Positions 1-64,000 of a DNA stretch of 64,000 nt are shown here, in pieces (position 1 is the stretch's first letter; each line of letters starts with the position of its first letter). The notes below the pieces were generated by a model. The model was given only the letters and a program-made list of their open reading frames with translations. It had not been told where the DNA came from and ran no database searches. The stretch is from positions 62,001 through 126,000 of the forward strand of contig CALHBJ010000013.1 in assembly GCA_937930845.1 (NCBI GenBank), read 5' to 3'. A program made the position numbers and the translations under genes. The DNA is from an uncultured Rhizobiaceae group bacterium. Its GTDB lineage: Bacteria; Pseudomonadota; Alphaproteobacteria; Rhizobiales; Rhizobiaceae.

Positions 1-1581
1 TCCGATGAGATGTTGGCGCAGATGATTGCTGACAATCCGGCATTCCAGGATTCCACGGGCAAGTTCAACCGCGATTCATTCACCCGTGCATTGTATAGCG
101 CTCAGATGCGCGAGGCGGATTTTATCAATCTGCAAAACGCAACGGCCATTCGCCAGCAGGTGACCGAAGCCATCGCCATGGGCGAAATTCTTCCTGATAC
201 TTTTAACAAGGCTATTAGAAGTTACGTCAATGAAGAGCGCCGGTTCTCCTATTTGTTTATCAACCCGGAAATCGGCGGCAAGCCTGCGGAACCGACTGAG
301 GGAAATCTGAAAACCTATTTTGAGGAAAACAAAGCCAGCTATGCGGCACCCGAATATCGCAAGATCGGTATTTTGTCCCTGGAGCCGAAAGACATCGTCA
401 ATGAAGACGCGATTTCCGATGATCAGGTGAAAGATGACTATGAAGCCCGTATCGCTTCCTACAGCACGCCTGAGCGCCGCCGGGTTCAACAGCTTGTCTT
501 CAAATCCCAGGAAGCGGCAGACGCGGGACTGAAGTCCCTGAAAGACGGTGCGACCTTTGAAACGCTGCTGGAAGAAAACAGCATTAAGCTGAGTGATGCG
601 GATCTGGGCCTCGTTGCCCAGACCGCCCTGCCCGCACAATTGCGCGAAACCGCGTTTTCCCTGGAACTCAACAATACCAGCGACATTGTTGATGGCGCTT
701 TTGGGCCGACAATGGTTCGAGTCACAGAAATTGCACCGGCGAGCGTCAAACCACTTGAGGAAGTGAGTGGAGAAATTCGCAAAGAACTTGCCGAGCGGGT
801 CGCTGGTGATGAGATTCTCAACATTCAGGAAGAAGTAGAAGACGCCCGTGCCGGTGGGCTGCCCCTGGAGGACGTTGCCAAGAAATTGAAGCTGACAGCG
901 CGCACGTTTGAGCAAATCGATGCAAGGGGACGTTTGCCAGACGGAACACAGATCACTGATATTCCCGTTTCGGCCGAATTATTGCGTCAGGCATTCAATA
1001 CCGAGATTGGCGCTCAGGCCAGCCCGCTGGACATCGGCACCACAGGTTTCGTTTGGTATGATGTGCAGAAAATTGATGCGGCCCGCGACCGCACCTATGA
1101 CGAAGTCCAGGACAATGTCCGCACGGACTGGACACGTGCGGAACAAATGAAAATTCTGACGCAAAAAGCCGAAGCGGCTCAAAAAGAAATCGAGCAAGGC
1201 AAGTCTTTGAAGGAAGTTGCCCTGTCTTTGGGTGCGCTTGATGAAACCACCCCGTTTATCAAACGCAATGCCGAAACACCGGACTTTCCGCGCCGTTCTG
1301 TTCAGGCCGGTTACGCGATTGCACCTGGCAAGGCTGCAGTTTTGCCGGTTCCTGCTGCTGAAACCGTGTTGCTGATTTCCGTATTGGAAACCAAAGGCGC
1401 GCAACCAGAAGCGCAAGCGAGCACAGTGGCAGGCATTGAACAGCAGTTGACACTGGCTAATCAGGGCGCGGGAGACGACCTGCTCAATTTGATGATCCGT
1501 GGACTTGGCAATCGTTATCCGGTGACCAGCAATCCGGCGGTTGTGGAGCGGGTTCTGGCCAATCCTCATGGGAACCGCTAA
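1..1581 (+). CDS. ppiD: Peptidyl-prolyl cis-trans isomerase D (PpiD-like), 5' end cut off
   Basis: The reading frame is open from the first base, so the gene begins upstream and only its last 526 codons are present. The protein is a periplasmic, inner-membrane-anchored folding factor of the SurA/PpiD family. The visible part holds a SurA_N-like helical region and a parvulin-like PpiC segment around residues 150-270 (RRVQQLVFKS, then a GATFETLLEE stretch), followed by a long C-terminal helical region. The N-terminal membrane anchor expected for PpiD must lie in the missing part. It sits directly before trpD, a gene order usual in Rhizobiales. Assignment to PpiD rather than another SurA-like chaperone rests on length and synteny. 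Confidence 0.85.
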   Translation, partial: SDEMLAQMIADNPAFQDSTGKFNRDSFTRALYSAQMREADFINLQNATAIRQQVTEAIAMGEILPDTFNKAIRSYVNEERRFSYLFINPEIGGKPAEPTEGNLKTYFEENKASYAAPEYRKIGILSLEPKDIVNEDAISDDQVKDDYEARIASYSTPERRRVQQLVFKSQEAADAGLKSLKDGATFETLLEENSIKLSDADLGLVAQTALPAQLRETAFSLELNNTSDIVDGAFGPTMVRVTEIAPASVKPLEEVSGEIRKELAERVAGDEILNIQEEVEDARAGGLPLEDVAKKLKLTARTFEQIDARGRLPDGTQITDIPVSAELLRQAFNTEIGAQASPLDIGTTGFVWYDVQKIDAARDRTYDEVQDNVRTDWTRAEQMKILTQKAEAAQKEIEQGKSLKEVALSLGALDETTPFIKRNAETPDFPRRSVQAGYAIAPGKAAVLPVPAAETVLLISVLETKGAQPEAQASTVAGIEQQLTLANQGAGDDLLNLMIRGLGNRYPVTSNPAVVERVLANPHGNR

Positions 1582-1620
1582 ACCGTCAACGACCTGTCAA
1601 AAACAGTTTGGGGAAACAAT

Positions 1621-2640
1621 TTGACTGACCTCAAGGAGATCATTGGCATTGTTGCCAGTGGGGAATCGTTGTCACGTACCCAATCGGAACGGGCTTTCGA
1701 TATCATTATGTCTGGCGAAGCCACGCCTACCCAGGTGGGCGGCTTTCTCATGGCCCTGCGCGTGCGCGGCGAAAGCGTCGATGAAATCACCGGTGCTGTA
1801 TCCGTGATGCGCTCGAAAATGCTCCAGGTTGCCGCGCCTGATGGTGCGATCGATATTGTTGGAACCGGCGGCACCCAAACCGGCACGTATAGCATTTCGA
1901 CCTGTTCGGCGATTGTTGCCGCGGGTGCCGGGGCCAAGGTTGCCAAGCATGGCAATCGTGCCCTTTCGTCGAAAACCGGCACGGCAGACACACTGGAACA
2001 ACTGGGCGTCAATCTCAATTGTGGGGCAGATGGCGTTGCGGCCTGTGTACGGGAAGCCGGTGTCGGCTTCATGTTCGCACCGGCACATCATTCCGCCATG
2101 CGCCATGTGGGGCCAAGCAGGGTTGAACTGGGCACAAGAACCATTTTCAACCTGTTGGGCCCACTGGCCAACCCCGCCGGGGCAAAGCGACAATTGCTGG
2201 GCGTGTTCGACCCCATTTGGCTGGAACCATTGGCGCATGTGTTGAAAAACCTCGGTTCCGAACATGTGTGGCTGGTGCACGGCGATGGCATGGACGAGAT
2301 CACTGTGACCGGCACCACGAAAGTGGTTGAACTGAAAGATGGCTCTATTCGCTCGTTTGAACTGACGCCGGAAGATGCCGGTGTTGGACATCACGACATT
2401 GATGCCCTGCGCGGCGGTGATGCTGCCACCAACGCAAAAGCTCTGCGCGAATTGGTCGATGGCAAGGCAAGCGCCTATCGCGACATGGTATTGATGAATA
2501 CGGGTGCTGGCCTTCACATTGCCGGGCTGGCTGATGATTTGAAGACCGGTGTATCCATGGCTGCCAGAAGCATTGATGATGGTGCAGCGAAGGCTGCATT
2601 GGCTTCGTTGATTGAGGTTTCCAACAGGTTTTCGGCATGA
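1621..2640 (+). CDS. trpD: Anthranilate phosphoribosyltransferase
   Basis: This enzyme transfers the phosphoribosyl group of PRPP to anthranilate, the second step of tryptophan synthesis. The 339-residue protein has the family's usual length. The glycine-rich PRPP loop [17 protein letters not shown] and the [15 protein letters not shown] segment are clear, as is [20 protein letters not shown]. The start is a TTG codon at 1621 preceded by a purine-rich stretch (GGGGAAAC); no in-frame ATG lies near. The last four bases overlap the trpC start, so the two are translationally coupled. No attenuator or leader peptide is seen in the 39 bases after ppiD, so control probably lies upstream of ppiD. Confidence 0.97.
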
Positions 2641-3464
2641 GTGATATTCTTGAAAAAATCGGTGCTTACAAACGCGAAGAAATTGCAGCGGCGAAATCGC
2701 GCGTGCCGCAAAGCGAATTGAAAGCCCGGTTGGCCGATGTGGAAGCACCGCGCGGTTTTGCCGATGCGTTGCAGGCAAAGCTGGATGCCGGTGCCTATGC
2801 GCTGATTGCCGAAATCAAGAAAGCAAGCCCGTCCAAGGGGCTTATTCGGGCTGATTTTAATCCGCCTGCGCTCGCAAGGGCCTATGAAGCGGGCGGTGCG
2901 GCTTGTCTTTCGGTTCTCACCGATGCGCCTTCTTTCCAAGGCGCGCCAGAATTTCTGACCAACGCCCGCAACGCAGTCTCCCTGCCCTGTCTGCGCAAGG
3001 ATTTCATGTATGACCCCTACCAGGTCTATGAAGCCCGCGCTTGGGGGGCAGATTGTATTCTCATCATCATGGCGGCATTGGACGACGACACCGCTAAATC
3101 CCTTGAGGATACTGCATTCGATCTGGGCATGGATGTTTTGCTGGAAGTTCATGACGCCCAGGAACTGGAGCGCGCGTTGAAATTGCAATCCAGGCTGGTG
3201 GGCATCAATAATCGCAATCTGAAAACCTTCGAGGTCTCCCTCGATACCACGGTGCAGCTCGCACCGGTGATCCAAAGTGCGGACCGGACCGACCGGATTG
3301 TTGTTTGCGAATCGGGCCTGTTTACCCCAGCGGACCTACAGGCCATGGCAGATATAGACGTTGGCACATTTCTGATTGGCGAGAGCCTGATGCGCGCCGA
3401 TGATGTGGCGCAGGCAACCCGCATGTTGCTGGACAAGAACAATGCCTTGTCAGGTGCGGCCTGA
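2637..3464 (+). CDS. trpC: Indole-3-glycerol phosphate synthase
   Basis: Closes the indole ring from carboxyphenylamino-deoxyribulose phosphate, the fourth step of tryptophan synthesis. It is 275 residues, the usual length of the single-domain enzyme (no TrpF fusion). Visible signatures are [11 protein letters not shown] (the first catalytic lysine region), [21 protein letters not shown], the [10 protein letters not shown] loop and the CESGLF phosphate-binding end. The ATG overlaps the trpD stop (ATGA), and moaC starts three bases after its stop, so trpD, trpC, moaC and moeA are likely one transcript. Confidence 0.97.
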
Positions 3465-3467
3465 GCC

Positions 3468-3956
3468 ATGGCCGATACACTCACCCATATCGATTCCAAA
3501 GGTGCAGCCAATATGGTGGATGTGGCCGACAAGGCCCATACTACGCGGGTTGCTGTGGCTGAAAGCGCCATCAAGATGTTGCCGGAGACACTGGAGCTGA
3601 TCCGTTCCGGCAATGCCAAGAAGGGTGATGTGCTCTCGATTGCGCGGATTGCCGGCATTATGGCTGCCAAGCGCACCCATGAATTGATCCCCCTTTGCCA
3701 TCCATTGGCGCTGACGAAAGCGGACATCACGCTGACATTGGACGATGAATTGCCCGGTGTACGCATTGAGGCTTTGGCAAAGGTAACGGGCCAAACAGGC
3801 GTGGAAATGGAAGCGCTGACCGCTGCCAGCGTAGCGGCTCTGACCATATATGATATGGCCAAGGCGGTGGACCGTGGCATGGAAATTGGCCCCACACGCC
3901 TTGTGAGCAAGAGCGGCGGCAAAAGCGGCGAGTGGAAGCTGGAAGACCGCCCATGA
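3468..3956 (+). CDS. moaC: Cyclic pyranopterin monophosphate synthase
   Basis: Acts with MoaA to make cyclic pyranopterin monophosphate, the first intermediate of molybdenum cofactor synthesis. The 162-residue length is typical. The conserved [16 protein letters not shown] motif, the [13 protein letters not shown] stretch and the [11 protein letters not shown] region carry the active-site residues of the family. It starts three bases after trpC and its stop overlaps the moeA start. Coupling of tryptophan and molybdopterin genes in this order is common in Rhizobiales and does not imply a shared reaction. Confidence 0.97.
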
Positions 3957-5161
3957 GCGGGCTGTTGAGCGTCGACGAAGCGCTGCGGCGAATTCTCAAT
4001 GGCGTTGAGCCGACAGATATTGAAACCGTGCCCCTCGCCGATGTGAGCGACCGCACTCTTGCGCGTGATGTGATCTCACAGCGAACCCAGCCGCCTTTTG
4101 CAGCTTCTGCCATGGATGGATATGCGGTACGGTTTGACGATGTAAAAACGTTGCCTGCCAATCTGCGCCTGATTGGTGAAAGCGCCGCCGGCCATGGATT
4201 TTCCGGCGCGGTAGAATCCGGTGAAACCGTTCGAATATTCACCGGCGCGCCCGTGCCCGAAGGTGCCGATACGATTGTCATTCAGGAAGACACCAAAGCT
4301 GAAGGCGATACCATTACGGTGTTGGAAGTTGGCAAACGCGCAGCCTATGTGCGGCCTGCGGGTTTGGATTTTTTGCAAGGCGATGTGGGGCTGAATGCGG
4401 GTCGGATTCTGGACCCGGCCGCCCAGTCACTGGCGGCTTCCATGAATTACGCCAGTCTGAAACTGCGCCGCCAGCCGCGCGTGGCAATCATTTCCAGCGG
4501 TGATGAATTATTGCCACCCGGCTCTGAACTCGGTGCTGACCAGATCATCAGTTCCAACAGTTTCGGTGTGGCAGGCATAGTGCGCCGCGCCGGTGGCCTG
4601 CCGGTTGATCTTGGCATTGCCGCTGATTCCCTGGAGGCGTTGGCTGAAAAATTCGACGCCGCAGCCGATGCGGACATTATTGTCACATTAGGTGGCGCGT
4701 CGGTTGGCGACCATGATCTGGTGCAAGAGGCCCTAAAAGCGCGCGGTGCCCAACTGAACTTTTGGAAACTGGCCATGAAGCCTGGGAAGCCAGTCATGTT
4801 TGGTCAATCCACCCATGACGGCAGGTTGTTGCGCTATATCGGCCTGCCCGGCAATCCGGTTTCCAGCCTGGTCTGCGCGCGCATATTCGTGGAACCGCTC
4901 ATTCGCAAAATGCTTGGCCAGACCGAATTTTCACCACAAATTCACGCCCGGCTGGCGACCGACTTGCCCCCAAGCGGCCCAAGGCAGGAATATATGCGGG
5001 CCAAATGGGAATTGCGCGATGGCACCTATTTTGTGACACCGTTTGACAATCAGGACAGCTCCATCCTCTCACTGCTCGCAAAAGCTGATTGCCTACTCAT
5101 CCGCCCGGCAAATGCCGTCGCAGCGATTGCAGGTGATAATTGTTTTGTAATGGATGCTTAG
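3953..5161 (+). CDS. moeA: Molybdopterin molybdenumtransferase
   Basis: Inserts molybdate into adenylylated molybdopterin, the last step of cofactor assembly. The protein is 402 residues from the ATG at 3953, which overlaps the moaC stop; an in-frame GTG at 3932 lies inside moaC and is unlikely. The [12 protein letters not shown] motif, the [18 protein letters not shown] stretch, [11 protein letters not shown] and [10 protein letters not shown] followed by [11 protein letters not shown] are all typical of MoeA. It converges on pleD with a 16-base gap. In many Rhizobiales lexA follows moeA; here it does not. Confidence 0.97.
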
Positions 5162-5177
5162 GCCGGTTTCTTAAACC

Positions 5178-6554
5178 TTAAGCTGCATCCGAGATGACTT
5201 GATTACGACCATTGCGTTTAGCCATGTACAAGGCTTCGTCGGCACGCTTGAGCATGGTTTCAATCGTGTCTTCTGAACCTTCCAGCGATGCAATACCAGC
5301 ACTGATGGTAACTGCGATCTGTTGCGCGCCACCATCGATCACGAATGGATGTTCAGCGATTTCGCGGCGCATACGGTCTGCAACCACATAGGCCAATTCG
5401 GAATCCGTATCCGGCATGGCGATGATGAATTCTTCGCCGCCAAAGCGGCAGGCCAAATCCTTGGAACGGACGGTTTTCTTGATACGCTCAGCAAAGCCAA
5501 TCAACACATCATCACCCGCCTGATGCCCATAGGTGTCGTTGACCAGCTTGAAATGATCGATATCGATAATGATCAAGGAAAGCGGTTTGCCCGCAACGCT
5601 GGCCTTGTTCAGCAGGTTTTGCGTGTGCGTGTCGAAATACCGGCGGTTGTTCAGTCCGGTCAAAGGGTCTTTGACTGCCATTTCCATGGTGGTTTGAACG
5701 CTTGCACGCAATTCATCATTCAGTCGCTTGCGGCGGATTTGGGTGCGGACGCGCGCGGTCAGTTCATTGGGTTCAACCGGGCGGCTGATATAGTCGTTCA
5801 CGCCCAGATCAATGGCACGAATCAACGCGGCATCATCACCTTCCTGGGTGACCAGCAACAATGGAATCATGCGTGTACGGTCGAGGGAGCGCATTTGCGA
5901 GCACAGGCGCAGGGCGTCAAATTCATCAATACCCAGTGAGATGATGACCAGATCAAAATTTTCCTCAGCCACCCGAAACAGGGCTTCCTGGGGATTGGTG
6001 ATCACCACAACTTCGTGGACCTGGCCCAGGGTACGCACAATTCTTTCATAAGAGGAGGCGCGATCATCGACGACCAGTATTTTACCAGGATCATTCCTGG
6101 ACAAATCCACATGACGCGGTGCCAGGTCTTCGAACCCCAATTCACGACCTGTGGACACGCGCATATGCAACTCGTCGGTGACCATTTTCAATCGCGCCAG
6201 ACTTTTTACCCGCGTCGTGAGCGCAAGATCATTGACCGGCTTGGTCAGAAAATCATCAGCACCTGCTTCCAGACCCATGAGCTTGTCGGAGGGCTGGTCC
6301 AATGCGGTGACCATAATCACCGGCAGATGAACGGTTGCTGGGCTGGCTTTCAACTCGCGACACACTTCATAGCCATCCATGCCGGGCATCATGACATCCA
6401 AAAGCACAATATCGCATTTGCCCGCGCGGCAAATTTCCAGTGCTTCAGGGCCGTTAGCAGCGGTGAGCACTTCAAAATACTCCGCCATCAGCCGGGCCTG
6501 CAGCAATTTCACATTGGCTTCAATATCATCAACAACAAGAACACGTGCAGTCAC
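5178..6554 (-). CDS. pleD: PleD-type response regulator diguanylate cyclase (REC-REC-GGDEF)
   Basis: A 458-residue protein that makes cyclic di-GMP when phosphorylated and, in Caulobacter, acts at the stalked pole in the swarmer-to-stalked transition. REC1 (about residues 1-120) keeps the phosphorylatable Asp53 in VLLDVMMPGMD. REC2 (about 150-270) has serine in the equivalent place (VIISLGIDEFD), so it is a dimerisation adaptor, as in known PleD. The C-terminal cyclase domain has CRFGGEEF, and an RxxD inhibitory site (RSKD) five residues before it, so product inhibition is expected. It lies 33 bases downstream of divK on the same strand, the conserved divK-pleD operon. Confidence 0.95.
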   Translation of the reverse strand: MTARVLVVDDIEANVKLLQARLMAEYFEVLTAANGPEALEICRAGKCDIVLLDVMMPGMDGYEVCRELKASPATVHLPVIMVTALDQPSDKLMGLEAGADDFLTKPVNDLALTTRVKSLARLKMVTDELHMRVSTGRELGFEDLAPRHVDLSRNDPGKILVVDDRASSYERIVRTLGQVHEVVVITNPQEALFRVAEENFDLVIISLGIDEFDALRLCSQMRSLDRTRMIPLLLVTQEGDDAALIRAIDLGVNDYISRPVEPNELTARVRTQIRRKRLNDELRASVQTTMEMAVKDPLTGLNNRRYFDTHTQNLLNKASVAGKPLSLIIIDIDHFKLVNDTYGHQAGDDVLIGFAERIKKTVRSKDLACRFGGEEFIIAMPDTDSELAYVVADRMRREIAEHPFVIDGGAQQIAVTISAGIASLEGSEDTIETMLKRADEALYMAKRNGRNQVISDAA

Positions 6555-6587
6555 GTTACGGATCTCCCGATCAAACTTGGGGCGCGG

Positions 6588-6959
6588 TTAAACATCGCCG
6601 AGATAGGATTTGACGGTCTCAATGAATTTCATCACCGAGATCGGTTTGGATATATAGGCTTCGCACCCCCCCTGGCGGATGCGTTCTTCATCGCCCTTCA
6701 TGGCAAATGCGGTAACTGCAATGACGGGAATGCGCGCCAGGTGATCATCTTCCTTGAGCCATTTGGTGATCTCCAGGCCAGAAACTTCCGGCAATTGAAT
6801 ATCCATCAAAATGAGGTCGGGCATGTGGGCACGGGCAAGGTCGAGCGCTTCAAGGCCATTGCTGGTTTGAATTGTCTCATACCCCTGTGCTTCCAACAGA
6901 TCGTTGAACAGCTTCATGTTCAACTCATTGTCTTCAACAATCATCACACGTTTGGTCAT
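6588..6959 (-). CDS. divK: Single-domain response regulator DivK
   Basis: A 123-residue stand-alone receiver domain that, in the Alphaproteobacteria, links the DivJ/PleC kinases to DivL and CtrA control of the cell cycle. The start is the ATG at 6959 ([11 protein letters not shown]); the frame extends upstream to 6998 but that extension adds residues unlike the family. Asp53 in [10 protein letters not shown] is the phosphoacceptor; the acidic pair ED, the T/S in VIAVTAFAM and the K in YISKPI complete the receiver active site. It precedes pleD, as in Caulobacter and Brucella. Confidence 0.96.
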
Positions 6960-7030
6960 TGTATTTTTCCAGGGAATCTTGCCCACAGACATGGGCATCC
7001 CGTTTCAGGCGCGTTAGAGTGCGTTTATTG

Positions 7031-7045
7031 GTTAATACAATTAAC
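7031..7045. promoter_or_regulatory. Perfect palindrome between divK and the DUF3572 gene
   Basis: GTTAAT-ACA-ATTAAC is a perfect 15-base palindrome centred in the 111-base divergent region between divK (start 6959) and the DUF3572 gene (start 7071). Its position suits an operator for either promoter. The TTAA half-sites resemble CtrA half-sites, but the spacing is five rather than the seven bases of the usual CtrA site, so the cognate regulator is not assigned. Confidence 0.4.
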
Positions 7046-7070
7046 TCCAGTTCCTTTAGGACTCGTGAAT

Positions 7071-7358
7071 ATGCAGCTTTTGGCGAAAGAGCGGGCTGAA
7101 GCCATTGGCATTGCCGGATTGCAGCATCTGGCAGGCGAAGATGACCTGCTGATGCGGTTTTGCTATGTGACCGGTATTTTACCAAATGATATCAGGGACG
7201 CGGCGACCCAGCCCCACTTTCTGGTGGGGGTGCTGGATTTTTTTCTCAGCCATGAACCTGACCTGCTGGCTTTTGCGGAAGCGGCCAACATTAAGCCCGA
7301 ATTGGTGATGGGCGCGCGTTACAGCCTTGCACCTGAAGATATGGCGGGACTGGAATGA
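7071..7358 (+). CDS. DUF3572 family protein
   Basis: A 95-residue soluble helical protein of unknown function found in many Rhizobiales and relatives. The start chosen is the ATG at 7071, ten bases after an AGGA; the same frame is open far upstream, but only because it runs antisense through pleD. Features include the conserved-looking FLVGVLDFFLSHEPDLLAFA core. Its last four bases overlap the next start (ATGA), so it is co-translated with the HAD-like gene. Family assignment is from recall of the sequence pattern and its usual place beside divK. Confidence 0.75.
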   Translation: MQLLAKERAEAIGIAGLQHLAGEDDLLMRFCYVTGILPNDIRDAATQPHFLVGVLDFFLSHEPDLLAFAEAANIKPELVMGARYSLAPEDMAGLE

Positions 7359-8038
7359 GCGACACACAACCCGATTCGCAAACAAGCGCACAATTGCACA
7401 ATCTCGGCTACCGCTGGGGTCAAAATACGATTCTATCAGACAAACCCCTGCTCATCTGCGATGTGGATGAAGTGGTATTGCATCTGGTCGATCCGTTTGT
7501 GGAAGTTCTGCAAGAGCGTGGTTTTGAACTCAAATCCCATTCGTTCAAGCTGACAGGGAACGTGTTTCACCGGGACACGGGTGCCGAAGCGACACAAGAA
7601 GAAGTCTGGGCGGGGCTTACCCAATTGTTTGAAGAGCAGGCTCAACGCCAGATGATCGTTGATGGCGTGGTGGAAGCATTGAATTCCCTGTCGCACGAAA
7701 TTGATGTGCTGTTTTTGACCAATATGCCCCATCAATTCGCAGATATTCGCCGCAAACACCTTGTGGAAAGCGGCCTTGACCAAAATCTGATCACCAATTC
7801 CGGTTCAAAGGCTCCGGCGGTCCAGATCATTCGCAATCAACATGCCGGACCGGTTGGTTTTATCGATGATACGCCGCGCAACCTGCAACAGGTTGGCGAC
7901 GGGGTTGAGGGCATCGAATTATTTCATTTCATGGCCAATGAGATGTTCCGCGATCTTGCGGACCCTGTGGAGGGTACGCATTTTTCCACCGGCGACTGGC
8001 GCGAAGCCAGGGCGGGAATACGCAAGGCATTGCTTTAG
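7355..8038 (+). CDS. HAD-like hydrolase family protein, substrate unknown
   Basis: 227 residues with the motif pattern of the haloacid dehalogenase fold: motif I as LLICDVDEVVLHL (about residues 32-44), motif II as VLFLTNMP, a lysine in SGSKAPA that could be motif III, and motif IV as GFIDDTPRNL. These residues would form an Asp nucleophile phosphatase site. The 60-residue insertion after motif I is compatible with a small cap. No substrate can be read from the sequence. It overlaps the DUF3572 gene by four bases and precedes dinB by 30 bases. Confidence 0.6.
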   Translation: MSDTQPDSQTSAQLHNLGYRWGQNTILSDKPLLICDVDEVVLHLVDPFVEVLQERGFELKSHSFKLTGNVFHRDTGAEATQEEVWAGLTQLFEEQAQRQMIVDGVVEALNSLSHEIDVLFLTNMPHQFADIRRKHLVESGLDQNLITNSGSKAPAVQIIRNQHAGPVGFIDDTPRNLQQVGDGVEGIELFHFMANEMFRDLADPVEGTHFSTGDWREARAGIRKALL

Positions 8039-8068
8039 AACAGAGGCGGAACATGCTAGCTTGCGTCC

Positions 8069-9382
8069 ATGAACGCACCCTTTGCCCCAGCTGCTGAAAA
8101 TGGCTTTTGTCGGGACTGTCTCGTCCAGATAACCCGACCGGCAAGGCGATGTCCGTCTTGCGGCAGTCCGCGACTCGTTATGCATCGCGAGCTGTTTGAG
8201 CTGTCGCTGGCCCATATTGATTGCGATGCATTTTATGCGTCGGTGGAAAAGCGCGACAATCCCGAACTCGCCAATAAGCCCGTCATTGTGGGCGGCGGGC
8301 GCAGGGGTGTGGTCAGCACATGTTGTTATGTGGCGCGCATTCACGGTGTGCGTTCGGCCATGCCAATGTTCAAGGCGCTGAAAGCCTGTCCCGATGCAGT
8401 TGTCGTAAAGCCACGAATGGATCTGTATTCGCAAGTGGGCAAACAGGTGCGCGAAATGATGCTGTCGCTCACCCCGGCGGTTGAACCACTGTCGATAGAC
8501 GAGGCATTTTTGGACCTTTCAGGCACGGAAAAGCTGCATGGCACACCGCCTGCCCTCACTCTGGCGAAATTTGCCAAACGGGTTCAGGAGGAAATTGGAA
8601 TTACAGTCTCTGTAGGTCTGGCGGCCAATAAGTTCCTGGCAAAAATTGCGTCCGACTTTGAAAAGCCAAAGGGGTTTTCGGTCATTGGTGCAGCGGAAGC
8701 CTATGATTTTCTGTCCAAACAGCCCGTATCCCTGATCTGGGGCGTCGGCAAAGCCATGCAACAGCGGCTGCATGCGGATAATATTCACCTTATCAGCGAC
8801 CTCCAGCAGATGGAGGAAACCGATCTAATTCGCTCCTATGGCAGTATGGGCATGCGCCTGTCACGGCTATCGAAAGGACAGGATCATCGCAAGGTGGAGG
8901 GGCGCGGTTCTGCCAAGAGCGTGAGTTCTGAAACCACTTTCAACACCGATATGCGCAGCGCCGAGCAATTAATGCCCGTATTGCGGCGGCAGGCAGAACG
9001 GGTCTCCAAACGCCTTAAAGCTTCGCACATTGCCGGGCAGACCGTGGTTTTGAAACTGAAGACCGCCGATTTCAAAAGCCGCACGCGCAGCACCACCCTG
9101 CCAGATCCCACCCAGCTTGCAGACCGCATGTTTCAGGTCGGTCGCACCATGCTGGAAAAAGAACTCGACGGCACCCGCTTTCGCCTGTTGGGCATTGGTG
9201 TCAGCGACCTCCAATCGGATGAATCCGCCGACCCCGGCGACCTGATTGACGAGGACGGTGCCAAACGTGCCGCTGCCGAACGCGCCATGGATTCCGTGCG
9301 CGAGCGGTTTGGCGGCAAAGCGGTGGAACTTGGCCTGACATTCGGTAACGTCCGCGACGAACCAAAGCCCACAAAAGAGTAA
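8069..9382 (+). CDS. dinB: DNA polymerase IV (Y-family) with N-terminal zinc ribbon
   Basis: A translesion polymerase of 437 residues. The Y-family core starts at about residue 48 with [14 protein letters not shown] (metal-binding Asp), continues through [14 protein letters not shown] (catalytic Asp-Glu), the helix-hairpin-helix [12 protein letters not shown] and the little-finger domain. Ahead of the core is a head with C14-x2-C17 and C28-x2-C31, a probable zinc ribbon absent from E. coli Pol IV. The C-terminus does not end in an obvious QxxLxLF clamp motif (the nearest match is VELGLTF). A separate promoter is likely in the 30-base gap or upstream of the DUF3572 gene; no LexA box was recognised. 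Confidence 0.93.
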
Positions 9383-9409
9383 GGTCTGCAATTGGCGTTT
9401 ATTGATGGT

Positions 9410-9805
9410 TTACGGTTTGACAGTACCTGCGATTCTCGCTCCCGCAAGATACAGCACCGCGGCAGCGCCAATTCCAAGCAGGTTTGGGATCAAATCCCAG
9501 GACCGGCAATGCCCGGTGATAAAGAAGCTTTGTTCCAGTTCCAGCAATGCGGAGAACAAAAACACGCCTGTCAGTGCCACAAACAATCGACGCCTGCCCA
9601 TTTTGAGCAATGCAACGAGGCAAAGAATGCCGTAGGAGATCAAATGGCGCAGGTTGAAAACGGCGCCTCTTGCCGTTTCCAGATTGGTTACCCATTCACA
9701 GGATTGATTAGCCCATGTGAATCCGGACCGGATCGGCTCGAAAGCCATTGCAAGTGACGACAGCAACAGCAGAGGCAGCCATTTAACGTATTGCACAATG
9801 GCCAC
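9410..9805 (-). CDS. VanZ-like membrane protein
   Basis: A 131-residue protein with three to four hydrophobic helices. The RHLISYGILCLVAL stretch, the LELEQSFFITGH segment (the acidic-E motif of VanZ-like proteins) and the DLIPNLLGIGAAAVLYL helix match the VanZ-like family. Function in this family is largely unknown outside teicoplanin resistance, and no resistance role is implied. The start is a GTG at 9805; the next gene on the strand (eipB) is upstream and ends 16 bases away. Confidence 0.7.
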   Translation of the reverse strand: MAIVQYVKWLPLLLLSSLAMAFEPIRSGFTWANQSCEWVTNLETARGAVFNLRHLISYGILCLVALLKMGRRRLFVALTGVFLFSALLELEQSFFITGHCRSWDLIPNLLGIGAAAVLYLAGARIAGTVKP

Positions 9806-9821
9806 TATGATTAATCATGAT

Positions 9822-10670
9822 CTATTCACATTTAGAAACAGGTAGATATTCCAGTTCTTTCAACTGACCTGACAACGCATAATCTGGGTATTGCATCTTC
9901 AAATCGCGCGAAACGCCGCTGGCGTGAAGGTAGAACGAGACCTGGTAGCTGGGCAGTCTTTCCCCGGCATTGGCTTCTTCACCGGTGGAGAAATAGCTTA
10001 CCGACATGGGCCAGGCTTCTTCTTTGCTCAGCGATTTAACCAGTTCTTCAGGCTCGCCCTTAAGCCCTTCAAGACTGGGTTTGGCGCGGCCGATGACGGC
10101 GGTGGTATCTACCAATTTGTCGCCTTCGTCCGATCCATCAAACACTTTCGCCTGAACAATGGTTTGCTCAGCGGCGGCGGCATCAAGCAGTTTCGCGATA
10201 TGGGCGGTCATGTACATGGCTGTATCCAGCTCGACTTCGCGCTCATCGGGTTTGGAAATTGTGATCTTGATCTTGTCGTCCTTCTTTGAGGCGCGCCCGC
10301 GCAAATCCTGTTCCTGCTGACCATTGAGGAAGGATTGGGTGACAAAGCTGAACTCATTTCCATCACCGCTTTCAAATGTGGAACTGCGCTGATCGTTGGT
10401 GAATGTCTTGCGGGCAGATTGAACGCGAGTGAGAAAACGAAAGCGCACGGTGAATCCCTCACACACCGAGCCTTGCATTTCATAAACAATGCGACCGTTC
10501 ATGCCGGTGATTCCAGATCGATCACTCGCCTCCTTGAGCGACAGATCATATACGGCGCGGTGAGCGCGCAGTTTTTCCAGTGCACTGGCGTGGGCCTGCG
10601 GTGCTGGCCATATGCTGGCCATTGTCGAAAGAGATACGGCAATTGCGAACAGTGTCGGAGTTCGTGTCAT
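9822..10670 (-). CDS. eipB: Cell envelope integrity protein EipB (DUF1849)
   Basis: A 282-residue periplasmic protein; in Brucella abortus EipB maintains envelope integrity and folds as a spiral beta-sheet with one disulfide. The start at 10670 gives a cleavable signal peptide ending near PAPQAHASA; the frame is open further upstream but without signal-like sequence. Two cysteines sit at residues 70 (QGSVCEGF) and 281 (SKCE at the end), close to the Brucella C69-C278 pair. Other matching stretches are RAVYDLSL near the mature start and YLPVSKCE at the end. This family is characteristic of Rhizobiales and is a main argument for the taxonomic call. It diverges from ridA. Confidence 0.92.
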   Translation of the reverse strand: MTRTPTLFAIAVSLSTMASIWPAPQAHASALEKLRAHRAVYDLSLKEASDRSGITGMNGRIVYEMQGSVCEGFTVRFRFLTRVQSARKTFTNDQRSSTFESGDGNEFSFVTQSFLNGQQEQDLRGRASKKDDKIKITISKPDEREVELDTAMYMTAHIAKLLDAAAAEQTIVQAKVFDGSDEGDKLVDTTAVIGRAKPSLEGLKGEPEELVKSLSKEEAWPMSVSYFSTGEEANAGERLPSYQVSFYLHASGVSRDLKMQYPDYALSGQLKELEYLPVSKCE

Positions 10671-10783
10671 CTTGGCTCCACATCCAAAAAAAGGCGAATA
10701 ATCGGCTGCGGGCAAGTCTTTCACCCCGCGTGCAAACGCGCTACCTGTTTTGTAGAAACAAAGCAAAGATTTGGGAACAAATA

Positions 10784-11251
10784 ATGTCATCAGAAATTGA
10801 AAAACGTCTTCATGACCTCGGCATCGAATTGCCCTCACCGCCTGCGCCTGCTGCTAATTACGTTCCGTTCACCATTGCGGGCAATTTGTTGACCATTTCC
10901 GGCCAGATCCCCATGGGACCAAATGGCATTGAATTTGTTGGTAAACTTGGCGATACCGCCGATGTGGCCACCGGCCAGGGTGCGGCACGGCTTTGTGCGA
11001 TTAACATTTTGGCACAGGCCAGAATGGCCTTGGGCGATCTATCGCGGGTGAAACAGGTGATCAAAATTCAGGGCTTTGTGAATGCCACGGCTGATTTCAC
11101 CGATCATCCTGAAGTCATCAATGGCGCATCTGATCTTTTGGTTGCCGTTTTGGGTGATGCAGGACGCCATGCGCGCGCTGCCATTGGCATGTCCTCCCTG
11201 CCCCGTGGTGTTGCAGTGGAAGTCGATGCCATCATGGAGATCGCCGATTAA
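10784..11251 (+). CDS. ridA: RidA/YjgF-family protein
   Basis: A 155-residue member of the RidA family, which hydrolyses reactive enamine/imine intermediates of amino acid metabolism. The frame is open from 10580, but the ATG at 10784 gives the standard family start (MSSEIEKRLHDLGIELP). The sequence TISGQIPMGPNGI, LAQARMALGDLSRV and the MSSLPRGVAVEVDAI end match the longer, RutC-like subgroup. That subgroup often lacks the arginine needed for deaminase activity, so the exact substrate is open. Its stop shares one base with the start of the next gene. Confidence 0.85.
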   Translation: MSSEIEKRLHDLGIELPSPPAPAANYVPFTIAGNLLTISGQIPMGPNGIEFVGKLGDTADVATGQGAARLCAINILAQARMALGDLSRVKQVIKIQGFVNATADFTDHPEVINGASDLLVAVLGDAGRHARAAIGMSSLPRGVAVEVDAIMEIAD

Positions 11252-11991
11252 TGGGCAAGCTTACTGCTGCGCCGCAATGGCTTATTGAGCGGCCCATTGC
11301 CCATCGCGGCTACCATGACTTGTCCAAAGGGCGCGCTGAAAATTCGCTTTCCGCTTTCAGCGCGGCCATGGACAAGGGATTTGCGATTGAGTGTGACCTG
11401 CAGGTAAGCGGTTCGGGCGAACCGGTTGTGTTTCACGACCCAACGCTGGAGCGCATGACCACGACTCAGGGCAATGTGCGCGACCTTCCTCCCCAAGAAC
11501 TTGGGAAACTAAAGCTGCTTGATACGGCAGATTCAATCTGCCTGTTGCGGGATCATTTGCGATTGGTTGAAGGAACTGTGCCCATTGTCCTGGAACTGAA
11601 AGGCGTGCGCGACGAGGATGCCGGTTTTGTTGAAGGGGTGGCAGAGGCCGTAAAGGGCTATGATGGGCCACTAGCGGTTATGTCGTTTGACCATTGGGTC
11701 TGCGCTCAATTTGCCGAACTGATACCCCACATGCCGCGCGGTTTGACCGCACATGGGCAGCGCGACACCTATGATATGCATTTGGCAGCTATGAAAGAGT
11801 TCGACCTTCAATTTGTGTCCTATCACGTCAAAGATCTGCCAACGCCCTTTATTGCGGATATGCGCGCCCAGGGATTGCCAGTGATCACCTGGACGGTTCG
11901 TGATAAACCAACACGTGATCTGACCACTAAATTTGCGGACCAGATGACATTTGAAGGTTTCGACCCCAGCCTGGAATTCTTGGATGAGTGA
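11251..11991 (+). CDS. ugpQ: Glycerophosphodiester phosphodiesterase
   Basis: Splits glycerophosphodiesters to glycerol 3-phosphate and an alcohol. The 246-residue TIM-barrel protein shows the family signature: IAHRGYHDLS with the catalytic His/Arg, then ENSLSAF, IECDLQVSGSGEPVVFHDPTL and a later IVLELKG with a catalytic-site Glu/Lys. There is no signal peptide, so it is cytoplasmic. It overlaps ridA by one base and the FemAB-like gene by eight, within a four-gene overlapping cluster. Confidence 0.92.
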   Translation: MGKLTAAPQWLIERPIAHRGYHDLSKGRAENSLSAFSAAMDKGFAIECDLQVSGSGEPVVFHDPTLERMTTTQGNVRDLPPQELGKLKLLDTADSICLLRDHLRLVEGTVPIVLELKGVRDEDAGFVEGVAEAVKGYDGPLAVMSFDHWVCAQFAELIPHMPRGLTAHGQRDTYDMHLAAMKEFDLQFVSYHVKDLPTPFIADMRAQGLPVITWTVRDKPTRDLTTKFADQMTFEGFDPSLEFLDE

Positions 11992-13216
11992 AAGCAAATC
12001 CATCACAATCAAGGTGGTGGACAGTGTCAGCGCAATTGATGCAAAAGTGTGGGATGGGCTTGCCAACCCGCCGCGCGATGCGGCGACTGTGGATTTTGAC
12101 TATAATCCGTTCCAGTCCCACGCCTTCTTCCACGCATTGGAAGCCTCCGGCTCGGCAGATCGCAGCACTGGCTGGCTTGGTCAACATCTGATCATGGAGC
12201 GAGCCGAGGATGGTTCAATCCCTGAATCCGATGTGGTCAATGGGCAAAACATCATTGGAATCGTTCCCTGCTATTTGAAGAACCACAGCCAGGGAGAATA
12301 TGTATTTGACCATGGCTGGGCAGATGCCTTTGAACGGGCTGGCGGACACTATTATCCAAAGCTTCAGGCCGCATTTCCCTTCACGCCTGCCACCGGGCGG
12401 CGGATGCTGGTTGGCAATGGAAAAGACGCGAAAAAGCATCGGCTTATGCTGGCCGGCGGTCTGCAACAGGTCTGCGAACAGCTTGAAGTCTCGTCGGTCC
12501 ATGCCACGTTCAGTTCTCAAAACGACATGGAAGCGTTTTCGGCAGCCGGATATCTGGAACGCACCGACCAGCAGTTCCACTGGCTCAACAATGACTATGC
12601 GGACTTTGATGCTTTTCTTGCCGCTCTTTCCTCTCGCAAACGCAAAAATATTCGCAAAGAACGGGCAACTGCGCTTGCGGGCAATGGTATTACAATTGAA
12701 TGGCTGACGGGCGATCAGCTGACCGAAGACATTTGGGATATTTTCTTTCGCTTCTACATGGACACCGGCGCGCGCAAATGGGGCCAACCATATTTGACCC
12801 GCGCGTTTTACTCCATGATTGGCGAAACCATGGCCGATGATGTGTTGCTGATGTTGGCAAAGCGCGATGGTGAATATATCGCAGGCGCGATCAATTTTGT
12901 TGGATCCCACACATTGTTTGGCCGCCACTGGGGTTGTGTTGAAGACCACCCCTGCCTGCATTTTGAAGTCTGCTATTATCAGGCCATCGATTATGCGATT
13001 AAGCACGGTCTTGATCGTGTGGAAGCCGGCGCGCAGGGTGGGCACAAACTGGCGCGGGGATACATGCCGCAATTGACCCATTCCGCCCACCACATCACGC
13101 ATCCGGACTTCCGGCGCGCGGTCGGTGACTATCTGGAACATGAACGTGCGTCCGTGGAGCGGGAAAACAAAGCGATTGCCCGCCATGGCCCATTCAAAAA
13201 GGACACCACCCAATGA
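11984..13216 (+). CDS. FemAB/DUF482-like GNAT-fold acyltransferase
   Basis: 410 residues of the peptidogalycan-biosynthesis/FemAB_like family (PF04339), which has the GNAT double fold. Useful landmarks are WDGLANPPRDAATVDFDYNP near the N-terminus, HWLNNDYADFDAFLAALSSRKRKNIRKER in the middle (a basic helix conserved in the family) and EAGAQGGHKLARGYMP near the C-terminus. The start is the ATG at 11984, which overlaps the preceding gene by eight bases. The true acyl donor and acceptor are not known for most members. Confidence 0.85.
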   Translation: MSESKSITIKVVDSVSAIDAKVWDGLANPPRDAATVDFDYNPFQSHAFFHALEASGSADRSTGWLGQHLIMERAEDGSIPESDVVNGQNIIGIVPCYLKNHSQGEYVFDHGWADAFERAGGHYYPKLQAAFPFTPATGRRMLVGNGKDAKKHRLMLAGGLQQVCEQLEVSSVHATFSSQNDMEAFSAAGYLERTDQQFHWLNNDYADFDAFLAALSSRKRKNIRKERATALAGNGITIEWLTGDQLTEDIWDIFFRFYMDTGARKWGQPYLTRAFYSMIGETMADDVLLMLAKRDGEYIAGAINFVGSHTLFGRHWGCVEDHPCLHFEVCYYQAIDYAIKHGLDRVEAGAQGGHKLARGYMPQLTHSAHHITHPDFRRAVGDYLEHERASVERENKAIARHGPFKKDTTQ

Positions 13217-13644
13217 CGACACCGGTCTATGACGATCAAAATATTTTTGCGAAAATTCTGCGCGGGGACATGCCCTGTGTGAAAGTCTATGAAGACGACG
13301 ACACATTGGTGATGATGGATATTTTTCCGCGCAGTCAGGGCCATTGCCTGGTGCTGCCGAAGGCCCCGGCCCGCAACATATTTGATATTGAAACGCCGAT
13401 GCTGGAAGCGGTGATACGCACAACTCAAAAAATTGCCATTGCCGCTAGAGCCGCATTTGGTGCCGATGGTATTTCAATTGCCCAAAGCAATGAGGCCGCT
13501 GGCAATCAGGAAGTGTTTCATTTGCACGTCCACATCATCCCCCGCTTTGAGGGCGTGTCCATGGCGCGGCCAGCCGCCAATATGGAAGACGGTGATGTGT
13601 TGAAAGCCAATGCGGAGAAAATCAAGCAGGCTCTGGCGCAGTAG
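13213..13644 (+). CDS. HIT family nucleotide hydrolase
   Basis: A 143-residue histidine-triad protein. The active-site motif HLHVHIIPR (HxHxHxx) lies at about residues 100-108 and the N-terminal ARIL-like motif is seen as FAKILRGDMPCVKVYEDD. HIT proteins of this Hinfp/Fhit-like type cleave nucleoside phosphoramidates or dinucleoside polyphosphates. It overlaps the FemAB-like gene by four bases, closing the overlapping cluster ridA-ugpQ-FemAB-HIT. Its 3' end overlaps the convergent PAP2 gene by 23 bases. Confidence 0.92.
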   Translation: MTTPVYDDQNIFAKILRGDMPCVKVYEDDDTLVMMDIFPRSQGHCLVLPKAPARNIFDIETPMLEAVIRTTQKIAIAARAAFGADGISIAQSNEAAGNQEVFHLHVHIIPRFEGVSMARPAANMEDGDVLKANAEKIKQALAQ

Positions 13645-14608
13645 CGGTTGATTTGGGTGCTGGCCGATAGGCCGCGCTGCCGTTTGACGCAATCACCTTG
13701 TTGACGGCGATCAGTCCCACAACAAACAATGCAGCACCAGCAAACAGGTCCACAAGATGGTGCCCCCCATGCATCAAAGTGCCGGGCAAAATAATCGCAT
13801 TAAGCAAAAGGAATGCCGGGAAAAGCCGCCTGATTCCAAATGCACAATAGGCACAAATGAACGCCAGTGTGGTGTGATAAGAGGGAAAGCCAATGAGCCC
13901 TTCCACATGGGCAGGCGTCACCATTTCAGGACCGGTTTTCATCATTTCCAGCAGGCGCACACCATATTGCGACCCAACGATTGGCCGGGCAGCGGCGGTG
14001 ACTTCATCTGACAACGTGTAGAACGCGGATGGGCCATGGGTGGGGAAGATTGCCCAAAACGAAATCAGGATAATTGTTGTTGTCACAATGAGCAGCAACA
14101 GCCGATGTAACCAGATTTTTCGTCCCATCAGCCCAAGCAACACCACAAGTACCGTGATTTGCGGCATGGTAGACATATAGGCATATCGCGCAATTTCGTT
14201 GATTGTGGGATGCGCTGCGGCAAAGGCGACCATATCCGGCCATGAATAACCAAGCATTGCGTCCCACTGCATCAGAAGAGGGTCGATGGATTGAGTTGCA
14301 AGCGGAAGCAGCAGGAAGTTGAAAACCAAGGCCGAATTTGAAAACAGGATCATCAGCGCCGTGCAGGTGAGCGCATCACCAATGGCATTGCTTCGGCCCG
14401 AAATGCGGTAAAACTGACCCAATGCACCAACGGCAAAAGCTGCAAAAAACAATGTCGAGTAGGCCTGCACATCAATTGAACCGCCACGAAATGCCATCAA
14501 TCCGGCATTCAGGGCCATGACCACCAGGGCCATGCGCAACACGAAGGTTTCCACCTTATCAAGTACGAACCATTTTCGGCTGGTCATTGTCTCTAGTGAC
14601 GAATGCAT
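13622..14608 (-). CDS. PAP2-family integral membrane phosphatase
   Basis: A 328-residue protein with about eight hydrophobic segments. The phosphatase motifs are GFPSYHTTLAF and GGHHLVDLFAGAALF; this layout fits the PAP2_3 (Aur1/inositol phosphotransferase-like) group that acts on lipid phosphates. The start at 14608 is preceded by GGGGA nine bases upstream; a TTG at 14629 in the same frame is less likely. The last 23 bases overlap the 3' end of the convergent HIT gene. The lipid substrate cannot be told from sequence. Confidence 0.85.
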   Translation of the reverse strand: MHSSLETMTSRKWFVLDKVETFVLRMALVVMALNAGLMAFRGGSIDVQAYSTLFFAAFAVGALGQFYRISGRSNAIGDALTCTALMILFSNSALVFNFLLLPLATQSIDPLLMQWDAMLGYSWPDMVAFAAAHPTINEIARYAYMSTMPQITVLVVLLGLMGRKIWLHRLLLLIVTTTIILISFWAIFPTHGPSAFYTLSDEVTAAARPIVGSQYGVRLLEMMKTGPEMVTPAHVEGLIGFPSYHTTLAFICAYCAFGIRRLFPAFLLLNAIILPGTLMHGGHHLVDLFAGAALFVVGLIAVNKVIASNGSAAYRPAPKSTATAPEPA

Positions 14609-14731
14609 TGCGGCGGTCCCCACGGCCAAGTTGAAGGCAGTTAGCTTAAGCGCAGAGATTTAAGGAGACGTTGATGGGCTTAAAGCACGTTTCGCTTGAT
14701 TTGTGTGTGACCTGATTGGACAGCACAGGCA

Positions 14732-15085
14732 TCAAGGCACAAATAGCACATAGCCCAGCAACAATATTGCCTCGCCAGCCAATATGCCCACAATCATCTG
14801 CCTGCCCCAAAACAGGAAAGCGGCAAACCCACCCAGTGCAGCGCCGAGGCGTACCCATAACGGAATGTCTGCCAATGGTCCCGATGGGAAAAACACAAAT
14901 TGTGCGATCACCGCTGCCACAAGCGACGTGGCAACACAGCGGATGAGCACCAAAATCTGCGACTCTTCGTCAACATTGCCAACCAGCAACACCCCCGCCC
15001 AACGCCAGATGGAGGTCGGCAGAATACCCGCCAGAAAGATGAACAGGAACGGCCACCACCAGGTATCGAAACTGTTGTAATACAT
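14732..15085 (-). CDS. azlD: AzlD-like branched-chain amino acid exporter subunit
   Basis: A 117-residue protein with four hydrophobic segments, the small partner of AzlC in export of branched-chain amino acids and analogues. The FLAGILPTSIWRWAGVLL segment is typical of AzlD. The ATG at 15085 shares its A with the azlC stop (TGATG), so the two are translationally coupled. The substrate is inferred from the family. Confidence 0.85.
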   Translation of the reverse strand: MYYNSFDTWWWPFLFIFLAGILPTSIWRWAGVLLVGNVDEESQILVLIRCVATSLVAAVIAQFVFFPSGPLADIPLWVRLGAALGGFAAFLFWGRQMIVGILAGEAILLLGYVLFVP

Positions 15086-15846
15086 CAGCCCCTGCCCTTT
15101 TTTGCCAACAAGCGTCCAACGCCATAGGCTGAAAATCCACCCACCACACCGGCAATCAATATCCCAGCCGAGGGTACGTAATAAATTGCCACCGGCCCCA
15201 GGAAGAAGCCCAGCACCAGTGCCAGATGCTCTGATTTCACCCGCGCGGTGTTCCAGGTGGCGGTGGCAAAATAAATTGGGGTGAGAAAATACAGCCCCGC
15301 CACAACAATGGATGGCAATGCCGGTGCCAGTTGATAGACAAGGGTTGCCGCAATCGTGGTCGCCGTCGCCATGGTGCCGGCAAATCCAACGAAATAAGGC
15401 AATCGCCCACGGCGGGGAATGTCTTTCGCCCGCTGCAATGTGTGGACCCAGGCGGTCACGGCCACGAAATTGGATGTGAGTAACAAATGCCATTGCTTCG
15501 TGCCGGGGGCGCGGATTTCCGGCATTAACGCCATGGTCATGGGCATCATGCGAATGGCGGCCAATGTGACGCCAAGGGCAATTGTGATGAGCGGTGCCCC
15601 GCTGACAATGCCCGCCAGCAAGACCAGATGGCTTGGCAAGGCCCAGATTGTGGGAATGAGGAATATCATTTCCCAAAGCGGCAACCCGGCGTTGCGCGCC
15701 AATCCACCAAAACCAATAAAGGCCGACAGCAATACCAGCGCAGGCAGGGAGAACAGATTGCGCATTCCCCGCAGCGCCCAGCTCCAATCATACACACCAC
15801 TGGCGGTGTTCAATGGCGGTGCAGCGTTTTCATTGGGGTATTGCAT
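15085..15846 (-). CDS. azlC: AzlC-like branched-chain amino acid exporter subunit
   Basis: 253 residues with seven to eight hydrophobic segments; the large subunit of the AzlCD exporter. The start at 15846 (MQYPNENAAPP) is chosen over upstream in-frame codons because those add a charged, unrelated stretch. Family landmarks are a Gly-Phe-Gly-Gly segment after the first helix, SGAPLITIALGVTLAAIRMMPM and a mid-protein TSNFVAVTAW stretch. It is immediately upstream of azlD. Confidence 0.85.
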   Translation of the reverse strand: MQYPNENAAPPLNTASGVYDWSWALRGMRNLFSLPALVLLSAFIGFGGLARNAGLPLWEMIFLIPTIWALPSHLVLLAGIVSGAPLITIALGVTLAAIRMMPMTMALMPEIRAPGTKQWHLLLTSNFVAVTAWVHTLQRAKDIPRRGRLPYFVGFAGTMATATTIAATLVYQLAPALPSIVVAGLYFLTPIYFATATWNTARVKSEHLALVLGFFLGPVAIYYVPSAGILIAGVVGGFSAYGVGRLLAKKGRG

Positions 15847-15960
15847 GTAGAAAAGCACAGATGATCTGACCGACCATCTGTGCTTCCAACACGTGGGGAT
15901 TTCAACCCCGCCACCCCTTTGGCCGGAATAAAGGACCAAGGCAGAACGGGCGAAACGTCC

Positions 15961-16380
15961 CTATCCGGCGGCTGAGCCATTTGCTGCAACCGCCTCAAAT
16001 GGCTTGCTAAAAGGGCCAACTTTACCTTTTTTATCGCCAGCTTCGGTCAGCGATGTCAGGCTGGAATCATTTTGAATTTCCGCCACCAATTCATCGATCA
16101 TGGCATCGCCAGAAGCATCTTCAGCCTTTTGCGACTTATCGTGCGAAGCCTCTTTCCTTGGCGTTTCCACCACCGTCGCCGCAGCACTTAAGGGTTTTGG
16201 CGATGATGCGGTGAAGCGGGAAGTCGTTGTTGCCGGATCAAATGCCAGCTTGTCGTCGAGCTTTTCGCCCAAGTCGACAATCAACAGTCCCAATTTTTGC
16301 GCCAAACGATAATCATCGCTGCTGCGCAATCTTTGAATGGCGTCTAGTCTGATTTTTTTTAGCTGCTCGATGTGTTCCAT
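15961..16380 (-). CDS. Hypothetical protein with N-terminal helix and low-complexity middle
   Basis: 139 residues from the ATG at 16380, which has GGGAG eight bases upstream. The first 50 residues are strongly helical and charged (MEHIEQLKKIRLDAIQRLRS, then KLGLLIVDLGEKL); residues 52-95 are Ser/Thr/Ala/Pro-rich; a second helix (DAMIDELVAEIQND) and a polar tail follow. There is no signal peptide, membrane helix or cysteine. It lies between azlC and clpA on the same strand, downstream of clpA. I do not recognise a named family, though a small protein in this place downstream of clpA is common in Rhizobiales. Confidence 0.6.
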   Translation of the reverse strand: MEHIEQLKKIRLDAIQRLRSSDDYRLAQKLGLLIVDLGEKLDDKLAFDPATTTSRFTASSPKPLSAAATVVETPRKEASHDKSQKAEDASGDAMIDELVAEIQNDSSLTSLTEAGDKKGKVGPFSKPFEAVAANGSAAG

Positions 16381-16508
16381 CTGCAATCTCCCTGCGTATT
16401 TTTAATCCGGGATGATTGATCTGCGAACGCGGCTTTGACGTGGCGACAATGTGGAATTGTCGCGATTGGCAATCACAAAAGGTGACCGGTCGACACACAG
16501 ATACGCAA

Positions 16509-16534
16509 ACGGCCCGGTCATCAAACCGGGCCGT
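16509..16534 (-). terminator. Hairpin downstream of clpA
   Basis: A perfect 10-base stem (ACGGCCCGGT / ACCGGGCCGT) with a six-base loop starts 23 bases after the clpA stop. Reading on the minus strand it is followed by TTGCGTAT, a weak U-tract. It is probably the clpA 3' end, with possible read-through to the hypothetical gene. Confidence 0.65.
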
Positions 16535-16556
16535 CAGATGTTTCATGCAACCAATC

Positions 16557-19013
16557 CTAGCTTTTCAGAGGCACCTTTGGCACCGCCGTGCCACCGCGCT
16601 TGGGCGGAGATTTGGGGGCCTTTTTAGGCGCAGGCTTAGCGGCGGCCTTTGTAGATGTCTTCTTCTTAGCCGTCGAAGTTTTAGGTGCTGCTTTCTTGCG
16701 CGGCACTTTTTCCTTCTTCGGTTTCACCGGTTTGTCTTCAATGGCTTCCAGTTTCAGGCCTTTTTCGCCGTCCACCTCTTCCACTGTCACCTTCACGGTG
16801 CCGCCTTTTTGCAAGCGACCAAACAACACTTCATCTGCCAGCGGCTTTTTGATGTGCTCCTGAATCACCCTGCCCAGCGGACGCGCGCCCATCCGGTCAT
16901 CATAGCCTTTTTTGGCAATCCACTTGATGGCCTCTTCGGTCAGGTCAAACGTTACACCGCGCTCGGAAAGCTGTGCTTCCAGTTGAATGACGAATTTCTG
17001 AACAACCTGATGGACGATTTCCGGCGTCAGACCGGCAAAGGGAATGATCGCATCCAAACGGTTGCGGAATTCCGGAGCAAACAGCCGGTTGATGGCTTCC
17101 ATATCATCGCCGGTGCGCTTGGAGGAGCCGAAACCAATGGCTGATTTCGCCGCTTCCGCCGCGCCCGCATTTGTGGTCATCACGATGATAACATTGCGGA
17201 AGTCCACTTTTTTGCCGTTGTGATCGGTCAGTGCGCCATTATCCATCACCTGCAACAGGATGTTGAACAGATCCGGATGCGCCTTCTCAATCTCGTCCAG
17301 CAACAGGACACAATGGGGGTGTTGGTCGACACCATCGGTCAACAATCCACCCTGGTCGAAACCCACATATCCAGGAGGCGCGCCGATAAGACGCGAGATC
17401 GTGTGGCGCTCCATATATTCGGACATATCGAACCGCAGCAATTCAACACCAAGGGTGTCGGCAAGCTGTTTGACAACTTCCGTCTTGCCAACACCGGTTG
17501 GGCCGGAGAACAAATAAGAGCCGATTGGCTTTTCCGGTTCGCGCAACCCGGCACGGGCCAGCTTGATGGAAGATGCGAGCGCCTCGATCGCCTTGTCTTG
17601 CCCATAGACCATGCGCTTGAGCTGGTCCGTGAGATTTTTCAGCACTTCCGCATCGTCTTTCGACACGGTTTTTGGCGGAATGCGTGCCATCGTGGCAATG
17701 GTTGCCTCGATATCAGTCACGCCGATGGTTTTCTTGCGCTTCTCGGCTGGCAACAGCATCTGGCTGGCGCCGGTCTCGTCCACAACGTCGATTGCCTTAT
17801 CCGGCAATTTGCGGTCGTTGATATAGCGCGACGACAATTCCACCGCTGATACAATCGCATCATCGGAATATTTCACATTATGGAAATCTTCAAAATAGGG
17901 CTTCAACCCCTTCATGATATCAATGGCATCGGCCACGCTTGGCTCGTTGACATCGATCTTCTGGAATCGCCGCACCAATGCACGGTCTTTCTCGAAGAAT
18001 TGGCGATATTCCTTGTAGGTCGTGGACCCGATGCAGCGGATCGCACCATTTGACAGCGCGGGCTTGAGCAGGTTGGAGGCATCCATGGCACCGCCAGAGG
18101 TTGCCCCGGCCCCAATCACGGTGTGAATTTCATCGATGAACATCACCGCGCCGGGTGTCTCTTCGATCTCTTTGACAACCTGCTTCAACCGTTCTTCAAA
18201 ATCACCGCGATAGCGTGTCCCGGCCAGCAGCGTGCCCATGTCGAGCGAATAGATTGTGGCATCAAGCAGAACTTCCGGCACATCCTTTTCAACGATCCGT
18301 TTGGCCAGGCCTTCTGCAATTGCCGTTTTGCCAACGCCAGGGTCGCCCACATAAAGCGGGTTGTTTTTGGACCTGCGGCACAGAACCTGAATGGTGCGAT
18401 TGACCTCCTCGGTGCGGCCAATCAAGGGGTCGACTTTGCCGTCCAACGCTTTTTGATTGAGATTGACGCAATAGGCCGCAAGGGCTTCGCCCTTTTGCGC
18501 TTCACCACCGCCCTCGCCGTCCGCACCAGTTGCGCCTTCAACACCTTCAACAGGGCGCGCATCGCTGGCCCCGGCCCGCTTGGCAATTCCGTGCGAAATA
18601 TAGTTGACCGCATCATAGCGGGTCATATCCTGTTCCTGCAGGAAGAAAGCCGCATGGCTTTCACGCTCGGCAAAGATCGCCACAAGCACATTTGCGCCTG
18701 TCACTTCCTCACGACCGGAAGACTGAACATGGATGACGGCGCGCTGAATGACACGCTGGAACCCAGCTGTCGGTTTGGAATCTTCCAGACCATCCGTGAT
18801 CAGGTTGGACAGCTCGGAATCGATATAATCGAACAAGTCATCGCGCAGCTTGTCGGTGGACACATTGCAGGCGCGCAGCACCGAAAGTGCATCATCATCA
18901 TCCACCAATGCCAGAAGCAGGTGCTCCAGCGTGGCATATTCCTGGCTGCGTTCGTTTGCATATGTCAGCGCCCGGTGAAGTGCGCGTTCCAGACTATCTG
19001 TAAAACTTGGCAA
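16557..19013 (-). CDS. clpA: ATP-dependent Clp protease ATP-binding subunit ClpA with basic tail
   Basis: The unfoldase partner of ClpP, 818 residues. The N-domain (about 1-150) receives substrates from ClpS. AAA1 has Walker A GDPGVGKT (223-230) and VMFIDE; AAA2 has GPTGVGKT (504-511) and LLLDE, and the ClpP-docking IGF loop at about 626-628. E. coli ClpA is 758 residues; here residues 760-818 form an extra Lys/Ala/Pro/Thr tail (KPKKEK, AAPKTSTAKKK, AKPAPKKAPK) that resembles histone H1-type tails. A similar extension occurs in some Rhizobiales ClpA as I recall, but its role is unknown. It lies 54 bases downstream of clpS. Confidence 0.96.
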   Translation of the reverse strand: MPSFTDSLERALHRALTYANERSQEYATLEHLLLALVDDDDALSVLRACNVSTDKLRDDLFDYIDSELSNLITDGLEDSKPTAGFQRVIQRAVIHVQSSGREEVTGANVLVAIFAERESHAAFFLQEQDMTRYDAVNYISHGIAKRAGASDARPVEGVEGATGADGEGGGEAQKGEALAAYCVNLNQKALDGKVDPLIGRTEEVNRTIQVLCRRSKNNPLYVGDPGVGKTAIAEGLAKRIVEKDVPEVLLDATIYSLDMGTLLAGTRYRGDFEERLKQVVKEIEETPGAVMFIDEIHTVIGAGATSGGAMDASNLLKPALSNGAIRCIGSTTYKEYRQFFEKDRALVRRFQKIDVNEPSVADAIDIMKGLKPYFEDFHNVKYSDDAIVSAVELSSRYINDRKLPDKAIDVVDETGASQMLLPAEKRKKTIGVTDIEATIATMARIPPKTVSKDDAEVLKNLTDQLKRMVYGQDKAIEALASSIKLARAGLREPEKPIGSYLFSGPTGVGKTEVVKQLADTLGVELLRFDMSEYMERHTISRLIGAPPGYVGFDQGGLLTDGVDQHPHCVLLLDEIEKAHPDLFNILLQVMDNGALTDHNGKKVDFRNVIIVMTTNAGAAEAAKSAIGFGSSKRTGDDMEAINRLFAPEFRNRLDAIIPFAGLTPEIVHQVVQKFVIQLEAQLSERGVTFDLTEEAIKWIAKKGYDDRMGARPLGRVIQEHIKKPLADEVLFGRLQKGGTVKVTVEEVDGEKGLKLEAIEDKPVKPKKEKVPRKKAAPKTSTAKKKTSTKAAAKPAPKKAPKSPPKRGGTAVPKVPLKS

Positions 19014-19067
19014 TCGATTTCCTAACTTTCCGAGACTGACATTGGCTGCGCCACAGGCGTGGCAAGT

Positions 19068-19436
19068 TTATTTCTTCTCCATCACACACTGGAGTGGGTG
19101 CTGGTTTTTGCGGGCGTGGTCCATCACCTGGGTTACTTTGGTTTCGGCAACTTCATAGGTGTACACACCGCACTCTCCCACACCGTTTTGATGGACGTGA
19201 AGCATGACTTTCGTTGCAGCTTCCAGATCCATCTGGAAAAAACGGGCCAGAACTTCCACCACAAATTCCATGGGTGTGAAATCGTCATTTAAAAGCAGGA
19301 CACGATACAGGCTCGGCTTTTTAACCTTGGTCTTGGTTTTGGTGATGACATCGACACCGGTGCCGTTGCCATCATCTTCGTTGTCAAAGTCGTCGCCGCT
19401 TTGAAGTGTCCATCGGCTGTCATAGCTTGCGCGCAT
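19068..19436 (-). CDS. clpS: ClpS adaptor protein (N-end rule)
   Basis: 122 residues; delivers substrates with destabilising N-terminal residues to ClpAP. The folded core is [21 protein letters not shown], then [25 protein letters not shown]. The N-terminal 40 residues are acidic and flexible ([11 protein letters not shown]), as needed for ClpS to be engaged by ClpA. Clp protease genes are in the usual clpS-clpA order. Alphaproteobacteria often have two ClpS; this one, linked to clpA, is the ClpS1 type by position. Confidence 0.95.
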
Positions 19437-19839
19437 TGGTTCGATTATCCGTCACATTCAATGGTGCGTCGCCCAAATACAAAGTGTGGACGGCGTGAAA
19501 TTTCAAAGCTCCATATAGGTGCTCCTTTTGTGAGTTTAAGCCCTGATGCCAAACGAACTCAACCGGGTTGGCATTTGATTTTGCCGACAATGTGAATCGA
19601 CCCTGTTGCGGGTTCATTTTGCCTTCCCGGTATCGCGGTTGTGACCAGACCAATTCTTGCCCCTGTGATCACTTTTTCAAACGTCTGCAAATTTCTTCGA
19701 ATTTTGTGCCCCGGCTTAAACCTTTGGAAACCACGTCGATTTACCTTTGCCGAACGTGTGGATGCCGTCATTCGACGGACTGCCATGAATGTAATCAATT
19801 CCCGCTGTGTGTTTGGTGGGATACATCAGAGGTTTTGTC
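19437..19839. other. Divergent intergenic region clpS / dac
   Basis: About 400 bases without a supportable gene. It holds a hairpin, ATGCCAA (19546-19552) with TTGGCAT (19568-19574), followed by TTGATTTT; it may be a regulatory or terminator structure. Short open frames here have no ribosome site or family signature. Both the clpS and carboxypeptidase promoters must lie here; I could not pick out convincing -35/-10 pairs. Confidence 0.4.
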
Positions 19840-21303
19840 GTGCGTACCGTATTCGGATCGACTATTCGCCCGTCCCTTCGGGGCGTGTTCACTTTTGTAC
19901 TATCACTTGCACTTTTGACGGCATTTCAGCTTTCAACCGCTGATTATGCAGACGCTAAAAAGCGCAAGTCTTACAAACGTGCCAAAGTTTCCAAGAAAGC
20001 CAGGCACAATCCGCGCTTTGCCGCGTATGTGATTGACGCCAAAAGCGGCAAGGTTCTGCATTCCAGATACGCCAATGCGCCGCGTTATCCGGCGTCGCTG
20101 ACCAAAATGATGACCCTTTATCTGGTTTTCGAAGACCTGAAATCCGGTCGCATCAAGAAATCCAGCCGCGTTGTCATGACCAAGGCCGGTGCGCGCCGCC
20201 CCCCATCCAAGATTGGTCTTCGGGTCGGGCGTTCCATGTCCATGGAACAGGCCATTCTTTCGCTTGTCACCAAGTCGGCAAATGATGTGGCAACCGCCAT
20301 TGGCGACAAACTGTCCGGCTCAGAAGCCGCTTTTGCCAAACGCATGACGCGCAAGGCACGCCAATTGGGCATGAATAAAACCACATTTAAGAATGCGAGC
20401 GGGCTTACAGCCAGGGGTCAGATCACCACGGCTGCCGATATGGCCAAGCTGGGCCTCGCCCTGCGTGAACACCATCCGCGTTTCTACAAATATTTTCAGA
20501 CCCGCCAATTCCGCTTCGGTAAGCGCCGTTATGGCAACCACAACAAGCTGCTGGGCCGTGTGCGGGGTGTTGATGGCATCAAGACAGGTTACACCCGCGC
20601 TTCAGGTTTCAACCTTGTCAGCTCTGTTAGCCATGGTCGTCGCAAAATTGTTGCAGTCGTGATGGGCGGACGTTCGGGTGCATCTCGCAATGCCCACATG
20701 ACCAAACTCATCAATCAATATTTACGCAAGGCCACCAAAGGCCCAAGCCGCCGGTTGATTGCGAAAGCCAGGTCTTCGCGCAATGTTAAGCTGGCCAGTG
20801 TGTCGACGGATTCCAAAAAAGCCGTCAGGGTAACAGCCGCCAAGACCAATGCCGTTGCCTCCAAGGCCAATCAGTTGATTGCATCGCGCATCAGCACGGC
20901 GCACACCACGTCCGCATCAAAGGTGCTTGATCAGGAAAGCATCAAGCGCGATTTGAAAAAACTGGCACGCAAGCCTCAGGTTCGCCCAACGCTGCGCGCC
21001 TCAGCCGACCATACGGCGACCGCCAGCGTGGCAAGCACGACATCGAACGCCCCTGTCTCGGGATGGCAGATCCAGATCGCCGCTTCCGACAGCAAAGGCA
21101 AGCTCATGGAAGTGATGCAGTACGTGCGTTCCAAAAACCGCAAGATGTTGAGCGGCACCAAAATTCACACGCCCATCGTCAACAAGAACGGTGTGAAATT
21201 ATGGCGGGGGCGCTTTGTAGGCTTTGAATCGAAAACAGCCGCTGTTCGCGCCTGCAAGATCATCAAGCAACAGCAGCGCAATTGCCTGGCCCTGAACGGC
21301 TAA
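19840..21303 (+). CDS. D-alanyl-D-alanine carboxypeptidase (S11) with C-terminal SPOR domain
   Basis: A periplasmic penicillin-binding protein that trims pentapeptide side chains of peptidoglycan. With the GTG at 19840 (AGAGG seven bases upstream) it is 487 residues, beginning with a signal peptide that ends near STADYADA; an upstream in-frame GTG at 19807 lacks a site. The serine-protease motifs are SLTK (86-89), SAN (146-148) and KTG (248-250). A Lys/Ala/Ser-rich linker follows, then a C-terminal SPOR domain (WQIQIAASDS to the end) that binds denuded glycan at the division site. This architecture is widespread in Rhizobiales. Confidence 0.93.
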   Translation: MRTVFGSTIRPSLRGVFTFVLSLALLTAFQLSTADYADAKKRKSYKRAKVSKKARHNPRFAAYVIDAKSGKVLHSRYANAPRYPASLTKMMTLYLVFEDLKSGRIKKSSRVVMTKAGARRPPSKIGLRVGRSMSMEQAILSLVTKSANDVATAIGDKLSGSEAAFAKRMTRKARQLGMNKTTFKNASGLTARGQITTAADMAKLGLALREHHPRFYKYFQTRQFRFGKRRYGNHNKLLGRVRGVDGIKTGYTRASGFNLVSSVSHGRRKIVAVVMGGRSGASRNAHMTKLINQYLRKATKGPSRRLIAKARSSRNVKLASVSTDSKKAVRVTAAKTNAVASKANQLIASRISTAHTTSASKVLDQESIKRDLKKLARKPQVRPTLRASADHTATASVASTTSNAPVSGWQIQIAASDSKGKLMEVMQYVRSKNRKMLSGTKIHTPIVNKNGVKLWRGRFVGFESKTAAVRACKIIKQQQRNCLALNG

Positions 21304-21344
21304 GCACCAGACGTGGGGAGGGATTTATCCCGAACCAGACTATC

Positions 21345-21405
21345 CCGTTGACGCGCGCGTATTGTGCGTCAACGGACAAACTAACGGCCCGGTGTTTGCG
21401 GGCCG
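21345..21405. terminator. Two hairpins between convergent genes
   Basis: Hairpin one: CCGTTGACGC (21345-21354) with GCGTCAACGG (21366-21375), 10 bases, placed 41 bases after the carboxypeptidase stop. Hairpin two: CGGCCCG (21385-21391) with CGGGCCG (21399-21405); on the minus strand it is followed by TTAGTTTGT, fitting termination of the J-protein operon. Neither has a long T-run on the plus strand. Confidence 0.55.
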
Positions 21406-21442
21406 CGTAACCGAATTTCCCAAGTGTATTGAGTAGAGGAAA

Positions 21443-22135
21443 TCAGGAATGGCTTCGCAGAAGAACATCCTTAGCTTCGTTGATTTTGGCAGCAAGAAAC
21501 GTCGACCCCCCGCTGTCGGGATGAGCCGTTTTCATCAAACGGCGATGCGCCTTGCGGATGGCGGCGGCATCGGCGCCAATCGCAAGCCCAAGCACCTCAT
21601 AGGCCTCCTTTTCGCCCATGGTTCCCGCGCCAGACGTGCCAGCTTGCCGCGCACCGGCATCCGCCTCAGCGTCTTCAGCCCCACCGGCAAATCGGCGATC
21701 AAGATACGCATCTAGTAACGCGAGAGACTCACCATCTTCTTCAATCTCGGAGCGGAAATGGCGCAATTCGTCTTCGTTCAGTTCGCCAAGCACCCTGCCT
21801 TCAAATGAGCCGACCAGGATCACGCCTTCCATTTCGCCGCTGTCATGGTCGAGTTCCATTTCCAGGGCGGCGGAGCGCACACTGGACACTTGCGGCCCCT
21901 GTTGGGATGCGCCACCAAACGTGCCGACCCCGCGCATACGCCGCCAAAGTGCCAGTCCGGCAAACAACAGCATGGACCCAATGCCAGCCTGTTTGAGCAG
22001 CATGGCAGCCCCGCCTGCAACAATCAGTGAAGCGGGGATGAATGTGCGCAATGAACTGGCCAGCACATTTGCGGGTATCATCACAAAGGCCGCGATTAAT
22101 AAAACGGCGAAAAACAGAATTAAGGCAATGCTCAC
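21443..22135 (-). CDS. Membrane-anchored J-domain protein
   Basis: 230 residues. Two hydrophobic segments near the N-terminus (ALILFFAVLLIAAFVMIPA and a second around residues 35-65) are followed by a soluble middle and a C-terminal J domain (about 170-230) with AYEVLGLAIGADAAAIRKAH and the AHPDSGG loop, in which the HPD motif that stimulates DnaK is intact. The C-terminal J domain on a membrane anchor resembles DjlC/TIM14-type proteins. It overlaps the VWA gene by four bases. Confidence 0.85.
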   Translation of the reverse strand: MSIALILFFAVLLIAAFVMIPANVLASSLRTFIPASLIVAGGAAMLLKQAGIGSMLLFAGLALWRRMRGVGTFGGASQQGPQVSSVRSAALEMELDHDSGEMEGVILVGSFEGRVLGELNEDELRHFRSEIEEDGESLALLDAYLDRRFAGGAEDAEADAGARQAGTSGAGTMGEKEAYEVLGLAIGADAAAIRKAHRRLMKTAHPDSGGSTFLAAKINEAKDVLLRSHS

Positions 22136-22899
22136 TTGATTTGTCCTAACAGGAGGCGGTCTTCAGCGCTGCCTGAAGAGCTTAATGCGTGTCTGCCGCC
22201 AGCCGCAAATCGCGCCACCGCTTTCAGCAACTCGGCCAATTTAGCAGCTGAGCCAGGGCCAAAGCGCACAAACGCCCCACCGGTCAGCCTTGCGATCTCA
22301 CGAAAGGCCCTCTCCGCGATCGGGTCATGGCCTTCCTGAAACATAAAGCATGGCACGCCCAATACCGCCAGTTGCCCCGCTTTGTGGCACAGGGCATCAA
22401 CATCTTCTTCCATTGCATCGCCCACAAAGACACAGGCATCCACCCGTGACCGGTCTTTATTGGTGGGATTGCGTTTGGCGGCTTCTTTGCGCACGTGGCT
22501 CAAGACCTTGCCGATTTGTGTCTGCCCGCCCTGGCAGGTGATGGCCGTCATCAAGTCTCGCAAAGCGGCGGGCGAGTTGACCCAGCGCGATGCGCGGCAT
22601 TCGCCGTAGCCGCGGAAATAGACCAATTGAATATCCAGTCCGCCCTTACTGGCGACGCTGTCGAACATCTGCGCCTGAATGTGCAGTGCCTGATCCCAGG
22701 TGTGCTCACGGCTCATGGTGGCATCCATGGCAAATACCAGCCCGCCACGCCCGCCAGCAGGTGGCCGTGCAGCCTTGGCTTTGGCTAAAAAGCTGGCAAT
22801 ATCGGACTGATCAGATGTTTGCGCAGGTGCTTGTGAGGCAGCCGATGTCAGCCCCGTGGACTTTGACTTTTTGCTGAATTTAGATGGCGTTTTGCTCAT
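22132..22899 (-). CDS. VWA-domain protein of unknown role
   Basis: 255 residues: a Ser/Lys-rich N-terminal 45 residues, then a von Willebrand A-like domain. The metal site is degenerate: LVFAMDATMSREHTWD holds D-x-T-x-S in place of DxSxS, and VFVGDAME is the second acidic stretch. No signal peptide or membrane helix. It is cytoplasmic and lies between mipZ and the J-protein gene, overlapping the latter (ATGA). Its function is not known to me; the arrangement suggests a chaperone-linked or envelope-linked job. Confidence 0.75.
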   Translation of the reverse strand: MSKTPSKFSKKSKSTGLTSAASQAPAQTSDQSDIASFLAKAKAARPPAGGRGGLVFAMDATMSREHTWDQALHIQAQMFDSVASKGGLDIQLVYFRGYGECRASRWVNSPAALRDLMTAITCQGGQTQIGKVLSHVRKEAAKRNPTNKDRSRVDACVFVGDAMEEDVDALCHKAGQLAVLGVPCFMFQEGHDPIAERAFREIARLTGGAFVRFGPGSAAKLAELLKAVARFAAGGRHALSSSGSAEDRLLLGQIK

Positions 22900-22965
22900 G
22901 GTCTTAGATTGACGCTACAGCGCCAAAATTCAAGCAGGCAAATGTGTTCACCCATCAATTGGCCG

Positions 22966-23928
22966 TTAATCGGCAAAGATATCGGGCATCTCAAGCGGTT
23001 TGGCAGATTTTGCAATCCACATTTCGCGGGCAACGGCGCGTTGGCGCGCATGGTCATCGATTGGCAGGCGCAGTGCGCCCAGCAGGTTGCAAATTTCCTT
23101 GCGGGCCGCCACATGCGACGGGTTCTCACGTTCACCTGGACCGTTGAGCACATCTTCGTCCAGCGCTGTCAGACCCCGCGGGAAATATTGACGGAACACC
23201 ACCCGCTCGCTGATGCCGTTGGCAATTCGGAATCCCAATTGCAAAGACAGATCATTGATGCAGCCAAATACGCTTTGTTCGTTGTGCGATGACAGAGACG
23301 ACAAGCGGTTGCGCACCACGATCCAGTCCAGCAGGCCGTCATCGGTGTCGCGGCGCTTGCGGCGCGCCTTGCGCACCATTTCGGCATATTGTGAGACTTC
23401 TGTGACTTCGTTGGACCGGGCATCTACCCGCGCCAACACATCAAAATCCACAAATGAATCATTCATGGGCGTAATCAGCGTATCGGCCATGGAATGGGCC
23501 AATTGCATCAGGTAATTGTCGTGGCCGGGCGTATCGATCAGCAGAAAATCATGGGTCGCTTCAATGCGGGCCACCGCTTTCACGAATGAAGAAAAGTCCT
23601 TCATTTGCGCCTCTAGAGCGCTGTCAAACTCAGCTGCATCAAAGCGGAAATGGTCTGGCATTTCCAGGCGCAGGCCATTGTCATCTGACCACACAGCCCG
23701 GTTTTCGATGTAACGGGTCAAAGAGCGTTGGCGCACATCCAGGTCTATCGTGGCCACACGAAATCCGCGCTTAAGCAGCGCAACGGCCAGGTGCATGGTC
23801 GTTGTTGTTTTGCCGGAGCCGCCTTTTTCATTACCGCACACAATCACATGGGCGTTTTTACGCCCCGGCCTGGCTGGCTGAAACAGGCTCTCAACATTGG
23901 TCTTGTAGACCTTTTTCCCCAGTGCCAT
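22966..23928 (-). CDS. mipZ: MipZ division-site ATPase
   Basis: 320 residues of the ParA/MinD superfamily. MipZ forms a bipolar gradient from ParB and blocks FtsZ assembly away from midcell. The diagnostic deviant Walker A is VIVCGNEKGGSGKTT; IDLDVRQRSLTRYIENR is a MipZ-specific stretch containing the arginine-rich region; FLLIDTPGHDN is Walker B-like. The start chosen is the ATG at 23928, ten bases after GGGA; an in-frame GTG at 23937 sits too close to that site. It is the usual Z-ring regulator in Alphaproteobacteria lacking MinCD. Confidence 0.93.
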   Translation of the reverse strand: MALGKKVYKTNVESLFQPARPGRKNAHVIVCGNEKGGSGKTTTTMHLAVALLKRGFRVATIDLDVRQRSLTRYIENRAVWSDDNGLRLEMPDHFRFDAAEFDSALEAQMKDFSSFVKAVARIEATHDFLLIDTPGHDNYLMQLAHSMADTLITPMNDSFVDFDVLARVDARSNEVTEVSQYAEMVRKARRKRRDTDDGLLDWIVVRNRLSSLSSHNEQSVFGCINDLSLQLGFRIANGISERVVFRQYFPRGLTALDEDVLNGPGERENPSHVAARKEICNLLGALRLPIDDHARQRAVAREMWIAKSAKPLEMPDIFAD

Positions 23929-23954
23929 TGCACCCACGTCCCTTTGTGATCAGC

Positions 23955-23974
23955 GAAAGCTTCCCCAAGCTTTC
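23955..23974. promoter_or_regulatory. Palindrome in the mipZ leader
   Basis: GAAAGCTT-CCCC-AAGCTTTC is a perfect palindrome with 8-base arms, 26 bases upstream of the mipZ start. In RNA it would form a compact hairpin in the 5' leader; in DNA it could be an operator. No T-run follows, so it is not a standard terminator. Confidence 0.4.
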
Positions 23975-24135
23975 CGAATTTCAGTTGTCCCGACGTCAAA
24001 CAACCACAAATTCGCCCCACGTGCGAGATTTGCAGCCGGGAACTCGTTAAAAGGGTTAATCAATCATGCCACATAAGCAAGCCGCCGGCGAGTTATGAAC
24101 AGGTGTTGCCAACCATCAAAAACGCAAAGATTCGT

Positions 24136-24858
24136 CTAAAACAGTTGCAGCGCTTTCATGCTGGCGTGCTCGTTGCGGCCAATGATGACATGGTCGTGGA
24201 CCGTGATACCAAGCGGCATGGCCGTTTCAACAATGGTTTTGGTCATCTCAATATCAGCGCGTGAAGGCGTGATGTCACCAGAAGGGTGATTGTGGACAAG
24301 GATCATCGCTGATGCGTTGATCTCCAGCGCCCGTTTGACCACTTCGCGCACATAGACCGGCGTGTGATCGACAGTCCCGGTTTGCTGGACTTCATCGAGA
24401 ATGAGCACGTTCTTCTTGTCGAGAAACAATATGCGAAACTGCTCCACCTTTTCGTGCCCCATGGCGGCGGTGCAATAGTCAATGACGGAAGACCATGAAC
24501 CCAACAGCGTTTTTTGCGCATCAATGTCGGAGCGTATGCCGCGCGTGGTTGCTGCTGCCACGATTTTTAGATCCAGCGCCGTGGCCTGCCCCACGCCTTT
24601 GAGTTTCACCAGATCCTGTATTTCTGCGCGCAAAACTGCCGCCAGTGTGCCGAAACGGTCAAGCAGGGTTTTTGCGATGGGTTTGGTATCCCTGCGCGGC
24701 AAGGAACGATAGAGCAGCAATTCCAAAATTTCGTAGTCGGGCATGTTTTCCCAGCCGAGCAAAAACCGCTCGCGCAGCCGGTCCCTGTGTCCATGAAAAT
24801 GTGGGACGGATGCTTCGCCAAAGCCTTTGTCTTGGTTGTTCCCCTCAGAACCCGACAT
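24136..24858 (-). CDS. radC: RadC-family JAB-domain protein
   Basis: 240 residues with an N-terminal helix-hairpin-helix region ([18 protein letters not shown]) and a C-terminal JAMM/MPN metalloprotease-like domain with [19 protein letters not shown]. The metal-binding residues (Glu upstream, HxH, Asp) are intact. The gene was historically linked to DNA repair, but the cellular role is unclear. Its ATG lies 15 bases after the stop of map on the same strand. Confidence 0.93.
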
Positions 24859-24873
24859 GGTGTCGCTCAGCCC

Positions 24874-25698
24874 TTACAAATAAGGCGGGCGCGTGTGCCC
24901 GGCGGGTGAAGCGGTAAATATTTCAACGCCCGTTTCGGTGACACCGACCGAATGTTCAAATTGGGCTGAAAGCGAGCGGTCGCGCGTAACAGCGGTCCAG
25001 CCATCTTTCAATATTTTGACGTGATGCTTGCCCAGATTGATCATGGGTTCGATGGTGAAAATCATGCCGGGACGCATTTCCACGCCATCATTGGCATGGC
25101 CGTAATGCAGCACATTGGGTGCGTCGTGGAACAGACGCCCTACCCCATGGCCACAAAAATCGCGCACCACACTGCACCGTTCCTTTTCAGCCAGTTCCTG
25201 AATGGCGGCACCGATTGCGCCCATACGATTACCCGGTTTCACCGCCTCAATACCCGCCATCAGGCAATCATAGGTGAGATCAACAAGGCGTTCGGCTGCC
25301 CTTTTCGGGGCGCCTGCAAAATACATTCGGCTGGAATCGCCATACCAGCCGTCCAGAATGAATGTGATGTCGATATTGAGAATGTCGCCCTCGCGCAGCG
25401 GCTTTGAAGAGGGAAAGCCGTGGCACACAACATGATTGAGTGAAATGCAGCTGGAATAGGGGTATCCGCGATAATTCAGCGTGGCCGGAATGGCACCATG
25501 ATCCATGCCGTATTCATAAACGAATTTATCAATCAGCTCGGTTTTCTGGCCCGGCACAACCATTTTTGCCACTTCATCCAGGCAACTGGCCGTCAACTGA
25601 CAGGCTTTGCGCATGCCGGCAAAATCCTGCTCATTATACAGTTTGATCTGGCCCGTATTTTTCAAGGGCGCGCTGGCCGCATCGAGATATGAAGTCAA
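24874..25698 (-). CDS. map: Type I methionine aminopeptidase
   Basis: Removes the N-terminal methionine from nascent proteins. 274 residues, typical for a type I enzyme with a short N-extension. The metal ligands are visible in NIDITFILDGWYGD (two Asp), HGVGRLFHDAP (His), FTIEPMI and FEHSVGVTETGVE (two Glu). The start is a TTG at 25698 with AGGA very close to it; related rhizobial proteins have the same N-terminal sequence, so this start is preferred to the internal ATG 28 codons later. It precedes radC. Confidence 0.95.
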   Translation of the reverse strand: MTSYLDAASAPLKNTGQIKLYNEQDFAGMRKACQLTASCLDEVAKMVVPGQKTELIDKFVYEYGMDHGAIPATLNYRGYPYSSCISLNHVVCHGFPSSKPLREGDILNIDITFILDGWYGDSSRMYFAGAPKRAAERLVDLTYDCLMAGIEAVKPGNRMGAIGAAIQELAEKERCSVVRDFCGHGVGRLFHDAPNVLHYGHANDGVEMRPGMIFTIEPMINLGKHHVKILKDGWTAVTRDRSLSAQFEHSVGVTETGVEIFTASPAGHTRPPYL

Positions 25699-25746
25699 AA
25701 TCCTACTTTCACAAATGCAATAGGGACCACACGCCCCCCGTCCTAT

Positions 25747-26463
25747 TTAAGGCATTTCCATTGGAATTCTATCGCAGGCAATAATTTCCTGTGTCGAGAT
25801 TTTGCACCGAATGGCATAGGCTTCAACCCCAACAGCAACGGCTTGTTTAAATTCAGCGACATAATCAGGGTCAAAATCCTGCGCCAGGGCAAACCTGTCA
25901 CCATCTTCGCGCTGAATGACGTAGAGCATGGATGCGCGAGCACCCTGTTTTACCATTTCTGCCAATTCCCGCAAATGCTTGGCCCCGCGTGTGGTCTTGC
26001 AATCGGGGAATTCATGCAGACCCGCTTCGCGTACAAGATGCACATTCTTGATTTCCACATAGTGGGGGGCCTTGCCCGGCGCGGTGAGCAAGATGTCGAT
26101 ACGGGAATTTTCGCCATATCGGACTTCGCGTTGCAGGTCTTCAAATTCTGACATTTCGGCAATTCGCCCTGCCAAAATGGCTTCTTGCGCCAATTGGTTG
26201 GGCAGATTGGTGTTGATGCCCACAAGGGCCGGACCGGATGGCCCTTCCACCTGCATCAGCTCCAGCGTATGCCGTAATTTCCGTTTTGGATTGCCGCTGT
26301 CGGATATCCAAACGCGGTTTCCCGGCGAATTCAGCCCGACCATGGCACCGGGATTGGGGCAATGAACCGTTTCAACCGATCCGTCCGCCAGGCGCACGTC
26401 GGCGAGAAAACGTTTATAGCGCTGAACCAGCGTGGCCTCGATCAACGGCGTTGGGAATCTCAT
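25747..26463 (-). CDS. sfsA: SfsA family sugar-fermentation stimulation protein
   Basis: 238 residues of the SfsA family, thought to bind DNA or act as a nuclease-like protein from its fold; in E. coli it affects maltose metabolism. Family stretches: RYKRFLADVRLADGSVETVHCPNPGAM at the N-terminus, then DILLTAPGKAPHYVEIKNVHLV and FPDCKTTRGAKHLREL. The length is as usual. It diverges from sdaA with a 120-base gap. Confidence 0.92.
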   Translation of the reverse strand: MRFPTPLIEATLVQRYKRFLADVRLADGSVETVHCPNPGAMVGLNSPGNRVWISDSGNPKRKLRHTLELMQVEGPSGPALVGINTNLPNQLAQEAILAGRIAEMSEFEDLQREVRYGENSRIDILLTAPGKAPHYVEIKNVHLVREAGLHEFPDCKTTRGAKHLRELAEMVKQGARASMLYVIQREDGDRFALAQDFDPDYVAEFKQAVAVGVEAYAIRCKISTQEIIACDRIPMEMP

Positions 26464-26583
26464 AGATGTCGGAAATGATCCATTGACGATTGCGCAAGTG
26501 TATATGAAGTCCCTATCAATGCGCCATATTGGCGTGGCAACTAATTGCCTGTTGCCCCAATCAAACCTTAGCGGCCACTGACC

Positions 26584-27996
26584 ATGTTTCTTTCGGTATT
26601 TGATCTCTACAAAATTGGCGTTGGCCCTTCATCGTCCCATACGATGGGGCCAATGGTGGCTGCTGCCCGCTTTCTGGAATTTCTGCGCGATGGCGACTGG
26701 CCGCGCCCGGCGTCATCTCAAGTCAATGCCTTACGCGTTTCCCTGCATGGGTCGCTGGCATTTACAGGCAAAGGCCATGGTTCTGACCGGGCGGTGGTGC
26801 TGGGCCTGAACGGTTGCAAACCAGATACGCTTGATCCTGATGATGTGGACACCATTATTGCAGCCGCCAATGAGCGCAAAACCATTGCGGTTGAAGGATT
26901 TCCCCAGTGGCGTTTCGACCCGGCCACCGATTTGATTTTCGATTATGACGAAAATCTGCCCGGCCATGCCAATGGCATGCGGTTTGAGGCTTTGGACGAA
27001 AACGGCGCGCTGTTGGTGCGGCAAATCTATTATTCGGTGGGTGGTGGTTTTGTTGTGGACGACCTGGAAATGGAGCGCATCAATGCAGGAGTATCTGAAA
27101 CCGATGAGGTTCAGGTGCCCTATCCGTTCAAAAGCGCAAAGGAAATGCTGGACATGGCGGCTGGGTCCGGCATGTCGATTGCGCAGATGAAGCGGGCTAA
27201 CGAACAGGCCACAATGGGCTCTCACCAGCTCAATGAACAATTGGATTCCATTTGGAATGCCATGAAAGCCTGTGTTGATCGTGGCCTTGCCGAAGAGGGA
27301 GAATTGCCCGGTGGACTTCAGGTGCGCCGCCGCGCCCGCATGGTCAAAGACAAGCTGGATGCAAAATGGCAAAGCAATGAATTGGGACCACTGGCCGCCA
27401 ATGACTGGCTTTCCGTGTTTGCCATGGCCGTGAACGAAGAAAACGCAGCCGGCGGCAAGATTGTAACCGCCCCCACCAATGGCGCTGCGGGCGTTATCCC
27501 CGCCGTTTTGAGCTATCATTTGAAATTCAATCAGGGCGCAACCCAAAACGACATCCACGAATTTCTGCTTACCTCGGCAGCGATTGGCGGGATTATCAAA
27601 CACAATGCGTCGATTTCAGGCGCGGAAGTTGGCTGCCAGGGCGAAGTAGGCTCTGCCGCCGCCATGGCCGCAGCCGGTCTTGCTGCCCTACTGGGCGGTA
27701 CTGCCCAGCAGATCGAAAACGCGGCAGAAATTGCGCTGGAACATCATCTGGGCATGACCTGCGATCCCGTTGGCGGCTTGGTGCAGGTGCCCTGTATCGA
27801 ACGCAATGCGCTGGGTGCTGTTAAGGCCGTGACCGCAGCGTCCCTGGCGATGCATGGGGACGGCACCCATTACATGCCACTGGACAATTGTATTGAGACC
27901 ATGCGCCAGACCGGCCATGACATGAATGTGCGCTACAAGGAAACAAGCCAGGGTGGGCTGGCCGTCAACATGCCCGTCAATATTGTGGAATGCTGA
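26584..27996 (+). CDS. sdaA: L-serine ammonia-lyase (single-chain, iron-sulfur)
   Basis: Deaminates L-serine to pyruvate with a [4Fe-4S] cluster. 470 residues with the beta domain first ([21 protein letters not shown]) and the alpha domain after. The cluster cysteines lie in [52 protein letters not shown] is the substrate region. It is a housekeeping catabolic gene, convergent with oxyR with a six-base gap. Confidence 0.95.
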
Positions 27997-28002
27997 AAAT
28001 AC

Positions 28003-28899
28003 CTAATGTATTTTCTCATAAGAACGCTTCACTACATTGGAAATTTTACGTAATTCTTCATCCAATGGACTTGTTTTGCGCCATATCATGCCAATGGTTC
28101 TTGAGGGTTGTACGCCTTCGAAACGGGTAATGGACACGGGTGCAGAACTCGTTTCCACAGCCACGGCCATTTCCGGCAACAGGGTCACGCCAATGCCCAC
28201 ACCCACCATTTGAACCAGCGTGGACAATGAACTGCCATCAAGACCGTCTGAAGATCGGGCGGAATTGGCAGAACAAAATGACAGGGCCTGTTCGCGAAAG
28301 CAGTGTCCTTCCTCCAACAGCAACAAGCGCATCTGAAACAGATTTTCCGGGCTTGGTACGGGTTCATCGGCCTGGGAACTGGGCCGAACCAATACAAAAT
28401 CCTCGCTGAACAGCGCCACCTCGGTGAAAGCCGGCTCAGAAATCGGTAAGGCAACAATTGCCGTGTCGATGCGCCCGTCGGCGAGTTCCTGCAACAGTTT
28501 GGATGTGAGAGTCTCGCGCACATGCACATCAATGGCCGGATAATCCCGATTTAAACTCTCAATAATGCGGGGCAGCAGATAAGGTGCGATTGTTGGAATG
28601 ATCCCAATGCGCAGGCGTCCGCGCAATCCATCCTGGGAAACGCGCGCAAGATCAACAAGTTCGTCGACGCAAAGCAGGATGTCTCGGGCTCTGGCGGCAA
28701 ACTCTTCGCCAAACCCGGTCAATCGCACATGGCGGGCACCGCGTTCAAACAACACCACGCCCAAACTGGTTTCAAGTTCCTTGATCTGCAACGAAAGCGC
28801 AGGTTGGGAAATTGAACTCGCGTCAGCAGCGCGGCCGAAATGTCCGTGCGCAGCGAGCGCTTCAAAATAGCGCAATTGTTTCAGGGTGATCCCTGCCAT
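28003..28899 (-). CDS. oxyR: Hydrogen peroxide-sensing LysR regulator OxyR
   Basis: 298 residues with an N-terminal winged helix (LKQLRYFEALAAHGHFGRAA) and a C-terminal sensing domain. Two cysteines at 200 and 209, in EEGHCFREQALSFC, match the peroxide-sensing C199/C208 pair of E. coli OxyR, so reversible disulfide switching is expected. It diverges from katG across a 225-base region with repeated sequence elements, the arrangement typical of OxyR controlling katG. Confidence 0.94.
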   Translation of the reverse strand: MAGITLKQLRYFEALAAHGHFGRAADASSISQPALSLQIKELETSLGVVLFERGARHVRLTGFGEEFAARARDILLCVDELVDLARVSQDGLRGRLRIGIIPTIAPYLLPRIIESLNRDYPAIDVHVRETLTSKLLQELADGRIDTAIVALPISEPAFTEVALFSEDFVLVRPSSQADEPVPSPENLFQMRLLLLEEGHCFREQALSFCSANSARSSDGLDGSSLSTLVQMVGVGIGVTLLPEMAVAVETSSAPVSITRFEGVQPSRTIGMIWRKTSPLDEELRKISNVVKRSYEKIH

Positions 28900-28941
28900 A
28901 AGATTTACTCATCAAATCAATCAGAAAATTCAACTTAATCT

Positions 28942-29071
28942 AATTGCAGTATTTTGATAACCTTTGATGAGGCCGATCATTATGTTTCACGCTAGAAACG
29001 GCTTCGCCTCCCGATAATTGCAGCGCAAACTGATTTAGAAATTTTGATGAACAATTGCTGATCAATTGCAG
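28942..29071. promoter_or_regulatory. Repeated AATTGCAG elements in the oxyR-katG divergent region
   Basis: The octamer AATTGCAG occurs three times, at 28942-28949, 29016-29023 and 29064-29071. In addition CAATTG occurs at 29052-29057 and 29063-29068, eleven bases apart, one helical turn. The region is AT-rich. Such spacing suits binding of OxyR tetramers to both promoters, but no exact ATAG-N7-CTAT site was found, so assignment to OxyR is inferred from position. Confidence 0.5.
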
Positions 29072-29094
29072 TGCCCCGAATTGAACAACAATAA

Positions 29095-31338
<2,244 letters not shown>

Positions 31339-31478
31339 GCTCAACGTGTGAATGTGTATCAAAGCGGCGTTTCAAGAAATTGGAGCGCCGTTTGTTTCTG
31401 GGAAACGGTGTCACAAAATCTGGTGATTTCACACCTGCATCCCTGGCAAAATTTCTCCTAAATGAATGGAACGAGACC

Positions 31479-31856
31479 ATGACCATAACAGTTGCACGAC
31501 CGGACGCCCCTGAACATTTCATGGTGTTGCGGCCCATCAACCGCCGCGTCGTTGTGCGTTTGCCAGATGGCACCAAAATTGCCGAAAGCACCAAGGCCAC
31601 GCGGCTGATTGAATCGGCAAAATCCATCTATGACCCGGTGGTCTACTTTCCCCGCGATGCCATCACTGTGGAAATGACCCAGCAGGACAATTCCACCCAT
31701 TGCCCACTCAAAGGCGATGCGACCTATTTCAGCGTGCCGGGCATTGATAATCTGGCCTGGAGTTACGAAACCCCCATGCCTTTCTCTAAAGAGATTACCG
31801 GACTTGTTGCGTTTTACGGTGACAAGGTGATCGTGGAAGAACACCCGATCGCCTGA
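31479..31856 (+). CDS. DUF427 family protein
   Basis: A 125-residue small beta-barrel protein. The start at ATG 31479 (MTITVARPDAPEHFMV) is chosen because the upstream part of the open frame is unrelated. The NSTHCPLKGDATYFSV stretch and the AWSYETP segment with GLVAFYGDKV are characteristic of DUF427. The function is unknown, but its place downstream of katG and before the glutathionyl-hydroquinone reductase suggests a stress setting. Confidence 0.85.
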   Translation: MTITVARPDAPEHFMVLRPINRRVVVRLPDGTKIAESTKATRLIESAKSIYDPVVYFPRDAITVEMTQQDNSTHCPLKGDATYFSVPGIDNLAWSYETPMPFSKEITGLVAFYGDKVIVEEHPIA

Positions 31857-31879
31857 ACCCGACTTGTTATGGGGATCGT

Positions 31880-32845
31880 TCAGCGGTCGGTTTCAGACCA
31901 GTCCACGGGTGGCCCAATGGGAATGATACCCAATGGGTTGCGCTTTTCGTTCTTGCTGAAATAGCCCTGTTTGTAGATGTCGAAATGCACGGTTTCACGC
32001 ACGCCGGGCAAGTGATAGATGCGCCGCGCATAGGGCCACAGGTTCGAATAGTCCTGCAATTTCTTCAGATTACACCGAAACGCATAGTGATAAGCCACGT
32101 CGAAGCGGGCGAGCGTTGGGAACAGGCGAATATCGGCTTCAGTGAGATCGTCACCGCACAGGTAGCGACTCTGACCCAGATGTGCATCGATGCGATCCAG
32201 GGTTTCGAATACTTCAATAGCGGCTTTTTCATAAGCCTGTTGGGTCGAGGCGAAACCCGCCCGGTACACGCCGTTATTGACGGTGCGATAAATCAGATCG
32301 TTCCACTCATCGATCTGATGCTGAAGTTTTTTAGGATACAGGTTGGTGGTATCGGGGCTGAGGGACACGAATGCTGAATTGAACATTCGCACCATATCAG
32401 CGGATTCATTGCTCACCATGCGCCCGGTCTTTTTGTCCCACAATACCGGCACGGTCAGCCGCCCGGTATAGGGGACGTGATCCTTGGAATAGACTTCGTG
32501 GATTGCGGACGCGCCAAACAGCGGGTCGCTGAACTCGCCGGAGGCATCGAATATCCACCCCTGTTCATCCCGGTTGGGCCTGGCCACCGACAGGGAGATC
32601 ATATCCGTTAGTCCTTTCAGCGCACGGGTGAGCAATGCACGGTGCGCCCAGGGGCAGTTCCACGCAACGAACAGGTGATAGCGGTGCGGCTCAGCGGCGA
32701 ATCCACCCTCGCCAGTGGGCCCGGGGGCACCGTCATCTGTAATCCAATTGCGTACATCGCTGCGGGCTCGTTGCCACTCACCATCCGGCAGCGTTTGAGT
32801 AACATCATCGCCCACATGATAAACGCCGTTGACCATGTATCCCAT
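31880..32845 (-). CDS. yqjG: Glutathionyl-hydroquinone reductase (YqjG/ECM4 type)
   Basis: Reduces glutathionyl-hydroquinones to hydroquinones using glutathione. From the ATG at 32845 (GGAG eight bases upstream) the protein is 321 residues; the frame runs open to 32998, but the first part lies in the divergent region. The catalytic Cys64 is in AWNCPWAHRALL, matching C63 of E. coli YqjG. GST-C landmarks are GVYRAGFASTQQAYEKA and ADIRLFPTLARFDV. It diverges from a GST gene with a 151-base gap. Confidence 0.93.
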   Translation of the reverse strand: MGYMVNGVYHVGDDVTQTLPDGEWQRARSDVRNWITDDGAPGPTGEGGFAAEPHRYHLFVAWNCPWAHRALLTRALKGLTDMISLSVARPNRDEQGWIFDASGEFSDPLFGASAIHEVYSKDHVPYTGRLTVPVLWDKKTGRMVSNESADMVRMFNSAFVSLSPDTTNLYPKKLQHQIDEWNDLIYRTVNNGVYRAGFASTQQAYEKAAIEVFETLDRIDAHLGQSRYLCGDDLTEADIRLFPTLARFDVAYHYAFRCNLKKLQDYSNLWPYARRIYHLPGVRETVHFDIYKQGYFSKNEKRNPLGIIPIGPPVDWSETDR

Positions 32846-32996
32846 TATTGGCGCTCCGCCTGGCCTGATTTTCACAAAGATCATTGGCGGCAAAACGATT
32901 GGCGGGCAAGTGCTGTGGTTGCAATTGCCCGGTGCCGTGATGAAGCCTATATTCGTGCAACCAAAATCAACGCTACACCGGTGAACCAGACCTTCC

Positions 32997-33668
32997 ATGA
33001 AAAGGCCCGTGCTTTATTCGTTTCGACGCTGCCCCTATGCGATGCGGGCACGCATGGCGCTGATGGCGTCCGGCGAACAGGTTGGCTTGCGCGAGATCGT
33101 CTTGCGGGACAAGCCGCAGGAAATGGTTGAAGCATCACCAAAGGCAACCGTGCCCGTGTTGGTGCTGGCAGATGGTACGGTGCTCGACCAAAGCCTCGAT
33201 ATTGCGCTTTGGGCATTGGGCCGCAAAGACCCGCAAGGCTGGTTGCCCGCTGATGATGACCAACGCAAAGCCATGCTGGACTTTATTGATGAGATGGATG
33301 GCCCGTTTAAACATCATTTGGATCGGGCAAAATATTCCACCCGTTACGTGGAAGACAGCGAGGATGCGCAGGCCGTTGCTCAGTTTGAAGCGCATCACCG
33401 CCAGGCGGCTCTGGAAATCTTGAAGAGCCTGGAAAGGCGGCTTTCCCAATCGGCTTATCTGTTTGGATCACAACCCAGTTTTGCAGATGTTTCCACGTTT
33501 CCGTTTATCCGTCAGTTTGCCAATTCTGATCGGGACTGGTGGGCAGCGCAGGCATTACCCCATTTGCAAAACTGGCTGACCACGTGGCTGGAAAGTCCGT
33601 TGTTTGAGGCCATCATGGAAAAGTACCGACCCTGGAAAGAAACCGCAAAAGAGATTGCGTTTCCATAA
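32997..33668 (+). CDS. Glutathione S-transferase family protein
   Basis: 223 residues with an N-terminal thioredoxin fold: LYSFRRCPYAMRARMAL has the Cys12 of CPYAMR-type proteins, and VPVLVLADGTVLDQSLDIAL is the glutathione-binding cis-Pro and SxSxDI end. The C-terminal helical domain ends in WLTTWLESPLFEAIM. The CPY motif suggests Cys-type chemistry (thiol transfer/dehalogenation-like) rather than conjugation. The substrate is unknown. It lies between two other GST-superfamily genes. Confidence 0.9.
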   Translation: MKRPVLYSFRRCPYAMRARMALMASGEQVGLREIVLRDKPQEMVEASPKATVPVLVLADGTVLDQSLDIALWALGRKDPQGWLPADDDQRKAMLDFIDEMDGPFKHHLDRAKYSTRYVEDSEDAQAVAQFEAHHRQAALEILKSLERRLSQSAYLFGSQPSFADVSTFPFIRQFANSDRDWWAAQALPHLQNWLTTWLESPLFEAIMEKYRPWKETAKEIAFP

Positions 33669-33803
33669 ATGGTTCCAAAATCACAATAATTTTCCAGCTA
33701 TTTTCCTACGATTTTCCTGCAATTAAACGGTCTTGCACTTGAATTCCTGCCCTGCCCGCCCGACATTCGTGTTCATAATTTCTAATGCAATTGGACCTCG
33801 AAC

Positions 33804-34706
33804 ATGAGCGACACCCCAGACCCCGCAAATAACTTCCCCGCTGGCTACATGCCTGAAAAGGTGTGGAAGTGGAACAAAGCAAATGGGGGCAAATTTGCCA
33901 ACATTAACCGGCCAATCGCGGGGTCGACCCATGAGGAAGATCGCCCGGTTGGTGAACATCCTTTGCAGCTCTACTCTTTGGCCACGCCCAATGGCGTGAA
34001 GGTTACTGTCATGCTGGAAGAGCTTTTGGCCGCTGGCCATGAAGGCGCTGAATATGATGCGTGGCTGATTAATATCGGTGAAGGCGATCAATTTGGTTCC
34101 GGGTTCGTGGAAGCCAATCCCAATTCAAAAATCCCGGCTCTGATGGATCACAGCACGCCCACCCCTACCCGTGTATTTGAATCCGGGTCGATCCTTTTAT
34201 ATCTGGCGGAAAAATTTGGCGCTTTTCTGCCAACCGATCCGGCCAAGCGCACCGAAGCGCTGAACTGGTTGTTCTGGCAAATGGGCAGCGCGCCTTATCT
34301 GGGTGGCGGATTTGGCCATTTTTACGCCTATGCGCCCATCAAGATTGAATATTGTATTGACCGTTTTTCCATGGAAGTGAAACGCCAACTTGACGTGCTG
34401 GACCGGCATTTGGCCGAAAATGAGTATATGGCAGGCGATGAATATTCCATCGCTGATATGGCAATCTGGCCCTGGTACGGTGCTGTTGCGCTGGGCAAAA
34501 TCTATGAAGACGCTGGCACCTATCTGGAAGCTGAAGGGTACAAACACCTTGGCCGCTGGACCAAACAGATTGGTGAGCGCGAGGCGGTCAAACGCGGGCG
34601 CATGGTGAACCGGGCATTTGGCCCACCGGAAGAACAGTTGCACGAGCGCCACGACGCCAGTGACTTTGACACCAAGACACAGGACAAGCTGGCTGCTGCT
34701 GAGTAA
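33804..34706 (+). CDS. yghU: Disulfide-bond oxidoreductase YghU (GST-like)
   Basis: 300 residues with a nearly full match to E. coli YghU: KANGGKFANINRPIAGSTHE, PLQLYSLATPNGVKVTVMLEELLA, PNSKIPALMDHS, RVFESGSILLYLAEKFGAFLP and EEQLHERHDASDFDTKTQDK at the end. YghU binds two glutathione molecules and reduces disulfides such as 2-hydroxyethyl disulfide. It completes a group of three GST-fold genes after katG and is followed by a strong terminator. Confidence 0.95.
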   Translation: MSDTPDPANNFPAGYMPEKVWKWNKANGGKFANINRPIAGSTHEEDRPVGEHPLQLYSLATPNGVKVTVMLEELLAAGHEGAEYDAWLINIGEGDQFGSGFVEANPNSKIPALMDHSTPTPTRVFESGSILLYLAEKFGAFLPTDPAKRTEALNWLFWQMGSAPYLGGGFGHFYAYAPIKIEYCIDRFSMEVKRQLDVLDRHLAENEYMAGDEYSIADMAIWPWYGAVALGKIYEDAGTYLEAEGYKHLGRWTKQIGEREAVKRGRMVNRAFGPPEEQLHERHDASDFDTKTQDKLAAAE

Positions 34707-34734
34707 GCAGACCGGAGTTCATTGAACAAATTTG

Positions 34735-34767
34735 ACGGGCGGAACCATGACGGCTCCGCCCGTTTTT
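34735..34767 (+). terminator. Intrinsic terminator after yghU
   Basis: A perfect 9-base stem (ACGGGCGGA at 34735-34743 with TCCGCCCGT at 34755-34763) is followed by TTTTT. It lies 28 bases after the yghU stop and just before the 3' end of the convergent gene, so it may stop both. Confidence 0.85.
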
Positions 34768-35235
34768 CTATTTGACGGTGGGATCCAGCCGCAATTGCGG
34801 ATTACCGTCGGAGGTTTTTTCAACCGTTTGACGGTCGCCCCCCAGAAAACACGACACCCGTTTGCGAAATGCAGACATGCCCTCAAATCGGATCACGTCC
34901 ACAGCCTCATCAAACTGGAACGTTACGCGGTAACGTCCTGTCGTGGGACGATGGTCCACGGCAATCACTTTGCCTGTAAACCCGTGCCCCAGATAAGTTC
35001 CGGCAACACGCTCGCCCAGTTGAACGGGCGGTCCGCTTGCCGGGCCGTTACCGGCGGCGGCGTGTAATGTGTTCCAGTCGCGATAGCCAAGCTGATGGGC
35101 CAGCAATTCCAACGAACCGGCGTGATTCATGGTTGTGCCGCGCTGTTGCAACTCGCCGCGCAGGCGTTTGGCCTGATCCTTGAGCTGATCCACCGTCGGC
35201 AAAATTTGGTTTGGTCGTGAATTTGGCGTGTTCAT
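34768..35235 (-). CDS. Glyoxalase-superfamily-like protein (helical head, beta domain)
   Basis: 155 residues. The N-terminal part (LKDQAKRLRGELQQRGTTMN followed by LELLAHQLGYRDWNTLHA) is a stretch I recall from proteins annotated as glyoxalase superfamily (PF20066-type); the rest, KVIAVDHRPTTGRYRVTFQFDEAVDVIRF, looks like a small beta domain. No enzymatic residues can be assigned. The ATG at 35235 has AGGA eight bases upstream; a GTG at 35238 overlaps it. The promoter probably lies in the 180 bases before the P450 gene. Confidence 0.6.
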   Translation of the reverse strand: MNTPNSRPNQILPTVDQLKDQAKRLRGELQQRGTTMNHAGSLELLAHQLGYRDWNTLHAAAGNGPASGPPVQLGERVAGTYLGHGFTGKVIAVDHRPTTGRYRVTFQFDEAVDVIRFEGMSAFRKRVSCFLGGDRQTVEKTSDGNPQLRLDPTVK

Positions 35236-35417
35236 CACAGTCTTCCTTCAAAGAACGGGATGCGGGAATAACAACGGTGCTCGCATTGCCATCGAACCGC
35301 ATTCATTTTGAAGCAGGAGGATGATGTATCACATATTGAGGCTTCACCTTGGCAGCGCCAGCGAGCGGCAGGGGCCTCGTCCCTGAGACCGCCACTTAGG
35401 AGTGACCAAAACCAAAG

Positions 35418-36725
35418 TCAATGCCTGGATGGCTTTGCCCGTGGCCCGAACTCGATCACACTCTCCCCTCCCGGAAAGCTTTGATTGGCGCGCGCCAATG
35501 GTTCCGCCCTGTGGATTCTGGTCATCGTCAGCCTGTTGGTAAGTTCTTCGGCAAGCAATCCACACACCGCAAGCGCCCAGCCGGCAGCCACACATTTGTG
35601 GTGATCGACACCAAATGGCGAAAAGTGCGATCCGTCGTATTTGGCCTGTTCGAAACGTGTTGCATCGAACTGGTGAGGACATGCAAATTTCGTATCGTCA
35701 TTGTGCCCTTCCCACAGGCACAAGCGAACAAGCGCGCCGCGAGGGAACGCAAAACCTTCAAATGTGAAGCCTTTTGTGACCTTGCGCATGATGTATTCGC
35801 TTTGGTGCATGCGCATGGTTTCGCTGATCGCTGCGCGCACAATGCGCCGTCGTTCCTGCAAATCACCGGACGTGCAAATGGCGTCCATCAACGTTGGCTG
35901 GTCGGCAAATTCCTCAAGCATCCAACTCCACAACCGTTGCATGTCTTCAGCAACGCTTTCGACGCTGAAAATGAGATTGCCCAGCATTTGCTCGTCATAG
36001 GTATCGCCGTTCAATGCCTGCAACAACATCGACGGTTCGACCGTATCATCCTGCTTGATGGCTTCGGCGTGTGGTCGAACAATTGCTGCAATTTCCTCAT
36101 ACATGCGCCGAAGCTCTGGGGTAATTCTGGCCAGTTTCATTTCTCTGGAGAAGTCCACAAACATAGGGCGAAGGCGCTGTTCGAGTTCAGAACCTGGTTG
36201 AACACCAATGATCATCATCATTGTCAGTTCCAGCGCTGCCTTGCGCATGACGATTGCGGCGTCATTCATTTCTGCGGGCTGGGGCAATGCCAGAAGACTT
36301 TCTGCAACCCGCTGAAACAGGGCACGAAGGCGCGCTTCGCTCTCCCCCACAGGAACACCCGAAACGGTTGCCGATACGGCTGGACGGAACGCGCGGTGTT
36401 GTTCGCCTTCCATTCGGCGCAACAGGCCGCCGGGGAACATTTTTGCGTAGTCAACGACCGGTGTGAACAAGTTGTCGGCGTATTCGCGCGTCAGCTTCAT
36501 GGACAAATCCTGGCCAACCACGCAAATCGTCAGTTTGTTGTAGAACCATAATTTGAAAATTGGCCCATCGGTTTGCGCCCGTTCCTGAAAGAAATGGCGC
36601 TTACCATCGTAATTGGAATAGCTGGTGGCGAGACTGCCCGGCGGCATGGCGCCCTGCAGGGGTGTGGCAGCAAGATGTGCACGCATCCACGCCGACATTT
36701 TTTTTCGGTGCAGCCCTAAATTCAT
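35418..36725 (-). CDS. Cytochrome P450 with atypical I-helix
   Basis: 435 residues from the ATG at 36725 (a TTG at 36770 in the same frame is possible). The heme-ligand loop is FSPFGVDHHKCVAAGWA with the cysteine at 378; the ExxR motif is SETMR (302-305). The expected (A/G)Gx(D/E)T oxygen-activation motif is absent: the segment is NLIFSVESVAEDMQRLW, where only a Glu-Ser pair could stand in. It is soluble, with no membrane anchor, so it uses separate ferredoxin partners, none in this window. It diverges from the small peptide gene at 36945. Confidence 0.9.
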   Translation of the reverse strand: MNLGLHRKKMSAWMRAHLAATPLQGAMPPGSLATSYSNYDGKRHFFQERAQTDGPIFKLWFYNKLTICVVGQDLSMKLTREYADNLFTPVVDYAKMFPGGLLRRMEGEQHRAFRPAVSATVSGVPVGESEARLRALFQRVAESLLALPQPAEMNDAAIVMRKAALELTMMMIIGVQPGSELEQRLRPMFVDFSREMKLARITPELRRMYEEIAAIVRPHAEAIKQDDTVEPSMLLQALNGDTYDEQMLGNLIFSVESVAEDMQRLWSWMLEEFADQPTLMDAICTSGDLQERRRIVRAAISETMRMHQSEYIMRKVTKGFTFEGFAFPRGALVRLCLWEGHNDDTKFACPHQFDATRFEQAKYDGSHFSPFGVDHHKCVAAGWALAVCGLLAEELTNRLTMTRIHRAEPLARANQSFPGGESVIEFGPRAKPSRH

Positions 36726-36772
36726 TTGCCAGCCACTTGTTGAATTCCCTTTACCGCAGTCCGTTTTCAATC

Positions 36773-36787
36773 GGAACCACAGGTTCC
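36773..36787. promoter_or_regulatory. Palindrome upstream of the P450 gene
   Basis: GGAACC-ACA-GGTTCC is a perfect 15-base palindrome, 48 bases before the P450 ATG. CGGAACCA at 36772-36779 recurs at 36872-36879, exactly 100 bases away. This looks like an operator; no regulator gene is adjacent. Confidence 0.5.
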
Positions 36788-36867
36788 CTTTGCCACAAGC
36801 AGTTAACGAGAGCCATAGAAAACCGTTTACTTTTCAACGTAATGCTTGTTTGACACGAGCCAAAGTG

Positions 36868-36884
36868 CTAACGGAACCAGTTAG
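36868..36884. promoter_or_regulatory. Inverted repeat upstream of the peptide gene
   Basis: CTAAC-GGAACCA-GTTAG, 17 bases with perfect 5-base arms, 60 bases before the peptide start. TTGACA at 36850-36855 could be a -35 element, but no good -10 is seen at 17 bases. Confidence 0.4.
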
Positions 36885-36944
36885 TAACCTATGTCTCCAA
36901 GGCTCCCGGAGGCACAGACTTGATTACCGGGTTGGGAAAAGACC

Positions 36945-37052
36945 ATGAAAAAGAACTACAATACGCCATCATTGATCGCGACTGAAAAGCTGATTGCGGT
37001 GACCGCCGTTTCCTCACCAACAAGCGGTGTAGCAAACGCCTATTCCAGATAA
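36945..37052 (+). CDS. 35-residue peptide with YxxPxL leader motif, candidate RiPP precursor
   Basis: A small gene (ATG 36945, TAA ends 37052) with GGGA seven bases upstream of the start. The peptide begins MKKNYNTPSL, so Tyr5, Pro8 and Leu10 match the YxxPxL leader motif that lasso-peptide precursors use to bind their recognition element. The middle is EKLIAVTAV and the tail is SSPTSGVANAYSR, with a Thr two residues before the likely leader end. There is no cysteine. A perfect hairpin follows 12 bases after the stop. No PqqD-like recognition protein, leader peptidase or Asn-synthetase-like cyclase is in the window; the only candidate enzyme is the divergent P450 220 bases away. Coding status is inferred from motif, site and hairpin, not proven. 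Confidence 0.55.
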   Translation: MKKNYNTPSLIATEKLIAVTAVSSPTSGVANAYSR

Positions 37053-37064
37053 TCCTGGGTGATG

Positions 37065-37084
37065 TGCGGCAGAAATTTGCCGCA
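37065..37084 (+). terminator. Hairpin directly after the peptide gene
   Basis: TGCGGCA-GAAATT-TGCCGCA has perfect 7-base arms, 12 bases after the stop, with only TTCT following. It may end the short peptide transcript. Confidence 0.5.
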
Positions 37085-37179
37085 TTCTGACTTCGGCCAA
37101 ACGTCCTTCCATTTGTTTTATTGTGTTTTTTGCCGTTAAATCGATTACGATTTGGGGCAAAATGCTCTAGCGTTTTGGC

Positions 37180-39981
37180 ATGGATCCGAACACAATTCCC
37201 AATCTGCCCCCTGCTCCCGATGGCTTTGACATGTGCCATGCGGGACAACGCCTTGCCCAGATCACCGCCGGGATAGACCTCGACACCCGCGCTGAAGGGT
37301 TTGAACAGGTATTTGGCCCCTCTTTGGAGGTGGAAACGCCCGCCGCTTTTGCCAATGGACTTGCAGAAGCCAAGGCGATTGTCGCCAGTGTCTATATCAA
37401 GGCGCTGCGTGGGCCGATTGAACAAGACTATGAAAATAGCGAGAAACTGGGTCGGTTCTGGTCTGCATTTGCAGACTGGTCGATCAATCGTGCCCTTGAA
37501 TTCGCTTATCAAATGCCGTTGGTGTCGCGCCACCTGGCGGCTGACATGCCCAAATCGCCAGCTGAGAGCGGGTTATTTGTTTTTGGCCTTGGCAAGCTTG
37601 GCGGGTGCGACCTCAATTATTCCAGCGATGTGGATCTCGTAGCATATTTCGACCCTGACCGCTTTCATGTGCGGTCCGATGCTGGGCGCACAGATGTTGC
37701 CAATCGCATTATGAAAAACCTCACCCAATTGCTCACCGGCAGCCATGGTCAGCGCGTTTGGCGGGTGGATTGGCGATTGCGGCCAGACCCTTCCGTTACA
37801 GGACTGGCCATGTCCTCCCATGCCGGGCTGGATTTTCACTTCTTTCATGCCGCCCCCTGGCGCAGGCTGGCCATGATGAAAGCCCGACCGGTTGCGGGCG
37901 ACATTGGTGCGGGCCAACAATTCCTGGACGAACTGAGTCCGTTCCTGTGGCGCAAGACACTGGACTTTCGCGCCATTGAAGAACTTGGTGGCATCAAGCA
38001 ACGCATTCGCTCTGAGCATCCGGATCTCGAAGAACAACGCATGAGTGATGTGCCGCTGGGCACTTTGGCCGGTTTCCACGTCAAACTGGGTGCCGGTGGC
38101 ATTCGTGAGATCGAATTCATCGTCAATGGATTGCAGCTTGTTTGGGCCGGACGCCAACCCTCCCTGCGCACCCCGCATACATTGACGGCCCTGCGCACAT
38201 TGGCTCAACTTGGCCATATGGACAGCGCCGAGGCCACGGCGCTGGAACAGGGCTATGTGACATTGCGCGGACTGGAAAATCGCCTGCAGGCGTTAAATGA
38301 TGGCCACGTACATACTCTTCCCACAAAAGAATATTCCGATTTATCTTCATGGAGTTATATCGAATATCTATATGATGACATTAATCCAGATATCCTGGCA
38401 TCACATTTTGCCAAGTTTAGAGAACTCATACATGAACGCTTCTCTATTCAGTTCGGCACACCGCTTGACGAGCCCGGCGCAGACAAGGCCAAGGAAAATG
38501 CGCCGCGTGTCGAACATAAATTGTCAGACCAGCAACAGGCGATTGTCGACAATTGGCTTGAGGGATTTACCAATCTTGGCTTGCCACGCGAAATAGCCCC
38601 ACGCATGGGGGCCCTCTCCCGCGCGCTGATTGACCTTGTCAATGAATCCGATACGCCGGAAATCACAATCGACAAAGCCCAGTCCTATTTCCGTTCCCTG
38701 CCCCCCGGCGGTCAATATCTGCGCCTTCTGGCCGAACACCCCCAATTGGCACGTGATATTCTAAAACCGCTGACCGAAGACGGTGCCATGGCGCGCCTGT
38801 TGCTCCATTCTCCCCATGTGGTTGATCTGTTGATCGAACAACGGGGACACGCAGAAACCAGCCCACAGGAACGGGCTGATCTTGGTGCTTTTGCCAGTGC
38901 CCAGCGCGACGAAGAGGCCCAATTGGAGGCGATGCGGGCCCATGTGAATGAAATGCTGTATCTGGCTTATTTGCGCCTGTGGCGCGGCGAGATAGATGCA
39001 GCGCAGGCGCGCACATTGCTCACCACGCTTGCGATTGAGGCGCTGGAGAAAACCAAGGCCCTGGTTTTGGCCATGGGCAATAAGGATGGCGGTGTGGAAA
39101 CGGCTGATGTTTCCATAGCGGGGTTCGGCAAGCTAGGTTCTGCTGGCATGTTGCCTGAATCTGACCTTGACCTTGTTTTCCTGGCCCATGGGCCGGAAAG
39201 CCTGGAACTTGAGGATGTGGAAGCCGCCCACAAATTCGCAACCCGGCTGAAGACGGCCTTAAACGCCAATATGCGCGGCGGGCGCATTTATGAAGTGGAC
39301 ACGCGCTTGCGGCCATCGGGTGCTTCGGGCGCGCCGACCATTCGCCTGGCCACATTTGAAAACCACCAATTGCAACGCGCCAAAACCTGGGAACACATTG
39401 CCCTTGTTGCCGCCAGAGCGGTTGTTGCGCCGCGATTTGCCAGCGATGCCTTTGAAGGCGTCCGTGCCATGGCGATTACCAAACCCCGGGATTTGCAGCA
39501 ATTGCACGATGATGGCCATTCAATGCTGTTGCAGTTGCGTGAGCACCGCATTGCCCGCCCCGCCAAGGGCACAATATCAATCAAACTGGTGCCGGGCGGT
39601 CTTATGGAAGCCGAATATCTGATTTCATTTCTGGCGATCAAACATGCCCCCGGCACGCCCAAACTGGTTGATATTGCCTATGACGATATTGCCAAAACGC
39701 TGGAAGCTACCTGCCCGGAACTGGCGGGGCTGGACACGGCATTCAACACATTGCGCGATGCCCACATGTATGGGCGGCTGTTTGGGATTGAAGGCAAGTC
39801 CGCCTCTGCCTGGAATGTGGTGGCCAAGGCGCTTGATACCTCACCTGAAAAGCTGGCGTCCAACCTGAGCGACGCCACAAGCCTCATTGAGGCACTCGTT
39901 CAACAGGAGATCATCAAACCGTCGCACCTCACCAAGAAAAAGGCCGCGAAATACCGGGAAGAACCCGTGCGCTGGCTGTAA
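37180..39981 (+). CDS. glnE: Glutamine synthetase adenylyltransferase/deadenylylase
   Basis: A bifunctional enzyme of 933 residues that adds or removes AMP on glutamine synthetase in response to PII and glutamine, controlling nitrogen assimilation. The two nucleotidyltransferase domains are visible: the first at GLGKLGGCDLNYSSDVDLV (about residue 133) and the second at GFGKLGSAGMLPESDLDLVF (about 648), each with the metal-binding Asp pair. The helical regulatory linker lies between. The length is normal or slightly short. A stretch of lower GC occurs around 38310-38440. It is monocistronic here, with its promoter between the peptide hairpin and 37180. Confidence 0.96.
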   Translation: MDPNTIPNLPPAPDGFDMCHAGQRLAQITAGIDLDTRAEGFEQVFGPSLEVETPAAFANGLAEAKAIVASVYIKALRGPIEQDYENSEKLGRFWSAFADWSINRALEFAYQMPLVSRHLAADMPKSPAESGLFVFGLGKLGGCDLNYSSDVDLVAYFDPDRFHVRSDAGRTDVANRIMKNLTQLLTGSHGQRVWRVDWRLRPDPSVTGLAMSSHAGLDFHFFHAAPWRRLAMMKARPVAGDIGAGQQFLDELSPFLWRKTLDFRAIEELGGIKQRIRSEHPDLEEQRMSDVPLGTLAGFHVKLGAGGIREIEFIVNGLQLVWAGRQPSLRTPHTLTALRTLAQLGHMDSAEATALEQGYVTLRGLENRLQALNDGHVHTLPTKEYSDLSSWSYIEYLYDDINPDILASHFAKFRELIHERFSIQFGTPLDEPGADKAKENAPRVEHKLSDQQQAIVDNWLEGFTNLGLPREIAPRMGALSRALIDLVNESDTPEITIDKAQSYFRSLPPGGQYLRLLAEHPQLARDILKPLTEDGAMARLLLHSPHVVDLLIEQRGHAETSPQERADLGAFASAQRDEEAQLEAMRAHVNEMLYLAYLRLWRGEIDAAQARTLLTTLAIEALEKTKALVLAMGNKDGGVETADVSIAGFGKLGSAGMLPESDLDLVFLAHGPESLELEDVEAAHKFATRLKTALNANMRGGRIYEVDTRLRPSGASGAPTIRLATFENHQLQRAKTWEHIALVAARAVVAPRFASDAFEGVRAMAITKPRDLQQLHDDGHSMLLQLREHRIARPAKGTISIKLVPGGLMEAEYLISFLAIKHAPGTPKLVDIAYDDIAKTLEATCPELAGLDTAFNTLRDAHMYGRLFGIEGKSASAWNVVAKALDTSPEKLASNLSDATSLIEALVQQEIIKPSHLTKKKAAKYREEPVRWL

Positions 39982-40040
39982 GGCCGCCTAGATTGCAAGA
40001 TACAATGTTCGTTTGAAAGCGCATGTGATTGGATAATATA

Positions 40041-41114
40041 ATGAAAAGGCGGGACATCTTGAAAGCTGGCACCGCTTTGGGCTTGTGTGGCTGGATGAAC
40101 AAATCACCACTGGCGAAGGAGCACTCCGAACTCTGGGTGCCACCGGAAGAAGACGCTCATGAACTCACCTTCATGCAATGGCCGGTAAATGGCCGGGTTC
40201 ATCCCGACCAGACATTCCTTCACATGTTGCAGCAGACGATTGCGGACATTGCGAACTCCATCGCTGAGTTTGAACCGGTTGTGCTGCTTGCGGACGAACG
40301 AGACCATAAACGCGCGCTCCAAATGTTGTCGTCCAAAGTCAAGCTTTGGGATGTTCCAACCGAGGATTTATGGTGCCGAGATTCCGGTGCTCTGTTTGCC
40401 AAAACACCAGATAACCGACGGGTTGTCAGCCATATCCAGTTCAATGGTTGGGGGGATAAACAGGTTCACAAGAGAGATGGCTTGATCGCTGGCCTGATCG
40501 CAGAAAGACTCAGCATGGATATGGTCCCAAGTGGGCTGGTCGGCGAGGCTGGCGGTGTTGAACACGATGGCCATGGATTGCTGATGGCCCATGAAAGCTC
40601 ATGGGTAAACAAGAACCGCAATCCGAGCGTTTCGCGCGAAGAAATCGAGCGTCGTCTGTTGAAGGCCTATGGTGCGGAGCGGATGATATGGTCACCGGGC
40701 GTGTGGGGCGAAGACATTACGGATTATCACATTGACAGTCTTGCTCGTTTTACAGGGCCCGGTCGTGCATTGATCAACCTGCCTGACAAGCCGAACAAGA
40801 GCGATCCGTTTCATGTTGCCGCGATAGACACGCATGATCGGCTGCTCGCAGCGAAGCTGGGCGTCGATGTCATTCCGGAACCGACATATCGCCGGGTCAA
40901 GAGCGTTGATTTCGTGGCATCTTATGCGAACTATTATGTCTGCAATGGCGGTGTGATCGCTCCACAGTTTGGAGACAAAGACACCGATGCCATCGCGGTC
41001 AACGCAGTTGAAAAACACTTCCCCGAACGAGAAGTTGTGACGCTCAACGTGGACGTTCTTTGCGAGATCGGTGGTGGCATCCACTGCGCAACGCAGCAAT
41101 TGCCGGCGGCATGA
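40041..41114 (+). CDS. Agmatine deiminase-family protein with Tat-like signal
   Basis: 357 residues of the porphyromonas-type deiminase/agmatine deiminase (PPAD) family. Catalytic residues: EDLWCRDSGALF (Asp), EAGGVEHDGHG, HIDSLARF (HxD) and GGGIHCATQQLP (nucleophile Cys near the end). The start at ATG 40041 gives MKRRDILKAGTALGLCGWM: a twin-arginine-type motif and a short hydrophobic stretch, so export by Tat is possible; cytoplasmic agmatine deiminases lack this. No N-carbamoylputrescine amidase gene is adjacent. The substrate could be agmatine or another guanidino compound. Confidence 0.85.
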   Translation: MKRRDILKAGTALGLCGWMNKSPLAKEHSELWVPPEEDAHELTFMQWPVNGRVHPDQTFLHMLQQTIADIANSIAEFEPVVLLADERDHKRALQMLSSKVKLWDVPTEDLWCRDSGALFAKTPDNRRVVSHIQFNGWGDKQVHKRDGLIAGLIAERLSMDMVPSGLVGEAGGVEHDGHGLLMAHESSWVNKNRNPSVSREEIERRLLKAYGAERMIWSPGVWGEDITDYHIDSLARFTGPGRALINLPDKPNKSDPFHVAAIDTHDRLLAAKLGVDVIPEPTYRRVKSVDFVASYANYYVCNGGVIAPQFGDKDTDAIAVNAVEKHFPEREVVTLNVDVLCEIGGGIHCATQQLPAA

Positions 41115-41451
41115 AGTGGTTGAAGGGAAACGCTGAAACCATTTAGGCAAGTGCCGCAGTGATTACGGCAGTCGCGGCGATTGCAGCACCCATAGGTGTG
41201 AAATACCAATTGGATGGTGCAATCCTATCCTCACCAGACCGCGCTTGTAATGCCGACAAAGACCAAAAATAGTCATGTCGCTGAAAACATAGTGAGAAAT
41301 GATTGCTAATACGCCGGAGGATATTTGAATTGAACTGTCTGCCCGCCATTCGGCGATAAAGGTTCATATCAGCTCGAATTTTCTCTCTAGATAATACTAG
41401 AATACTCATTCAGTCTCAATTCTTAAGTTTGGCTTCGATTATGAGTTATCT
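41115..41451. other. Intergenic region before the STAND NTPase gene
   Basis: 337 bases, AT-richer than the neighbourhood. A minus-strand open frame at 41143-41409 (88 codons, hydrophobic C-terminal end GAAIAATAVITAALA) has no recognised family or ribosome site, and I do not call it. A four-codon mini-ORF (ATG AGT TAT CTG TGA, 41441-41455) overlaps the next gene's GTG start and could couple its translation. No tRNA or attachment site is seen. Confidence 0.35.
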
Positions 41452-43953
41452 GTGATCTTGACATTGCCCTTTGTGAATAGAACTGAAGAACTTGAGTTTT
41501 TTGGAAACGCCCTTCTCGAGGGAAAATCCACGTCCGCACGAGTTCGCGTTTACCACGGAAAATCAGGTGCGGGAAAATCGACGCTATTTCGCGAAATTGC
41601 TAAACGCGCGCAGGGTACTGAATTTGCTTTCGCAAATCCAGTTGTCGGACAACTAGACTTCGACCCTAGAAACCTTCCGGTTGCTGACAAGATGTTGCTT
41701 CGCTTGCGCAACAGCTATGCAAGCAGAGGGGTTGATTTTTCGATATTTGATTTTGCCGTCCTGCTCAATTGGTCGGTAAACTACAACGATGAAGCCGTGC
41801 CGCCTCTCAACGATTCAATGTTGGCCAGAGTTGTCGGAGAAGGGATGGATGATACGGCCGTTGCTCTTGCAAATGAAGGCTTCGAAAATCTGACCAAGGA
41901 GTTATTGAACGGAATTATTGAAGAAGTTCCGCTAGCTAAGTTTTTGTTCAGGCAAGGTCGCAGATGGCTGATACATCGGGCCCGCCTGAGGCTGCTGAGC
42001 GATCTCAAAGAACATATGAATATCTTCCATGAGAGTGACGGAAAAACAAGGAAAGGTGCCCATGAACTTGGTTCCCTTTTGGTGCCTTCGTTTCTTATTG
42101 ATCTCAATCGACATCTCACTGCAAATCCAGATTCTCGTCTTGTGCTTCTGATCGATCATTTTGAAGGTATTTTTTTGGGAGAAGGCGCGCGTGACGCGAC
42201 ATTGCAATCCGCTCATTTAGGTATGGTGAAAGATATTGTGACAGGCATTCCAGATGCCACTGTTTGCCTATTTTGTCGGGAGCTTTCGATATTCAACACT
42301 GACCTCTTCTGGCAAAATCAGGTCAACTACAAATCCAAAATGGTCAGTGGATTAACAAGAGAACATGCTCGAATTGCCATCGAAACCTATATCAACCAGC
42401 ACAAAAAAGGGAAATTGCAACTACCAGTTTCAATTGACGTGTTATTAGATCATTCGGTTGATGGTGGCTCATCAACTAAACCGATTTCATCAGAACGTTT
42501 ACTGGAGGACGTGCACCACATCGATCCGATGAAACTGACTTGGTTGATTGATGGATTGATAAAGGATCCCGAAATTTTCGAACGTGGATTCGGAGAAGTC
42601 AGCGATGAAATCGACAAGTCCCTTCTTTCCAAGGTGGCTGAGCGTCGATTGCAGAACCTCGACAGCTCAGCAGCTTCGATGATCAGGTGTCTCCATTTGC
42701 TTGACGGATTCCCATTGGAGTTTTGGGAACAAGCCGATGTCCGCAACGAATACGGGTTGACGCCAATATTGATACACAATGTCAAGAATCTTTCGATAAC
42801 AGTGATAGAAGATGATCGTCTATTCCTTGACCCCGCGACTCGAAAAGGCATTCGGCAGCTTATGGTGGCCGATGAACTAGATTTTCTGGTCAAACTGACG
42901 CTGGAGGCCTTGGACAAGTATCTGATGCACCTAGCTAACGAAAATCGTTCTGAAGACTATCTTTTTGCTTTTCAAAAGTCGGTTGAGCTTCGAAGAGAAT
43001 ATTTGATGAATGTCGACATCACTTGGGCAGAAACTGCCAGTGACCCCCTTTTTGAAGCAGGTTTATATGATCCCCTTTCTGCGATCTGGACCGGGTTGAT
43101 GAAAGACTTTGGAGTGTCCGAAGACAGACCCTCTCTTGAACTTTCAATGTGCCTTAGTCAGTTAGGCACCTGTAAACGCCGCACAGGACGACACTTGCAG
43201 GCCATCAAGTTATTCGCAAAGGCATTGGTTGGACGAAACGGCGGACCAAGAATGGGTCTCAGGGAAGCACAAATACGCTGCAACTATGGCGAGAGTCTGA
43301 GAGCTCTCGAAAGGTACGATGAGGCGATTGACGCATTGCGCGCTGCAAATGAGTTTGAGAGTGACCGCAGTTACAAACAAACCGAAGTAAAATCTCAAAT
43401 CGTTGCGAATTTGGCTGTCGCGCATCTTGAGGCAGGCGATGCTCAATCTGCACGAGAATGCATAGAAAATGGCCTGCATCTCTTTCGAACTCGCTTAGAT
43501 GACAAATATCCAAATGCTGTATTTCATCAGATACTAGGATCGCTGATGTTTGATGAAGGCGATATCCAAGGGGCACTTGAGCAATATGGAATGTCATTGG
43601 AGTGTTGGAGCGAACGCCCAGCTGAACATAGTGTGGCAACAGCACGCGCATACATGGCTGTTGCACATATTCATTCCAGCCAGAATGCTTGGGCCAAAGC
43701 GCTAGCAAACTATGAATATGCGATAGCTCAATATGAGGCATTCTACGTTGGACCTCATTCAGAGTTAGCCGACGCTTATTTTTGTGCTTCGCAGATGTTG
43801 GATGAAATGGAAGACCCTGAAGCTGTTCTCCGTGGCCAAGCGGCGCTGACAATAGCTGGGGACTTGTTCAATGAAGAGGAAAAAAACATCGAATTCATGG
43901 CCGACCACTTGAAAAAAGTCGAAGAAAAATACAACGATGCAGAAATTAGATAG
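41452..43953 (+). CDS. STAND-type NTPase with C-terminal TPR repeats
   Basis: 833 residues. The N-terminus begins at once with the P-loop module: FVNRTEELEFF then Walker A GKSGAGKST (36-44) and Walker B LVLLIDHFEG (about 230-239). The middle is a helical/winged region; from about residue 560 there are tetratricopeptide-like repeats (for example CLSQLGTCKRRTGRHLQAIK, and later units ending in ALANYEYAIAQYEAF). This is the plan of STAND signalling ATPases, but no N-terminal effector domain exists. The GTG at 41452 is the likely start, with no strong ribosome site. Base composition is more AT-rich than the flanks, hinting at transfer. Confidence 0.7.
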   Translation: MILTLPFVNRTEELEFFGNALLEGKSTSARVRVYHGKSGAGKSTLFREIAKRAQGTEFAFANPVVGQLDFDPRNLPVADKMLLRLRNSYASRGVDFSIFDFAVLLNWSVNYNDEAVPPLNDSMLARVVGEGMDDTAVALANEGFENLTKELLNGIIEEVPLAKFLFRQGRRWLIHRARLRLLSDLKEHMNIFHESDGKTRKGAHELGSLLVPSFLIDLNRHLTANPDSRLVLLIDHFEGIFLGEGARDATLQSAHLGMVKDIVTGIPDATVCLFCRELSIFNTDLFWQNQVNYKSKMVSGLTREHARIAIETYINQHKKGKLQLPVSIDVLLDHSVDGGSSTKPISSERLLEDVHHIDPMKLTWLIDGLIKDPEIFERGFGEVSDEIDKSLLSKVAERRLQNLDSSAASMIRCLHLLDGFPLEFWEQADVRNEYGLTPILIHNVKNLSITVIEDDRLFLDPATRKGIRQLMVADELDFLVKLTLEALDKYLMHLANENRSEDYLFAFQKSVELRREYLMNVDITWAETASDPLFEAGLYDPLSAIWTGLMKDFGVSEDRPSLELSMCLSQLGTCKRRTGRHLQAIKLFAKALVGRNGGPRMGLREAQIRCNYGESLRALERYDEAIDALRAANEFESDRSYKQTEVKSQIVANLAVAHLEAGDAQSARECIENGLHLFRTRLDDKYPNAVFHQILGSLMFDEGDIQGALEQYGMSLECWSERPAEHSVATARAYMAVAHIHSSQNAWAKALANYEYAIAQYEAFYVGPHSELADAYFCASQMLDEMEDPEAVLRGQAALTIAGDLFNEEEKNIEFMADHLKKVEEKYNDAEIR

Positions 43954-43972
43954 ATTGCGTTGAGGAACCGAC

Positions 43973-44497
43973 ATGTACACGAAATTCAGAATTAAGAAAT
44001 TACTTGCCTGTCTTTTTATTATTGGTTCTTTCTCATTTACCAGCATCGATACTCAAGCGGGCGCCCCGCTCATACGTTCTGCTCCTCAAGTCGTTAAACC
44101 CGGTTTATCCATTATATTGGTTGAGTCAGCAGCCAAAGCTCGGGCAATCATCAGACCAATTAATAATGGGGCATCGCAGTGCGCTCGCGTTGCACTCGAT
44201 GAGCGAACGAGTTGTGTTGCTCAAGCACTTAAAAAGGCCGCTCGTGCTGGCAACAACGTAAGATTTGGTAACGGTACCACAGCGCGTGCTATAAGCCGTG
44301 CCGCAAGAGCGATGAGACGTTTGCCAGATGACGGTTCCAAGGCATCTTTTGCACAGGGCCGAATTATTATTGACGACTTGGTCGCTAGAATTGTCAAGCA
44401 CGCAGGAACCCGCAAACCAAGCTATAAGAGACATCAACTTGCAGTCTCAATAGCACTTCCAAAACTGAAGAGACCATTACGTGGCGGAAAAGCCTGA
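43973..44497 (+). CDS. Small secreted basic protein of unknown function
   Basis: 174 residues with a clear signal peptide (MYTKFRIKKLLACLFIIGSF, cleavage after about Ala31 in TQAGA). The mature part is very basic (a Lys/Arg-rich end, LKRPLRGGKA) and has two cysteines, 70 and 81, spaced for a disulfide. I do not recognise a family. It starts 19 bases after the STAND gene on the same strand and shares its AT-rich composition, so they are probably one operon. Confidence 0.6.
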   Translation: MYTKFRIKKLLACLFIIGSFSFTSIDTQAGAPLIRSAPQVVKPGLSIILVESAAKARAIIRPINNGASQCARVALDERTSCVAQALKKAARAGNNVRFGNGTTARAISRAARAMRRLPDDGSKASFAQGRIIIDDLVARIVKHAGTRKPSYKRHQLAVSIALPKLKRPLRGGKA

Positions 44498-44672
44498 TAC
44501 TACGGAACTGAAATCTCTCAAATTGTTCGAATACTTTGGATATAAAAAAGAGACCGACACCAGGTGCTGTGCAGGTGCATGTCGTTTAGTTAACAAAAAT
44601 CCCGAGTGTATCGGCCGCCTTGCCCCACCCCCGTCGTTCAACTCACACTTTCTGAAAGCCCAGTTCCTTTGA
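44481..44672 (+). CDS. Possible small cysteine-rich protein
   Basis: 63 codons from a GTG at 44481 that overlaps the end of the secreted-protein gene by 17 bases. The product is polar with a cysteine cluster (TDTRCCAGACRLVNKNPEC). The start context is a weak GAGA nine bases upstream. It may be the third gene of the islet operon or a chance frame; no family is recognised. Confidence 0.3.
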   Translation: MAEKPDTTELKSLKLFEYFGYKKETDTRCCAGACRLVNKNPECIGRLAPPPSFNSHFLKAQFL

Positions 44673-44716
44673 ATTTGTGCGCTCGGCAGACAGGGAAATT
44701 TACAAGGAACGATCAT

Positions 44717-45646
44717 TTAACCGCGTGTCTTTGTCACCGCATCGTCGTTTAGGGATTCAAACCAGTCTATGGCGATGTCCGCCCAGCCTTTTGGGACACT
44801 GTGACCGCCAGGATGCAGGTTAAACCGTAGGGCGCTGCCTGGCGTGCATCTGGTCCACCACCGCTGCCAATAGGCGGCATTGGTGTCGAATTTATCGGCA
44901 CGCAGTTGAGAGCATCCGTTGACCTTGCGCATGATTTCCAATCCGGCAAACACATCGCCCTGAAATATGCGGCCGCCGCCCAGGGGGCGACCTTCCAGCG
45001 GCACTGTACCATCGCGCCAGCCATGGGTGTGCAACATGCGTATCGGCCCCTTGCAATCATCAGCATTTGGATGGGGCCGCCAAAATGCGCCTCCAACCGG
45101 CACATAGGCACTGGCGACCGTTGGATCCTTGCAGGCAAGATACCAGGTCAGCGATCCGCCTATGGAAAAACCGCCCATCATGATGCGCTGCCGGTCGATG
45201 GAAAAATTCTTCGCCGCATGGTCCAGCACTTCACGGGCAAAAGCCAATTCGTCCCGTTGCTGCTTTCTAAAAGGCAGGAACGACCAGCCCGGCCCAAAGC
45301 GACTGTTGGGACGTTTGAGGCCGCTTGGGGCAATCACGGCATAACCACGCGCCGTAAATGCGTCGACCATTGATGTGTTGCGCATGGCGCGCTGACCAGA
45401 GCCACCTGCCCCGTGAAAATAGAGCAAAGCGGGAATTTTAGCCCCCGGTGCCACAGCTTTTGGCAAACGGATGGCATAGGTTCCAAGCGAGGTTGGACAT
45501 TGGTTTAGGTTTGCGCCACAGGCCTGCTGTGCATGGGCGGATGTGCCCGCCATTGCGACCAATACCCCAAGGGCAGTCAAAGCGACCGTGCCTGATGGGC
45601 AGCTTTTGCGCGCCATATGAAATCGGGAGTTTTCCTGCCTCTTCAC
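44717..45646 (-). CDS. Secreted PHB-depolymerase-like esterase
   Basis: 309 residues from the GTG at 45646, which is six bases after GAGGA; an ATG at 45652 abuts that site. A signal peptide ends near AGTSAHAQQA. The alpha/beta-hydrolase motifs are LLYFHGAGGSG (oxyanion), GGFSIGGSLTW (nucleophile Ser, G-x-S-x-G), an Asp in HGWRDGTVP and a His in NLHPGGHSVP. Similar to the esterase/LpqC family of PHB depolymerase-like proteins; feruloyl esterases are an alternative. The product probably acts outside the cytoplasm. Confidence 0.85.
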   Translation of the reverse strand: MKRQENSRFHMARKSCPSGTVALTALGVLVAMAGTSAHAQQACGANLNQCPTSLGTYAIRLPKAVAPGAKIPALLYFHGAGGSGQRAMRNTSMVDAFTARGYAVIAPSGLKRPNSRFGPGWSFLPFRKQQRDELAFAREVLDHAAKNFSIDRQRIMMGGFSIGGSLTWYLACKDPTVASAYVPVGGAFWRPHPNADDCKGPIRMLHTHGWRDGTVPLEGRPLGGGRIFQGDVFAGLEIMRKVNGCSQLRADKFDTNAAYWQRWWTRCTPGSALRFNLHPGGHSVPKGWADIAIDWFESLNDDAVTKTRG

Positions 45647-45899
45647 GATCATTCCTCAAACCTGCCAATCAATCTAAAAAATGGCAGATTGCCCTGGGGG
45701 AATACAGGGGTGACGTGATCACTTATTCGATGGTTTTGGTGACAGTGAAGATTTCCAACTGGTAAAATTGTGGTCTGGGGCTGAATACATCTTGACTGAA
45801 TCAAGTGACCATGGCGAATTTCCCCAGGCGTAGGATTGGGAGATACGCCGCCGGGACCGGGTGTTTGGACAAACACATTTTGGGGGAGACTTGTCTAGC

Positions 45900-46556
45900 A
45901 TGACGTTGTTGTCGAGTGCTGCATATCTGGTGCACTTTGCCAGCCTGCTATATGTGGTCGCCTTTCTGGTGCGCGACCAATTGGTGCTGCGTCTGCTGGT
46001 GTTGTTGGCGACAGCATTTTACATTTGTTACTATTACTTTGTCCCGGAAAAGCCTCTTTGGGACGCCATTGGCTGGAGCATCGTGCTTGGACTGGCCAAT
46101 TTGTACATTACGGCGCTGATTGTTCTGGAGCGAACAACCTTTTCTCTCTCAGAGGAAGAAAAAGAGCTTTATGAATCCCTCAACACATTGTCACCGGGGG
46201 AATTTCGCAAATTGCTCAAAATATCCACCTGGACCACAACTGAAACAATTCATCAGCTAACAGTTGAGGACAGCCTGCTGGACCATCTCCACTTTGTGTT
46301 GCGTGGCACCATCTATGTGGAAAAGAAGGGCAGTCGCTTCCCTATCCCGCCCAATTGTTTCATTGGCGAAGTGGCTTATTTCCTCAAACAGGAAGCCAGT
46401 GCCAGCGTGTTTTTGGAGCCGGGCGGGCGATATGTTTCTTGGAAACGCAGCGACATTGACGTGCTGGAACGCAAAAACCCGAGCATTCGCATCGCGCTGC
46501 ACGGGTTATTGACTTCAGACATGGCCCGAAAAGTAGCGCTTAGCTCACAGACCTGA
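45900..46556 (+). CDS. Membrane protein with Popeye (cyclic-nucleotide-binding-like) domain
   Basis: 218 residues from the ATG at 45900, which has GGGGGAGA about ten bases upstream. Three hydrophobic helices (about 5-90) precede a soluble domain. That domain aligns with vertebrate Popeye proteins: EDSLLDHLHFVLRGTIYVEKK, CFIGEVAYFL, then GGRYVSWKRSDIDVLERK and LLTSDMARKVALSS. The cAMP-binding motifs DSPE and FQVT of POPDC are not kept (IGEV and ASASVF instead), so ligand binding is doubtful. It diverges from the esterase gene. Confidence 0.75.
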   Translation: MTLLSSAAYLVHFASLLYVVAFLVRDQLVLRLLVLLATAFYICYYYFVPEKPLWDAIGWSIVLGLANLYITALIVLERTTFSLSEEEKELYESLNTLSPGEFRKLLKISTWTTTETIHQLTVEDSLLDHLHFVLRGTIYVEKKGSRFPIPPNCFIGEVAYFLKQEASASVFLEPGGRYVSWKRSDIDVLERKNPSIRIALHGLLTSDMARKVALSSQT

Positions 46557-46601
46557 CGCCGAAGGCGAGCGGAAACCGGCTGTCGCCAAAATCTATCGGG
46601 T

Positions 46602-48242
46602 TCAACTCGCGCCCAGATGTTTGAGCGGGTCCACTGGCGTGGAGTTCTTGCGCAATTCAAAATGCAGTTTGGGCACGGTTGCGTTGCCGGAACGACCGGA
46701 TTTCGCAATGGTTTGGCCGCGTGTCACCTTGTCACCACGTTTGACCAGCGTGCTACTGGCATGGGCATAGGCAGAAACCCAACCACCCGAGTGGCTCACA
46801 AGAATGAGTTTGCCAAAGTCTTCCAGTTCCGACCCGGAATAAATCACCGTACCGTTCTCACTGGCTTTGATGGACGTCCCAATGGGCAGGGAAATATCAA
46901 TCCCATCGTTTGAACCGGACTTAATACGTTCGCCAAACTTGGTGATAATGCGCCCTTTGGCGGGCCACCTGAATGTGCCAGCAGACGTAGCGGCGGCGGT
47001 TTTCACCTCTTCACGCGACTTGTTGGCAATCGATACGGATTCTTCGGCGCTGGTGTAAGCCGGTTTTATGGTCTTTTCAGCCGTTGTGCGATTCAACACT
47101 TTCGAACCTGTTGGTACACTCGATGTGGTGATCGGATCTTTTGTATTTGACGCAACAGTCAACCCGCCTGCCGGAATGGCGAGGCTCGAGCCGAGACGCA
47201 CAACATCGCTGGTCATGGAGTTTGCCGAACGCAGTTGCGCAGCTGACACACCATGGCGTCGCGCAATTCCGCTGAGCGTATCACCCGGCTGAACCGTGTA
47301 TCTTTGTCCTGTCGTGAGTATTGGCTGCGTACTGACAGGCGCGGATGGCGCAGAAAGACTTGGTGCAAACGTGTTTTGTACACGCGCTTTGGGTACGGGC
47401 ACCCGCCCCCTGACCTGGCCCTGGAACCCTGTGGATGCGCGGGAGGCATGGGTGATCGGATTGTTATCAGGCGCGGACACCGGCACAGACGCTCCATGCT
47501 GATAGGTCGGGATCAAAATGCGCGTACCTGACTGTACAGAGCTTGCATCTGCAATATTGTTGGCGCTCATGATTGCCGTTACCGGCACACCAAAACGCCG
47601 AGACAAATTATAGAGCGTCTCTCCAGACTTCAACATAATCCAGGAACCGCCGGTTTTGGTCCAACCGCCCTCACGTCTCGACACAGGCTCAACCGGTGCA
47701 TTTCTTGTAACCGAACCAGTAGTTACGGCATCTGTATTGGTCATAAGCAAAGGTGTTTTCGTCGCCGTACGAGGTGCAAGCACAATGGGTTGCCTTGCCG
47801 CTGTTACAACCTTGCGAACAGGCTCTGGCGTTACGGCCTGAACCGCCTTTTCTTTGACAGGCTGGGTGATGGTCTTGGTGGCGTGATAAGAAGTCACCGA
47901 AGGCGCTGCAAGTGGTGCCCTTTTGACAGCCGGTGCGAGTGGCTTGCGTTCATATGAATTGGTCGGTGCCGAACGAGCAGCCACGCGAATACCGTCAGAT
48001 GTTACGGACGAAGTGGACACTTCATCAACCTCATCTGGTAAATCACCAGGATATGGCTGGGAGACAGGCGCGCGATTTTTGATGATCGCCTGCTGGTTCG
48101 CTGTCAGGGTGGAGCCGGTTGTTATCAGATCATCGAACCGCACAGCATCGTTGCTGCAGGCGGTCACAAATACGGATATTCCAACCAGGGCGGAGGTCTT
48201 CAACAAACGGCTGACAGACCGCACATGGACGTGAGAACGCAT
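46602..48242 (-). CDS. nlpD: LysM/LytM (M23) lipoprotein, NlpD-like division factor
   Basis: 546 residues. The N-terminus has a lipobox (VFVTAC, Cys29), then a long variable region, two LysM repeats (GETLYNLSRRFGVPVTAIMS and GDTLSGIARRHGVSAAQLRS) and a C-terminal M23/LytM domain (FRWPAKGRIITKFG to the end). The zinc site is degenerate: SNDGIDISLP lacks the His of the HxxxD motif and VPKLHFEL has only one His of HxH. It is therefore more likely an amidase activator (NlpD/EnvC type) than a peptidase. It is downstream of pcm. Confidence 0.88.
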   Translation of the reverse strand: MRSHVHVRSVSRLLKTSALVGISVFVTACSNDAVRFDDLITTGSTLTANQQAIIKNRAPVSQPYPGDLPDEVDEVSTSSVTSDGIRVAARSAPTNSYERKPLAPAVKRAPLAAPSVTSYHATKTITQPVKEKAVQAVTPEPVRKVVTAARQPIVLAPRTATKTPLLMTNTDAVTTGSVTRNAPVEPVSRREGGWTKTGGSWIMLKSGETLYNLSRRFGVPVTAIMSANNIADASSVQSGTRILIPTYQHGASVPVSAPDNNPITHASRASTGFQGQVRGRVPVPKARVQNTFAPSLSAPSAPVSTQPILTTGQRYTVQPGDTLSGIARRHGVSAAQLRSANSMTSDVVRLGSSLAIPAGGLTVASNTKDPITTSSVPTGSKVLNRTTAEKTIKPAYTSAEESVSIANKSREEVKTAAATSAGTFRWPAKGRIITKFGERIKSGSNDGIDISLPIGTSIKASENGTVIYSGSELEDFGKLILVSHSGGWVSAYAHASSTLVKRGDKVTRGQTIAKSGRSGNATVPKLHFELRKNSTPVDPLKHLGAS

Positions 48243-48351
48243 AACTTATCCACGGACTACTCAAAACTAACGTTGTTGATTAAGCCTCATCAACCTTAAT
48301 CTGCCGTTAAGGGCGAGCGTTAATTTGGAATAATCTCGTTAAGCCATTGCT

Positions 48352-48993
48352 CTACAAACTGCCGGCAACACCGGATTCGAGCCGGCCAAATCGCACAGGA
48401 AAGAGGTCTTCGCGTTCAAAACGGCTGCCAATTTTGGTGAGTCGTACCAGCATTTGCTCACTGGCCGGCTCGCCAATTGCCGTGACCACAACGCCGCCCG
48501 CGGTGAGCAATTCGAGCAGATGGCGCGGCACGGACTGGTAGGCACAATCACAGAAGATCAGATCATACAGACCATCCAGGGCATTGGTGTTATTGCCGTC
48601 TGCCTGGGCAAAAGAAATATTGTTGATCTCCAACGCCTGGGTGCGCAATTTGGCTTCATCAACCAGGCAGCGATAGCGGTCAACAGAACGTACTTTCTTG
48701 GCCAGTTTGGCCAGAACAGCCGTGGCATATCCACTGCCCGTCCCGATTTCCAATACGGTGTGGGAAGGGTGCGGGGGAAATGCTGCAATCATGCGGGCCA
48801 GAATGTCTGGAGATGTCATGGTTTGTCCGCAGGGCAATGGCAGTGACACTGACTGCCAGGATTTGTCGAAGAACTGCACCGGCACAAAGGCGCTGTGCGG
48901 ACAGTCCTCAATTGCCTTGAGAATCCTGGCATCAAGAATGCCATGGCCGCGCAATCGCAGCATGAATTCAGCAATGCCCTGTGCATTTTCCAT
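48352..48993 (-). CDS. pcm: Protein-L-isoaspartate O-methyltransferase
   Basis: 213 residues; methylates isoaspartyl residues to start repair of aged proteins. VLEIGTGSGYATAVLAKL is the SAM-binding loop; the N-terminal VPVQFFDKSW and PCGQTMTSPDILARM stretches are diagnostic. It lies three bases downstream of surE on the same strand, the pair usual in proteobacteria. Confidence 0.94.
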   Translation of the reverse strand: MENAQGIAEFMLRLRGHGILDARILKAIEDCPHSAFVPVQFFDKSWQSVSLPLPCGQTMTSPDILARMIAAFPPHPSHTVLEIGTGSGYATAVLAKLAKKVRSVDRYRCLVDEAKLRTQALEINNISFAQADGNNTNALDGLYDLIFCDCAYQSVPRHLLELLTAGGVVVTAIGEPASEQMLVRLTKIGSRFEREDLFPVRFGRLESGVAGSL

Positions 48994-48996
48994 GGA

Positions 48997-49755
48997 TCAG
49001 TCTTCCAACGCCATATTCAAGGTCTTCATCCAGTCGTGGTTGGTCATATCCATGCGCACCGGCGTTATGGCAATTTCATTGGCGGCAATTGCGTCAATAT
49101 CACTTCCCGGTTGGGACGATGGTTGTTTGCCCATGAATTCCAGCCAGTAATAGGGCAGTCCCCTGCCATCCTCGCGTCGGCCAATACCAAGACCATGTTC
49201 AAATTTACCCTGGGACACCACGCGACTGCCTGCAACATCCTTTGCCTTGCAGGCAGGAAAATTCACGTTGATCAGCGTATCCCTGGGGACATCCAATTGT
49301 ACCAGCTTTTTCAACAAGCCTGGGGCGTGGCTGCGTGTCGTGTCCCAATCAATGCGCGCATGGCGCTCAAAACTAAAAGCCTGCGACATGGCAATTGAGC
49401 GGATGCCCAACAAGGTTCCTTCCATGGCGCCAGCGACCGTGCCCGAATAGGTGATATAATCACCAATATTCTGCCCCGCATTGACGCCAGACAAAATCAG
49501 ATCGATTGGCTTGCCCACCAATTGGCGCACGGCCATGATGACACAATCGGTTGGCGTGCCAGTCACAGCGAAGACTTTATCGTCCACTTCGCGGGCCCGC
49601 AGCGGATGGCTGAGCGTTAATGAATGGGCCAATCCGCTTTGGTCGGTTTCTGGTGCCACCGTCCAGATATCATCTGAGAGGGTTTCGGCAATTTCGCGCA
49701 TGACGGACAGGCCTGTTGCATTGATGCCATCGTCATTGGTGAGCAGAATGCGCAT
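48997..49755 (-). CDS. surE: 5'/3'-nucleotidase SurE
   Basis: 252 residues; a survival-protein nucleotidase. [13 protein letters not shown] carries the metal-binding Asp pair, and SGVNAGQNIGDYITYSGTVAGAMEG is the family signature. The ATG at 49755 overlaps the serS stop (TGATG), so it is coupled to serS. It precedes pcm. Confidence 0.96.
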   Translation of the reverse strand: MRILLTNDDGINATGLSVMREIAETLSDDIWTVAPETDQSGLAHSLTLSHPLRAREVDDKVFAVTGTPTDCVIMAVRQLVGKPIDLILSGVNAGQNIGDYITYSGTVAGAMEGTLLGIRSIAMSQAFSFERHARIDWDTTRSHAPGLLKKLVQLDVPRDTLINVNFPACKAKDVAGSRVVSQGKFEHGLGIGRREDGRGLPYYWLEFMGKQPSSQPGSDIDAIAANEIAITPVRMDMTNHDWMKTLNMALED

Positions 49756-51035
49756 CAATTCGCTTCCACCAATTCCCTGCCGTTCATATACGGACGCAGC
49801 ACTTCTGGCACGGTGATCGTCCCGTCTTCGTTTTGATAATTTTCCATAACTGCGATCAACGCACGGCCAACTGCGATGCCGGAACCGTTTAACGTGTGGA
49901 CGAAACGGGGCTGCTTTTCGCCTTCCACGCGATAACGGCCATTCATGCGGCGGCCCTGAAAATCACCACACACGGAGCAGGATGATATTTCACGATAGGC
50001 GTTTTGACCCGGCAGCCAAACTTCAATGTCGTAGGTGCGACGTGCGCCAAACCCCATGTCGCCGGTGCACAGCGCCATGGTGCGATATGGCAGGTTGAGC
50101 TTCTCCAGAACCGTTTCAGCGCAACGTGTCATGCGCTCATGCTCGTCATTGCTGGTGTCCTGATCGGTAATCGACACCATTTCCACCTTGTAGAACTGGT
50201 GTTGGCGCAAATATCCACGGGTATCACGCCCTGCGGACCCTGCTTCCGAGCGGAAACACGCCGTGTGCGCCGCCATGCGTATGGGCAATTCGCTTTGGCT
50301 GTATATCCGGTCCGCCGCCATATAGGTCAGCGGCACTTCAGCGGTTGGGATCAACCAGCGGCCATCGGTTGTGCGAAACAGATCATCGGCAAATTTGGGC
50401 AGTTTGTCGGTGCCATAGGCTGCCTCATCGCGCACCAGCAATGGCGGTTGCATTTCCCTATAGCCGTGCTCTTCCACGTGAAGATCAAGCATGAACTGAC
50501 CCAACGCCCGTTCCAGCCGGGCCAATTGACCGCTGACCACGCAAAAGCGTGATCCGGCAATTTTGGCAGCACTTTCAAAGTCCATCTGGCCAAGGGCCTC
50601 GCCCAGCTCATAGTGCTCTTTCGGCTCAAAGGCGAAATTTGGTTTCCCGCCGAAATTGCGCAGTTCCACATTGTCATTTTCATCGGCGCCCACAGGCACA
50701 TCGTCAAATGGCAGATTGGGAATAACCGCCAGCGCATCGGTAACGGCCTGGGACAGCTTGCGCTCTTCCTCTTCGCCTTCCTGAAGCGCTGATTTCAGCT
50801 TGGCGACTTCTGTGATTGCCGCTTGCGCAGCGGCTTCGTCGCCGGTCGATTTCGCCTTGCCGATTTCCTTGGACGCGCGGTTACGTTCCTCCTGCATCTC
50901 TTGCAGGTGAGCCACATGGGCGCGCCGCTTTTCATCCAGCGCAATCAAAGATGATGACAACGGGTCGAGGCCGCGCATGGCCAGACCCGCGTCAAAAGCT
51001 TCAGGATTGTCTCGTATCCATTTGATATCAAACAT
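49755..51035 (-). CDS. serS: Seryl-tRNA synthetase
   Basis: 426 residues, a class II synthetase. The N-terminal coiled-coil arm ([22 protein letters not shown]) binds the long variable arm of tRNA-Ser; motif 2 is [22 protein letters not shown] and motif 3 is [19 protein letters not shown]. It is directly upstream of surE and follows tatC on the minus strand, the alphaproteobacterial order. Confidence 0.97.
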
Positions 51036-51088
51036 GGCGTGCCGCTGACTTGATGGACCTTCTCAGGCGGTTAAACGCGACTTGAGTG

Positions 51089-51871
51089 TCAGGCCAGTTC
51101 GGCCTCGCTCTCCTGCCGCTTACGCTCGATGAGTCGTGTTGCGTAGATGGAGAGTTCGTAGAGAAGCAAGGTGGGAACCGCAAGACCGATCTGGCTTACA
51201 GGATCAGGCGGTGTGAGCACGGCTGCGGCGATGAATGTGAGGACGACCGCATATTTGCGCTTGGCTTTCAGCCCCACTGAACTCACCAACCCGGCGCGCG
51301 CCAGCAAAGAAATGACAACCGGCATTTGAAAAACCAGCCCGAACGCAAAAATCAGCGTCATGATCAGGCCCAGATATTCGGAAACCTTGGGCAAGAGTTC
51401 CACCGTTGTCGAAACTGAATCCCCCTGCACCTGCATGGACAGGAAGAAGGTCATGGCCAATGGCATGACGACAAAGAACACCAGCGATGCGCCCATGAGA
51501 AACAAGATCGGCGTGGCAAAAAGGAATGGCAAAAAGGCCGAGCGCTCGTTTTTGTAGAGACCGGGTGCCACGAATTTGTAGATCTGGGTGGCGATCACAG
51601 GAAACGCCACGAACAGCGCCGTGAACAGGGCGATCTTCAATTGGGCGAAGAAATATTCCTGGGGCGCAGTGAAAATCAGCGTCAGATTCTGATTCTCCCC
51701 GGCGGCGCGTTCATAGGGGATAACGAGAATCTGAAAGATTTCGTCGGCGAACATGAAGGCCACCACAAACACAATCGCCACCGCAATCAGCGCACGAATA
51801 AGACGCTGTCGTAACTCGGCCAGGTGTTCAACCAGTGGCGCAGCGCTGCTTTCAATATCTTCCTGGCTCAT
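51089..51871 (-). CDS. tatC: Sec-independent protein translocase TatC
   Basis: 260 residues with six transmembrane helices; the twin-arginine signal receptor. EHLAELRQRLIRALIAVAI near the N-terminus holds the conserved Glu and Arg region; FALGLVFQMP and DPVSQIGLAVPTLLLYELSIYA are typical. It overlaps tatB by four bases (ATGA). Confidence 0.96.
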   Translation of the reverse strand: MSQEDIESSAAPLVEHLAELRQRLIRALIAVAIVFVVAFMFADEIFQILVIPYERAAGENQNLTLIFTAPQEYFFAQLKIALFTALFVAFPVIATQIYKFVAPGLYKNERSAFLPFLFATPILFLMGASLVFFVVMPLAMTFFLSMQVQGDSVSTTVELLPKVSEYLGLIMTLIFAFGLVFQMPVVISLLARAGLVSSVGLKAKRKYAVVLTFIAAAVLTPPDPVSQIGLAVPTLLLYELSIYATRLIERKRQESEAELA

Positions 51872-52542
51872 GCGCCCGCCTTCTCATTGGAAGGTTTGCG
51901 CGATGGGGTTTTCTTTGCAGCCGGTTTTTTAGCTGCAGATTTTTTGACCGCCGTTTTGGAAGTGCCTGCTGTCTTGGCGGCGGCTCTGGGTTTTGCTTTG
52001 GTTGAAGTACTTGCCTTTTTGGCCGGCGCTTTGTTTGCGGCTGCGCGCGGTTTTGACTTTGCTGCAGGCTTTTTGGCAGCAGGCTTCTTGGCGGTGGCAG
52101 TTTTGCCCGCCCCCACTCTGGCGGCTGCCGCATTGGCAGCTTCAACCTGTGCCTGGCGATCCAAGGCGGCGGCGTCCACGTCTGCATCAGCGTTTGCCGA
52201 CTGATTAAACAGGGTTGCCGGGTCATAATCGTGGGGGCTGTTCAGCCCATCATTAATCTCACTGGTGGTGCGTTCCAGGTCGTCTTTCAATGGGTTCAGC
52301 TTGTCCCGCACGGCTTTGGTGGGGTCGAGATTGCGCACATCGTCGATTGTGCTTTTGACGCCATCAAGATCAGCGTCCCGGATGGCCTGGTCGAACTGTC
52401 CCTGGAATTCGCGCGCCATGGCACGCAACTTCTTGACCGTGCGGCCAAAAGTTCGCAGCATTCCCGGCAATTCCTTTGGACCAACGAAAAGAATGGCGAC
52501 CACGGCCACCACCATCATTTCTGTCCAGCCAATATCAAACAT
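51868..52542 (-). CDS. tatB: Sec-independent protein translocase TatB with long Ala/Lys tail
   Basis: 224 residues. The N-terminal helix MFDIGWTEMMVVAVVAILFV and the following GPKELPGMLRTFGRTVKKLR amphipathic helix are standard TatB. After about residue 120 the protein becomes Ala/Lys/Pro-rich (KKPAAKKPAAKSKPRAA, then similar units), longer than in E. coli. Such tails are common in Alphaproteobacteria. It is between tatA and tatC. Confidence 0.93.
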   Translation of the reverse strand: MFDIGWTEMMVVAVVAILFVGPKELPGMLRTFGRTVKKLRAMAREFQGQFDQAIRDADLDGVKSTIDDVRNLDPTKAVRDKLNPLKDDLERTTSEINDGLNSPHDYDPATLFNQSANADADVDAAALDRQAQVEAANAAAARVGAGKTATAKKPAAKKPAAKSKPRAAANKAPAKKASTSTKAKPRAAAKTAGTSKTAVKKSAAKKPAAKKTPSRKPSNEKAGA

Positions 52543-52606
52543 GGCCAGGCTCCAGCACTATCGGTGTCAATTCTTAAGACAGGGGCACAGGCCCATGTGG
52601 CTCAAC

Positions 52607-52825
52607 TCAGCTTGTCTTTGTCTTTTCAGCTGCAACGTCCACAACTTTGTCTTTGCCTTCTTCGACCTGCTTTGCAACGTCGTCACCGGTTTCGTTCATG
52701 CCCTTCTTGAAGGCATTGATTCCTTTGGCAACATCACCCATCAGATCGGAGATTTTACCGCGACCAAAAAGAAGAACGACAACGACACCAACAATGACAA
52801 TTTGCCAGATACCAATTTGTCCCAT
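52607..52825 (-). CDS. tatA: Sec-independent protein translocase TatA
   Basis: 72 residues: [20 protein letters not shown] transmembrane helix, [20 protein letters not shown] amphipathic helix and a charged tail. It is the pore-forming subunit. It is the first gene of tatABC, 64 bases upstream of tatB, and follows the orphan ABC ATPase gene by 117 bases. Confidence 0.94.
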
Positions 52826-52942
52826 ATCCGAAACTCCTGCGGGGCCCCATCAGGGGCCGTGTACATTTCCCGCGAACCTAGACAAATCAAGGCCTACTCG
52901 CAACACACCTTTGGTCTTGGCTCGCATTAGGGTGAACTTTAT

Positions 52943-54106
52943 TTAGGTATCGGATTCGTCTACGCCAAGGCTGGGGAACACAAAACTTCCCTGTCTTACC
53001 GGTTGCAACAGCACTTCACCGCCACCGGTAAGGGCTTTTTGGACGACACTGCCCGCGGCAATGCGCGCGCGCAGCGGGGCATCGTGTCCGGTAACGCCGA
53101 TGAGCAAGTGTTCGTGATGTCCCGAAAACTGCACATCAATGATACGACCCACAACGCCGGTTCCGGCCGTTTTCCTGTCATTTGCCGATACTTTGATGGA
53201 CCCGACCCGTACCGCGCCTATGGCCGGTGCCCCATCGGCCAGATGCGCGGCATCCAGTTTTCCAATCGCCGTATCCAATTGTCCGTTGGATACCCTGCCC
53301 TCAAACCGGTTCCACTCGGAAAAAAAGCCCGCCACAAACAGGCTTTGGGGCTCAAAATACAGTTCGCGGCCCGAACCGAATTGTTCCAGGCGACCATGGC
53401 GCAACAGGGCAATCTTGTCGGACATGCGCAATGCTTCAGACGGATCATGAGTGACCATCACCGATGTGGCGCGGGTTTCGCGCAAAACGGCCAGAGTTTC
53501 ATCGCGCATGGAATCGCGCAATCTGGAATCCAGCCCGGAGAACGGTTCATCCATCAACAACACACCGGGGCGCGGTGCCAGCGCCCTGGCCAGTGCGACC
53601 CGTTGTTGCTCTCCGCCTGACAAGGCCCTGGGATAATCCTGCGCCCTGATTTCCAGGCCAACCCGGCTCAACATTTTTCGTGACTGGGCGTCGCGTTCGG
53701 CACGGCTCAAATGGGCCAGCCCAAACGCCACATTTTCACCAATAGTCAAATGGGGAAACAGCGCATAATCTTGAAAAACAAGGCCAATTCCGCGTTTTTC
53801 CGGTGGTAAAAAATTGTCCGGCCCGCCGATCTCACGGCCATCTAGCAGCACCCTGCCCGCACTTTGTTGTTCCATCCCGGCAGCGATGCGCAATAATGTG
53901 GTCTTGCCGGATCCTGAGGGCCCTAAAAGGCAGGTCACAGTGCCGGTTTTGGCTTGCAGGGAAATATCGTGCAGAATCGGTGTGGTGCCAATGGTATGGC
54001 ACACCTGCTCAAACGCCAGTTCGTGGGGAATCGACACGCCCGCAGTATTGGGCACGCCCCAGCGCGAGCGGGTCACTCCGTCGATTATTTTGAGCGGGTT
54101 TCTCAT
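52943..54106 (-). CDS. Orphan ABC transporter ATP-binding protein (Fe3+/spermidine-type)
   Basis: 387 residues with Walker A LLGPSGSGKTTLL, Q-loop VFQDYALFPHLTIGENVAFGL, signature LSGGEQQRVALARAL and Walker B VLLMDEPFSGLD. The C-terminal 150 residues form a TOBE-like regulatory region, as in FbpC/PotA/CysA importers. No permease or binding-protein gene is next to it; the flanking genes are scpB and tatA, so the substrate cannot be inferred. Its N-terminal 30 residues are an unusual polar extension. The start could be 54109 or 54106. Confidence 0.85.
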   Translation of the reverse strand: MRNPLKIIDGVTRSRWGVPNTAGVSIPHELAFEQVCHTIGTTPILHDISLQAKTGTVTCLLGPSGSGKTTLLRIAAGMEQQSAGRVLLDGREIGGPDNFLPPEKRGIGLVFQDYALFPHLTIGENVAFGLAHLSRAERDAQSRKMLSRVGLEIRAQDYPRALSGGEQQRVALARALAPRPGVLLMDEPFSGLDSRLRDSMRDETLAVLRETRATSVMVTHDPSEALRMSDKIALLRHGRLEQFGSGRELYFEPQSLFVAGFFSEWNRFEGRVSNGQLDTAIGKLDAAHLADGAPAIGAVRVGSIKVSANDRKTAGTGVVGRIIDVQFSGHHEHLLIGVTGHDAPLRARIAAGSVVQKALTGGGEVLLQPVRQGSFVFPSLGVDESDT

Positions 54107-54168
54107 CAAGTGACTTGTAGCGACGATTGCCGGTAAATCCAGCCCTGCATATGACAGAACTGCCGCGC

Positions 54169-54936
54169 CTATTCGTCGCCAGCACCACCGGGGGTGAGCA
54201 GGCCCAGTTCTTCCACGTCATCCAATGTGAAAGGATCCTCATCGTCCTCAAGGGCGTCATCATCATTGGGAACGGGTATCGCAAACGTGGCCGGAACCTG
54301 GGACTGCAACAGGCCGGAACCTTTCAGTTCATCAAGGCCCGGCAAATCGCGAATTTGCTCCAGTCCAAAATGGTCCAGAAATTCGGTTGTCGTGCCATAG
54401 GTGACGGGACGCCCTGGTGTTTTGCGGCGTCCGCGCATGCGCACCCAGCCAGTTTCCATCAGCACATCCAGCGTGCCTTTGGATGTCACCACACCGCGAA
54501 TTTCTTCAATTTCCGCACGGGTGACGGGCTGGTGGTAGGCAACAATGGCCAATACTTCGAGGGCAGCCTTGGACAGGCGGCGGGTTTCGACCGCTTCCTT
54601 TTGCAACAGGAAAGACAGATCATCAGCTGTGCGGAATGCCCATGCATCACCAACACGCACCAGATTGACCCCGCGGCCCGTATAGGCGGCCTGCACATCC
54701 TTGAGCAGGGCCTTCACATCGGTCCCTTCAGGCAAACGTTCCACAATGGCGCGTTCGGCCACCGGCTCGCTGGAGGCGAAAATCATAGCTTCGACCATGC
54801 GCGTCAAATGCAATGCGTCCTGCGCTTCGCCTTCCCCTTGCATATGGGGAAACGGCAGCACTTGCGCCGCTTGTGCCTGATCTGCGGCCTGTTCGTCGGC
54901 TTCAATCGCTGATGGCATTGCTGGGGTTTCCTTCAT
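54169..54936 (-). CDS. scpB: Segregation and condensation protein B
   Basis: 255 residues; the winged-helix partner of ScpA in the SMC condensin complex. MIFASSEPVAERAIVERLP and LEVLAIVAYHQPVTRAEIEEIRGV are the family core. The C-terminus is acidic (DDDALEDDEDP). The ATG at 54936 is preferred; a TTG at 54942 overlaps the scpA stop. It follows scpA immediately. Confidence 0.94.
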   Translation of the reverse strand: MKETPAMPSAIEADEQAADQAQAAQVLPFPHMQGEGEAQDALHLTRMVEAMIFASSEPVAERAIVERLPEGTDVKALLKDVQAAYTGRGVNLVRVGDAWAFRTADDLSFLLQKEAVETRRLSKAALEVLAIVAYHQPVTRAEIEEIRGVVTSKGTLDVLMETGWVRMRGRRKTPGRPVTYGTTTEFLDHFGLEQIRDLPGLDELKGSGLLQSQVPATFAIPVPNDDDALEDDEDPFTLDDVEELGLLTPGGAGDE

Positions 54937-54938
54937 GG

Positions 54939-55808
54939 TCAATTAATCTCAGCATTTTGCGCTGGGTTTTGGGCAACGCTGCGCAGATAGAGCGGGGCAA
55001 AAGTCTTGTCCTGGCGCATTTCCAGCGTTCCCTCTCGCACCATTTCCAAACTGGCTGCAAATGATGAAGCGATCACACCTGCCCTGTCAGTTGGAGAAGT
55101 GGTGTATTGGATCAGGAACGAATCAAGCGGGGTCCAGTCTGCAATCTTGCCAATCAGGCGAGTGAGGATTTCACGGGCATCTGACAACGACCATACCTGC
55201 CTTTGGGATATCGTCACTGTGCTAACGGACTGGCGCTGGCGTTGTGATGCATAGGCGGTGAGCAGGTCAAACAGGCTTGCTGAATAGGTTCTCGATCTTT
55301 CAATGATCACGGGTTCCGGATCGCCACGGACAAAAATATCGCGCCCCAGGCGGTTGCGGTTGATCAGGCGGTTGGCCGCCTCGCGCATGGCCTCAAGTCG
55401 TTGCAGACGAAAGGCCAATTGGTTGGCCAGTTCTTCACCGGACGGCTCAGGATCCCCCTCCGGTGCTGGCAGGAGCAGGCGGGATTTCAAATAGGCCAGC
55501 CATGCCGCCATGACCAGATAGTCCGCCGCCAATTCCAGACGCAATGTCCGCGCTGTTTCAACGAATTTCAGATATTGCATCGCCAGCGCGAGAATTGAGA
55601 TTTTGGTCAGATCAACCTTCTGGGTGCGTGCCATGGCAAGCAACAAATCCAGCGGCCCCTCAAAACCATCCACATCAACCGTGAAATCGGGATCATTGAT
55701 CGTGCGGTCGACTGGTTGGGCACTTTCCCACAGGTCGACCGGCATCGGTGTTTCTACCGCGCCTTGAGGGCTTTCAGCCGGATCAGTCTGTTTACCGTCG
55801 TTCGACAC
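54939..55808 (-). CDS. scpA: Segregation and condensation protein A
   Basis: 289 residues, the kleisin of bacterial condensin. The GFEGPLDLLLAMARTQKVDL segment that binds SMC is clear, followed by AWLAYLKSRLLLP and a C-terminal winged helix. A GTG start at 55808. The pair scpA-scpB is in the usual order after nagZ. Confidence 0.94.
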   Translation of the reverse strand: MSNDGKQTDPAESPQGAVETPMPVDLWESAQPVDRTINDPDFTVDVDGFEGPLDLLLAMARTQKVDLTKISILALAMQYLKFVETARTLRLELAADYLVMAAWLAYLKSRLLLPAPEGDPEPSGEELANQLAFRLQRLEAMREAANRLINRNRLGRDIFVRGDPEPVIIERSRTYSASLFDLLTAYASQRQRQSVSTVTISQRQVWSLSDAREILTRLIGKIADWTPLDSFLIQYTTSPTDRAGVIASSFAASLEMVREGTLEMRQDKTFAPLYLRSVAQNPAQNAEIN

Positions 55809-55849
55809 CGGGCTAACGCTCTTTCCAAATCAGAGCTGCCGGTTGGAGA

Positions 55850-56872
55850 CTAAGCCATCGGCAGCATGTTCATTAATTCCGCGAACTCGGCGCGGCATGC
55901 AGCTTCGTTACTGGTATCAGTTTCACCGATGCCCTGAAGTGCCCGCGTGGCTCTTTCCAGTGCTTTATCGGCCAGAACCGGCGTAGATGAGGCAACCGCT
56001 TGCGTTTGCGCCATTTCGCCGTTGCAATGAAGCACGATATCGCAACCGGCTGCAAAGATTGCGCGGGTTCTATCTGCAAAATCCCCAGAAAGTGCTTCCA
56101 TGGACACATCATCACTCATCAACAGGCCATCGAAACCCATTTGAGCGCGAATCACTTCGTCAATAATTTTGGGCGATGTTGTGGCCGGATTGTCGGCATC
56201 CAACGCGGTGTAGACCACATGGGCAGTCATCGCCATGGGCATGGAACTCAATGCTGCGAAGGGTGGGAAATCCGTTGCTTCCAGTTCGTCGCGTGGTGTG
56301 GTGACAACAGGCAATTCCTTGTGGCTGTCTGCCATGGCGCGGCCATGGCCTGGTATGTGCTTGATCACCGGCATGACGCCTCCGGCCATCAGGCCTTCAC
56401 AAGCTGGCAATCCAAGGGCGCTGACCTGATCCGGCGTTGCTCCCAATGCACGGTCGCCGATGACGTCATGTCCACCGGGCTGCGGCACATCCAGCACCGG
56501 CAGACAATCCACAGTGATGCCAAGGCGCAGGAGGTCGAACGCATGCAGACGTGACAATAACCAAGCTGCGCGCTTGCCTTTTTCCGGGTCAATTTGGAAA
56601 ATACCGCCCAGGCTCGCGCCCGCCGGATATTTTTCCCAATGGGGCGCGCGCAGACGCTGAACCCGCCCGCCTTCCTGATCCACCAGAATGGGGGCGTCTG
56701 GACGCCCCACACATTCACGCAAACTGGCGCACAGATCGGTGACCTGACCGGGCGTGTCCACATTGCGGGCGAACAGAATGAAACCCCAGGGGTTTTCACT
56801 GTTAAAAAATGCCCGCTCGGAATCGTTCAGTGTCAGCCCCGAGAGGCCGGCGATCATTGCCTTGGCGGTCAT
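55850..56872 (-). CDS. nagZ: Beta-N-acetylhexosaminidase NagZ
   Basis: 340 residues of glycoside hydrolase family 3; removes GlcNAc from cytoplasmic muropeptides for cell-wall recycling. The signature is KHIPGHGRAMADSHKELP with the catalytic His and Asp on one loop; the nucleophile Asp is in LLMSDDVSMEALSG. VDQEGGRVQRLR is substrate binding. No signal peptide. It lies between the SPOR protein gene and scpA. Confidence 0.95.
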   Translation of the reverse strand: MTAKAMIAGLSGLTLNDSERAFFNSENPWGFILFARNVDTPGQVTDLCASLRECVGRPDAPILVDQEGGRVQRLRAPHWEKYPAGASLGGIFQIDPEKGKRAAWLLSRLHAFDLLRLGITVDCLPVLDVPQPGGHDVIGDRALGATPDQVSALGLPACEGLMAGGVMPVIKHIPGHGRAMADSHKELPVVTTPRDELEATDFPPFAALSSMPMAMTAHVVYTALDADNPATTSPKIIDEVIRAQMGFDGLLMSDDVSMEALSGDFADRTRAIFAAGCDIVLHCNGEMAQTQAVASSTPVLADKALERATRALQGIGETDTSNEAACRAEFAELMNMLPMA

Positions 56873-56911
56873 GTGGAAATCCTGTGGTATTGATACAGCC
56901 GGATGGAGGCC

Positions 56912-59281
56912 TTAACGGGTGACGAAACAGTCGCCACCACGTTTTTTAAGAGCGGAACACATGGTGTTCGCCTCACCCCGGGTTTGCGCTGGGATGCGTA
57001 CCCGATAGAAAGTGCCTTTTCCCGCAGCCTTGAACGTTTGAATGTCCACACCCTTGCCGCCCAAAATGCTGTTGTAGCGCTTTGACAGATTGGCATAGGA
57101 TTGCTGTGCGGCGGCCTGGGAACGCTGGGACGCAATCTGCACGGCAAATGGTGCACTTGATGCGGCGGCGATGGGCGCTTCCGGTTTTGGTGCAGGCTGT
57201 GCAGCAACGGGCTTGGGTTCGGCTGCTTTGACCTTCACAGGTTCGACTTTCACCGGTTTTGGTTCAATCCGGGCTGTTTTGACCGGTGTGGCAGCGGGCT
57301 GATCAGCCGTTGGGGGCGTATAAAGGCCGCCGGAACCGGTGTTCGTACCCGTGGTTTGAACTGGTGTTGACGCACCCGTTTCAATTGGATCAGCTTTCAA
57401 AGCCAATTTTGGCTCTGCAATTTCCGGTGCTGTACCCTGTGCTGCTGCTGGTTGGGCCTGACCGGCCACACCACCGCTGACAATGGTGCCATCGGGGCGC
57501 ACGACAACAGTGCGAACACGGCGCGGTTTCAACACCGTCACGCCATTATTCTGACTGCCATCAATACGTTCCTGAACCTTTGTATCTTCACTCTGGCGGG
57601 CGGCAACGCGGATGGGTTGTTCAGAATTGTCCGCAAGGCGCTCCTGACCGGCAACATCTTCGGTCTTCCCGTCAACCGTATTATAAACGGCCTGGTCCTG
57701 ATTGGGGACGGTTTCCCCCCCGGATTCAGCAGGCTTCACTTTGACCGGTTCTTCGGAGGCCAGGATTGTCGGCGCTGGTCCGCTGTCCCCGCCAAAGAAA
57801 CTCATACCCATTACGGCAACACCGCCAAGCAGGGCAACGCCAAGTACGGCCAGTGCCACACGCTTTCCAGCCGCACCCTTGCGAGGGCGATCTATGAACG
57901 CGGCATCGGGAATTTCCAGCGACGTGTCGTTGAATGCAGGGCTTGTCATGGGATCAAAGCCGGGCGCGGCGTCAAAATCGCCGGACCGCATATCTACCTG
58001 CGGTGCCTGGGCAGGCTGTTGCCCAATAAGGTCATCTTCGCCAAGGGCCGCAGCAAGGTCCGCTTCAAACGCATTTTCGAAAGCGGCGTCTTCCAGCGGA
58101 TCAATCTCAATTGAGGGTTCGGTTGGCTGGGCGCGCATACCAGGAATGGCTGCCGCAGTCGCAGCGGCGGCACCGGCTGCAAAAGCACCCAATGAAGCAG
58201 TGCTGGATTTGATTGTTTCCATGGGGCCCGGCGCTGGTTCAAGTGGCGGCACAGGCTGTGACTGGCTGTCTTCAAAATAAGGTTGAAATTCAGCTGCGGG
58301 ATCAGAAAAATCCGTGGTCTGGGGCGGTTGCCAGTCGGAGACGGGCTCCACATGAGGCATCGCCAGATCAATTTCTGGTACGTGTGGCGATTCAACTACG
58401 GTTGGCTCGGTCCAAGGCGCAATCATCTCAGAAGGCGCAGGCGGTTGCGGCGGGACCGCAGGGGCTGCCGTGGGCATGGCCGGTGCCACTGGGGGGGCCG
58501 GTTGCAGCTCATTGCCCATCAGGCGCGCCAGTTCATCGACAATATCGTTGTCAGCTCCGGCAGAAATTGGGGACGCGGCCGGTGGGGCAACGGGTTGTTC
58601 CATGACCGGCGCAGGCGTTGGTTCAAAGACTGATTTTGGGGCTGATACAGGGGCTGGTTGAGGTGTAGGTTCCGCTCCTTGCACGGCTGTCGCGTCCAAT
58701 GTTTCAAACAGGCGATTCATATCATCCGTGCCAGCCTGGCCGGAAAATTGCATTGCAGGGTCAACAAACGCTTCACGCTGGGCTTCCACATCGGACTGGG
58801 CCAGAGCTTCATGCAGGGCTGCCAGGTCGAGCAGGTTCTCATCCGCCGGGGCGGAAGGAGCCTCAGGTGTTGAAGGCATGGCGAGCGCAGAAAGATCGGG
58901 CGCTGACACCGGTTCCAATTTTGGTTCTGGTGCTGGTTGTGGTGGCTGGGATATGGCGTCCATCCAAGCGGGGTCAGCAAATTCCTGTTCGGGCGCGGCA
59001 GTGGCGGCCTCGGCAGGCGGGGTCGAAGGTGCGTTGCCCAGGGCACGGCTCAACTCCTGTTCAAGATCGAACTGTAAGGTGGGAGCAGTCGCGTCTGTGG
59101 CATTGGTCCATTCGGGCAATTCCAGTTCGGCCACCACGGGATCTACAAGATCACGGGTATCGCCGGCATCCAATGCCTGGGACAAGCGTTGCAGGTCAGC
59201 CAACTGATCTTCGGCTGCGTTTTGGGCGAAACAGGCAAGCCTGTCGCCCTCCCCGCCATAATTCCCTTTGACTGGGCTCAT
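56912..59281 (-). CDS. SPOR-domain membrane protein with long Pro/Ala-rich region
   Basis: About 789 residues from the ATG at 59281; GTG or TTG codons up to 59356 in the same frame could also be the start. The N-terminal 480 residues are Pro/Ala/Gln/Glu-rich and low complexity, in the cytoplasm. One transmembrane helix (KRVALAVLGVALLGGVAVMG) precedes a periplasmic linker and a C-terminal SPOR domain (SAPFAVQIASQRSQAAAQQS to the end) that binds denuded septal peptidoglycan. This is the type seen between argS and nagZ in Alphaproteobacteria and probably acts in division. Confidence 0.85.
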   Translation of the reverse strand: MSPVKGNYGGEGDRLACFAQNAAEDQLADLQRLSQALDAGDTRDLVDPVVAELELPEWTNATDATAPTLQFDLEQELSRALGNAPSTPPAEAATAAPEQEFADPAWMDAISQPPQPAPEPKLEPVSAPDLSALAMPSTPEAPSAPADENLLDLAALHEALAQSDVEAQREAFVDPAMQFSGQAGTDDMNRLFETLDATAVQGAEPTPQPAPVSAPKSVFEPTPAPVMEQPVAPPAASPISAGADNDIVDELARLMGNELQPAPPVAPAMPTAAPAVPPQPPAPSEMIAPWTEPTVVESPHVPEIDLAMPHVEPVSDWQPPQTTDFSDPAAEFQPYFEDSQSQPVPPLEPAPGPMETIKSSTASLGAFAAGAAAATAAAIPGMRAQPTEPSIEIDPLEDAAFENAFEADLAAALGEDDLIGQQPAQAPQVDMRSGDFDAAPGFDPMTSPAFNDTSLEIPDAAFIDRPRKGAAGKRVALAVLGVALLGGVAVMGMSFFGGDSGPAPTILASEEPVKVKPAESGGETVPNQDQAVYNTVDGKTEDVAGQERLADNSEQPIRVAARQSEDTKVQERIDGSQNNGVTVLKPRRVRTVVVRPDGTIVSGGVAGQAQPAAAQGTAPEIAEPKLALKADPIETGASTPVQTTGTNTGSGGLYTPPTADQPAATPVKTARIEPKPVKVEPVKVKAAEPKPVAAQPAPKPEAPIAAASSAPFAVQIASQRSQAAAQQSYANLSKRYNSILGGKGVDIQTFKAAGKGTFYRVRIPAQTRGEANTMCSALKKRGGDCFVTR

Positions 59282-59456
59282 AACGAAGTCATCTTTGTAC
59301 TCGAACACGTTGACACCTATCGGTTTACCGCTGCGGCTCCGAACATTTCGGAGCAAAAACTCCCTGGCGCAGTCACTGACTGCACAGGCACTCTACCAAG
59401 CCAACCCTTGCAACGGGAATGCGGCGAAAATAGCGCGATGCAGCTAAGCAGCTGTT

Positions 59457-61220
59457 TTAACGCATTTCTTCAGGCGCATCCGCTCCAATAATTCCCAACC
59501 CGGAAGCGAGAATATTTGAAACTGCCGACACAAGAGCAAGTCTGGCCAGGGTCGAAGGTGCATTTTCTTGGTTTATAAAGCGTAAAGCTGGATAATCCCG
59601 ACCACGATTCCACTGGGCATGGAGCTGGCTGGCCAGTTCGTAGAGGTAAAAAGCGACCCGGTGAGGCTCATGCGCTGCGGCGGCGGCTTCGATTATGCGC
59701 GGGTATTCGGCCATTTTGCGTGCCAGGGCCGTTTCACCCTCATCACTCAACAGCGACATATCAGCCCCTGCCCAGGCATCTTGTCCCTGTGGCATGTCGG
59801 GCATGTCATTTGCCGCCTGTCGGAAAATGCTGTGGCAGCGCGCATGGGCATATTGCACATAAAATACCGGATTGTCCTTGGACTGCTCGGTCACCTTGGC
59901 AAAATCAAAATCCAGCGGCGCGTCGTTCTTGCGATACAACATCATGAAACGCACAGCATCGCGGCCCACTTCGTCCACCACTTCGCGCAACGTGATGAAC
60001 TCACCGGAGCGTTTTGACATTTTAACCGGTTCGCCATCGCGAAACAGCTTGACCAATTGGCACAACCGGATTGTGACTTTGGACGCGCCATCGGAGATTG
60101 CCCGACCCAAGGCTTCCATGCGCTTCACATAGCCGCCGTGGTCTGCACCAAGCACGAATATCATCTCGGAGAACCCGCGATCGAACTTATCCTGAAAATA
60201 TCCCACATCGGCTGCAAAATAGGTGAAATCGCCGTTAGATTTCATCAGTGCGCGGTCCATGTCGTCGCCCACATCGGTTGAACGAAACAGCATTTGTTCC
60301 CGGTCTTCCCAATCTTCCGGTTTGGTTCCTTTAGGCGGCGGCAATGTACCTTTGTAAACCAACCCCATATCCGTCAGTCGTGCGATTGCCTTTGAAATGA
60401 GGCTGTTCTCGGCACCACCGGCATGGAGGCTGCGCTCGCTGAAAAACACATCATGACGCACGCCAAGGGCGGCCAGATCACTGCGTATCAGGTCCATCAT
60501 CGCGTCAATGGCGGCTTCTTTGATCAGCGGCAGCCATTGTGCCTCGTCCATGGCCAGCAGGCTGTCGCCGTGGGTTTGGGCAATTTTCTCACCCAGCGGG
60601 ACCAGATAATCTCCAGGATACAGACCTTCCGGTATGGCGCCGATTGCTTGCCCCAATGCCTCGCGGTAGCGCAGAAACACGGATTTTGCGAGAACATCTA
60701 TCTGCCCGCCCGCATCGTTTATGTAGTATTCGCGTGTCACATCATGGCCGGCAAACGCCAAAAGATTGGCCAATGCATCGCCCACGACCGCACCACGGCA
60801 ATGGCCCACATGCATGGGCCCGGTGGGATTGGCAGACACATATTCCACATTGACCTTGCTCTTTGAACCCGCGCTTGCAGCCCCAAACCGCGTGCCCGAT
60901 GACACAATGTCGGTGAGATGTTGCGCCCAAAAACCATCCGTCAACCGCAGATTGATGAAGCCGGGACCGGCAATATCAACGCTTGCCACATCGCTGTCAG
61001 CGGAAATAATCGCCACAAGTTGATCCGCAATCACGCGCGGGTTCATTTTCGCCGGTTTGGCCAGAACCATCGCAGCATTGGTGGCCAAATGGCCGTGGGC
61101 TGGATCACGCGGCGGCTCAACCGTTATCCGGGATATTAATTGAGAACTAATGCCTTCAATTTCAAGCGATTGCACCGCATTTCTAATGCGTTTTTCGAAG
61201 AGAGAAAATACGTTGCTCAT
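59457..61220 (-). CDS. argS: Arginyl-tRNA synthetase
   Basis: 587 residues, a class I synthetase. [19 protein letters not shown] is the HIGH-type motif, [10 protein letters not shown] is the KMSKS motif, and the C-terminal helical DALR anticodon-binding domain is present. The ATG at 61220 is unambiguous. It lies between dgt and the SPOR gene, in the standard order. Confidence 0.97.
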
Positions 61221-61299
61221 GGGACTCTTAAATGGGTTGGGCGGCGGATCATTGCGAATTTACAAAACAATAGATTTGCGCGCGAATTCGATGTGTCGG

Positions 61300-62544
61300 T
61301 TATCGCAGTTCGGGGGTGTGGTCAAACAGCCGCCAATGGTCACGTATGGCAAACCGGTCTGTCATACCTGCGATGTAGTCGCCTATGCGATAGGCACGCT
61401 GATGTTCATCCAGCCCCGCAAGCGACCATTCGGATGTATTGGGCATTTCAGCCCTGCCGGAGAAATAACAATCGAACAAATCCCCCAATATGCCTTCGGC
61501 GATCTCCACCGGGCGCATGACGATGGGGTGTCGGTACATGTTTTCGAACAGGAAGGCTTTTAACTGCTTCTCCTGCGCCTCCATCTGGCTGGAAAAGCTC
61601 ACAACCCCGTAATCGAGACGGCGAACGTCATCAGCCGTGTGCGGATTGCTCTGGGACAACCGACCCACGGCTTCTGTAATGACATCCTCGACCATCAAGG
61701 TAATCTGACGCCGCACCAATTCATGGGCGTGGCGCGTGGGCGACAGGCTGGGATAAGCTTCGCGTATCTGTTGAAGCATGCCAGCACACAGCGGCACCTG
61801 GGAAACGTCATCAAGCGTGAACAACCCTGCCCGCAACCCATCGTCAAGATCATGATTGTTATAGGCAATGTCGTCAGCCAGGGCGGCACATTGGGCTTCC
61901 ACCGATGGCCAGGACCAAAGCCACAGATCGTGGTGTTTAGTGTAGGTGAGAAACGTTTCAGGCACGGGACCGTCCAGACCATCGCCATCACGGTCTGTCA
62001 GTGGGCCATTGTGTTTCACCAATCCTTCCAGAGTTTCCCAACACAGATTCAACCCGTCAAAATCCGCATATCTTTGTTCTAACGCGGTGACCACTCGCAG
62101 GGATTGGGCATTGTGGTCAAAACCGCCATAGGCGGCCAGCTTGCGGTTCAAAACCCGTTCACCGGCGTGGCCAAAGGGCGGATGGCCAAAATCATGCACA
62201 AGAGCAATGGCTTCCGCCAGATCTTCATCCACCCGCAGGGCCCGGGCCAAGGCGCGGGCGATCTGCCCCACCTCGATTGAATGGGTCAGCCGGGTGCGGA
62301 AATGATCGTCCTGGTGCTGCACAAAAACCTGGGTTTTGTGCATGAGGCGGCGAAAGGCATCTGTGTGAATGACCCGGTCACGGTCCCGCTGAAAAGGTGT
62401 GCGGGTGGGGCTTTCCGGTTCATCAAGCAACCTGCCGCGGCTTGATTCCTGATGACATGCAAAAGATGCGAGCGCGCCCGTTCGCGCGGTGGTGCGCACG
62501 CTGGTCAGATCAAACCCTGCAGCAAATGTTTTGATTCCCGTCAT
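61300..62544 (-). CDS. dgt: dGTP triphosphohydrolase-like (HD domain)
   Basis: 414 residues of the Dgt family. The HD metal motif is in [16 protein letters not shown] with [16 protein letters not shown] (His-Asp pair), and [12 protein letters not shown] is the later Asp region. These enzymes split dNTPs into nucleosides and triphosphate and limit dNTP pools. The ATG at 62544 has AGG eight bases before it. It diverges from erpA. Confidence 0.92.
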
Positions 62545-62638
62545 AGGCACAACCTAAACCAGTTTAATGTGGCCGCCAATTGACTGACACCTTTGCGGTT
62601 CCTACATATCAGGCAGTGAAATTGGATGAGCACCCCAC

Positions 62639-63019
62639 ATGGACAGCACAGCAACAAGCCCTGACTTACCCCCTGCCAGCCCGGAAATGGGCGAAGGCAG
62701 TGTGAGCGTTTCTGATTCTGCTGCACGCCGCGTAGCCCGTATCCTGTCGTCAGAACCGGAAATGAATGCCCTGCGCGTGTCTGTTGAAGGGGGCGGTTGT
62801 TCGGGATTTTCCTACAAATTTGACCTGGTTGCAGACCGGCAGGACGATGACCTGGTGCTGGAAAAGGAAGATGCAACGGTGCTGATCGACCCCATCTCGC
62901 TGATGTATATGGGCGGATCCGTGATCGACTTTGTTGATGACCTGATGGGCCAAAGCTTTCAAATCAGAAATCCCAATGCCACGGCGAGTTGTGGCTGCGG
63001 AACCAGCTTTTCCATGTGA
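62639..63019 (+). CDS. erpA: Iron-sulfur cluster insertion protein ErpA (A-type)
   Basis: 126 residues. The three cluster-binding cysteines are Cys54 (EGGGCSGFSYK), Cys118 and Cys120 (SCGCGTSFSM). The N-terminal 20 residues form an extra Pro/Ser-rich extension compared with E. coli ErpA. It delivers Fe-S clusters to essential apoproteins. It is followed by a strong terminator and diverges from dgt. Confidence 0.92.
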   Translation: MDSTATSPDLPPASPEMGEGSVSVSDSAARRVARILSSEPEMNALRVSVEGGGCSGFSYKFDLVADRQDDDLVLEKEDATVLIDPISLMYMGGSVIDFVDDLMGQSFQIRNPNATASCGCGTSFSM

Positions 63020-63041
63020 CACTTATTGAACGCCACAATAC

Positions 63042-63078
63042 AAAAGGGCCGCTGGACACGATGTCCGGCGGCCCTTTT
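63042..63078. terminator. Strong terminator after erpA
   Basis: AAAAGGGCCGC-T-GGACA (63042-63058) pairs with TGTCC-G-GCGGCCCTTTT (63062-63078), with a single T-G wobble and a three-base loop, followed by more T. It is A-rich before the stem and T-rich after, so it could work in both directions. Confidence 0.92.
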
Positions 63079-63135
63079 TTTTAATGGCCATTTAAGCCAT
63101 GGTGCCGCCATCGCGATGCCCGGATTCTCAAAAAC

Positions 63136-63930
63136 ATGAAGATTGCCTCCTGGAACATTAATGGCATCAAGGCCCGGCACGATGTGCTCATTGAATGGCT
63201 CAAGCAGGCCGAGCCGGACATTGCCTGCTTGCAGGAAATCAAATCGATGGATGAGACATTTCCTGGCGCGGAAATTGAAGCGCTGGGCTATAATGTTGAG
63301 ACCCACGGTCAAAAAGGGTTCAACGGCGTCGCCCTGCTCGCGCGGATGCCTTTTGATGAAGTCAATCGCGGGTTGCCGCTTCTCGATGGCGATGAAGATG
63401 ATGAGCAGTCGCGGTTCATCGAAGGCGTCTTTACTGTTGGCCAACGGGCATTGCGGGTGGTGTCTTTGTATCTTCCCAATGGCAATCCCGTCGATGATCC
63501 GCGCAAATTTGACTATAAATTACGCTGGATGGACCGGCTTCACGCCTGGGCCGGTGAACGGCTGAAATTGGAAGAGCCGCTGGTTCTGGCTGGCGACTAT
63601 AATGTTATTCCTCAGGCGGAAGACTGCTGGGATCCCGCTGTGTGGGAGGGCGATGCGCTTTATCGCCAGGACACGCGCGCGCGGTTTGAAGCCTTGAAAA
63701 ATCTGGGATTCACAGAAGCCCTGCGCGCCAGCAGCGATGATGACGGGCTGTATACGTTTTGGGATTATCAAGCTGGCGCCTGGCCGAAAAACCACGGCAT
63801 CCGCATTGACCACTTGCTCATGTCCCCAGAAGCGGCCGATCTGTTCACCGGCTGCAAGATCGACTCCTTTGTGCGTGATTGGGAAAAACCCTCAGACCAC
63901 GTTCCCATTTGGGCTTCCATGGCTGACTGA
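63136..63930 (+). CDS. xth: Exodeoxyribonuclease III
   Basis: 264 residues; AP endonuclease and 3'-phosphatase/exonuclease in base excision repair. SWNINGIKARHDVLIEWL, CLQEIKSMDETFP (catalytic Glu), LAGDYNVIPQAEDCWDP (Asp/Asn pair) and RIDHLLMS then SDHVPIWASM (Asp-His) are all present. The start is ATG 63136. A second Xth paralogue is common in Alphaproteobacteria, so xthA versus a paralogue cannot be decided here. Confidence 0.94.
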   Translation: MKIASWNINGIKARHDVLIEWLKQAEPDIACLQEIKSMDETFPGAEIEALGYNVETHGQKGFNGVALLARMPFDEVNRGLPLLDGDEDDEQSRFIEGVFTVGQRALRVVSLYLPNGNPVDDPRKFDYKLRWMDRLHAWAGERLKLEEPLVLAGDYNVIPQAEDCWDPAVWEGDALYRQDTRARFEALKNLGFTEALRASSDDDGLYTFWDYQAGAWPKNHGIRIDHLLMSPEAADLFTGCKIDSFVRDWEKPSDHVPIWASMAD

Positions 63931-64000
63931 CCAGAGCCTGCATCGCGTTCAGGCCCGGCCGCGATTGCAGGCGAATTGTGACCACGTGGCCCGATTGTGG

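Follow-up and report, generated by a model that had tools for sequence, protein, structure and literature searches.

A 35-residue peptide gene beside a divergent cytochrome P450 in a Rhizobiaceae bacterium is a candidate precursor of a linear, phosphorylated RiPP-type product

The small reading frame at positions 36945-37052 (+) of the window, the 64,000-nucleotide stretch of Rhizobiaceae DNA analyzed here, probably encodes a linear phospho-RiPP-type precursor that is matured in trans by an enzyme set encoded on contig 10 of the same genome (G000) and oxidized by the neighboring cytochrome P450. This proposal builds on the membership of the ORF in a precursor family, on a set of B1, B2, kinase (K) and NTP_transf_5 (N) genes with conserved catalytic residues and no detected cyclase, on an invariant serine, and on a threefold pairing of P450 and precursor genes in this genome. 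By analogy, the system is best read as an alphaproteobacterial counterpart of the linear polyphosphorylated peptides (LPPs) of Bacillota, in which B2 would serve as the leader peptidase.

The frame encodes MKKNYNTPSLIATEKLIAVTAVSSPTSGVANAYSR followed by a stop codon and lies between the divergent P450 gene (35418-36725, -) and a gene at 37180-39981 (+) that, from its sequence, we take to be glnE-like. A putative ribosome-binding site, GGGA (36934-36937, +), stands 7 bases upstream of the ATG, and a hairpin (37065-37084, +) starts 12 bases past the stop. The hairpin is a perfect 7-bp inverted repeat with arms at 37065-37071 and 37078-37084 and no T-run; its folding energy is -18.7 kcal/mol (z = -2.3), which 4 of 200 shuffles matched. 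The reading frame, the GGGA and the perfect hairpin, with their distances, had been described in an earlier note on this DNA and are confirmed, as are the positions of Tyr5-x-x-Pro8-x-Leu10 and Tyr33 in the product. The predicted leader, residues 1-21 (MKKNYNTPSLIATEKLIAVTA; 36945-37007, +), carries Tyr5, Pro8, Leu10 and Thr20, and the predicted core, residues 22-35 (VSSPTSGVANAYSR; 37008-37049, +), contains the P-x-S-G motif common to the cassette precursors. Met1 (once as GTG), Lys2, Tyr5, Pro8 and one serine, Ser27 in the window peptide (codon 37023-37025, +), are invariant in the nine peptides of this family found in the genome. The invariant core residue is Ser27, the predicted kinase target, and not Tyr33, which the earlier note had named as a possible crosslink target. 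The putative cut site follows the lasso Thr(-2) rule (PMC10368454), Thr20 occupying the position of the penultimate threonine of lasso leaders.

Comparison with other genera indicates that the frame is very probably a real gene. When a six-frame translation of the whole genome was searched with a profile of 17 precursors of other genera, the window ORF came out on top (E=1.2e-6), and the ranks below it went to five more of the nine precursors of this genome. With a profile of 15 precursors of other genera, the ORF was the first of 1908 small ORFs taken from the window and three loci of the same genome (E=1.9e-8), and precursors of this genome filled all top eight ranks. Since the ORF had originally been picked by its YxxPxL motif, we cut everything through YxxPxx from the 15-sequence profile; the ORF still ranked first of the 1908 (E=0.0025), the other precursors of the genome following at E=0.035-0.5 and being interleaved with unrelated frames from E=0.18. 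As a control, 1649 small ORFs taken from the surroundings of P450 loci elsewhere gave a best E of only 0.83. It is scarcely conceivable that the frame is a chance ORF and not a gene: it has only 35 codons, and the search of 14 congeners returned no clear homolog and a single match at E=0.45, but an independent profile places it at the top genome-wide and its non-YxxP half alone places it at the top of the 1908 small ORFs. The earlier proposal of a RiPP-type precursor with an RRE-docking leader is supported by these outside profiles. We also consider it highly unlikely that the ORF arose by duplication from the contig 10 precursors and has since decayed and fallen silent. It does lie apart from its cassette, and scoring of 36500-37300 for promoters and terminators returned no sigma-70-like and no terminator-like site; however, it is the best match in its own genome to the profile of other genera, and its ribosome-binding site, start codon and core motif are intact.

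The window peptide has sisters in the same genome. A degenerate DNA pattern for M-K-K-x-Y-x-x-P gave nine matches, versus none for the reversed control, and eight of them are open frames: three on contig 1 (L015 8391, 8529 and 10215), two on contig 7 (L016 9607 and 9836), two on contig 10 (L014 9723 and 9995) and one in the window. The remaining match, C1:983091, is interrupted by an in-frame stop and was left out of the peptide count, and the ninth peptide starts with GTG on contig 7 (L016 12803-12705, -). The family thus consists of nine peptides on four contigs, six of them clear by profile and three by motif and place. The same pattern occurred 0 or 1 times in each of 11 congeners and 0-3 times per genome in 384 other genomes of the class, where the control gave 0-2, so that it is near background there. 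The three less clear members are probable precursors by motif and place: the contig 7 peptide MKKTYERP... matched the outside profiles weakly (E=0.0047 with 15 sequences, 3.8 with 17), MKKIYTAP..., also on contig 7, had E=11 with the 15-sequence profile and no match to the 17-sequence one, and contig 1 peptide a had E=0.0022 with the former and is absent from the match list of the latter. In the tandem pair C10a/C10b, dN and dS were 0.18 and 1.13 over the first 23 codons and 0.56 and 0.55 over the remaining codons, rates that, with small numbers and a single pair, indicate the conserved leader and variable core of a RiPP-type precursor.

Contig 10 encodes, near two of the precursors, a B1 PqqD-like RRE (Pfam, 49.4 bits; cut-off 23.4), together with a lasso-type B2 peptidase (NCBIfam NF033537, 57.4 bits; cut-off 33), an NTP_transf_5 protein (81.3 bits; cut-off 31.2) and an HprK-like kinase that is weak by Pfam (E=0.24); the set further includes a formyltransferase-like gene, of a kind present in 4 of 18 loci. 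The B2 gene is the sole match of its type in the genome, with none in the window. The statement of the earlier note that lasso proteins are absent from the window stands for B2, and its idea of a PqqD-like partner elsewhere in the genome is supported. The same B1/B2/kinase/NTP_transf_5 set is carried by the congener G009, and a kinase profile search was positive in 17 of 397 genomes of the order, from 9 genera. All four genes, for PqqD, B2, HprK-like kinase and NTP_transf_5, were present at 18 of 18 loci with the kinase (16 from the kinase search outside G000, plus G000 and G009), loci that were picked by their kinase and include two shorter stretches, L096 and L103, the latter ending at a contig end. 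The His-Lys-Asp-Asp residues of the kinase were conserved in all 18, as were the B2 motifs R/P-C-[LF] and H-C-W with their conserved Cys and His. The best four PDB matches of the kinase profile were HPr kinases, aligned across some 40 positions around the P-loop at E=2e-4 to 4e-3. HprK_rel_A (NCBIfam TIGR04352) belongs to the same kinase superfamily, but the kinases of our genome (17.5 bits) and of L095 (26.4 bits) both score far under its cut-off of 200. Searching plasmids for the L095 kinase returned no match.

The small frames beside these sets share the pattern K-x-Y-x-x-P-x-[LV]...L-x-x-[VI]-T-A-x(2-9)-x-S-G and often occur in tandem, with three copies in L094 and L098 and four in L095, one of which is about 5 kb away from the rest. 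A precursor was found at E<=0.05 in 14 of the 18 sets, 13 elsewhere and the one in our genome; L089, L091, L092 and L097 had none at this threshold, L097 containing a frame with YERPEPLKREPAATMVAAFSN at E=3. As the leader-cut profile was partly built from the loci it searched, the independent finds are those in L038, L088, L090, L093 and L096 and the further copies in L095 and L103. Among 36 peptides, 28 have a core with Ser-Gly and all have some serine in it, a tally that leaves out two fusions to Peptidase_S74-type domains; Ser-Gly is the stronger evidence, a serine alone being weak since it is not rare in a short core. None of four other-genera precursors scanned against NCBIfam matched any model at E<=0.1.

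The combination of a YxxPxL leader, a Thr at -2 and B1 and B2 genes raises the question of whether the ORF is a true lasso precursor with its cyclase gene at some other place in the genome. The leader does have the YxxPx[L/V/I] motif that lasso systems use with a discrete RRE, and the peptide matches a lasso precursor model, though weakly (16.6 bits versus a cut-off of 33). Against this, the genome has three Asn_synthase matches, one of which scores 458 with the asparagine synthase model (above the cut-off of 267) and stays below the threshold of both listed macrolactam cyclase models (192 versus 525 and 48 versus 300). The other two are frames that, by sequence, we take to be MnmA and ArgG. 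An Asn-synthetase-like cyclase was found in none of the 18 loci, whereas the lasso control loci L034 and L035 were both positive in the same search, made with queries that match each other only at E of about 1e-6. In addition, the window core contains no Asp or Glu, and the lasso rules for the core (a small first residue and Asp/Glu at positions 7-9) fit only 1 of 34 family cores, 2 of the 36 having been left out as not cuttable by motif. With both the cyclase test and the acceptor-acid test failed, lasso peptide identity was rejected, and we give this explanation a very slim chance. L035, from the congener G011, is an apparent true lasso locus with an ABC transporter, B2 and an Asn-synthetase-like cyclase.

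The set nevertheless resembles the phosphorylated lasso systems Bsf, paeninodin and pseudomycoidin, which, according to PMC10368454, PMC9266682 and PMC8498205, likewise have A, B1, B2, K and N genes, a YxxP-type leader and a His-Lys-Asp-Asp kinase, and provide the precedent for Ser phosphorylation; unlike in those systems, no cyclase gene was found here and the window core is without an acceptor acid. His-Lys-Asp-Asp is described as required by lasso kinases (PMC9266682), BsfK as phosphorylating Ser3 of a YxxPxL precursor with the assistance of B1 (PMC10368454), and the NTase-like PsmN of pseudomycoidin as adding hexoses to phosphoserine (PMC9266682). The set also resembles the LPPs, which, as PMC13381572 describes them, combine an RRE, an HprK-like kinase, an NTP transferase and a YxxP leader with no cyclase, LppK polyphosphorylating core Ser3. 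Shared with our family are a discrete RRE, an HprK-like kinase, an NTP transferase and the lack of a macrolactam cyclase, in 18 of 18 loci, and also a YxxP leader and a core serine. However, our loci encode a transglutaminase-like B2 peptidase where LPPs use the signal-peptidase-like LppS, and the LPP leader consensus YxxPxVLxHQxIxFETxxS is not matched, HQxIxFET being present in none of the 36 peptides by eye. The hosts are Alphaproteobacteria, whereas PMC13381572 calls LPPs restricted to Bacillota, and many precursors lie far from the cassette, some beside P450s. LPP clusters also contain an MsbA-like transporter. Across our 18 fetched regions we saw no constant transporter; ABC-type matches occurred in four of them (L088, L090, L092 and L098), none between the four genes. 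Given the presence of B2 and the different leader consensus, we do not file the family as LPPs proper.

Following the Bsf, pseudomycoidin and LPP precedents, we suggest the pathway below. Its assumption of trans-processing is a point against it, the P450-linked precursors lying on contigs other than that of the cassette. The contig 10 B1 protein, acting in trans, would dock the K-x-Y-x-x-P-x-L leader; the HprK-like kinase would place a phosphate on Ser27; the NTP_transf_5 protein may then transfer a group, hexose or nucleotidyl, onto the phosphoserine; and B2 would cleave after Thr20-Ala21. With no cyclase step, the product would be linear. The divergent P450 may also oxidize the window peptide, most likely in the tail that follows Ser-Gly, VANAYSR.

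The window P450, with the ATG at 36725 taken as its start, matches Pfam p450 at E=8.9e-22 in a scan that used a longer TTG start, and it has two paralogs (32-35% identity) that are neighbors on contig 1 and adjoin precursors. The best NCBIfam match of all three is ApyO (NF050147), the P450 of aminopyruvatide biosynthesis and a RiPP P450; at 41 (window), 66 and 56 bits they fail its cut-off of 525, and the linked precursors, unlike those of ApyO, have no YLY motif. Each of the genome's three P450s of this clade faces a precursor, with start-codon gaps of 219 (window), 191 and 144 bp, the third gap being measured from the ATG at 10215 and one P450 start being a TTG from the ORF list; one pairing has an extra tandem precursor. 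The clade is rare, being found in 7 of 397 genomes of the order, 1 of 61 relatives and 2 of 385 genomes of the class, G000 counted each time. Narrow patterns yielded two loci on genome contigs, one of them identical with the Kaistia locus of G258. Relatives were also found in five Mesorhizobium plasmid records, one of which was opened. P450s of the window type recurrently adjoin glycosyltransferase-like genes on a Mesorhizobium plasmid, in Kaistia and in a Hyphomicrobiales MAG; the loci are L109 8971-11261, L018, L019, L020 and L026.

As a general rule, the P450-precursor pairing was rejected: no precursor was found at any of nine P450 loci outside the genome (L021, L026, L104-L109 and L120; best E=0.83), among which L021 is on a 3.4-kb contig and L026 and L120 are on 7.9-kb contigs, with correspondingly short flanks. 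The earlier note had itself named a lack of such peptides next to P450 genes in other species as grounds for refuting its reading. Its suggestion of the P450 as the partner of the peptide is borne out insofar as all three P450s face a precursor, but the main machinery appears to be the cyclase-less B1-B2-HprK-NTP_transf_5 set. The rarity of the clade and the lack of a precursor at the nine outside loci suggest a recruitment specific to this lineage, the pairing occurring three times in our genome and in none of the other species covered here. It is rather unlikely, though deserving of real weight, that the P450 is unconnected with the peptide or has a different substrate such as a surface glycan, the peptide, of the same family, receiving only the kinase and peptidase steps. 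The homologous P450s of Kaistia, the Hyphomicrobiales MAG and the Mesorhizobium plasmid have glycosyltransferase neighbors and no such peptides, no P450 of the clade lies near five precursors of our genome, those on contigs 7 and 10, and the stretches fetched around the 18 cassettes contain no match to the window P450. Yet three of three such P450s facing a precursor at 144-219 bp is very unlikely to be chance in 3.76 Mb whose precursors occupy four contigs, an argument limited by two of the three being neighbors on contig 1 and thus not fully independent.

Under the preferred reading, in which the P450 does act on the peptide, the tail after Ser-Gly is the likely site; this assignment is based on tail lengths, which are 7-14 residues after Ser-Gly in the four P450-linked peptides, whereas of the other five peptides of the genome four have 4-5 residues past the matching serine dipeptide and the fifth 12. 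The four P450-linked cores have no common aromatic position, and an aromatic crosslink was ruled unassignable, in agreement with the earlier note. There is an even chance, in our estimate, of a hub-and-spoke arrangement in which one maturation set serves scattered orphan precursors, some spokes having their own P450, to give P450-oxidized linear phosphopeptides, a product type that our search of open-licence PMC papers did not find. Such an arrangement would make this the first LPP-like family outside Bacillota.

Our results supply precursors for a conserved alphaproteobacterial RRE/B2/HprK-like/NTP_transf_5 set that may pass for an incomplete lasso cluster and on which no paper was found among open-licence PMC papers. 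The RRE-Finder study reports that with the discrete lasso RRE model only about 4,000 of almost 8,000 matches co-occur with a peptidase and a cyclase (PMC7470986). If our proposal is true, linear phosphorylated RiPPs reach beyond Bacillota, with a different peptidase. The genome studied here offers a direct way to test whether such peptides are matured in trans and tailored by a P450.

Several further features of these loci deserve mention. Three orphan precursors on contig 7 (L016 9607-9952, +, and 12705-12803, -) have no evident tailoring gene adjoining them, and their flanking genes are, as judged by sequence, presumably pyrH-, tsf- and rpsB-like. An Acyl_transf_3/SGNH (O-acetylase-like) gene lies near the contig 10 cassette (L014 6136-8298, -); LPPs have been reported near capsule loci. 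A precursor-like leader is fused to a Peptidase_S74-type (endosialidase chaperone) domain in proteins of 131-133 residues beside the same cassette in L038 (11282-11683, -) and L090 (4856-5251, -), the domain being assigned at 33 bits (cut-off 22) in L038 and by similarity to L038 in L090. Tandem arrays reach five precursors in L096 (6759-7510, +) and six in L103 (4642-6113, +), and in L096 the docking proline is replaced by alanine (a Tyr-x-x-Ala variant, YxKA), which bears on RRE specificity.
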